From: a virus
DNA length: 30,862 nt
Reading direction: 5' to 3' (one strand)
Virus record (IMG/VR): IMGVR_UViG_3300009129_001429
Span: 1-30,862 of that record
Shown: positions 1-30,862 of the stretch, in pieces
Layout of the letters: each line of letters opens with the position of its first letter
Position numbering within the stretch: position 1 is the first letter of the stretch
Program-made: the position numbers and the translations under genes
The notes under the pieces: generated by a model
What the model saw: the letters and a program-made list of their open reading frames with translations, nothing else
What the model was told of the DNA's origin: nothing
Databases searched by the model: none

Positions 1-1
1 C

Positions 2-835
2 AGAAAACCACTTGCAGAATCAGGATTTACTATATCATTTTGGTGGAGACCAGACCAAAACTATCAGGATTCATTTCCTATTGGCTGGAAAAGAGATACA
101 CATGCCAGATTTGACTTTGGAATAAGAAATGCATCAAAACCATGGTTTGGTTTAGGCAGTTCAGAATTAAAAGGCGTAACTTGGGAAACTATGTTTGATG
201 ATTCAGGTAATTCAGATTTAAAAAACACATTATTGGATAGTGGCGAAGGAACAGACCCCGGCTCTGGTAATCATTTAATACTGGGTAAATGGTATCATCT
301 TGTAGCAACATATGCAGGTACTGATAATCCTGATGGTGATGGTTACATGCTCCGTAAAATATATTTAAATGGATATCACATATATGGGGGATTTGGTGAA
401 GCAAAGCAATCTGTGAACTGGACGAGCCACACTGGCGCTCAGATGGCCCGGGGTTTAGCTTTTGGTATGCGCGTAGTAGTAGCTTCAGGAACGGACTCAG
501 AATCAGGACTAAGAAATGCTAAATATAACAACGGAAACGCATGTGGGCTTGATGAAATAGCTATTTATAGTGAAGCCAAAGATGCCGATTGGGTTACGAA
601 TGTATATAATGGTGGTGTGGATTACAATCATAAAGATTCGGGCGGCGATGGTCTTGTAGGATATTGGAGACTTAATGAAGGTAATGGAAATACTGTTAAA
701 GATTTATCAGGATATGGTTGGCACGGAACATTCACTAATGCTTCATACGGAACAAAGATTGATGCCGCTATAGCCGATCTACCACCTTCAGGAACACCAA
801 CTTGGATCAAGGTACCAACAGGATACGGTCAATAA
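2..835 (+). CDS. LamG/concanavalin-like tail or fibre protein, 3' part
   Basis: The reading frame is open from the left edge, so the true start lies outside the window and 277 residues are visible. The segment reads as a LamG/concanavalin-A-like beta-sandwich: an early FTISFWW strand, a GKWYHLVATYAG strand, a KIYLNG strand, GLDEIAIYSEAKD, and a late GLVGYWRLNEG followed by the GYGWHGTF strand. This pattern is typical of laminin-G-like domains on phage tail fibres and structural proteins, where they are thought to bind glycans. The Gly/Asn/Tyr-rich composition fits an extracellular beta structure. It is the only likely virion-surface protein in the window. Its stop codon overlaps the next start (TAATG), so the two genes are probably translated together. 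Fold confidence is good; the exact virion role is unknown. Confidence 0.75.
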   Translation, partial: RKPLAESGFTISFWWRPDQNYQDSFPIGWKRDTHARFDFGIRNASKPWFGLGSSELKGVTWETMFDDSGNSDLKNTLLDSGEGTDPGSGNHLILGKWYHLVATYAGTDNPDGDGYMLRKIYLNGYHIYGGFGEAKQSVNWTSHTGAQMARGLAFGMRVVVASGTDSESGLRNAKYNNGNACGLDEIAIYSEAKDADWVTNVYNGGVDYNHKDSGGDGLVGYWRLNEGNGNTVKDLSGYGWHGTFTNASYGTKIDAAIADLPPSGTPTWIKVPTGYGQ

Positions 836-1419
836 TGAAACTCCTACTTGAAAATTGGCGACGATTTTTAAATGAGGAGCAGGAGTACGAGATTTACTGT
901 GACATGGATGGTGTGCTTGTAGACTTCGAATTAGGGGCCGTAGAGCACATCACAAGCGACTTAAAAAGCGGAAAGGCTTCCGAGCTAGAGGAAGAGCTTG
1001 GACGCGATTATATCACCGCTGAGGATATTAGGTCAAATAAGTCCGTTAGAAATTATATGTACAAAGAATTAGAACATAACGCAGAATTTTGGGAGAACTT
1101 GCCTTGGATAGAAAATGGTCCCGAATTGTGGGCCGCAATTGCTCCATATAATCCGAATATATTAACAACCCCTATGGGATATGGATCCGAAATTGGCAAA
1201 CAAGCTTGGATTGATAAAAACTTAAGCCCCCTCCCCCAACAAGTTTTTATGTCGAGAGATAAATATCGCTGGGCCGATAAAAATAGTATTTTGATCGATG
1301 ATTGGACAAAAAACACCATTCCTTGGGAAGAACACGGCGGCATAGCTATTTTACATCGAGATTCAGACATAGAAAAAACACTGTCAACACTGCAGGAACT
1401 CGGACTGCAAACTAATTAA
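835..1419 (+). CDS. HAD-superfamily 5'(3')-deoxyribonucleotidase-like phosphatase
   Basis: This 194-aa protein has HAD motif I, DMDGVLVDF, with catalytic Asp23 and Asp25, and a late acidic motif, LIDDW (Asp155/Asp156). Between them lies ILTTPMGYGSEIGKQAWIDK, resembling the cap and motif II/III region of the NT5C-type nucleotidases common in phages. The likely reaction is dephosphorylation of (deoxy)nucleoside monophosphates. The ATG at 835 is preferred over an in-frame start at 802 because it overlaps the previous stop (TAATG) and gives the N-terminus MKLLLENWRRFLNEE. That N-terminus precedes the enzyme domain and resembles the first residues of the 7442-8206 protein. It looks like a T4-type capsid-targeting peptide with a possible L-x-E cleavage site, so the enzyme may be packaged in the head (inference). 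Confidence 0.8.
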   Translation: MKLLLENWRRFLNEEQEYEIYCDMDGVLVDFELGAVEHITSDLKSGKASELEEELGRDYITAEDIRSNKSVRNYMYKELEHNAEFWENLPWIENGPELWAAIAPYNPNILTTPMGYGSEIGKQAWIDKNLSPLPQQVFMSRDKYRWADKNSILIDDWTKNTIPWEEHGGIAILHRDSDIEKTLSTLQELGLQTN

Positions 1420-1443
1420 AAGAGTGCGGCAGGAGGCAACAAT

Positions 1444-1761
1444 ATGGCTGATGGAGAATCTTGGGATCAATATTCCCGACTAGTTTTACAACAACTAGAA
1501 ACACTTTCAAATGGCATTGAAGCTTTGCGTGGAGAGCTTCAAGATGTCAAAAACCAACTCACAGAATTAAAAGCAAAAGAGGATCGGGTACAAGACTTAA
1601 AAGATTGGAAAGAGAAGATTGACGAGGTCGCGTCTCCTTCTCAGCTACAAAATGCGCTACAAGAAATAGAAGATTTAAAGACCTTTAAGACAAAAGCGGT
1701 CACTATTTTTGCTGTAGTGCAGTTTTTGATGGCTGCAGCAATAGCTTTATCTAGGATATAG
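1444..1761 (+). CDS. Coiled-coil protein with C-terminal membrane segment
   Basis: A 105-aa protein with a strong AGGAGG Shine-Dalgarno before its ATG. Residues about 10-80 are heptad-like and highly charged (LQDVKNQLTELKAKEDRVQDLKD), so a coiled coil is expected. The last 20 or so residues (AVTIFAVVQFLMAAAIALSRI) form one transmembrane helix at the extreme C-terminus. This topology recalls XhlA-type phage haemolysin/holin accessory proteins and tail-anchored phage membrane proteins. No catalytic motif is visible. A role in lysis is possible, but no endolysin is adjacent, so the function is left open. Confidence 0.7.
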   Translation: MADGESWDQYSRLVLQQLETLSNGIEALRGELQDVKNQLTELKAKEDRVQDLKDWKEKIDEVASPSQLQNALQEIEDLKTFKTKAVTIFAVVQFLMAAAIALSRI

Positions 1762-1775
1762 TAGCTATTTATCAT

Positions 1776-2066
1776 ATGGGATTTGACTACATAGATGAAA
1801 AAAAATTTAAGCGATTGGTTAAGCAAATTAGTGGAACCATCACTGAGAGAGATGGAGAATTAGTCCCCTATCACTCCATAATCGGTAGTGGTGCGATGTG
1901 GTGCTATCAACCGAGTAACAAAACTATGGTAAGAGTTCTTCGCGGTACAAAAATCTTTGTTTTAGATTATGGAGACGAAACAGACGAACGCTGTCTGGCG
2001 TTAACCACGGATGGGGTACCCATTTTGATAAAAAAAGACGAAATTATAGAAATAGGCTTTGATTAG
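1776..2066 (+). CDS. Hypothetical protein, 96 aa
   Basis: No family recognised. The protein is soluble and mixed alpha/beta in appearance: a Lys-rich first helix, then several predicted strands (MVRVLRGTKIFVLDYGD, RCLALTTDGVPILIKKDEIIEIGF). The C-terminal half could be a small beta-barrel. No Shine-Dalgarno of note precedes the ATG, which lies 15 nt after the preceding stop. The stop TAG overlaps a GTG that can start the following 54-aa ORF (TAGTG). Length, codon use and packing match the neighbours, so it is probably real. Confidence 0.6.
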   Translation: MGFDYIDEKKFKRLVKQISGTITERDGELVPYHSIIGSGAMWCYQPSNKTMVRVLRGTKIFVLDYGDETDERCLALTTDGVPILIKKDEIIEIGFD

Positions 2067-2230
2067 TGTTATTTAAATTTGATAAATTTTGGAAAATTAT
2101 TTTAGTAACGATAAGTTCGTGGCTTGTCTACGCCTGCGCAGGTTATGAATTTACTACTATCACCTTGTTATCCCTTATATTAGCGGATAACCTTTTTAGT
2201 GCGACAAACGATGGCAAAAAAAAGAAATAA
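2066..2230 (+). CDS. Small membrane protein, 54 aa
   Basis: A GTG-started ORF that fills what would otherwise be a 144-bp gap. It begins inside the stop of the previous gene (TAGTG) and ends 20 nt inside the next gene in another frame. The translation is strongly hydrophobic in two stretches, WKIILVTISSWLVYACAGY and TTITLLSLILADNLF, with charged residues at both ends (FKFDK at the start, DGKKKK at the end). This is what a small two-helix inner-membrane protein looks like. It has no Shine-Dalgarno of its own, so expression would depend on translational coupling. Function unknown; a holin or spanin-like role cannot be judged. Confidence 0.5.
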   Translation: MLFKFDKFWKIILVTISSWLVYACAGYEFTTITLLSLILADNLFSATNDGKKKK

Positions 2231-2447
2231 AAGTAAAAATTATGACATCACAGGAATTGTAGAAGTCATTAATATTACTCCGGGACATCGGAAAGCAACT
2301 ATATTGAACTTAGATGAACGTCGTTCGGTAGAAAAAACGGAAATTTCTGGCTCAATAGTTATAAAAAGAGCTATTTATGAAGCAAATGCTACAAAAGAAC
2401 TCTCGAACCAAGAAATACCTGCCGAACGACCCAGCGATGAAAGGTAA
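2211..2447 (+). CDS. Hypothetical protein, 78 aa
   Basis: Begins MAKKRNKSKNYDITG and continues with a short beta-rich segment (GIVEVINITPGHRKATILNLDE) and a polar tail. The frame has an earlier GTG at 2199, but the ATG at 2211 gives the more natural Lys-rich N-terminus. No family recognised. It overlaps the small membrane ORF before it by 20 nt and the next gene by 11 nt. Confidence 0.55.
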   Translation: MAKKRNKSKNYDITGIVEVINITPGHRKATILNLDERRSVEKTEISGSIVIKRAIYEANATKELSNQEIPAERPSDER

Positions 2448-2595
2448 GACACTATATATTCTTTATCAATTTGATATGAACAAAGACGAATTAGTGTCTG
2501 ATGGCCCTTATTTAAAAAAGGAAGAAGCTTATAATCACATGCACGGTTTTTTGAAGAAAGGTATATGTGCCTGGGTAGTCGTCTATAATGGATGA
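2437..2595 (+). CDS. Hypothetical protein, 52 aa
   Basis: Starts at the ATG inside the end of the preceding gene. An in-frame upstream ATG at 2377 would add 20 residues lying wholly over the neighbour, so it is less likely. The sequence (KTLYILYQFDMNKDELVSDGPY... to KKGICAWVVVYNG) looks like a small beta-alpha-beta protein. The first strand and the final WVVVYN strand are hydrophobic. No family or motif is recognised. It overlaps the next gene by 8 nt, as expected in a coupled phage operon. Confidence 0.5.
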   Translation: MKGKTLYILYQFDMNKDELVSDGPYLKKEEAYNHMHGFLKKGICAWVVVYNG

Positions 2596-2848
2596 ACAGG
2601 AACCATTTGGCACGATAGCTGCTAATAGTTTAAAAGTAGGAGATATTGTAGAATGGTCGACGTGGGATCCTAGCCGTGATAATTGGGAATTGAATTATGG
2701 AATTATTATGGAAATTAAAAATGAGGTAAAGGGCAATCGATTGGTTTCGGTTTCCGTAGTGATGCCGTTAGTAGGTCCAAAACAAGAAATTGAATTTTTT
2801 ACTCCAACTTTAAAACTTATTTCTGAGGCCTCTAAAGTAGGCGACTAA
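2588..2848 (+). CDS. Hypothetical small beta-barrel-like protein, 86 aa
   Basis: The LKVGDIVEWSTWD segment followed by NYGIIMEIKNEVKGNRLVSVSVVMPLVGP reads like a small SH3-like or KOW-like beta-barrel, a type of short protein frequent in phage genomes. No catalytic residues are evident. The ATG overlaps the previous gene by 8 nt and the stop is directly followed by the next ATG. Function unknown. Two later proteins (14302-14550 and 14531-14737) have a similar small-barrel look. Confidence 0.55.
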   Translation: MDEQEPFGTIAANSLKVGDIVEWSTWDPSRDNWELNYGIIMEIKNEVKGNRLVSVSVVMPLVGPKQEIEFFTPTLKLISEASKVGD

Positions 2849-3193
2849 ATGAAATCGATTATAGACCATATAGCCCTTAAAGTTGAGGATCTAAAGATCG
2901 CAGAAGAGTGGTATTGCAACAATTTAGATGCTGAAGTCACTTTTCGAGATAAAAAGTACACAAGATTAAAGGTAGAAAATACTAACATTGCCTTAATCGA
3001 CAAAAAATACTATCCTTGGGAGCATATTGCAATTTTGATAGAGAACAAAGAGGATTTGCCTCATGATTTAGGAAAAACTATAGAACATCGCGATGGAACG
3101 GTGGGAGTTTATGTAAAAGACCCATTTGGTAACTATTTAGAGTATATCTGGTACTCTGAAGAGCAAAAAAAGGTATTTTTAGATAATGATTGA
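2849..3193 (+). CDS. VOC (glyoxalase/dioxygenase-like) superfamily protein
   Basis: A 114-aa protein with the vicinal oxygen chelate pattern: IDHIALKVEDLKIAEEWYCNNLDAEV at the N-terminus, then TRLKVENTNIALID, HIAILIEN, and the closing VYVKDPFGNYLEYIWY. Putative metal ligands are His8 near the start, the His of HIAILI and the Glu of YLEYIW, as in glyoxalase I-like and fosfomycin-resistance-like proteins. One VOC module of this length would act as a dimer. The substrate cannot be told. It starts immediately after the preceding stop and overlaps the next gene by 8 nt. Confidence 0.8.
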   Translation: MKSIIDHIALKVEDLKIAEEWYCNNLDAEVTFRDKKYTRLKVENTNIALIDKKYYPWEHIAILIENKEDLPHDLGKTIEHRDGTVGVYVKDPFGNYLEYIWYSEEQKKVFLDND

Positions 3194-4136
3194 TATTATT
3201 AATCCGATGATTAAGCAATTTATGCCTTTTGCACAGGAAAAAATGGGTTTTCACAAGCCCCCTAAATTGTTTTTGCGTGGATCTCCTAAGAACGCTGCTA
3301 ACCCACTGGGGAAAACGGCATTCTATGATCCTGCCGCACAAGCTATTACCATATATATTACAGATCGTCACCCTAAAGACGTTATGAGGTCACTATCACA
3401 CGAATTAGTACACCATACACAAAACTGTCGGGGTGACTTTGACAATGTCGGAGAAATGGGTGAAGGATATGCCCAAAACGACGAATATCTGCGCGAAATG
3501 GAGCGCGAAGCATACGAAAAAGGAAATATGTGCTTTCGAGACTGGGAAGACAGCATCAAAAGTACTATTTATTTTGAACATCTACAAAAAGGAGCTAAGA
3601 AAACGATGTCTACTAAAGAATGGAGAAATGGAGAATTAACCACGATTCTCTCAGAAGCTTTTGGTTTTAAGTTTAATCTTGACCATCTTACTGAGGAACG
3701 AACTGGTTCAGGAATCGATCACGGTGGTGACGATGATGAAGAGGCTGAGGAAGAGACCGAAGGCACAGCCGATAGCAAACGCGAAGAAAAAGGTCTTCGT
3801 GATGAAGGACAAGTTTCAAGCGGTCGCAATGGGCCAAATGACAGGCGCCCAGATCCACGGAAGCGTCCGATGGAAGAGGAAGAAGAGCCTTGGGGAATGG
3901 ATACGGTTAAAGATCCGAAGCCCCACAAGCGCCAGGATACCCTTGCACTCCCCGCTCGTAAAAAATGTGAGGATGGTTCGAAACCTGATCGACGAACGGG
4001 CAACTGCCCTGATGAGCGTGTACAGGTCGATTATCGAGCGTCCCCCTACGGACTTGAAGAAAAAGCTGAAATTACTGAGGTTCAAATCCGCGAAGCTGCC
4101 AAACGTGTTTTGGCTCGGCTCAAAGGAGGAAAATAA
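3186..4136 (+). CDS. Zincin-like metallopeptidase with low-complexity charged tail
   Basis: A 316-aa protein. The first 125 residues form the presumed peptidase domain, with the zinc-binding helix SLSHELVHHTQN (His72, Glu73, His76) and a later EGYAQNDEYLREMEREAY segment that could supply the third ligand. Residues about 175-275 are a polar, charged spacer: an acidic stretch (GDDDEEAEEETEG), then Lys/Arg/Asp/Pro-rich sequence with repeated Glu runs. The protein ends in a basic helix, EVQIREAAKRVLARLKGGK. The spacer is probably disordered. The protein resembles uncharacterised phage zincins; a target is not known. It overlaps the VOC gene by 8 nt and is followed at once by the Thr-rich gene. 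Confidence 0.7.
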   Translation: MIDIINPMIKQFMPFAQEKMGFHKPPKLFLRGSPKNAANPLGKTAFYDPAAQAITIYITDRHPKDVMRSLSHELVHHTQNCRGDFDNVGEMGEGYAQNDEYLREMEREAYEKGNMCFRDWEDSIKSTIYFEHLQKGAKKTMSTKEWRNGELTTILSEAFGFKFNLDHLTEERTGSGIDHGGDDDEEAEEETEGTADSKREEKGLRDEGQVSSGRNGPNDRRPDPRKRPMEEEEEPWGMDTVKDPKPHKRQDTLALPARKKCEDGSKPDRRTGNCPDERVQVDYRASPYGLEEKAEITEVQIREAAKRVLARLKGGK

Positions 4137-4430
4137 ATGGGAAAATCATGGAAAAGACGCTGGAACGCCGCCCGGTTGGCCTCGTATAACACTACTACGA
4201 CTGACACGGTTACAACTACGGCACCAGAAGTAGAGACAATCACAGTAGAAACAACGACTCCCATAGTGGAAGCGACAGCGGCAGAGGAAAAAACAACTTC
4301 CCCTCAAACCACTACAAAGAAAAAGACAACTACTTCGACTCGTACTGCCCGAAAAAAGGTAACCAATACAACAAAACGCCAAACACGCAAGAAAACCACT
4401 ACTACCGAAGCCACAACTCACACTACTTAA
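4137..4430 (+). CDS. Thr-rich basic low-complexity protein
   Basis: The ATG directly follows the previous stop. After MGKSWKRRWNAARLASYN the 97-aa protein becomes almost purely Thr with Lys, Arg, Glu, Ala and Val. An acidic Thr-rich block (residues about 20-60) is followed by a basic block (TKKKTTTSTRTARKKVTN... RQTRKKTTTTEATTHTT). It has no hydrophobic core and must be disordered. The basic half looks like a histone-H1-like or protamine-like nucleic-acid-binding tail; the Thr runs could be phosphorylated or glycosylated. Function unknown. The reading frame is supported by tight packing on both sides. Confidence 0.6.
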   Translation: MGKSWKRRWNAARLASYNTTTTDTVTTTAPEVETITVETTTPIVEATAAEEKTTSPQTTTKKKTTTSTRTARKKVTNTTKRQTRKKTTTTEATTHTT

Positions 4431-4444
4431 AGGAATAAGCAAAA

Positions 4445-4702
4445 ATGTCGTTAAATAAAGTCTGGAATGATTTCTTACTGAATGAAAATCTTCAAGATAA
4501 AAATATTTTTACTTATTTGCAAGGTTTAGAAGAAATAATCTCCAATATTAAGCCAAAATCGATGACAGAAGAGCGTCGTTTGTCTTTGGCGAGGCAGCAT
4601 CTGAAAGAAGCTCGCAGATCTGCACGCAGAATGCAAAACGAACTCCAAGTTCTAGAAGAAAGGCTTAATGTATTGGAAGAAAGCCTAAACGAGGGCTCGT
4701 AA
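4445..4702 (+). CDS. Coiled-coil protein, 85 aa
   Basis: AAAGGA lies upstream of the ATG. The N-terminus MSLNKVWNDFLLNENLQDKN resembles the W-x-x-F-L-x-E start peptides of the 835 and 7442 genes and could be a head-targeting sequence. The rest is helical, with a C-terminal coiled coil (HLKEARRSARRMQNELQVLEERLNVLEESLNEG). The stop overlaps the start of the large 641-aa gene (TAATG). A scaffold or internal-head role is conceivable by analogy with T4 core proteins, but nothing proves it. Confidence 0.6.
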   Translation: MSLNKVWNDFLLNENLQDKNIFTYLQGLEEIISNIKPKSMTEERRLSLARQHLKEARRSARRMQNELQVLEERLNVLEESLNEGS

Positions 4703-6627
4703 TGGGTGGTGCGGCGGGCCATATGGCTCATCCCTTCGATTTGGGATGGGTAAACTCGGGTTCTGACCTCTTAGATTTCTTTGAGAAGGCAAAAACCTAT
4801 GTTGAGAAGAAGGGCGCTGGCTCCGTCAAGATAGATGGCGTCAATGTATCGTTCAAAGTGGTCGGAGACGACGAAAACAAGCAATTTGCGGTTGATCGCG
4901 GCTCCTTAAAGCCAATAGACATCGATGGAATTACGATGGACCGCGTTGATGACCGTTTTCCAGAAGGCCACGGCATGCGGCCGGCGATCCGGACCCTTTT
5001 GACCATTTTAAATGAAGCTTTGCCCGATATTCAACAAGAATTAGAAGAATTAGGCATGTGGGACGACCCATCGCGCTTTTTAAACACCGAATATGTCGCC
5101 GGAACGACAAATGTGACTCAATATGATGAAAATTTCCTTGCAATTCACGGATTAAGCCAATTTTATCAAAAAACCGCTAAATCTGGACCCAGCAAAGGAA
5201 ATATACGCCCTGGAATGGCGCGCCCGGAAGGAGTAAAGGCTCCAAGCGTCGAAGTGGCCTATGATCCTCAAACAATGGACAAATTAGTCACGAAACTCAA
5301 TTCTGTAGCCGAAAACTACGGTTTTAAGGTATATGGCTCCGTTCCAACCGAAAAAATCGACGAAATCGACTTTTCATCGACTTTATCGCAACCTTTTACA
5401 GTAAACGTGTCTCCTGATCGCCAAATCACTAAATCTTTGGAAGAATGGTTGCGCGAAGTCCAAAATCCACGTTATAAAGTGGTCAAATTAAAAGATGGGA
5501 CCAAAATACACTCTCTACATAAACAACTTTATCTTAATATCTTAAATGGAGAGACCCCAGTGGTAGATTTACTTGATCAGGCAGATGCGCAAGATGCTAT
5601 TTATGGTGCAGTGCTGATGCACGCCACTCGAATGCTTGGAAATGATGTTATGAAGGCCCTGACAAGCCCGATGGGCGATGTAATGAACCATGAAGGTATT
5701 GTTATGCGAGATGAGAAACTTTTTGGACCAAATCCTGTCAAAATCACCGGAGACTTTATTGTTGGTAACCTCGGAGGCGGATTTGGACAGGTCACTGAAG
5801 AAGAAGAAGAAATAGAGGTCATCGACAACGAAGATGCAGATCCTGTGGGAGAATTTGCTGGTGGTGAAACGGTTGCTATTGTCCCCGGCGCATTTAAGCC
5901 GCCACACCGCGGCCATCTTGCAATGGTAGAACAATATGCCGATGAAGCAGACCGTGTAATAGTGTTAATTTCAGCCCCTGTGTTAGCAGGTAGAAAACTA
6001 CCTAATGGGCGCGAAATTACTGCTGCAGATTCTCAAAAGATTTGGGAATTGTATGTTGATCACTTACCAAACGTTGAAGTAGAGATTTCCTCGCATGCTT
6101 CTCCCATAAATGCAGCTTATGAATATGTTGGAGAGGAAGGACCACTCAATGCGGGCGATAGTGTTATTCTCGGCTGCAGCAAAAAGGATTGTGATTGGAA
6201 ACGATGGATGGGCGCTGAAAAATATATTAAAGATGGGGTAAGCCTGCTACCGCCCGAAGGTGTTTCCCCGACATATCGGGATAATGGTGAGCCATTTAGT
6301 GCTACCGAAATGAGAGACTTGCTTGGGCGCGCACAAGAAGACTCAGATGCAATTGAAGAATTAGAAGAATTTACCGGCGAAGATAATGTTTTTGATGTTT
6401 TGTCTATTTTGGGCCTAAATGTTGGTTTAAGTGAGATGTCTTCAATGGGTGGCGGGGCCGTCCAAGGTGCAGCCGTAGGAGCCAAGGGAGGACCTTGGCG
6501 CCACACTGATATTGAAGCCGAGAACGAAAAAGAAAAGAAACGTAGTAGACTTAAAAAAGAAAATATAGATTTATCTATGGTTGATGAAGTAATGAGACTA
6601 TTTATGGAAAGAGGGATTATCCAATGA
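4702..6627 (+). CDS. Ligase-like nucleotidyltransferase domain fused to HxGH cytidylyltransferase-like domain
   Basis: A 641-aa two-domain protein. Residues about 1-370 carry the signatures of the covalent nucleotidyltransferase fold (DNA/RNA ligases, capping enzymes): motif I KIDG with Lys43, an FAVDRGS stretch resembling motif Ia, LNTEYVAG resembling motif III, EGIVMR resembling motif IV (Glu331), and VKITG resembling motif V (Lys347). An acidic linker follows. Residues about 390-560 are an HxGH nucleotidyltransferase domain (VAIVPGAFKPPHRGHLAMVEQ, His402/His405; later a SATEMRDLL helix) like NMN or phosphopantetheine adenylyltransferases. A basic, helical tail ends the protein. The fusion suggests adenylate transfer, for example in nucleic-acid repair or NAD metabolism, but the substrate is unknown. 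The MGGAAGHMAHPFD start may match a phage family of unknown function. Confidence 0.75.
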   Translation: MGGAAGHMAHPFDLGWVNSGSDLLDFFEKAKTYVEKKGAGSVKIDGVNVSFKVVGDDENKQFAVDRGSLKPIDIDGITMDRVDDRFPEGHGMRPAIRTLLTILNEALPDIQQELEELGMWDDPSRFLNTEYVAGTTNVTQYDENFLAIHGLSQFYQKTAKSGPSKGNIRPGMARPEGVKAPSVEVAYDPQTMDKLVTKLNSVAENYGFKVYGSVPTEKIDEIDFSSTLSQPFTVNVSPDRQITKSLEEWLREVQNPRYKVVKLKDGTKIHSLHKQLYLNILNGETPVVDLLDQADAQDAIYGAVLMHATRMLGNDVMKALTSPMGDVMNHEGIVMRDEKLFGPNPVKITGDFIVGNLGGGFGQVTEEEEEIEVIDNEDADPVGEFAGGETVAIVPGAFKPPHRGHLAMVEQYADEADRVIVLISAPVLAGRKLPNGREITAADSQKIWELYVDHLPNVEVEISSHASPINAAYEYVGEEGPLNAGDSVILGCSKKDCDWKRWMGAEKYIKDGVSLLPPEGVSPTYRDNGEPFSATEMRDLLGRAQEDSDAIEELEEFTGEDNVFDVLSILGLNVGLSEMSSMGGGAVQGAAVGAKGGPWRHTDIEAENEKEKKRSRLKKENIDLSMVDEVMRLFMERGIIQ

Positions 6628-7445
6628 AAGCTGAGCAAGAGCAAATCTTAAGAGAGAATATAAGACAGTTAATTGAAGTTGTCAAGCAAAAAAGAAGTAC
6701 AGTCCAAGAAACACTGTTATTAGAAGAAGAACGCCTCCGCGGGATCGTTAGAGACTTAATTGATGTTGAACTCCAATCGCTCCGCGAGGATACTACCCCT
6801 GACAACGACCCGGTGCCCAATAAGTCTACTGGCATTAACGTTCTCGAAGATCTTTTGAAGAAAATTATTCCTGTCCTAGAGACTGATTATAAATTACTTA
6901 CTACCGATGCCGAACAGCGCCAATCATTCCGCGCGCATGTTATTAATGCTGTAGTTGATGCCTTAACACCTGCTGAAGTTAATAATGAGGCTGGTGAGGA
7001 GGTTGCTGCAGCGGATGCACTAGAAGAAGAAGTAGATATAGCTATTGGCGATGAAGATAAGTTTATCGATATTCGAACTGATGCAGAAAAAAGTGCTGAT
7101 GATGAAGAAGTCGAAGAGGACCCCCGCGATGGTTTTGGCGTCGCCGGCGAAGATGAAACTGGACGCAATGTAGCTTATAATGCCTTTAAAAAGATTCAAA
7201 CTTCAATTATTGATTCTTATGAATTATTATCTAATCCTGAAGACCAAGAATTGTTTTATGATTATTTGATCGCCAATCTTAAATTGTATTTTGATAAATT
7301 CGAAGGCGAATTGGCGCCAGACGTAGAAGAGCCCACAAATCAAGCCTATGACGATGCTAAGAGCGAAGAAGGCGATATGGGCGCGCCAGATGACACTGAG
7401 ATGGATTTCGGTGGTGATGAAGAAGAGATAGAATTAGAATTATGA
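6624..7445 (+). CDS. Acidic helical protein, 273 aa
   Basis: The ATG overlaps the previous stop (ATGA). Residues about 1-60 form a charged coiled coil (QILRENIRQLIEVVKQKRSTVQETLLLEEERL). The middle and C-terminal parts are extremely acidic (EEVAAADALEEEVDIAIGDEDKF, DDEEVEEDPRDG, DFGGDEEEIELEL). A small helical domain (FKKIQTSIIDSYELLSNPEDQELFYDYLIANLKLYFDKFEGEL) lies between them. No family is recognised. The acidic, helical composition is common in phage scaffold or internal-core proteins, and its position beside proteins with capsid-targeting-like starts fits that idea, but this is inference only. Confidence 0.6.
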   Translation: MKAEQEQILRENIRQLIEVVKQKRSTVQETLLLEEERLRGIVRDLIDVELQSLREDTTPDNDPVPNKSTGINVLEDLLKKIIPVLETDYKLLTTDAEQRQSFRAHVINAVVDALTPAEVNNEAGEEVAAADALEEEVDIAIGDEDKFIDIRTDAEKSADDEEVEEDPRDGFGVAGEDETGRNVAYNAFKKIQTSIIDSYELLSNPEDQELFYDYLIANLKLYFDKFEGELAPDVEEPTNQAYDDAKSEEGDMGAPDDTEMDFGGDEEEIELEL

Positions 7446-8206
7446 AAATTTTAATGGAGAATTGGCGCCAATTTATAGAACATGGCGCGTCGACACCTGA
7501 GAATGGAAAAATATATCTTTTCGAAGATGAAAAGATCACAGAAGCATCTTTTAGCATAAGATTAAATCTATTAACAGAATCCACCACAGAGATAGAAGGC
7601 TTTTTGCGAGAATGGGAGACGTCTGCCGATTATGTGTTAAGCAAGAATGTTCTTAATGAGGGCGTAATGGATTTAGTTTCTCAGGCGGCTGCAGTGTTGA
7701 AAACACTCGCAGAGAAATCTTGGGATACGGTCACAAGTGTCACTTCAAAAGTTTTAAATTTTATTGAGAAATTTAAAGAAAAACACCCCAAAATATATAG
7801 CGCCCTCAAATGGGCCTGTATAGCAATAATATGTATAGCGGCACTTTATCTAATAGCCAAAGCCACAGGAATGACAGCTGTTGTCCAAGCTATGGAATCA
7901 CTTGCTACATTCCAATGGCCCGATGTAGCAATTTCTGAATTGGTAAGAGATCTAACCAACCAACAGACAGTAGATGCTCTTCGAAACCTACAAGACGCAT
8001 TATTAAATCGAGCAGGAGACATAGGAGTAGATCTGGTGCAAAGTGATCATCAAATCCTTCAGGATCTAGGAGATAAAATCTTAGATTCTATTCCATCGGA
8101 GCAGTCGGCTGAAGCAGTATCGGATTTCTGGGGTCAGGCGATGGAACGGTTACAGCAAGGCGCCCAGGCCGGCACGGGACAAATTGAGACCTTCACTCCA
8201 AATTAG
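7442..8206 (+). CDS. Membrane-anchored protein with capsid-targeting-like start
   Basis: A 254-aa protein whose ATG overlaps the previous stop (TATGA). It starts MKILMENWRQFIEHG, nearly the same peptide as the HAD protein at 835. Residues about 70-115 are amphipathic helices (VSQAAAVLKTLAEKSWDTVTS... KVLNFIEKFKEKH). One clear hydrophobic segment follows (ALKWACIAIICIAALYLIAKA), then a soluble helical C-terminal half. No enzyme motif is seen. The shared N-terminal peptide with a possible cleavage site and one membrane-spanning helix would fit a virion-internal protein delivered with the DNA and inserted in the membrane, but this is speculative. Confidence 0.6.
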   Translation: MKILMENWRQFIEHGASTPENGKIYLFEDEKITEASFSIRLNLLTESTTEIEGFLREWETSADYVLSKNVLNEGVMDLVSQAAAVLKTLAEKSWDTVTSVTSKVLNFIEKFKEKHPKIYSALKWACIAIICIAALYLIAKATGMTAVVQAMESLATFQWPDVAISELVRDLTNQQTVDALRNLQDALLNRAGDIGVDLVQSDHQILQDLGDKILDSIPSEQSAEAVSDFWGQAMERLQQGAQAGTGQIETFTPN

Positions 8207-8223
8207 ATATCTCTGAGAAAAAA

Positions 8224-8586
8224 ATGATAAAAAGTTCAAAAAAGAACTTGACAACCAAAAATAAGAGCGTTATACTAGCATTGAAGGCTAAAAACCTTAT
8301 AGATGATAGTTTGTTAGTTTCTATTAATAGTTTAACTTTAGAAGATCTAATAGCTATAAAGTTTGAACTTTCAGCTAACCATATAAATAATAGACCTTAT
8401 GGATTTGACATTTGGAGAAAATCAAGTTATATTATAAAAGAGGCTTTACTAAAGTTTGCGCTTTCAACCACCAACTCTAAAAAAGACGCGGCAAGGTTTT
8501 TAGGTTTAACCTACAGTGATTTTAAAAAAGCCATTAAAAAATACAAGGTAACCAACTTTTTTAACGACGATGTGGAAGGTTTATAA
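8224..8586 (+). CDS. Fis-like helix-turn-helix protein
   Basis: Up to 120 aa. The C-terminal third (IIKEALLKFALSTTNSKKDAARFLGLTYSDFKKAIKKYKV) matches the Fis/NtrC C-terminal HTH pattern: a long helix, then K-x-x-A-A-R-x-L-G and a recognition helix. Residues about 30-60 (VSINSLTLEDLIAIKFELSA) look like a conserved helical dimerisation region. It is probably a DNA-binding regulator. The ATG at 8224 has only a weak Shine-Dalgarno, and a strong sigma70-type promoter with an inverted repeat lies inside the first 18 codons. A shorter product from an in-frame TTG (8281 or 8311) on a transcript starting near 8283 is therefore possible. The start is uncertain. Confidence 0.65.
   Translation: MIKSSKKNLTTKNKSVILALKAKNLIDDSLLVSINSLTLEDLIAIKFELSANHINNRPYGFDIWRKSSYIIKEALLKFALSTTNSKKDAARFLGLTYSDFKKAIKKYKVTNFFNDDVEGL
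8232..8249. promoter_or_regulatory. Inverted repeat, possible operator
   Basis: AAGTTC-AAAAAA-GAACTT is a perfect 6+6 palindrome with an A6 spacer. It ends inside the -35 hexamer of the promoter at 8248-8276. A repressor bound here would block that promoter. The Fis-like HTH protein encoded across the site is an obvious candidate for autoregulation, but no binding data exist. Confidence 0.4.
8248..8276 (+). promoter_or_regulatory. Sigma70-type promoter inside the HTH gene
   Basis: TTGACA at 8248-8253 and TATACT at 8271-8276 with a 17-nt spacer, 11 of 12 bases matching consensus. Transcription would start near 8283, inside the HTH reading frame, and run through the 8570 gene into the tmRNA. 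It may be the main promoter for the tmRNA. Confidence 0.7.
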
Positions 8587-8812
8587 ATATAACGGACACT
8601 ATATCATGGGCGACTTGGTCGGCTCACACAAAACAGAAGCTGCCGCCATGAAAAAAGCAAAGAAAGAAATAAAATTTAAATTTTCTGTGAGAGAAAAGAA
8701 AAAGAACGAGATACTTATTTGGCTTGATGGTGAAAACCACGAACCACTAGGAGTTATCACACACGAATTAAAGGGGACGAAACGGCCTCGACAGGGTAAG
8801 GAGAAAGGATAG
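8570..8812 (+). CDS. Small basic protein overlapping the tmRNA
   Basis: An 80-aa Lys-rich protein: MWKVYKYNGHYIMGDLVGS, then TEAAAMKKAKKEIKFKFSVREKKK, then EILIWLDGENHEPLGVI. It looks like a small alpha/beta protein; the LIWLDGE strand and the Lys-rich helix appear well formed. No known family is recognised. It overlaps the HTH gene by 17 nt. An alternative ATG at 8606 would shorten it. Its last 13 codons (HELKGTKRPRQGKEKG region) lie within the 5' end of the tmRNA, so that part of the protein is dictated by the RNA gene. Processing of the tmRNA 5' end would cut this message before its stop codon. Confidence 0.6.
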   Translation: MWKVYKYNGHYIMGDLVGSHKTEAAAMKKAKKEIKFKFSVREKKKNEILIWLDGENHEPLGVITHELKGTKRPRQGKEKG

Positions 8813-9194
8813 TGCAAGTAGTCAAACGTACCAGCAGACTTTAAATGCAGATACAAAACATAATTGCTAATAATAATAACAATTTCGAATCTGTCCGCTT
8901 AGCGGCTTAATCGGGTGGTTACCTAAAGCCATCAATCCAATTTAGGTATTTATCGCAACAGGATGGTAAGCGATATCTTATAGCCATCTATCTTTTTGTT
9001 AGTTTCTGATAGCAAACTGACGCATCGATTGGAAAGGGTGAGGGTTTAGCTTGTCAGTCGATTAATCACCCCGCTTTTGTTGATTTTCACATAGCGGATG
9101 CCGGCCGTCAGACCGGTAAAAATCAACTAAACTTGTGAATGACTTGAATTTTAATATGCTTTGGACGCGGGTTCGACTCCCGCCGTCTCCACCA
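8773..9194 (+). ncRNA. ssrA: tmRNA (one-piece, 422 nt)
   Basis: The 5' end GGGGACG pairs with CGTCTCC before the A and the encoded CCA at 9192-9194, giving a 7-bp acceptor stem with one G-U pair. Next to it lie the conserved 5' segment with CTCGACAGGG and the 3' T-arm GCGGG-TTCGACT-CCCGC, the classic tmRNA ends. A tag reading frame is at 8866-8910, preceded by TAATT, which resembles the conserved UAGUC before the E. coli resume codon. The 280 nt after the tag contain several complementary blocks, as expected for the pseudoknot domain. Length matches bacterial one-piece tmRNA (about 350-420 nt). It would rescue stalled ribosomes and tag proteins for proteolysis. The 394-base stretch between the flanking genes is fully explained by it. 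Confidence 0.95.
8866..8910 (+). other. tmRNA tag reading frame (ANNNNNFESVRLAA)
   Basis: Fourteen codons from GCT to the TAA at 8908-8910 encode ANNNNNFESVRLAA. The tag starts with Ala, has polar Asn residues and ends in LAA, the ClpXP-type degron of bacterial tags. It lacks the usual YALAA core, and its five Asn in a row and internal Arg are unusual. The resume codon is GCU rather than the more common GCA. Confidence 0.85.
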
Positions 9195-9206
9195 TCTTAC
9201 TAAGGA

Positions 9207-9905
9207 ATGCGTATATATCAAAATAAAACTAAGACAGCCATATTGCTTATTAATTTAAAGGCGGCTTCTACATCTGCTGCGACACATTGCCGAAAAGGCG
9301 AAATTTCACAGGTTACGAATTCATCAACAGAATATCGTAAAGTTGCAAGAGATCCACTATTATATAAACTAATGATAGTGCGAGAGCCCTACCAACGAAT
9401 TGAAAGTTTTTATAAAAGTCGTTTTTATGTGCCTTACTCTCAAGATGAATGGCAAAAGCTCTTAAACACAATCACAGACTTAGAAATATATCAATGCCCT
9501 CTAACAGGCAAGTTTAAAGAGAGAAAATCCGGAAATAAATTACCGTTTTGGGTACGTATGGTAAATCATATATGTGAATATTTTGATAAAGAAGAATATT
9601 TTGCTGAAAAAATAGATTTTGAACAGTTTGTTATAAATGGGGTAGGAAAGGGATATCACGGACTTGGGCATTTATATGAACAAACCCGACTCTTGGAGCG
9701 CTCCCAAATTAACGCCGCGGCGGTAAATGAAATTATAAAACTTGAAAATCCGGATTTTACAAACTTAAACTCTTATTTTAATATAAATTTTGCTCATGAG
9801 AATAAAAGCTCGATAGACACGACCTTAATTTGGACGTCCGAAATGAGGCAAATAGCTTATGAAAAATACAAAAAAGATTTCGAAGAATTTAAATATACAA
9901 GATAA
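9207..9905 (+). CDS. Sulfotransferase family protein
   Basis: A 232-aa protein with the two PAPS-binding regions of sulfotransferases: a strand then KAASTSAA near the N-terminus (Lys18, Ser21, Thr22; the 5'-phosphosulfate loop) and LMIVREPYQRIESFYKSRF (3'-phosphate-binding Arg/Ser region). Length fits a minimal Sulfotransfer_2-type domain. It would move sulfate from PAPS to a sugar hydroxyl. A stop codon precedes the ATG in frame, so the start is fixed, yet AAGGA abuts the ATG with almost no spacer, so initiation may be weak. The start is 12 nt after the tmRNA 3' end, so both are likely on one transcript. The 3' end is overlapped by a 55-aa ORF in another frame. Confidence 0.75.
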   Translation: MRIYQNKTKTAILLINLKAASTSAATHCRKGEISQVTNSSTEYRKVARDPLLYKLMIVREPYQRIESFYKSRFYVPYSQDEWQKLLNTITDLEIYQCPLTGKFKERKSGNKLPFWVRMVNHICEYFDKEEYFAEKIDFEQFVINGVGKGYHGLGHLYEQTRLLERSQINAAAVNEIIKLENPDFTNLNSYFNINFAHENKSSIDTTLIWTSEMRQIAYEKYKKDFEEFKYTR

Positions 9906-10026
9906 TGAATTAACAGACGAACAATTAGAAATAGTATGTGGCGGAATGAGAAAAGAAACATTCGACATATACGCAACAGATTTAATAAATAAAAATTTAT
10001 TCTACAAACAAAAGGAAAAACAATGA
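9859..10026 (+). CDS. Peptide with double-glycine leader motif, 55 aa
   Basis: A short ORF overlapping the end of the sulfotransferase by 47 nt and the FKBP start by 4 nt (ATGA). It fills an otherwise 117-bp gap. Residues 17-29 read ELTDEQLEIVCGG, which fits the consensus of bacteriocin/RiPP leader peptides (L-S/T-x-E-x-L-x-x-V-x-G-G), cut after the Gly-Gly by C39 peptidase transporters. The part after the motif is 26 residues (MRKETFDIYATDL... KEKQ), charged and without Cys. A GAGG lies about 11 nt before the ATG. No modifying enzyme or ABC transporter is present in the window. It may be a decoy substrate, a captured leader, or a chance match in a real small gene. Confidence 0.5.
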   Translation: MKNTKKISKNLNIQDNELTDEQLEIVCGGMRKETFDIYATDLINKNLFYKQKEKQ

Positions 10027-10463
10027 AAACAGTAGAAGTTGGAAACAACGTAAAAGTCCATTACGTAGGAACCCTTACAGATGGCACAGAATTTGATAGC
10101 TCGCATAAGCGAGGCGAGGCACTTCTTGTAGAAGTGGGCTCTCCTGGGCTATTAAAAGCTTTTGACGAAGCAATCGTGGGAATGACCGAGGGCGAAACAA
10201 AAGAGATCGTACTCTCCGCTGAGGAAGGATATGGTCCCCGAAACCCCGAAGCAATGCAAACGGTTCCCAAGGAAGCCTTTGGCCCTGAATTTGAATTTGA
10301 AGAAGGTCAGACTGTCCAAGGCAATGGCCCGTATGGACCTTTTTTAGCTACAATCAAGCAACTGGAAGAAACTCAAGTGGTATTGGATATGAACCATCCT
10401 CTTGCTGGTGAAACACTCAAATTTCAAATTGAAATGTTAGAAATTATTACGGAAGGAGAGTAA
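10023..10463 (+). CDS. SlyD-like FKBP peptidyl-prolyl isomerase
   Basis: A 146-aa protein. VKVHYVGTLTDGTEFDSS and FDEAIVGMTEGETKEIVLSAEEGYG are FKBP signatures. They are followed by an inserted flap (residues about 75-125: RNPEAMQTVPKEAFGPEFEFEEGQTVQGNGPYGPFLATIKQLEE) and the closing strand LDMNHPLAGETLKFQIEMLEI, the exact architecture of SlyD: an FKBP domain with an IF chaperone domain. It would catalyse prolyl cis-trans isomerisation and assist folding in the cytoplasm. The His/Cys-rich metal-binding tail of E. coli SlyD is absent. A well-formed AAGGAAAAACA precedes the ATG. Phage-encoded FKBPs are uncommon. Confidence 0.9.
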   Translation: MKTVEVGNNVKVHYVGTLTDGTEFDSSHKRGEALLVEVGSPGLLKAFDEAIVGMTEGETKEIVLSAEEGYGPRNPEAMQTVPKEAFGPEFEFEEGQTVQGNGPYGPFLATIKQLEETQVVLDMNHPLAGETLKFQIEMLEIITEGE

Positions 10464-10464
10464 A

Positions 10465-10680
10465 ATGAGCTTTTTAGACAAATTTAAGAGTATTATTACA
10501 TTTGATAGGCTAACAGTAGGAAATAAGGAAGTAGAATCAACACCAACAACCTCTACTTCCTCCGCTCCCGATCTGTCGACGCTTAAGGTTACGGAACTGA
10601 AGGCTCTGGCTAAAGAGCGAGGCATAAAAGGCTATTCTACATTAAAGAAGGCAGAACTGTTAAGCTTGTTGAGTGAATGA
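10465..10680 (+). CDS. Small protein with HeH/SAP-like helix-extension-helix end
   Basis: A 71-aa protein with a good Shine-Dalgarno (GGAGAG). Its first half is MSFLDKFKSIITFDRLTVGNK followed by a Ser/Thr/Pro linker. The last 36 residues (STLKVTELKALAKERGIKGYSTLKKAELLSLLSE) match the helix-extended loop-helix pattern of HeH/SAP and Rho-N domains, which bind nucleic acids. Such mini-proteins occur in many phages. The stop overlaps the next start (ATGA). The partner or target is unknown. Confidence 0.7.
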   Translation: MSFLDKFKSIITFDRLTVGNKEVESTPTTSTSSAPDLSTLKVTELKALAKERGIKGYSTLKKAELLSLLSE

Positions 10681-11027
10681 CTTATTTGTTATTATTGCTA
10701 ATCGGATGTCTTCCGCCATTAGCTTATAGAAATTACGCCGGATCTAATTTCGATACTACTCGAAGTCCTTGCGTAGATGCTCTGTACGTTAATTTGGATA
10801 ATTCCACCTGTGATGATGCTTTAATTTTCGATTTTCCTTATCATGATTATTTCATGGTTAGATGTATTGACGATAACCCTGGAATAATTGATAATTGGAC
10901 AATCCACTCTTTTTATATCACTTCTCGATATAACACCTCTACATGGACCACGTTTATGATGGATGAATCATATACGTGGTTCTGTTCTGACCAGCAAATG
11001 GTCGTATATACCAAACCAAGGAATTAA
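10677..11027 (+). CDS. Putative small lipoprotein, 116 aa
   Basis: Starts MTYLLLLLIGCLPP: a very short hydrophobic signal and a lipobox-like LIGC with Cys11. The mature part is rich in aromatic residues, Asp and Cys (four further Cys: PCVDAL, TCDDAL, RCIDD, WFCSD), suggesting an exported, disulfide-linked beta-domain. No family recognised. It lies between the HeH-like gene and another membrane peptide, upstream of the large lipoprotein. The signal lacks the usual positively charged N-region, so lipidation is uncertain. Confidence 0.55.
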   Translation: MTYLLLLLIGCLPPLAYRNYAGSNFDTTRSPCVDALYVNLDNSTCDDALIFDFPYHDYFMVRCIDDNPGIIDNWTIHSFYITSRYNTSTWTTFMMDESYTWFCSDQQMVVYTKPRN

Positions 11028-11028
11028 A

Positions 11029-11151
11029 ATGGATATAATTTCACAAATGTGTTTTCTAATGGCCGCACTTACATTCGGTGCTTTAGCAGGACACTACACA
11101 ACCAAAGATTACTATATCAAACAACTATTAACAAGGAAGGAAAATGAATAG
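11029..11151 (+). CDS. Single-span membrane peptide, 40 aa
   Basis: MDIISQMCFLMAALTFGALAGHY followed by a polar C-terminus (TTKDYYIKQLLTRKENE). One transmembrane helix with a cytosolic charged tail is clear. AAGGA lies 6 nt before the ATG, which decides for this start over an upstream in-frame ATG at 10963 that would run through the previous gene. It overlaps the next gene by 8 nt. Function unknown. Confidence 0.55.
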   Translation: MDIISQMCFLMAALTFGALAGHYTTKDYYIKQLLTRKENE

Positions 11152-13048
11152 ATTAATTTTATTACCCTTGTTGCTTGTTCCAGCATGCAACAAGGACTCG
11201 GGAAAGGATGCTCCCGACAGTGGCGACAGTGCCGCTGTAACTCCATTAGACCCACAAGGTCGAATTGGAGGATTTGTGACGGATGAAAATGGACAACCTA
11301 TCGAAGGGGTTCTCATTTCTGCACAAGAAACCACGGCTACGTCGGCCGCAGATGGCTCCTATACTCTTTTAGAGATGGAGCCACAAACTGACATCGTGCT
11401 TAAATTTAGTAAGCGCGGCTATGCGTCTAATTATAAGGTCACTTCATTGATGACTTGGGAAACAGTCGCATCCAACGCAACTCTTTTGTCAATTGACGGA
11501 AGCGAGACGTTCTCTAGCTTTGATGAATCTTATTTTATCATTGAGGATACTACTGTAGCTTTTGAGCCTAATAGTTTCACGGATAAATCCACAGGACAGC
11601 GTTACAATGGCGATGTTACTGCTGAAGTTACTCACGTTGACCCGTCAACTGACGAGCTTTCTGGCGCACCCCGCGATCTGTCTGCTATTTCTAACAGTGA
11701 AGACTCTCAACTAGTTTCTTATGGAATGGTTGACGTGTCATTGTTTGGCGAGAATGGCGAAGAGCTTTCGATTGACTTGGATAAGCCCGCAACCCTGCGC
11801 ATTCCAATCACCAATGGAAGCCTTCCAGACGGTCTCAAATTGGAGCCCGGAGACATTCAGAATACTTGGTCCTTTGATCCCCTCCAGGGAACCTGGATCG
11901 AAGAAGCAACCGGCACTGTCAGCGCCACTGACGATCAGTTGTATTTCATTTTTGAAGCTCCGCACTTTTCGTGGTGGAACTGCGATATGGGATTCGTTCC
12001 ATCGTGCGCAGAAGGTCGTGTAATCGACTTTCAGGGCTTTCCGGTACGTGGAGCCGATGTGACGTGCGCCGGCGGTCAGACGACCTCTACGGCGGTCACA
12101 AATGACGATGGAGAGTATCAATGCAGCATCATGGTTGGCGATTATGTCAGCTTCACCGGCCACACTTTTGTCGGTGGACAAGATTGGCAAAAGACGAAGG
12201 GATCTATCTTTATGGATAGTGAAGGTTCATCGGCTGCAGACTGCGAACCGATTCCAGACATTCAGATTGATGTCTGTCGCATTGCGGGAGCAGTTAATAT
12301 TGAAAACTATGATTCTATTGTAGATATCAATGAGCCTCAAGGCGTCGGAGCAGACGGAATTTCTGCTGTCTTTTGGGAACCCCCCGGACCTATTTCATAT
12401 TGTGAAAACCCTTGGGATAGCTTAGAAGCCGGCGAATGCTGGAGTGGAACTAATGAAGAAATTGTTTCTATGTTCCCAGAGAGCGCTTTCCCTGGAATTC
12501 CCGATAGTGCCCGTTCCGCAGGCAACTGGGTTGAACTTTCCAATGATTATCGTTCTTATCGAATGGAGAAAAGCTTTGAAGGAACTTTGCCCTTTTATGT
12601 TTGGAATTCTCACGAAATGGAAGAAGGTCGTATCTTAACAGATCGCCCGGACTTCAAGCAAGGACAAAATATCAGCGTCGAAGCCGATGGCGACTTTACG
12701 TCGTATTTTGGCACCTGGAGCGTCGAAGAATTTGCGACCATACCTGACCAAGTATATTTTTCTGCAGACAATCTAGTGTACAATGGCGGCGGCTTACTCG
12801 TAGATTATGGCAACGCTAGTGGAGATCATGTCTTCTTTGCAGCCATTTTAGGAGAAAACCAAATGCTTTGCAAGTTTGATAACGATGGTGGGTTTATGGT
12901 ACCCGCTGACGCTCTCAACAAGCTAGATGCAGGATGGGGAGGAGCATCGGTATTTAATCTATCGATGGAACTTTCCGCAGGTCCCGATGGCTTGCCAATT
13001 TATTCGCAAGTATTTTCAGGAGAAACTGTTCCTCTGCGAGTTGAGTAG
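11144..13048 (+). CDS. Large lipoprotein with carboxypeptidase-regulatory-like domain
   Basis: A 634-aa exported protein. MNRLILLPLLLVPAC is a lipoprotein signal with lipobox VPAC (Cys15), then an Asp/Ser/Gly linker. Residues about 40-120 (GRIGGFVTDENGQPIEGVLISAQ... ADGSYTLLEM) form a CarboxypepD_reg-like beta-sandwich. A second module (FEPNSFTDKSTGQRYNGDVTAEV... THVDPST) resembles the extracellular FAM171/ZU5-like part that often follows. Another carboxypeptidase-regulatory repeat starts near VIDFQGFPVRGADVTCAGG. The remainder is beta-rich with paired Cys. The DNA looks less AT-rich than its neighbours and the gene ends at a strong terminator. Such lipoproteins are typical of myxobacteria-like bacteria; in a phage it suggests acquisition from the host and a role at the cell surface. 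Confidence 0.75.
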   Translation: MNRLILLPLLLVPACNKDSGKDAPDSGDSAAVTPLDPQGRIGGFVTDENGQPIEGVLISAQETTATSAADGSYTLLEMEPQTDIVLKFSKRGYASNYKVTSLMTWETVASNATLLSIDGSETFSSFDESYFIIEDTTVAFEPNSFTDKSTGQRYNGDVTAEVTHVDPSTDELSGAPRDLSAISNSEDSQLVSYGMVDVSLFGENGEELSIDLDKPATLRIPITNGSLPDGLKLEPGDIQNTWSFDPLQGTWIEEATGTVSATDDQLYFIFEAPHFSWWNCDMGFVPSCAEGRVIDFQGFPVRGADVTCAGGQTTSTAVTNDDGEYQCSIMVGDYVSFTGHTFVGGQDWQKTKGSIFMDSEGSSAADCEPIPDIQIDVCRIAGAVNIENYDSIVDINEPQGVGADGISAVFWEPPGPISYCENPWDSLEAGECWSGTNEEIVSMFPESAFPGIPDSARSAGNWVELSNDYRSYRMEKSFEGTLPFYVWNSHEMEEGRILTDRPDFKQGQNISVEADGDFTSYFGTWSVEEFATIPDQVYFSADNLVYNGGGLLVDYGNASGDHVFFAAILGENQMLCKFDNDGGFMVPADALNKLDAGWGGASVFNLSMELSAGPDGLPIYSQVFSGETVPLRVE

Positions 13049-13067
13049 ACTAAGTAATAGGAACTTC

Positions 13068-13097
13068 GGGGGCCAGAGCAATCTGGCTCCCTTTTTT
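13068..13097 (+). terminator. Rho-independent terminator
   Basis: GGGGGCCAGA-GCAA-TCTGGCTCCC forms a 10-bp stem with one G-U pair and a tetraloop, directly followed by six T. It lies 20 nt after the lipoprotein stop and ends that transcription unit. It is the clearest intrinsic terminator in the window. The next gene begins only 16 nt later with no promoter visible between, so read-through must occur or its expression is low. Confidence 0.9.
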
Positions 13098-13112
13098 ATA
13101 GGAGACAAGAAA

Positions 13113-13328
13113 ATGGACAGACTTCAACAAAGGCGCGATCAAATTCGTGCACGCAACCGGGTTCGTTATACTGCGGACCAAGAAATCATGAGAACATATC
13201 ACATTAATGCTGATTTAACTCGTGAAACTACCGATGAAATCGAGAAGGCTCTGTGGGAGTTAAAAGACTCGATGGATCTGCCAACAGAAGAGATTGAATT
13301 GGCTATTGCTTCACGTCGATTAAAATAA
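13113..13328 (+). CDS. Small charged helical protein, 71 aa
   Basis: GGAG stands 8 nt before the ATG, which fixes this start; the frame is also open upstream through the lipoprotein's end, but that part would cross the terminator. The sequence MDRLQQRRDQIRARNRVRYTADQE is strongly basic. The second half (TRETTDEIEKALWELKDSMDLPTEEIELAIASRRLK) is helical. No family recognised. It could be a small nucleic-acid- or RNA-polymerase-binding protein, but nothing specific supports that. Confidence 0.6.
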   Translation: MDRLQQRRDQIRARNRVRYTADQEIMRTYHINADLTRETTDEIEKALWELKDSMDLPTEEIELAIASRRLK

Positions 13329-13358
13329 ATTATTTTTTTATCCTTCTGTTAAAAAATA

Positions 13359-13367
13359 TGGTATAAT
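13359..13367 (+). promoter_or_regulatory. Extended -10 promoter
   Basis: TGG-TATAAT gives a consensus -10 hexamer (13362-13367) with the extended TG motif. No good -35 is seen 17 nt upstream, where the sequence is T-rich, as is usual for extended -10 promoters. The start point would be near 13374, just before the AAGGAG of the hydroxylase-like gene. Confidence 0.55.
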
Positions 13368-13389
13368 TATTAATGAAGGAGAATTATGA

Positions 13390-13836
13390 GTGGGAACTAT
13401 TTTTGCGTTTAGTCTCGGATTACTTTATGCAAATTTCATGGAATGGTACGTCCACAAATATTTCTTTCATGGTCTTGGAAAAAAACAAAATAGTATTTTC
13501 GCTTTTCACCTAAGACAGCACCATATTGAATCACGCAATAATAAGTTCCTAGATACTCGCGTAACCAAGCGCGAAACACTGGGGCTTTTAGCGTTTCTGG
13601 CGCTCTATCTGCCGCTCTATTCTGTAGTGCCCGCGTTTTATATAGCGCTGGTGGTATATGGGGCGGCATTTGTAATTGTGCACAAACTTTTACATATATA
13701 CCCCCATATAGCTAAAAGGCATTTTTGGTGGCATTGGAACCACCATATGCATAATCAAAATAAAAGTTGGAACGTCGTCTTTCCTCTAATGGACTGGATC
13801 ACGGGTACTTTGGAGGAACGCCAAGATGAAAGTTAA
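13390..13836 (+). CDS. Fatty-acid-hydroxylase/sterol-desaturase-like membrane protein
   Basis: A 148-aa GTG-started protein with AAGGAG 8 nt upstream; the nearby ATG at 13386 is in a frame that stops at once. Histidine clusters of the FA_hydroxylase superfamily are visible: HKYFFH near residue 20, HLRQHH near residue 40, and HFWWHWNHHMHNQNKSWNVVFPLMDW near the end. These eight or more His would bind a di-iron centre. Between them a hydrophobic block (LGLLAFLALYLPLYSVVPAFYIALVVYGAAFVI) supplies two membrane helices. It is shorter than typical members (about 200-300 aa) but keeps the motif order. It probably hydroxylates or desaturates a lipid or carotenoid, meaning the phage may modify host membrane lipids. 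It overlaps the next gene by 11 nt. Confidence 0.8.
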   Translation: MGTIFAFSLGLLYANFMEWYVHKYFFHGLGKKQNSIFAFHLRQHHIESRNNKFLDTRVTKRETLGLLAFLALYLPLYSVVPAFYIALVVYGAAFVIVHKLLHIYPHIAKRHFWWHWNHHMHNQNKSWNVVFPLMDWITGTLEERQDES

Positions 13837-14320
13837 AGTCGCGTTCTACAAAGGAAAGGGCAACTGGAAACATAAGATAGTGCGGTGGTGGACAAAAAGT
13901 CCCTATAGCCATGCCGAACTTATCATGCCAGACAATTACACATGGATAAGTATCAGCCCTCTTTTGACGGCCACAGTTTCAAAAAGGATTAAAACTGATT
14001 TTGATTTAGACAATTGGGATTTTGTATCTTTAGAAATTGATGAAGTACAACATGAAGTTATTCAAGATTTTTATCAAGAAACAGAAGGGTGTAAATACGA
14101 CTGGGTGGGAATGATTTTATCTCAATTGTTGTCTTTTAATATTAAACAAAAAAACAAATGGTATTGTAGTGAATGGATCGCTTATGCTCTCCGTATTGCT
14201 GGCATAATCGATTGGAGAGTAATAAAAATTTATGATCAAAGTGATTTGTCTCCCAAAAAGCTTTATGAGATTATAACAAGCCAAAAAGAGGAACAACAAG
14301 AATGTCCTCCGGAAAATTAA
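13826..14320 (+). CDS. NlpC/P60-like (YiiX/YebB type) papain-fold protein
   Basis: A 164-aa protein with a circularly permuted NlpC/P60 arrangement: the catalytic His comes first in KSPYSHAELIM (about residue 30) and the Cys later in KWYCSEWIAYALRIAGI (about residue 113), with a CKYDWVGMILSQLL helix between. The YSHAEL/YCSEW pair is characteristic of YiiX-like enzymes, which are thought to act as amidases or acyltransferases on lipids or peptides. No signal peptide is present, so action in the cytoplasm or after lysis is expected. GGAGG precedes the ATG, which lies within the end of the hydroxylase gene. Proximity to a lipid-modifying enzyme hints at a lipid substrate. Confidence 0.75.
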   Translation: MKVKVAFYKGKGNWKHKIVRWWTKSPYSHAELIMPDNYTWISISPLLTATVSKRIKTDFDLDNWDFVSLEIDEVQHEVIQDFYQETEGCKYDWVGMILSQLLSFNIKQKNKWYCSEWIAYALRIAGIIDWRVIKIYDQSDLSPKKLYEIITSQKEEQQECPPEN

Positions 14321-14550
14321 TCGAAGAAATCAAGGCGGGCGATTTGGTTCTCTTAAGAGAGCGCCGCAAAAAATATAAGAAAAGGCCCGCATTAATATTA
14401 AAAGTTTTGAGCGATCATGAGCGGATTTTTGTTGAATCTACGATCTGGACCGATTTTCACTATATGGTATACACTGAAGGAAAGACTATGTACGTGTCGG
14501 AGGGTCACATAGATCGAGTTATAAGCAGTAATGAAGAGCCGGAAATTTAA
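14302..14550 (+). CDS. Hypothetical small barrel-like protein, 82 aa
   Basis: MSSGKLIEEIKAGDLVLLRERRKKYKKRPALILKVLSDHERIFVEST has the look of a small SH3-like barrel (GDLVLLRE, ALILKVL strands). The sequence ends in VSEGHIDRVISSNEEPEI. It overlaps the previous gene by 19 nt and the next by 20 nt. No family is recognised. It and the following protein resemble each other in size, composition and predicted fold and may be diverged paralogues. Confidence 0.5.
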   Translation: MSSGKLIEEIKAGDLVLLRERRKKYKKRPALILKVLSDHERIFVESTIWTDFHYMVYTEGKTMYVSEGHIDRVISSNEEPEI

Positions 14551-14737
14551 AATAGACGAATGGGTACTATATGACCCTTATCTATCTGGTGAAAACACTA
14601 CACTACGACTCAAAGCAGTGGTCCTGGAGGTGCTAGAAAATGATTTATTCTATGATTACAGGATTTTTATCGACGGTAGGGGTACTATTACAAAAGTGCG
14701 GGAGGAGAATCTCTTTCTTTGTGAAGAAACTACGTAA
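14531..14737 (+). CDS. Hypothetical small barrel-like protein, 68 aa
   Basis: MKSRKFKIDEWVLYDPYLSGENTTLRLKAVVLEVLEND is again of the small beta-barrel kind, with a strand-turn-strand C-terminus (YDYRIFIDGRGTITKVREENLFL). The ATG lies within the previous gene. A second, Cys-rich ORF begins within its last codons in another frame. Function unknown. Confidence 0.5.
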   Translation: MKSRKFKIDEWVLYDPYLSGENTTLRLKAVVLEVLENDLFYDYRIFIDGRGTITKVREENLFLCEETT

Positions 14738-14804
14738 TAATGAGGAGCCACCATTCCGTTGCCCTTGCTGCGGTTTTGCTCCTTGCGACTGCGATGACCA
14801 TTAA
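14721..14804 (+). CDS. Cys-rich mini-protein, possible zinc knuckle, 27 aa
   Basis: A GTG-started ORF reading MKKLRNNEEPPFRCPCCG then FAPCDCDDH. Five Cys in the pattern CPCC-x4-C-x-C plus a terminal His could hold one zinc ion. GGAGGAG lies 13 nt upstream, a somewhat long spacing. The stop overlaps the start of the VWA gene by 11 nt, and the ORF bridges 14737 and 14794, otherwise without coding sequence. The in-frame region upstream to 14652 is also open. Too short for firm assignment, but the regular Cys spacing is unlikely in random AT-rich DNA. Confidence 0.45.
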   Translation: MKKLRNNEEPPFRCPCCGFAPCDCDDH

Positions 14805-15690
14805 AAAGATAAAATTACTACTTTTAACAGCTTTAATAGTGCTCGGTTGCCAGCCAGATTATGGTATGCAGTACGAGGTGATAGAAGAGATCCAGCCAAC
14901 TGAGGTAGTTGTAGATTCGTTCGTACAACCAAGCCCTCCGACCAAATTAGATGTATTGATTGTGCTTGATACTTCGGGTTCAATGAACGATAATTTTCAA
15001 CAAGTAAGCACAGGAGTGGAGTTGTTGCGCGGAGATATCGAAGCCCTAACACTTGATTATAAAATTGGCTTTATAAACTCAGGATTGGTCAGTCCGTATT
15101 TTGCTGGTCCTTATGACTATAATTCGGATTCTATTGATTTTTTGTTGGCCCCTTATATATTGGGCGCTGATTGGTACGAAAGAGCGTTCCAGACAATGCA
15201 TGGGTTCGTCTCAAGCACACCTGAAGGCATCGCATTCTTTCGAGATGATGCAGACAAATTAATTATTTTTGTTTCTGATGAAGACGAGCAAGGAGCCATC
15301 CCAACAAATACTTTTCATGATTGGCTTGTAGACAAGTTTAAAGGAGTGCAACATGACGTAGTGGCCATTGTGCAAGTTGAAGATGGTGAATGCGCAAGCA
15401 CTTGGCAATATGATGTAGGTCAGAAATTTATTGATTTAGTAGCTTATTATGGAAAAGTGGGAATTGACATTTGCAGCGATTGGGAAGCGTGGCTAGCCGA
15501 CAGCACATTTTTAGTAGGTGAGATTAATTATATAAACCTCACTCAAAAACCACTCGAAGACAGCCTTGTAGTTTATAGAAACGGTCTGGAAACCGCACTA
15601 TGGTATTATTTGCCTAGTACTAACACGGTATATTTAGACTTTGTGCCGGATCCGGGAGAACTCATTGAAGTAGGATATGTTGTTTTATAA
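14794..15690 (+). CDS. VWA-domain lipoprotein
   Basis: A 298-aa protein starting MTIKKIKLLLLTALIVLGC: a classic Lys-rich n-region, hydrophobic core and lipobox VLGC (Cys19). An earlier in-frame ATG at 14740 would put 18 extra residues before the signal and is rejected. The VWA metal-binding MIDAS is at LDVLIVLDTSGSM (Asp59-x-Ser61-x-Ser63), followed by GIAFFRDDADKLIIFVSDEDE, a typical late VWA strand. Such proteins bind ligands through a divalent metal and sit on the outer or inner membrane. Together with the lipoproteins at 10677 and 11144 it suggests the phage alters the cell surface, perhaps for exclusion of other phages (inference). Confidence 0.8.
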   Translation: MTIKKIKLLLLTALIVLGCQPDYGMQYEVIEEIQPTEVVVDSFVQPSPPTKLDVLIVLDTSGSMNDNFQQVSTGVELLRGDIEALTLDYKIGFINSGLVSPYFAGPYDYNSDSIDFLLAPYILGADWYERAFQTMHGFVSSTPEGIAFFRDDADKLIIFVSDEDEQGAIPTNTFHDWLVDKFKGVQHDVVAIVQVEDGECASTWQYDVGQKFIDLVAYYGKVGIDICSDWEAWLADSTFLVGEINYINLTQKPLEDSLVVYRNGLETALWYYLPSTNTVYLDFVPDPGELIEVGYVVL

Positions 15691-15696
15691 AAATAC

Positions 15697-15724
15697 TTGA
15701 CTTTCTTTTAGATGGTGTTATAAT
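15697..15724 (+). promoter_or_regulatory. Sigma70-type promoter
   Basis: TTGACT (15697-15702) and TATAAT (15719-15724) with a 16-nt spacer. The start point would be about 15731, with AAGGAGG (15737-15743) and a GTG start following at once. It drives the 15749 gene and probably the cytidylyltransferase after it. Confidence 0.75.
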
Positions 15725-15748
15725 ATAAAAGGAGTCAAGGAGGAAATA

Positions 15749-15964
15749 GTGGACCCGAATAACGAAAACAATAAAAGCTGGAAACAAGAAGGTATTTTTG
15801 ATACTTATAACGAGGCTGATAGTACACGAGCAGTAATGCTCTCAATGAATACTGATAATAAGCTATTAGTAAAAGTAAAAAGGTGCGGACCTGGAGGAAC
15901 GCGATTTAAGGTTAAATCGTACTATCCACCCGAACCTAAAAAAAATAAGAAGAGGAAAAATTAA
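15749..15964 (+). CDS. Small basic protein, 71 aa
   Basis: GTG start with a perfect AAGGAGG 5 nt upstream and its own promoter. The protein (MDPNNENNKSWKQEGIFDTYNEADSTRA... KLLVKVKRCGPGGTRFKVKSYYPPEPKKNKKRKN) has a short alpha/beta core and a Lys-rich tail. The GIFDTYNEADSTRAVM segment with LLVKVKRCG looks like a compact beta-hairpin domain. No family recognised. Its stop overlaps the next ATG (TTAATG). Confidence 0.6.
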   Translation: MDPNNENNKSWKQEGIFDTYNEADSTRAVMLSMNTDNKLLVKVKRCGPGGTRFKVKSYYPPEPKKNKKRKN

Positions 15965-16458
15965 TGACGATTCACCGCGATATGTATGATGTTAAGAAAG
16001 AAAAGCCAACTGTAATGGTTTCTGGAGGATTTGATCCAGTGCATGCCGGACACATTCGATTAATTCGTGCGGCTGCAGAACATGGTGATGTAATCGTTAT
16101 CGCCAATTCAGATGAATGGTTGTTCCGTAAAAAAGGATTTGTATTTATGGATTTTGATGCCCGGGCAGAAATTTTAAATGCAGTTAAGGGTGTTGTGGTG
16201 GTAGATTCGGTTGATGATAGTGATGGCACTGTTTGTGATGCTATATATCGCCATCGGCCTACCTATTTTGCCAATGGTGGTGATCGAGGCCGAAATAATA
16301 CTCCGGAGCAATCAGTTTGCGAAGAATTGGGAGTAGAATTATTGTGGGGAGTTGGTGGAGATAAAAAACTAGCAAGCTCCTCCGATCTTGTCGAGAACGC
16401 ACGCAGTTTTGAGGAGAAGCCTCCGCGCCGGTATACTAGTAAAGTTTCCGAAAAATAA
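15964..16458 (+). CDS. HxGH cytidylyltransferase-like (HldE C-terminal/TagD type)
   Basis: A 164-aa protein of the nucleotidyltransferase alpha/beta-phosphodiesterase superfamily. VMVSGGFDPVHAGHIRLIRAAAEHG carries the HxGH motif (His27/His30), and VIVIANSDEWLFRKKG followed by DFDARAEIL matches the next conserved stretch. A closing ISSTxxR motif is replaced by LASSSDLVENARS, which is similar but not identical. Size and motifs resemble glycerol-3-phosphate or heptose-1-phosphate nucleotidyltransferases, which make CDP- or ADP-activated building blocks for surface polymers. It may feed the glycosyltransferase operon at 21841-30862. Confidence 0.8.
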   Translation: MTIHRDMYDVKKEKPTVMVSGGFDPVHAGHIRLIRAAAEHGDVIVIANSDEWLFRKKGFVFMDFDARAEILNAVKGVVVVDSVDDSDGTVCDAIYRHRPTYFANGGDRGRNNTPEQSVCEELGVELLWGVGGDKKLASSSDLVENARSFEEKPPRRYTSKVSEK

Positions 16459-16476
16459 TTATTTATGGAAAAGTAC

Positions 16477-16505
16477 TTGACAAATGCCAAATTTTAGATT
16501 ATATT
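16477..16505 (+). promoter_or_regulatory. Sigma70-type promoter
   Basis: TTGACA (16477-16482), 17-nt spacer, TATATT (16500-16505). It sits 19 nt after the cytidylyltransferase stop and would start RNA near 16512, upstream of the 16594 gene and the tRNA. The only other elements in the 110-nt gap are an A/T-rich stretch and the GGAGGG described for the next gene. Confidence 0.65.
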
Positions 16506-16593
16506 GTGAATTAGTGTTATTTTCCCTCGCAGGATTTATAATATGTTATATAATTGATGGAGGGTTAGGATAGACTATCAAAAAAACGATATT

Positions 16594-16839
16594 GTGTTGG
16601 TAAAATCAGTTGCAGGCGATGCAATTCCGCTAATTCATGTTCGCCTACTAGAAAGAGAGATCAGACCGCCCTCTAAGGGAAGCACTTTTGATTGGCCCGG
16701 ATATTCAGGATGGATGGCAACGCCAATTTATCAAAAAGAGATCGAGATTTTAAAAAAAGAATGGAACATTCCATTTAAAAAAGCAAACAAAGATTTAACA
16801 TTTGTTTATGATAAAAATATCATTAAAAAAATTATTTAA
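16594..16839 (+). CDS. Hypothetical protein, start codon uncertain (possibly AUA at 16570)
   Basis: At least 81 aa. GTG 16594 is the first conventional start in frame but has no Shine-Dalgarno near it. A strong GGAGGG at 16559-16564 stands 5 nt before an in-frame ATA at 16570, and the frame is stopped at 16555-16557. Starting at 16570 adds eight residues (IDYQKNDI) that join smoothly to VLVKSVAGDAIPLIHVRLLERE. Initiation at AUA, a mutated AUG, or a sequencing error are all possible. The protein has a beta-rich N-terminus, a PPSKGSTFDWPGYSGW loop and a helical, Lys-rich C-terminus. No family recognised. Confidence 0.6.
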   Translation: MLVKSVAGDAIPLIHVRLLEREIRPPSKGSTFDWPGYSGWMATPIYQKEIEILKKEWNIPFKKANKDLTFVYDKNIIKKII

Positions 16840-16843
16840 AAAT

Positions 16844-16919
16844 TGGGGTGTAGTTCAATCGGCAGAACGTCTGACTGTTAATCAGAAAGTTGCAGGTTCG
16901 AGTCCTGCTGCCCCAGCCA
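16844..16919 (+). tRNA. tRNA-Asn (GTT)
   Basis: A 76-nt cloverleaf: acceptor TGGGGTG with TGCCCCA (two G-U pairs), D-arm with AGTTCAATCGGCAGAAC, anticodon stem TCTGA-CTGTTAA-TCAGA with anticodon GTT, T-arm GCAGG-TTCGAGT-CCTGC, discriminator G and encoded CCA. All parts are intact. AAT/AAC codons are frequent in these AT-rich genes, and the tmRNA tag contains five Asn codons. Confidence 0.97.
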
Positions 16920-16939
16920 CACACCATAAAGGAGAAAAC

Positions 16940-17116
16940 ATGACTGTTGCAAACAATACACAGCAACTTAAAGAAGCAAAACAAGAGATTTTACAATTGC
17001 GCTTACGTATTAGCCAATTGGTTGACGAGATCACAACATTGAAGGCAGACGTTCGCACGTTCAAGAATAGTGTTGCAGAAGATGTAAAGTATTTGACCAC
17101 CCGCGTCGATGGCTAA
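16940..17116 (+). CDS. Coiled-coil peptide, 58 aa
   Basis: Starts at ATG 16940 with AAAGGAG upstream. A longer reading from 16802 would translate the tRNA and is rejected. MTVANNTQQLKEAKQEILQLRLRISQLVDEITTLKADVRTFKNSVAEDVKYLTTRVDG is a continuous heptad-rich helix, so it should form a short coiled-coil dimer or trimer. It overlaps the next gene by 8 nt. Function unknown. Confidence 0.65.
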   Translation: MTVANNTQQLKEAKQEILQLRLRISQLVDEITTLKADVRTFKNSVAEDVKYLTTRVDG

Positions 17117-17312
17117 GTGGAAAAAATTTAGTAAATTTTCACTAATTTGGTATAGCCAGCAATTTGCAATTCCTTTTTGGATTGTTGGACATATTCACTT
17201 GCATCTTAATGATTACCGTGATATAATAGAATTATCAAGTTCGGCTGTAATGCATTTTATGGTCGCACTTGGTTTTTGGTTTGATTGGAAAAATTATGAT
17301 AAAGGAGAATAA
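17109..17312 (+). CDS. Small membrane protein, 67 aa
   Basis: MAKWKKFSKFSLIWYSQQFAIPFWIVGHIHLHLNDYRDIIELSSSAVMHFMVALGFWFDWKNYDKGE. Two hydrophobic segments, QQFAIPFWIVGHI and AVMHFMVALGFWF, flank a short polar loop; basic residues at the N-terminus suggest it faces the cytoplasm. Aromatic residues are abundant. The next gene begins immediately after the stop with its Shine-Dalgarno (AAAGGAG) inside this one. No family recognised. Confidence 0.6.
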   Translation: MAKWKKFSKFSLIWYSQQFAIPFWIVGHIHLHLNDYRDIIELSSSAVMHFMVALGFWFDWKNYDKGE

Positions 17313-17786
17313 ATGTCATTTACTCAAAAATTAAAGAACCTGGAAGTTGATCCTTCCACAACGGCAACGTTGACTTATATTGATGGGGTCGATGTATTCG
17401 TACACAATGAGACAGAGATTGAAACCGCCCTGGCCGAGACCAATGTGGTAAATCAATTATGTGAATTAGTAGCCACACCCGGTTTAAATGTAACGACTGC
17501 ATATGGAACTCATATTTTGCAAGAATTGCGCAACTCCCACCTTCTCGAAGAATATGAACGTGGTAGTTTTGAGTTTTCAGATTATCTTACTGGTGTTGTC
17601 AGTGAGAATTTCTATGAATTTGATTTCATCGATGCAAACATTCAAAAATTTGATCATAAGCGTGGCTTTTGCGAATTGCGCGCCGAGGTTAAAGTTCCAG
17701 TTGGTGAATTGATCGACGCGAGCGCTTTCTTGAGTACCTGGACCGTTTCTGTGCCGACAGAAAATGGCGTCCTTACTCTAGAGTAA
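17313..17786 (+). CDS. Hypothetical acidic protein, 157 aa
   Basis: AAAGGAG lies 6 nt before the ATG. The protein is acidic and soluble; a helical N-terminal part (VVNQLCELVATPG, ILQELRNSHLLEEYE) is followed by a beta-rich end (YEFDFIDANIQKFDHKRGFCELRAEVKVPVGEL... FLSTWTVSVPTENGVLTLE). No motif is recognised. It could be structural or a small binding protein. Its stop is directly followed by the RNA-like element at 17788. Confidence 0.55.
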   Translation: MSFTQKLKNLEVDPSTTATLTYIDGVDVFVHNETEIETALAETNVVNQLCELVATPGLNVTTAYGTHILQELRNSHLLEEYERGSFEFSDYLTGVVSENFYEFDFIDANIQKFDHKRGFCELRAEVKVPVGELIDASAFLSTWTVSVPTENGVLTLE

Positions 17787-17787
17787 A

Positions 17788-17885
17788 GCGCGTCCGCTGT
17801 ATCGTCGGGTAAATAATAACGATACGTGGCTGCCGAACGTCACGCAGGCAGGGGTTTACGGTCATCCTTGGACGCTTAAAACCGT
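17788..17885 (+). ncRNA. Candidate structured RNA / riboswitch-like leader
   Basis: The 120-nt gap between two genes contains GCGTCC (17790-17795) pairing with GGACGC (17870-17875). Inside this closing stem are two perfect hairpins, GTATCGT/ACGATAC (17799-17805 and 17819-17825) and CTGCC/GGCAG (17830-17834 and 17847-17851), making a three-way junction. ACGGT (17858-17862) can also pair with ACCGT (17881-17885) outside the closing stem, giving a pseudoknot about 20 nt before the sulfotransferase ATG. The element is also less AT-rich than its surroundings. It does not match a class recognised here. It could be a riboswitch, an attenuator or a small RNA. Confidence 0.5.
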
Positions 17886-17906
17886 TTCCTCATAGGCTAA
17901 ACACAA

Positions 17907-18644
17907 ATGATTATTTTTCATCAATACGGTGCACGAAGAACTGGCACCAATTATATTCAAGCCTTGTTAGAAGAAAACTATTCTAATGTAATGGTGTTAG
18001 ATAATATTGTATGGAAGCACGGCCCGGCCCCATCGGCAGACGAATTTATTGGGTATTTTCTTCAAGATAGAGAAGAGCATTTTAACAACACATGCGCAGG
18101 ACGCCAAGACTTATATGAATGTCTACAGAAAAAAGTACTTACTAATGAAGTTATACCTCTCTTAACCATTAAAAATCCCTACGCCTGGGTCGAGAGCATG
18201 TGGCGCTATGCGAAAAATTTAAGGCTATGCGATCCCCACGAATTAGGAACTAAATATGTTTTTTTGGATCCTACACAAAAATTAAGCTCTCAAGAAGAGA
18301 ACATCACTGAATTAATGAACTCATATAATCAGAGATATCAACAGTGGGGGCATACTACACGTTTTGTTGTACGATATGAGGATTTATTGATTGATTATAA
18401 ATCAATTCTTTCTTTTTTCGAAGAGCAATATTCCTTGCAGCGAATTAATAAAGATTTGTTAAATATTAAAAGCGGCTGTGATCCTATACCTGTAAATTTA
18501 AAACGCATTAATCCGGATTGGGATTATGCAAATTATTATTTAACTGAAAGTTACTTAAAAAATCTACCCTCAAACATCATTGAATGTATTACAGAAGCCA
18601 CAGATTGGGGCTTGTTTGAGAAATATCAATATAGTGCAATTTAG
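17907..18644 (+). CDS. Sulfotransferase-like P-loop protein
   Basis: A 245-aa protein. The N-terminus FHQYGARRTGTNYIQALLEENY is a 5'-phosphosulfate-binding-type loop after a beta strand, as in bacterial and phage sulfotransferases. LLTIKNPYAWVESMWRYAKNLR is the 3'-phosphate-binding region, and TRFVVRYEDLLIDYKSILSFFEEQY the later conserved YEDLL helix. It is unlike the 9207 sulfotransferase in sequence but analogous in design. No clear Shine-Dalgarno precedes the ATG (AGG is 12 nt away), so translation may depend on the upstream RNA structure. Likely role: sulfation of a sugar or lipid; the acceptor is unknown. Confidence 0.7.
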   Translation: MIIFHQYGARRTGTNYIQALLEENYSNVMVLDNIVWKHGPAPSADEFIGYFLQDREEHFNNTCAGRQDLYECLQKKVLTNEVIPLLTIKNPYAWVESMWRYAKNLRLCDPHELGTKYVFLDPTQKLSSQEENITELMNSYNQRYQQWGHTTRFVVRYEDLLIDYKSILSFFEEQYSLQRINKDLLNIKSGCDPIPVNLKRINPDWDYANYYLTESYLKNLPSNIIECITEATDWGLFEKYQYSAI

Positions 18645-18646
18645 GC

Positions 18647-18685
18647 AAGTGAACTATATAAGAACAGCATAAAGGCCTTTCACTT
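18647..18685 (+). promoter_or_regulatory. Leader hairpin before phoH
   Basis: AAGTGAA (18647-18653) and TTCACTT (18679-18685) form a perfect 7-bp stem around a 25-nt loop that contains the palindrome AAAGGCCTTT (18671-18680). It lies 9 nt before the PhoH ATG, which has no Shine-Dalgarno. There is no U-tract, so it is not a terminator. A role in translation control is possible. Confidence 0.35.
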
Positions 18686-18693
18686 TAATTATA

Positions 18694-20031
18694 ATGGCTA
18701 AAAAAAATTACGTTTTAGATACAAGCGTGTACCTTACTGATGCAGAAGCAATTTATAGCTTTGACAATCACGATATCTTTATTCCACTGAAGGTGCTTGA
18801 AGAGGTTGACAAACATAAAAAACGTCAGGATTCAGTCGGGGTTAACGCACGCAAGATTATTCGCATACTAGATGAATTACGCTCTAAAGGAGATCTCCAC
18901 AAGGGGATTCGTATAGCGAAAGGAAAAGGCATTTTAAAGGTAATGTCTTATGGTTGCCTTAAAAATTCATTACAATTTCCGCCCGATCTTGATTTACGCA
19001 TTCCAGATCATACAATCATAGCGACAGCTTTGGCTGTTAAAACACTAGAACCAAAGCGTCCTATCGTTTTAGTTTCTAGAGACATTAACATGCGTGTTAT
19101 TTGTGATTCTATTGGAATCGCAGCACAAGATTATATTATTGAGAGCGCAGTCACATCCTCATCAGAATTATATCAAGGGTTCATTGAATATCTGGTAGAT
19201 GATGCTGTGGTTGATAGATTTTATAATGGCGACGATATTCTTATCGAAGCAGATGAGATTGAGAGCGAGTGGCATCCGAACCAATATGTTATGATGGTAT
19301 CCAATGCTCATCCTAAGAAATCAGCTTTAGCGCGCTTTGACGGTCACCACACGCCTCTTAAAAAAGTAATACATAGTAGCATTCCGGATTGGAAAATTAA
19401 TTCAAGAAACAAAGAGCAGGCGTTTGCAATTGATTTGTTGATGGATCCTCGGGTGAAAATTATTAGTTTAGTAGGCAGAGCAGGCTCAGGCAAAACATTA
19501 TTAGCAATTGCTGCTGGTCTTCAACAAACAATTGGTTTGAGACAAGACGAAAATTATTATTCTCGACTTATCGTGTCACGACCCGTGCAGCCTCTTGGAA
19601 AAGATATTGGCTTCCTTCCCGGAACAATGGAAGAAAAGATGCTGCCATGGCTGATGCCCATTCAAGATAATCTCAAGTTTTTAATGGGGGATAGAACGAA
19701 TCTAGAAATGTATATCGATAAAGGAAAAATCGAAATAGAAGCTTTGACATATATTCGAGGGCGCTCTATTGCCAATGCGTTTATGATCATTGACGAAGCC
19801 CAGAATCTCACTATGCATGAAATTAAAACAATTATTACCCGGGTAGGAGATAATACTAAAATTGTATTAACTGGTGATATTGAGCAAATTGATAATATTT
19901 ATGTAAATGAAACTTCTAACGGTTTGGCCCACGCAGTTGAAAAATTTAAAGAATATCCCATAGCAGGACACGTTACCTTTAAAAAAGGTGAAAGAAGCGA
20001 AGTTTCCACTCTCGCATCAAAAGTATTATAA
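18694..20031 (+). CDS. PIN-PhoH fusion ATPase (PhoH2 type)
   Basis: A 445-aa protein. Residues 1-150 form a PIN nuclease domain: YVLDTSVYL (Asp9), PLKVLEEVDKHKKRQDSVGVNARK, DHTIIATAL and VSRDINMRV carry the acidic active-site residues. Residues about 230-445 are PhoH, with Walker A GRAGSGKT (261-268), the LIVSRPVQPLGKDIGFLPG segment, Walker B MIIDEAQNLT and the TGDIEQID motif. PIN-PhoH proteins are thought to be RNA helicase-nucleases in bacteria (YlaK/PhoH2). Many marine phages carry PhoH alone; the two-domain form is less common there. It probably takes part in RNA turnover. The start lacks a Shine-Dalgarno; the sequence before it is the hairpin region. Confidence 0.92.
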   Translation: MAKKNYVLDTSVYLTDAEAIYSFDNHDIFIPLKVLEEVDKHKKRQDSVGVNARKIIRILDELRSKGDLHKGIRIAKGKGILKVMSYGCLKNSLQFPPDLDLRIPDHTIIATALAVKTLEPKRPIVLVSRDINMRVICDSIGIAAQDYIIESAVTSSSELYQGFIEYLVDDAVVDRFYNGDDILIEADEIESEWHPNQYVMMVSNAHPKKSALARFDGHHTPLKKVIHSSIPDWKINSRNKEQAFAIDLLMDPRVKIISLVGRAGSGKTLLAIAAGLQQTIGLRQDENYYSRLIVSRPVQPLGKDIGFLPGTMEEKMLPWLMPIQDNLKFLMGDRTNLEMYIDKGKIEIEALTYIRGRSIANAFMIIDEAQNLTMHEIKTIITRVGDNTKIVLTGDIEQIDNIYVNETSNGLAHAVEKFKEYPIAGHVTFKKGERSEVSTLASKVL

Positions 20032-20037
20032 AAAAAG

Positions 20038-20066
20038 TTGCATAATCAATAAAGGTATGTTATAAA
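20038..20066 (+). promoter_or_regulatory. Promoter with extended -10
   Basis: TTGCAT (20038-20043), 17-nt spacer and TATAAA (20061-20066) preceded by TG, so an extended -10. The same bases also read TATAAATA, the T4 late-promoter sequence, but since that octamer occurs by chance in AT-rich DNA no late-type assignment is made. It precedes the AGGAG and ATG of the next gene. Confidence 0.5.
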
Positions 20067-20082
20067 TAAAATAGGAGTTATT

Positions 20083-20382
20083 ATGAGCGACACAGATACC
20101 ACAGTCACAGAAGAAGATTTGCATTCAAATCCTCTCTTGGCCGCACCAGTTGAAGGGACCACAGAACTTAAAGAATTTTTGGTTAATTATACTGGCACCA
20201 AATTACAACCAGAAGATGAGCAGGTCACTGTTCATATGATAGCTGAAACAGTGGCAGCGGAATTCCCAGAGTTTATGTTCGCAATCGCAGAAGAAAACTT
20301 TTTAAGAGGATACCAACTAGGATTAGAAGATGCTACAACACTTGAAACAGAAACAGAAGCAGATACAGGAAATGAAGAGTGA
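20083..20382 (+). CDS. Acidic hypothetical protein, 99 aa
   Basis: AGGAG stands 6 nt before the ATG. The ends are Thr/Asp/Glu-rich (MSDTDTTVTEEDLHSN, LETETEADTGNEE) and probably disordered. The centre (ELKEFLVNYTGTKLQPEDEQVTVHMIAETVAAEFPEFMFAIAEENFLRGYQLGLEDA) looks like a small helical domain. No family recognised. Its last codons overlap the start of the metallopeptidase gene by 11 nt. Confidence 0.6.
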   Translation: MSDTDTTVTEEDLHSNPLLAAPVEGTTELKEFLVNYTGTKLQPEDEQVTVHMIAETVAAEFPEFMFAIAEENFLRGYQLGLEDATTLETETEADTGNEE

Positions 20383-21028
20383 TTTTTACACTTCGCGCGG
20401 AACACACGTATACTTTAAAGACGACTTAGAGAATGACGAAATAGATACTGAAAGAGTTGTATCAAAAGTAGAGAGCGCAATTCCAGATCACTTATTATCC
20501 GAATTAGAAATGATAATTATCGGATGGTTTGATGAATTTGAAGAACGTAATATTAATGCTTTTTATAAAGATGGAATTTTGCATGTTTCTAATATACAAG
20601 ATGATGAAAAAGACATGTTTGATGATTTTGTGCACGAAATAGCCCACTCAATTGAGTCGCCCTATAGTTATGAAATCTACGGAGACCAAGAGGTGCGAGA
20701 TGAATTCCTCCGAAAACGCACACTCTTACACGATAAGTTGTGGGCCCTAGATTATAAGGCGCCTCTTAAGTGGTTTTTGAATACCGAGTATAATAAAGAG
20801 TTTGATGATTTTCTGTTTAGTACTGTAGGAAAAGACAAGTTGCGTTTAATTTGTATGGGATTGTTTATCAATGCCTATGCCGCTGTCTCTTTAAGAGAGT
20901 ATTTTGCGACCGGGTTTACAGATTATTATCTACACCCCAATCATAATTTTTTCAAAAAAGTAAGCCCGCAACTTTATAAAAAACTAACTTTTTTGAATGA
21001 AATAAAAAATCTTGACACCGCCTTCTAA
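20372..21028 (+). CDS. Zinc metallopeptidase, lethal-factor-like
   Basis: A 218-aa protein. DDFVHEIAHSIES supplies the HExxH helix (His88, Glu89, His92), and AVSLREYFATGFTDYYL (Glu176) fits the downstream Glu-containing helix of anthrax lethal-factor-type (ATLF-like) zincins. A preceding strand, GILHVSNI, and a MFDDF lead-in also fit. It has no signal peptide and would act inside the cell. The ATG at 20372 is preferred to an in-frame ATG at 20330 that would run through the previous gene. It is the second HExxH protein in the window and unrelated in sequence to the one at 3186. A possible target is a host regulatory protein, but this is not known. Confidence 0.75.
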   Translation: MKSDFYTSRGTHVYFKDDLENDEIDTERVVSKVESAIPDHLLSELEMIIIGWFDEFEERNINAFYKDGILHVSNIQDDEKDMFDDFVHEIAHSIESPYSYEIYGDQEVRDEFLRKRTLLHDKLWALDYKAPLKWFLNTEYNKEFDDFLFSTVGKDKLRLICMGLFINAYAAVSLREYFATGFTDYYLHPNHNFFKKVSPQLYKKLTFLNEIKNLDTAF

Positions 21029-21040
21029 ACAGGCTATAAT
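21012..21040 (+). promoter_or_regulatory. Perfect consensus sigma70 promoter
   Basis: TTGACA (21012-21017), exactly 17 nt, TATAAT (21035-21040): all twelve bases match consensus. It overlaps the end of the zinc peptidase gene. RNA would start near 21047, so the nuclease message has a very short leader with GGAG (21050-21053) only. It may be an early promoter for the nuclease and the glycan operon. Confidence 0.85.
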
Positions 21041-21058
21041 ATATAAAATGGAGTGCCT

Positions 21059-21832
21059 GTGCCGCATATATCTTATTCTGAACTCAAAGACTGGGTTCAT
21101 TGCGCCTTTTATCACAAACTAACAAGAATCGATAAAATCGATGGATTCAAAGGAAACGCCTTCACAGCGTTTGGAACCGCAATTCACGATGTTTGCGAAA
21201 AGAAGTTATTAAAGGAAGACATCAACGATGATGAACATTTTCTCAAATCTTTTGAGGATAACTTAGCTAAACTACCTGCTGATGTTGAAGTTGACCCAAA
21301 GCTCGTATCGGACATGCGAGAACAAGGAAAAAAGATCTTGCCCGAGATTCAAGAGGCTTTAGATGATTATTTTGAGGAATATGAAGTACTTGCAGTAGAA
21401 TTTCCCTTAATGATGGATATTGAGGGCGAAGAAGATTATAAATTTAAAGGTTATATCGATGCGATTGTCGTAACACCTGATGGTAAGATTCACATCTTTG
21501 ATTGGAAGACTTGTTCATGGGGCTGGGATTCACGCAAGAAGAATGACAAGATGGTGACTTATCAGCTTACTTTATATAAGCACTTTTTTGCCTTGGGCGC
21601 CTGTCAAGATCCCAAGAATATTGAAACGCACTTCGCGCTTCTTAAGAGAACAGCAAAGAACAACAGAGTAGAGTTCTTTCGAGTCACAAGTGGTCCCAAA
21701 AAGACACAAAATGCGCTTAAAACACTCCATATGGCAATTTGGAATATTAAAAAGAAGCGTTATATCAAAAACAGATTATCATGCACTGCCGGTTATGGTT
21801 GTAAATTTCATAACACCAAGCACTGCCCATAA
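21059..21832 (+). CDS. PD-(D/E)XK nuclease, Cas4/RecB-like with cysteine cluster
   Basis: A 257-aa protein. SYSELKDWVHCAFYHKL is the typical N-terminal helix of Cas4/AddB-type nucleases, FGTAIHDVCEK follows, GYIDAIVV supplies Asp134 and IFDWKTCSWGW supplies Asp148-x-Lys150, then YQLTLYKHFF is the final active-site helix. Cys15 together with C-terminal Cys242, Cys248 and Cys256 could hold a 4Fe-4S cluster as in Cas4. It would cut or resect DNA ends, in recombination or in degrading host DNA. GTG 21059 is chosen because GGAG is 5 nt upstream; GTG 21053 has no such site. No CRISPR genes are near. Confidence 0.85.
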   Translation: MPHISYSELKDWVHCAFYHKLTRIDKIDGFKGNAFTAFGTAIHDVCEKKLLKEDINDDEHFLKSFEDNLAKLPADVEVDPKLVSDMREQGKKILPEIQEALDDYFEEYEVLAVEFPLMMDIEGEEDYKFKGYIDAIVVTPDGKIHIFDWKTCSWGWDSRKKNDKMVTYQLTLYKHFFALGACQDPKNIETHFALLKRTAKNNRVEFFRVTSGPKKTQNALKTLHMAIWNIKKKRYIKNRLSCTAGYGCKFHNTKHCP

Positions 21833-21840
21833 GGAACCAA

Positions 21841-23112
21841 ATGAAAAAAACAAAAATCTTAACTATATCGGATCACCCTTTAAGTCCATCCGGAGTTGGA
21901 ACACAAACCAAATATGTGATTGAGGCATTATTGAAGACAGGCCGATATCAAATTATCTCTTTGGGAGGAGCTATGAAACATGACGATTATACTCCCAAAG
22001 CTGTAAGCCCCTATAACGATGATTGGAAAATATTTCCTGTAGATGGTTATGGGAACCAAGAAGCCATTAGGTCTATTCTGCAAAAAGAAAAACCTGATAT
22101 GGTATGGTTTATGACCGATCCTAGATTTTATGGCTGGCTTTGGGAAATTGAAAATGAAGTTAGAGCCGTGTGCCCTATGGTATATTACCATGTTTGGGAT
22201 AACTTTCCAGCGCCCAAGTATAACGCTCAATTCTACGATTCAACCGACGAAATCATATGTATATCTAAGGTTACAGCGGCAATAGTAAAAGAAGTATCTC
22301 CGAATGTATCATCTTGCTATATTCCTCACGCAGTTAATTCAAACATATTTTATAAGTTTAAAACTGACGAAAAGCTCAAAGTTGTGGCAGAACTCAGAAC
22401 ACGCGTTTTGGGAACCGACAATTCTCCCAAGAAATTATTCTTTTGGAACAATCGCAATGCACGCCGGAAGCAATCAGGTACTATTATTTGGTGGTTTAAA
22501 GAGTTTTTAGACGATGTGGGGCACGATAAAGCTGTCTTGTTAATGCATACAGACGCGCGCGATCCTCACGGACAAGACTTGCCTCATTTGATTGAAACGC
22601 TAGGGCTAACCGAAGGACAAGTATTGATTTCTACTCAGAAAGTTCCCCCCGAAGATTTGGCCAATATGTATAATGCATCAGACTTTACCATAAATATTTC
22701 GGATGCTGAAGGTTTTGGACTGGCTACTTTAGAATCCCTGTCTTGCGGTACACCCATCATCGTTAATATGACCGGCGGGCTCCAAGAACAAGTGACTGAT
22801 GGTGAAAACTGGTTTGGCTTTGGTATTCAGCCAGCTTCAAAAGCGATTATTGGTTCTCTGCAAGTACCTTATATTTATGAAGACCGCCTTGCTCAAAAAG
22901 ATTTTCACAACGCACTTAAAAAGGCAATATCAATGACTCCCAAGGCTTATAAGAAAGTTTCGATACAAGGTCGAGAACACGTTAGAAAAAATTATAATTT
23001 TGATAATTTTGAAAAGCAATGGGTCAGTAAGATTGATGAAATTGTAGAGAAATATGGTTCGTGGGAAAATAGACAAGGTTATAAACGCTGGCATTTATTG
23101 GAGGTGGCATAA
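21841..23112 (+). CDS. Glycosyltransferase family 4
   Basis: A 423-aa GT-B protein with AAGGA before the ATG. The start MKKTKILTISDHPLSPSGVGTQTKYVIEALLKTG is a GT4 N-terminal strand and glycine loop. The C-terminal half has VLISTQKVPPEDLANMYNASDFTINISDAEGFGLATLESLSCGTPIIVNMTGG, including the E-x7-E motif that binds the nucleotide sugar (EGFGLATLE). It transfers an activated sugar to a growing glycan in the cytoplasm. It is the first gene of an unbroken operon, and its stop overlaps the next start (TAATG). Confidence 0.9.
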   Translation: MKKTKILTISDHPLSPSGVGTQTKYVIEALLKTGRYQIISLGGAMKHDDYTPKAVSPYNDDWKIFPVDGYGNQEAIRSILQKEKPDMVWFMTDPRFYGWLWEIENEVRAVCPMVYYHVWDNFPAPKYNAQFYDSTDEIICISKVTAAIVKEVSPNVSSCYIPHAVNSNIFYKFKTDEKLKVVAELRTRVLGTDNSPKKLFFWNNRNARRKQSGTIIWWFKEFLDDVGHDKAVLLMHTDARDPHGQDLPHLIETLGLTEGQVLISTQKVPPEDLANMYNASDFTINISDAEGFGLATLESLSCGTPIIVNMTGGLQEQVTDGENWFGFGIQPASKAIIGSLQVPYIYEDRLAQKDFHNALKKAISMTPKAYKKVSIQGREHVRKNYNFDNFEKQWVSKIDEIVEKYGSWENRQGYKRWHLLEVA

Positions 23113-25055
23113 TGCGTAAGAAAATTATTTTAAAGGGTCCTCTTTTGACTCGTTCTGGTTATGGTGAACAAGCACGTTTCGCTCTTCGGGCTCTCCGGAG
23201 CCGGCAGGATCTATTTGATATCTATATCCAGCCGTTACAATGGGGCCAAACTTCTTGGCTAAGCGATTTAGATGAGGAACGTGTTTGGATCGATCAAGCT
23301 ATTGAAAAAACAATTCATCATGTTCATGCCGGCGGCAAGTTTGATATGTCCCTTCAAGTGACCATTCCAAATGAATGGGAACCAATGGCGCCAATAAATA
23401 TTGGGTACACAGCCGGAATGGAAACAACAGCCGTAGATCCTGCATGGCTCATAAAAGCAGAAGAAGTGATTGATAGAATAATTGTTGTTTCAAGCCACTC
23501 TAAAAATACCTACGCTTATACCGCTTATGATGCCACAGATAACCACACCAATCAGAGCGTCACTCTCAAGCTAACAAAACCAATTGCAGCAGTCAACTAT
23601 CCGACTAAGACATATGAGGATTTGCCCGAAGTTGAATTAGAGCTTAAGCCCGATTTTAACTTTTTAGTTGTAGCTCAAATGGGCCCTAGGAAAAATTTAA
23701 TGAATACAGTTAAATGGTTTGTTGAAGAATTTCAAGATGAAGAAGTGGGTTTGGTGCTTAAGGCAAATATGATGAAAAATTGTCATATGGATAAGCTTAG
23801 AACTCATCAGGATTTAAAGGCCTTTGTTGCACAGCTTAATAAGAGTGATATGAAATGTAAGATTTATCTTCTCCATGGAGATATGACCGATAAAGAGATG
23901 CACAGCTTGTATAATCACCCTAAGATTTCGGCTTTTGTTACATTCGCTCACGGCGAAGGCTTCGGGCTTCCCATTTTTGAAGCAGCATACTCGGGTGTTC
24001 CAGTAGTTGCTACAGGTTGGTCCGGACAATTAGATTTTCTCGTTTCGTCCGACAAGAAAGAAAATTTTTATAATGTTTCATATGATTTAGGACCCATTCC
24101 AAAAGAAGCTGTTTGGGAAAATGTGGTTCGCGAAGGAACAATGTGGGCTTATCCCCGAGAACAGTCTGCCAAAGAAAAGATGCGCGCCTGCTACGAAGAT
24201 AATAAAAAGAAACGCCAAGCACGGTGGAGCAAGAATGCCAAACGCTTGCATGAAGAATTTACGCCCGAGAAACAATACGCAGCGTTTGTAGAGGGAATGT
24301 TAGGCGAAGCGCCCAAGAAGATTGATTTAGAGGACATCCCTAAGATCTCTATTATTACTTCGGTATATGACGGAGACGAATATATTCGACCATTTATGGA
24401 AGATATTACTCGACAAACGATCTTTAAAGAAAAATGCGAATTAATTATGATTAATGCGAATTCTCCTGGAAATGAAGAAGAGACTATTCTAGAGTATCAA
24501 GAAAAATATCCCGATAATATTATATACAAAAAGCTTGATGAGGATCCCGGGATTTATAGTACATGGAACATAGGCATTGAATTGGCCACCGGTGATTATA
24601 TCACAAACGCAAATTTGGATGATCGTAAAGCTGCTCACTCGTTAGAGCGTCACGCGACGGAACTGACCACTAATGAAGATGTAGATTTAGTGTACGCAGA
24701 TATGCTTATTACAGATCAACCTAACGAATTGTATGAGAATAATAATTCTAATGGTCGCCGATATAACTTTCCCCCCTTCTCTCTGGAAAATCTCAAGATG
24801 GTTAATATGCCCCACGCTAGTCCAATGTGGAGAAAAGAGCTACATGACAAGTATGGGAAATTTGACGATAAGTATAAATCCGCCGGAGATTGGGAAATGT
24901 GGCTCCGAGCAGCATCTCAAGGAAGCCGGTTTAAGAAGATAGAAAATGAAGTTTTGGGATTATACTATTTCAACCCCACAGGAATCTCCACAAACCCCGA
25001 CAACTTTGGTTGGAAACAGAAGGAAGAAACAGAGGTTTACGAACGCTATAAATAA
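23112..25055 (+). CDS. GT4-GT2 bifunctional glycosyltransferase
   Basis: A 647-aa two-domain fusion. Residues 1 to about 400 are GT-B/GT4-like (KGPLLTRSGYGEQARFALRAL at the start; FVTFAHGEGFGLPIFEAAYSGVPVVATGWSG with the E-x7-E motif). Residues about 412-640 are a GT-A/GT2 domain (KISIITSVYDGDEYIRPFMEDITRQTI, ELIMINANSPGNEEE, DPGIYSTWNIGIELATGDYITNANLDDRK, with the DxD-like NLDD), followed by the SPMWRKELHDKYGKFDD acceptor-site region. One polypeptide could add two successive sugars. The N-terminal half resembles the preceding GT4 in overall plan, so the pair may have arisen by duplication. Confidence 0.88.
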   Translation: MRKKIILKGPLLTRSGYGEQARFALRALRSRQDLFDIYIQPLQWGQTSWLSDLDEERVWIDQAIEKTIHHVHAGGKFDMSLQVTIPNEWEPMAPINIGYTAGMETTAVDPAWLIKAEEVIDRIIVVSSHSKNTYAYTAYDATDNHTNQSVTLKLTKPIAAVNYPTKTYEDLPEVELELKPDFNFLVVAQMGPRKNLMNTVKWFVEEFQDEEVGLVLKANMMKNCHMDKLRTHQDLKAFVAQLNKSDMKCKIYLLHGDMTDKEMHSLYNHPKISAFVTFAHGEGFGLPIFEAAYSGVPVVATGWSGQLDFLVSSDKKENFYNVSYDLGPIPKEAVWENVVREGTMWAYPREQSAKEKMRACYEDNKKKRQARWSKNAKRLHEEFTPEKQYAAFVEGMLGEAPKKIDLEDIPKISIITSVYDGDEYIRPFMEDITRQTIFKEKCELIMINANSPGNEEETILEYQEKYPDNIIYKKLDEDPGIYSTWNIGIELATGDYITNANLDDRKAAHSLERHATELTTNEDVDLVYADMLITDQPNELYENNNSNGRRYNFPPFSLENLKMVNMPHASPMWRKELHDKYGKFDDKYKSAGDWEMWLRAASQGSRFKKIENEVLGLYYFNPTGISTNPDNFGWKQKEETEVYERYK

Positions 25056-25058
25056 GAT

Positions 25059-25724
25059 ATGAATTCAAAAAAATTAATAACTTTTTCTTTATGGGGGCAA
25101 GATCCCAAATATTTAGTAGGAGCCATTAGAAATGCTGAGTTGGCTCAAGAGATATATCCCGATTGGATATGTCGATTTTATTTAGGAGCTAGCGTGCCGC
25201 TTCCTATTAAATTGCAATTAAAAAAATTAGAGAATGTAGAAATCGTAACAATGGATCAATGGGGCGATTGGCGTGGTATGTTTTGGCGTTTTCTCCCTGC
25301 CTCTGAGTCAGGAGTAGAGGCTATGATTTCTCGTGACACAGATTCGAGATTAAACTTCCGTGAAAAAGCGGCCGTTGATGAATGGCTGGAAAGCGATAAG
25401 GGATTTCATATTATGAGAGACCACCCATTTCACAAGTTTCCAGTGCTGGGAGGAATGTGGGGAGTAAAGGCAGGAATTCTTCCCAATATGGCTCACATGA
25501 TTAATCAATTTGCACAAGAAGATAAATATGGCACTGATTATGAGTTTTTTGCTCAAGTTGTTGTCCCTCATATTCAAAACAATGCGCTTGTTCATGATGA
25601 ATTTTTTGGTGGAAAGCCTTTTCCCACCCCAAGAGAAAATTATCAATTTGTCGGTCAAGTCTTCGACGAGAATGAAATAACTGTTGAAGAACACATAGCC
25701 GCGCTTCGAGCGCACTCGAAATGA
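25059..25724 (+). CDS. Glycosyltransferase-like protein with DxD motif
   Basis: A 221-aa protein. MNSKKLITFSLWGQDPKYLVGAIRNAELA opens with a GT-A type strand-helix; AMISRDTDSRLNFREKAAVDEWLES contains the metal-binding DTD, followed by FHIMRDHPFHKFPVLGGMWGVKAG. This SRDTDSR / HIMRDHP / GGMWG series marks a glycosyltransferase-like family that recurs in capsule and phage gene clusters; its sugar is unknown. It starts 3 nt after the previous stop, and its stop overlaps the next start (ATGA). Confidence 0.75.
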   Translation: MNSKKLITFSLWGQDPKYLVGAIRNAELAQEIYPDWICRFYLGASVPLPIKLQLKKLENVEIVTMDQWGDWRGMFWRFLPASESGVEAMISRDTDSRLNFREKAAVDEWLESDKGFHIMRDHPFHKFPVLGGMWGVKAGILPNMAHMINQFAQEDKYGTDYEFFAQVVVPHIQNNALVHDEFFGGKPFPTPRENYQFVGQVFDENEITVEEHIAALRAHSK

Positions 25725-26788
25725 AGTTTTTTAATTTAGACTTGCACATATCAGTTATCGCCGATATAAAGCGCATTTTCACAGATTTGGGACATTCAGT
25801 AGACAATTGGAGTATCTCGGGCCACGCTCATTTGATGGGATCTCCCACAGATCAAGTAGATATAGTCAACCAGCATACTTGGCGCCACCTTGATTCTGAA
25901 ATGATAGAAGAATTTTATAAGCGCTATGAGTCAGACTTAAAACATTATGATGGATTTATTGTTACGCATACTCCGTGTTTCGCGATGCTGTATGAAAAAT
26001 TTAATAAACCGATCATCACAGTCGCAAGTACACGATACGAAGATCCCTTTTCGAATGATATGATTAAGTGGACAAAGTTTAATCGTTATCTGCAAGGGCA
26101 AATAGATAAGAATCTAGTCATTCCGGTTGCCAATAATAAATACGACAAAAAATATACGCAATTATTTACACAACGAGAGTGGCAGCATATTCCAAGCCTA
26201 TGTGAATACACAGAAGCTCAATATACAGGCACCACTAATCAATTTTTATATTCCTCTAAATTTAAACCGCAAATTCAAATCGAAAATTTAATAGAAAAAG
26301 AAAGAGCATTTCCCCAAGGATACACTTGGCAGCAATTAGCTGATTATAAAGGCATTGTTCATATACCTTATAATATCTCTACTATGTCAATATTTGAGCA
26401 ATATATGGCAAATATTCCTTTATTTTTTCCGTCCTGGGAATTATTGTATAAATTACGCGAAAAACATGGTAACCATGGAGTTCTGTCTGAGACATCCTGG
26501 AACCAAATACATCGATTAAGCTCTAATTCGATTCTTTTTCCGGGAATGAAAGATCCTAATAATTTTAACAACACCGCCGATATGATGGAATGGGCCAGAC
26601 TCTCAGATTTTTATGATGAAGATAATATGCCCTATATTCAATATTTTAATTCATTCGAACATTTAGGTGAATTATTAAAAACAGTTGATTTAAAAATCAT
26701 ATCCGAAAATATGAAAGAACACAACAAAAAAAGAAAAGAAAAAGTATATGAATCTTGGAAGGAGATTTTATCAAGGATAGAACAATGA
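25721..26788 (+). CDS. Putative glycosyltransferase (GT-B-like)
   Basis: A 355-aa protein without strong standard motifs. MKFFNLDLHISVIADIKRIFTDLGHSVDNW is a Rossmann-type start. The middle (YDGFIVTHTPCFAMLYEKFNKPIITVASTRY) and C-terminal part (YKGIVHIPYNISTMSIFEQYMANIPLFFPSWE) resemble the acceptor- and donor-side strands of GT-B enzymes, in which an F-E-Q-Y-M-A-N-I-P helix replaces the usual E-x7-E. It is placed as a glycosyltransferase mainly by fold-like appearance and operon context. It overlaps both neighbours by 4 nt (ATGA). Confidence 0.6.
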   Translation: MKFFNLDLHISVIADIKRIFTDLGHSVDNWSISGHAHLMGSPTDQVDIVNQHTWRHLDSEMIEEFYKRYESDLKHYDGFIVTHTPCFAMLYEKFNKPIITVASTRYEDPFSNDMIKWTKFNRYLQGQIDKNLVIPVANNKYDKKYTQLFTQREWQHIPSLCEYTEAQYTGTTNQFLYSSKFKPQIQIENLIEKERAFPQGYTWQQLADYKGIVHIPYNISTMSIFEQYMANIPLFFPSWELLYKLREKHGNHGVLSETSWNQIHRLSSNSILFPGMKDPNNFNNTADMMEWARLSDFYDEDNMPYIQYFNSFEHLGELLKTVDLKIISENMKEHNKKRKEKVYESWKEILSRIEQ

Positions 26789-27663
26789 AATACATCTGTT
26801 ATAATTGGATGCCCCTAATGGCCACACAAGGTTTAGATCTGCCACCGCAGTTTTATACAAATGCCGGTACCTCTCGACTGCACGACTTGCCTCCCCTCAA
26901 TCCTGCGAGTTTACAAACAAATGAAACAATTTTTGTTAAAACAGATTATGTTGTAAATGGATATTTCCAAAATCATTATTTACGGCAAATCAATACAAAA
27001 TTTAATCTTATTACCGGCGTATCTGCTTATCATCTGGGGAGGGATGGAGGAAATGTTTATCAAGCAATTTTGGATCATCCCCACTTAAATAAGTGGATTT
27101 GTTCGAATCCTCCAGATATTGATGATGACCGAATCATTCCGATGCCTATTGGTTTTCAAGAACCAGATCGACAGGGAGGATATCAAGAATTTCTAGAACA
27201 AATTCAAGAATGTCGAACTCCTTTCGAGAAGAAAGAAGACGGTGTTTTTTTGCCTTATCATGATTTGAGCACAAACCCTCAAAGGGCTCAATTATTTCAA
27301 AAGCTCAGCCAGTTGCCCTTTGTACATGTACAAACAGAAAAACAAGATTTAATAGAATATTATGCGAGCTTAGATAAGTATAAATTTGTAATTGGTCTTG
27401 AGGGCCGCGGCCCCGATATTCATAGGAATTATGAGACCCTGCTCGTTGGCTCCATACCAATCGGTGTTAAAAATGTGATAAAACGCGTATTTGATTATCA
27501 TCAGGTTGAGAGCGTCTTTTTAAATAATTGGGATGAATTAAATAATAATTTATTTGACACGTTGCTGCAAGCCGGTTATAATACTACTATAAATGATGAT
27601 TTTTTAATAATAGACAAGCACGTTTCTCATCTTAAAAAAATGCTTACTAAAGGAACACAATAA
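26785..27663 (+). CDS. Exostosin/fucosyltransferase-like glycosyltransferase
   Basis: A 292-aa protein. The start at ATG 26785 overlaps the previous stop (ATGA); an upstream in-frame ATG at 26755 lies inside the neighbour. KWICSNPPDIDDDRIIPMPIGFQEPDR and YYASLDKYKFVIGLEGRGPDIHRNYETLLVGSIPIGVKN match the C-terminal half of GT47 (exostosin) and GT10-like enzymes, where the fEGxGxDxHRxYE segment binds the nucleotide sugar. The donor sugar cannot be told. It is followed directly by the methyltransferase-like gene (TAATG). Confidence 0.65.
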   Translation: MKYICYNWMPLMATQGLDLPPQFYTNAGTSRLHDLPPLNPASLQTNETIFVKTDYVVNGYFQNHYLRQINTKFNLITGVSAYHLGRDGGNVYQAILDHPHLNKWICSNPPDIDDDRIIPMPIGFQEPDRQGGYQEFLEQIQECRTPFEKKEDGVFLPYHDLSTNPQRAQLFQKLSQLPFVHVQTEKQDLIEYYASLDKYKFVIGLEGRGPDIHRNYETLLVGSIPIGVKNVIKRVFDYHQVESVFLNNWDELNNNLFDTLLQAGYNTTINDDFLIIDKHVSHLKKMLTKGTQ

Positions 27664-28319
27664 TGCCCGGCCAAATAAATCGAGGTACATTTTTTGGAGA
27701 TCAAGTTTATAACTTATCACTTAATAAAAATTTTAAAAATTATGTGGAAGTAGGCACTTGGAACGGTGAAGGGAGCACCAAGTGTTTTATGGATGCACTT
27801 CTACAGCGCCACGACGAGTCCGTTCTGTATTCACTAGAAGCGAATATTGAGTTTTATACTCAGGCGCGGAGCTATTGGGATCCTTTCATGCTTTTAGTGC
27901 GCTCCCCCACGCCTAAATTACATTTATTATACGGGCGTATTATTGAAGCAGAAGAATTGGTATCCGCAGAAGAAGTACAAAATCACTCTCGATTCCACCA
28001 GCATCCCTGGCTGGAATGGCGTACTCGAAATATTAAAGAGTATGGCGAGTGTGAAAATGTTATAGGGCAGCTGCCATCTGAAATTGATGTATTACTATTG
28101 GATGGTGGACAGTTCTCAACACGGTCGGAATTCAATAAATTAAAAGATCGAACAAAGATTGTATTATTAGACGACACACTGTCTTTTAAGACAGAAAAAG
28201 CCCGTGAAGATATTTTGGCAGACCCTGATTCGTGGACCGTAATCTTTGATAATGTCGCGGATCGCCATGGCGTTTTTATGGCATGCCGCAGCGAATTTGC
28301 CCACCTCTTGCGAGATTAA
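27663..28319 (+). CDS. Class I SAM-dependent methyltransferase-like protein
   Basis: A 218-aa protein. NYVEVGTWNGEGSTKCFMDALL is the glycine-rich SAM-binding loop (motif I), YSLEAN the acidic end of the second strand (Glu contacting the ribose), and DVLLLDGGQFSTRSEF together with IVLLDDTLSFKTEKA the motif IV/V region. It resembles Methyltransf_24-type enzymes of sugar and capsule clusters. It may methylate a sugar in the surface glycan. It overlaps the previous stop (TAATG); the next gene starts 1 nt after its own stop. Confidence 0.7.
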   Translation: MPGQINRGTFFGDQVYNLSLNKNFKNYVEVGTWNGEGSTKCFMDALLQRHDESVLYSLEANIEFYTQARSYWDPFMLLVRSPTPKLHLLYGRIIEAEELVSAEEVQNHSRFHQHPWLEWRTRNIKEYGECENVIGQLPSEIDVLLLDGGQFSTRSEFNKLKDRTKIVLLDDTLSFKTEKAREDILADPDSWTVIFDNVADRHGVFMACRSEFAHLLRD

Positions 28320-28320
28320 A

Positions 28321-29034
28321 ATGAAAACAGCAATTTGTTTCACGGGCACCTGTAGGAGCTTGGAGCACACACACGAGAACATCAAAAATCTTCTGGTGAA
28401 CACAACAGGGGCAGATGTATTTTTATTGATAGCCGACAATCCGCATGCGCACAAAGTACATGAGTATTTTAATTTGCCTCAAACCAAAAAACTTATAATA
28501 GAAGAAGAGCCTAGCTATGACTTGACAGGATTACAGTTTCGACCCGGCTGGCCTCCCCCTACAACAACCACACAAATATACTATAAAATGATCAAATCGC
28601 GCCAACGATGTGATGAAGTTTTGAAAGCCTATGAAGAAGAAGAGGGAGAGGAATATGAACGAGTCATATTTTCGAGATTAGACGTTAAATATTTTAATGA
28701 CGTAGCACCACTTATAGACAAAACCGATCTAAACAATTTATATGTACCGGATTTTCATAACACTTTCGGAGGCGCTATTGATGGGTATAATGATCGATTT
28801 GCAGTAAGCAATAGAAAAAATATGCACATCTATTTTGATGCTGTAGAAAGTGCTCACCCCTTTGTAGATAGCGGAGGCCGAATCACGGCCGAGACGCTTT
28901 TAAAATGGCACTTAACAAACTCCCAGGTGAACGTTATGCACGTACCAGTGCGTTTCACCCGCGTCCGACCAGACGGTAGTGAAATTGACGAACGCCTTAA
29001 GAATTTCCAACCCGGTGTACATCGAGACTCATGA
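28321..29034 (+). CDS. Glycosyltransferase-like protein of unknown family
   Basis: A 237-aa protein; ATG 28321 is used because the longer reading from 28246 runs through the previous gene. MKTAICFTGTCRSLEHTHENIKNLL is a GT-A-like first strand; YERVIFSRLDVKYFNDVAPL contains an R-x-D-V/L-K-type acidic motif, and FGGAIDGYNDRFAVSNRKNMHIYFDA a conserved-looking G-D-R-F-A segment. FTGTxR-S and SRLDV are shared by an uncharacterised family in algae, giant viruses and phages that is usually classed near glycosyltransferases. Function is inferred mainly from context. It overlaps the next gene by 4 nt. Confidence 0.55.
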   Translation: MKTAICFTGTCRSLEHTHENIKNLLVNTTGADVFLLIADNPHAHKVHEYFNLPQTKKLIIEEEPSYDLTGLQFRPGWPPPTTTTQIYYKMIKSRQRCDEVLKAYEEEEGEEYERVIFSRLDVKYFNDVAPLIDKTDLNNLYVPDFHNTFGGAIDGYNDRFAVSNRKNMHIYFDAVESAHPFVDSGGRITAETLLKWHLTNSQVNVMHVPVRFTRVRPDGSEIDERLKNFQPGVHRDS

Positions 29035-29876
29035 ATAAATATTTAGTACTTGGTTCCTCGGGGCAGATTGGTGCCCCCCTAGTTGAGTTTTTGCGCGCTC
29101 GTGATCACGAGGTATATACTTTAGATATTGTTGAAGATAAAGCAGAGGATCTGCGCTTAGCGCATAACGAGCTTCTTCTCAAATACGCTGCGCAGGCAGA
29201 CTTTGTATTTTTCTTGGCTTTTGATGTAGGAGGCGCAAAGTATTTAAGCAAGTATCAAGATACCTTTAATTTTATACAAAACAATATTCAAATTATGTCA
29301 AACACGTTTGAGACCTTGCGGCATCTTAAAAAACCCTTTATTTTTGCATCAAGTCAAATGTCGGATATGAATCATTCCACATATGGATTATGTAAAGCCA
29401 TCGGTGAACGCTATACTAATGCGCTGGGGGGACTTAACATTAAATTGTGGAATGTTTATGGGTATGAAAAAGATTTAGAAAAGTCACATGTTATAACTGA
29501 CTTTGTTTTAAAAGCTCTGCAAACCGGAACAATAGATATGCTAACAGATGGTCGTGAAGAACGCCAATTGTTGCATGTAGAAGACTGTTGTCGTGCGCTC
29601 TATACACTGAGCACGCAATTTGAAAAAATTGATAAAAGCATAGATTACCATCTAACGAGTTTTGTATGGGACTCTATAATGGATGTGGCTGTCCAAGTAG
29701 CTTCAAATTATGAAGATATAGTTATAGAACCCGCAACGAGCACTGACTTAACTCATGGTAATTGGCGCAAAGAACCACCGGAGCATATTTTGCAATATTG
29801 GTCGCCATCTATCACCCTGCAAGAGGGGATCAAGAGGGTTATTAAGGAAATTGAAAGTGGACTATCAACTAAATAA
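29031..29876 (+). CDS. NAD-dependent epimerase/dehydratase (extended SDR)
   Basis: A 281-aa protein. YLVLGSSGQIGAPLVEFLRARDHEVYTLDI is the Rossmann NAD(P)-binding loop (GxxGxxG variant GSSGQIG), and FIFASSQMSDMNHSTYGLCKAIGER holds the catalytic Ser with Tyr-x3-Lys. LWNVYGYEKD and EERQLLHVEDCCRALYTL are the conserved downstream motifs of nucleotide-sugar epimerases. It would epimerise, dehydrate or reduce a nucleotide sugar for the operon's transferases. ATG overlaps the previous stop (ATGA). Its final 20 nt overlap the start of the sialyltransferase-like gene. Confidence 0.85.
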   Translation: MNKYLVLGSSGQIGAPLVEFLRARDHEVYTLDIVEDKAEDLRLAHNELLLKYAAQADFVFFLAFDVGGAKYLSKYQDTFNFIQNNIQIMSNTFETLRHLKKPFIFASSQMSDMNHSTYGLCKAIGERYTNALGGLNIKLWNVYGYEKDLEKSHVITDFVLKALQTGTIDMLTDGREERQLLHVEDCCRALYTLSTQFEKIDKSIDYHLTSFVWDSIMDVAVQVASNYEDIVIEPATSTDLTHGNWRKEPPEHILQYWSPSITLQEGIKRVIKEIESGLSTK

Positions 29877-30603
29877 AGATTTATTAAGCATCTTAAAAGG
29901 TAAGAGAGTTGCCATAGTAGGACCCTCTCCACATTTAATGGGACATAATATCGGCGAATTGATTGATTCTTATGATATTGTATGCCGCGTTAATGAGGTG
30001 CACCCCACTGGATATGAAAGTGATTACGGGGATAGAACCGATATTGTATTTCACAATTGCGGTGGCGCCTTTATAGATTTCTTTGGCCGACAACTAGTGG
30101 CTAAGTCTATTATATCGAAATATCTCAAATTTGTGATATGCCCTTGCGTAAAAAATAATGGGAGTGATAATAATTGGTCTACATGGCCTGATGACTATGA
30201 GAGTGGGGTTGTTGCTAATTTTAGAAAAATTAATATATTTAATATCCCCTTTCACTGGATAGGGATGAAAAACTATAGACAAGTATATAATCTATACAGT
30301 GTAGAGCCAAACACCGGCCAAGTAGCAATTTTAATGTTACTGAAGCATCAGGTTGAAGAATTGTTTATCACGGGATTCTCTTTTTACCAACAAGGAGATA
30401 TGCCTAGTGACGCGCACCGTCCTGGTCACACCCAACTCGGGCGCGAGAATATTGCAGTTGGCAATTCAAGTCATTCTCAAAACCCTCAAATGCAGACATT
30501 CTCACAGAATATATTAAAGGACTATGGAGAACGTATCGTACTGGACTCTGTTCTGAATGATTTATTACAGTGTGAACATTCTAACGTAGTAGAGTTGGCT
30601 TAA
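29857..30603 (+). CDS. GT29 sialyltransferase-like protein
   Basis: A 248-aa protein. GKRVAIVGPSPHLMGHNIG then ELIDSYDIVCRVNEV, ending in YESDYGDRTDIVFHN, is the sialyl-motif L region of GT29 (VVGN...G...IDS.D.V.R.N......E.DVG.RT). PNTGQVAILMLLKHQVEELFITGFSFY corresponds to motif S (P.TG......L...D.v.l.GF). A GTG at 29857 with AAGGA upstream is chosen; the frame is open further up, but that part is a shadow of the epimerase. GT29 enzymes move sialic acid from CMP-sialate to a sugar. The following gene resembles the enzyme that makes CMP-sialate. GT29 is best known in animals. Confidence 0.75.
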   Translation: MDYQLNKDLLSILKGKRVAIVGPSPHLMGHNIGELIDSYDIVCRVNEVHPTGYESDYGDRTDIVFHNCGGAFIDFFGRQLVAKSIISKYLKFVICPCVKNNGSDNNWSTWPDDYESGVVANFRKINIFNIPFHWIGMKNYRQVYNLYSVEPNTGQVAILMLLKHQVEELFITGFSFYQQGDMPSDAHRPGHTQLGRENIAVGNSSHSQNPQMQTFSQNILKDYGERIVLDSVLNDLLQCEHSNVVELA

Positions 30604-30862
30604 TGAAGATAGTTTCTTTAATTTTAGCCCGCGGCGGCAGCAAGGGAATACCAAGAAAAAACTTAATCCCACTGAATGGAAAGCCTCTCTTATATTACAG
30701 TATTACAAATTCACTAAAAGCAGAGGTAAATGAAACCTGGGTCAGTACAGAAGATAGTGAAATGAAAAAGACATCTTTAAGGTATGGAGCAAAAGTGCTT
30801 GATCGACCACTTGAGATATCTACGGATACCTCAAAATGTGAGGAAGCTTTGTTACATTTTGC
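30603..30862 (+). CDS. neuA: CMP-sialic acid synthetase-like cytidylyltransferase, 5' part
   Basis: Starts at ATG 30603 within the previous stop (TAATG) and runs off the right edge; 86 residues are visible. MKIVSLILARGGSKGIPRKNLIPLNGKPLLYYSI is the signature of NeuA/KdsB-type cytidylyltransferases (LARGGSKGIPxKNL binds CTP phosphates), followed by TWVSTEDSEMKK and GAKVLDRPLEISTDTS, all as in acylneuraminate cytidylyltransferase. It activates sialic acid, or a related nonulosonic acid, with CTP. KdsB (KDO) has a slightly different start, so NeuA is favoured. Downstream genes (for example neuB and neuC) are outside the window. Confidence 0.85.
   Translation, partial: MKIVSLILARGGSKGIPRKNLIPLNGKPLLYYSITNSLKAEVNETWVSTEDSEMKKTSLRYGAKVLDRPLEISTDTSKCEEALLHF

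Follow-up and report, generated by a model that had tools for sequence, protein, structure and literature searches.

A GT29-family glycosyltransferase gene adjoins NeuA- and NeuB-family genes in a virus with T4-like phage genes

We analysed a virus record of 30,862 bases (the window; all window positions refer to its full length) and find that a gene near its end encodes a member of the GT29 (sialyltransferase-like) glycosyltransferase family, a placement confirmed by Pfam, by profile comparison and by fold. The gene is followed by a NeuA-type CMP-ulosonate synthetase gene and, in a longer contig, by NeuB-family synthase genes. We consider it probable that the final three steps of a pathway for a sialic-acid-like sugar are encoded by the phage and that the GT29 protein moves the CMP-activated sugar in the cytoplasm, with a virion protein or glycan a more likely target than a capsule. 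In this proposal, the NeuB-family synthase would condense PEP with a six-carbon sugar, usually an amino sugar bearing an N-acyl group, into a nonulosonate, NeuA would convert the nonulosonate into the CMP sugar, and the GT29 protein, which is soluble, cytoplasmic and free of a membrane anchor, would transfer the sugar to a glycan that the GT4/GT2 enzymes encoded nearby assemble.

GT29 enzymes, best known from animals, are inverting transferases that use a CMP-beta-ulosonate donor and the histidine of motif VS as a base. The gene and its neighbours in the window are as follows, with L004 and L008 denoting two related phage contigs.

21841..27663, + strand: upstream part of the glycan module, with PF00534/PF00535 matches; similar genes lie 5' of GT29 in L004
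21841-23112, + strand: GT4, upstream glycan module
23112-25055, + strand: GT4+GT2 two-domain protein, upstream glycan module
25059-27663, + strand: three uncharacterised proteins, upstream glycan module
28321..29034, + strand: DUF7796-family protein (PF25072 E=3.9e-8), start uncertain; neighbour also in L004 and L008
29031..29876, + strand: NAD-dependent sugar epimerase/dehydratase (PF01370 E=1.2e-22, phrog_540 E=5e-40), its last 20 bases shared with the start of GT29; neighbour also in L004 and L008
29857..30603, + strand: GT29-family (sialyltransferase-like) glycosyltransferase, GTG start, 248 aa, assigned by PF00777, PDB profile and AF2 fold
30603..30862, + strand: NeuA/CMAS-family CMP-ulosonate synthetase, first 86 aa (PF02348 E=7.9e-17), cut by the record end

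The GTG start of the GT29 gene is preceded by AAGGAA, which resembles a ribosome site. The encoded protein matches PF00777 (Glyco_transf_29) with an E value of 1.2e-11 (44.9 bits, cut-off 23) and no other Pfam family at E<=1. When a profile of 32 aligned phage GT29 proteins, each of which matches PF00777 at E<=0.01, was compared with the PDB, ST3Gal1 was found with E=1.8e-19, along with ST6Gal1, ST8Sia3 and ST6GalNAc2, and the GT42 enzyme CstII scored more weakly than these GT29 structures, at about 1e-9 (8e-10). The AF2 model of the window protein (pLDDT 88.6, pTM 0.89) has the GT-A-variant sialyltransferase fold and its best 37 PDB matches are all GT29/GT42 sialyltransferase chains, with TM-scores of only ~0.4-0.6. 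An earlier note on this DNA had called the protein GT29-like and had proposed searches with PF00777 and PF02348 and a structure prediction as checks. Both families match, the model is nearest to the GT29/GT42 sialyltransferases, and none of the three comparisons gave a non-sialyltransferase family that fits the protein better. The gene is not a chance ORF: frame and motifs are preserved in relatives that are 57-63% identical, and its pN/pS, calculated with saturated synonymous sites, is ~0.35, which points to purifying selection.

All 30,862 bases of the window match the 203,204-base contig IMGVR_UViG_3300013114_000447 (G002) at an offset of 20,696, and the GT29 region is also present in a 108-kb contig; the contigs lack repeats at their ends and could be incomplete. 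G002 carries T4-like terminase, portal, major head and tail sheath genes, with a terminase nearest to that of Flavobacterium phage immuto (46%). Judged by these genes the source virus is a large T4-like phage, and an origin from an animal or algal virus was rejected. A megablast match to Enterococcus phages proved to cover no more than the 3' end of the phage-borne tmRNA gene at window positions 8773-9194, which has the tag ANNNNNFESVRLAA.

In G002 the glycan module extends over roughly 22 kb (~42.5-64.1 kb), encodes soluble proteins and is directly followed by tail-type genes. Three of its genes, in G002 coordinates, complete the cassette.

51299-51946 of G002: complete NeuA, 215 aa (PF02348 E=1.4e-24)
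51943-52689 of G002, just past the window end: divergent NeuB-family gene, 248 aa
53367-54191 of G002: main NeuB, 274 aa (PF03102 E=3.5e-63)

The order after GT29 is NeuA, the divergent NeuB-family gene, an SDR gene and the main NeuB, then methyltransferase-like and uncharacterised genes, a nucleotide-sugar dehydrogenase, an epimerase, a WecB-type epimerase and GMD/Fcl-like genes, and the module contains further glycosyltransferases. The inspection of DNA beyond position 30862 for neuB/neuC, which the earlier note had advised, thus yielded neuB-type genes; no neuC equivalog was found there in G002, and a WecB-type non-hydrolysing epimerase (TIGR00236, above cut-off) stands ~7 kb on instead. 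The main NeuB has both metal-site histidine motifs (GYSGHE and ERHLTLDR) in alignment with solved NeuB enzymes. No C-terminal SAF domain was found in its 274 residues, for which PF03102 was the sole Pfam match, and the solved 290-residue NeuB 6ncs aligns with it end to end. The divergent protein keeps the first histidine motif only and seems to be without the second; its pairing with an SDR gene is also conserved in L008. Elsewhere in the window, positions 9207-9905 hold a sulfotransferase-family gene (PF03567 E=9e-7), another possible glycan-modifying enzyme.

The composition of the module bears on the predicted acceptor. No hydrophobic or membrane segment was found among the G002 module proteins, and neither large contig has a WbaP-type (PF02397) initiator or a Wzx-type (PF01943) flippase, so there is no sign of a self-contained pathway for lipid-linked export. 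Because the module is without a lipid-carrier transferase, flippase or membrane protein, a cytoplasmic acceptor is favoured, and we propose with modest confidence that the acceptor is a virion protein or a phage-built glycan in the host cytoplasm rather than a self-standing capsule. A possibility to be taken seriously, if short of an even chance, is that the cassette acts on a host surface glycan (LPS or capsule) and not on the virion, so as to block superinfection or mask the infected cell. The same role has been published as a proposal for LPS-type genes of marine phages (PMC5332604), and the carrier, flippase and polymerase could come from the host, a point that counts against our own proposal as regards the first two. 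The absence of WbaP- and Wzx-type genes and of membrane proteins, and the position of the module just before the tail genes, argue against a host-surface target, but neither is decisive.

GT29-like genes are spread over many phages: a search with a four-sequence alignment returned 79 GT29-like loci in viral contigs. The phage contigs L004 (63% identity) and L008 (57%) have the same GT29-NeuA-NeuB cassette, arranged as a DUF7796-like gene, the epimerase, GT29 and then the NeuA and NeuB genes, with NeuB before NeuA in L008; DegT-type aminotransferases adjoin the cassette in both, and in L004 these are LegC/PseC-like. In a tree of 72 sequences, whose deeper branching order is unsure because of long branches, the window protein falls within a clade of 22 sequences (support 98/84) that here comprises phages only and has NeuA nearby in 22/22 rows, compared with 0/12 rows in another phage GT29 clade. 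Of 60 non-redundant GT29 loci, 36 have a NeuA-like gene in their flanks, compared with 10 of 69 control loci, which were loci around GDP-mannose dehydratase (GMD) without GT29 (Fisher p=1.2e-7, to be read with a NeuA model seeded from GT29 loci, related loci that are not independent and some short contigs). In 19 loci NeuA is within 16 nt of the GT29 gene, and all seven control loci that do contain GT29 also contain NeuA. NeuB alone was not enriched near GT29 (17/60 versus 13/69 controls, p=0.22), and the association is therefore claimed for NeuA only. Among genome contigs, a scan with a tight alignment gave no GT29 loci and a scan with a broader alignment gave 10, mostly from Actinomycetota; PF00777 occurs in 1 of 198 sampled Actinomycetota genomes, that one being the centre genome itself. 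Scanning with the DUF7796 neighbour added no contigs to the known ones.

The GT29 stop codon and the NeuA start codon overlap by a single base (TAATG). The best PDB match of the NeuA fragment in the window is CMP-Neu5Ac synthetase, and against the PDB the NeuA protein is closer to NeuA/CMAS (E about 2e-30) than to KdsB (E=4e-8); its best NCBIfam match is TIGR03584 PseF, below the equivalog cut-off. The PF02348 match and the CMP-Neu5Ac synthetase structures thus agree with the earlier description of this gene as CMP-sialate-synthetase-like. The alternative named there, a KdsB with KDO genes downstream, is not preferred for the window's own cluster, since the synthetase is nearer to NeuA/CMAS and the next gene is a NeuB, not KdsA.

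As a pair, GT29 and NeuA hold up, with the NeuA link and NeuB found in addition, but sialic acid as the sugar added was too specific a claim, because the plant GT29 member RCKT1 is a putative RG-II CMP-Kdo transferase (PMC11288761). RCKT1 resembles the phage protein as a GT29 member with a putative CMP-ulosonate donor and differs from it as a eukaryotic Golgi enzyme whose proposed donor is Kdo. The NeuA association seen across the family would also fit CMP sugars other than sialic acid. The phage GT29 might transfer CMP-activated Kdo or another non-sialic ulosonate, with NeuB and NeuA making a sugar such as Kdn or one like Kdo instead of an amino-nonulosonate. Besides RCKT1, two observations lean this way: a GT29 relative in the contig L009 stands beside a DAHP/KDO8P-type synthase and a sugar-phosphate isomerase (SIS)-like gene, and no aminotransferase resembling the DegT-type genes of L004 and L008 was found in the 203-kb contig. 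We nevertheless judge it unlikely, as the synthases of the window's cluster belong to the NeuB family, with N-acetylneuraminate synthase as the best NCBIfam match (E=2e-60, below the model's equivalog cut-off), as the synthetase lies on the NeuA/CMAS side, and as DegT-type aminotransferases do accompany the same cassette in L004 and L008. The predicted donor is most likely a CMP-activated nonulosonate or a related ulosonate, and to transfer of such a CMP-ulosonate the NeuA neighbour lends only indirect support.

The sialyl motifs of the window protein were located by alignment with ST3Gal1.

29902..30042, + strand: sialylmotif L region, residues 16-62; CMP-donor site by homology
30304..30378, + strand: sialylmotif S region, residues 150-174; aligned with PSTG...(L)YGF of ST3Gal1
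30472..30489, + strand: motif VS, H206-SQNP-Q211, H-x4-Q instead of H-x4-E

Both sialyl-motif regions that the earlier note had seen are present. Motif L is clear, aligns with ST3Gal1 residues 95-144 of chain 2wnb_A, and contains residues G33, I36, D37, D40, R44, G58 and T61, which are invariant across the 32 phage sequences. Motif S, which reads EPNTGQVAILMLL...ITGF, is a reduced form and not the full consensus (G154 is kept in 31/32 and G173 in 32/32 phage sequences). The motif VS histidine, H206 (bases 30472-30474), is conserved in 31/32 phage sequences and aligns with that of ST3Gal1; it is likely the catalytic base, and by homology the enzyme would be inverting with a CMP-beta-ulosonate donor. 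Position 211 is Gln in 22/32 phage sequences, including the window protein, and Glu in 6/32, and the H-x4-E form is kept in bacterial GT29 relatives (Isoptericola). No HYxE-like site corresponding to motif III (HYxE/D) was found in the window protein, L004 or L008; motif III is present in other phage GT29 proteins (L050, L054, L067 and L096).

With motif III missing and the VS Glu replaced by Gln, the predicted catalytic activity is not assured. These two changes would fit a gene that has decayed to an inactive remnant, or a protein that binds sugar but does not catalyse, a reading we regard as very improbable given the retention of the VS His and motif L across the 32 phage proteins, the pN/pS of ~0.35 and the stable neighbourhood with NeuA in every row of the clade.

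The GT29 family, which the earlier note had described as chiefly eukaryotic, is not purely so, as GT29 sialyltransferase-like proteins were reported in 2018 from bacteria, mostly alphaproteobacteria and many of them marine (Petit et al. 2018, PMC5811610). That paper, the text of which does not mention phage or virus, also discusses the nonulosonate pathway, and its proteins share with ours the occurrence of GT29 motifs in prokaryotes. They have motifs L, S, III and VS, whereas in the window's clade motif III cannot be recognised and VS usually carries Gln. The animal enzymes ST3Gal1 (2wml/2wnb), ST6Gal1 (4js1) and ST8Sia3 (5bo6) share with the phage protein the fold, motif L, motif S (reduced in the phage protein) and the VS His, but identity is ~15-17% and the phage protein lacks the membrane anchor and motif III and has H-x4-Q. 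Campylobacter GT42 CstI/CstII are soluble bacterial sialyltransferases of the same structural superfamily; they differ in that the phage proteins match PF00777 alone in Pfam and their profile scores better with GT29 structures. One phage protein already bears the UniProt name 'Glycosyl transferase family 29' (A0A6J5NLG3, uncultured Caudovirales phage, 492 aa) and is likened to ours by that name only. Thus bacterial GT29 proteins and one named phage GT29 are known, and judged from its residues the phage clade differs in motif III and VS.

Among related ulosonate genes of marine viruses, NeuA has been seen together with KdsA in the genome of a marine phage (PMC5332604), and neuB is known from viromes (PMC3877843); these are genes of a shared kind, and in the available parts of both texts no GT29 transferase is reported with them. 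The literature searched contained no direct report of a phage NeuB-NeuA-GT29 unit, phage GT29 or phage sialic-acid synthesis, which is weak evidence of novelty. We put forward, as a speculative idea, that the phage-specific GT29 clade (H-x4-Q, no motif III) and the phage NeuB and NeuA may together attach sialic acid to virion proteins while these are still in the cytoplasm of the bacterium, an arrangement that would be soluble, carrier-free and unlike known bacterial and animal systems. If active, the predicted role would give phages their own sialic-acid-like decoration machinery, which could affect host-surface recognition, phage competition and virion stability. The clade, as a set of small soluble GT29 enzymes, is useful for asking how the fold works without motif III and for tracing GT29 movement between bacteria, phages and eukaryotes.

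Several other phage loci show different arrangements. At L027:5466-8702 (also in L028 and L045), one 1078-aa protein combines GT2, GT11 and GT10 (fucosyltransferases) with GT29, and a NeuA-cupin gene follows it. NeuA-like synthetases with a C-terminal cupin fusion were found next to or near GT29 at L026:8699-9799, L035:8838-9974 and L009:5878-7041. The 484-kb uncultured phage L023 (LR756508.1) has four GT29-like genes within 5 kb (3234-8055), three in direct succession, with a NeuB-like gene alongside, and a 677-aa phage protein at L084:7998-10031 contains a tandem pair of GT29 domains. Finally, AAY80_202 of the cultured Stenotrophomonas phage vB_SmaS-DLP_6 (L022:5875-6753), a "hypothetical protein", matches the phage GT29 profile with E=1.2e-11 and belongs to a clade without NeuA neighbours.
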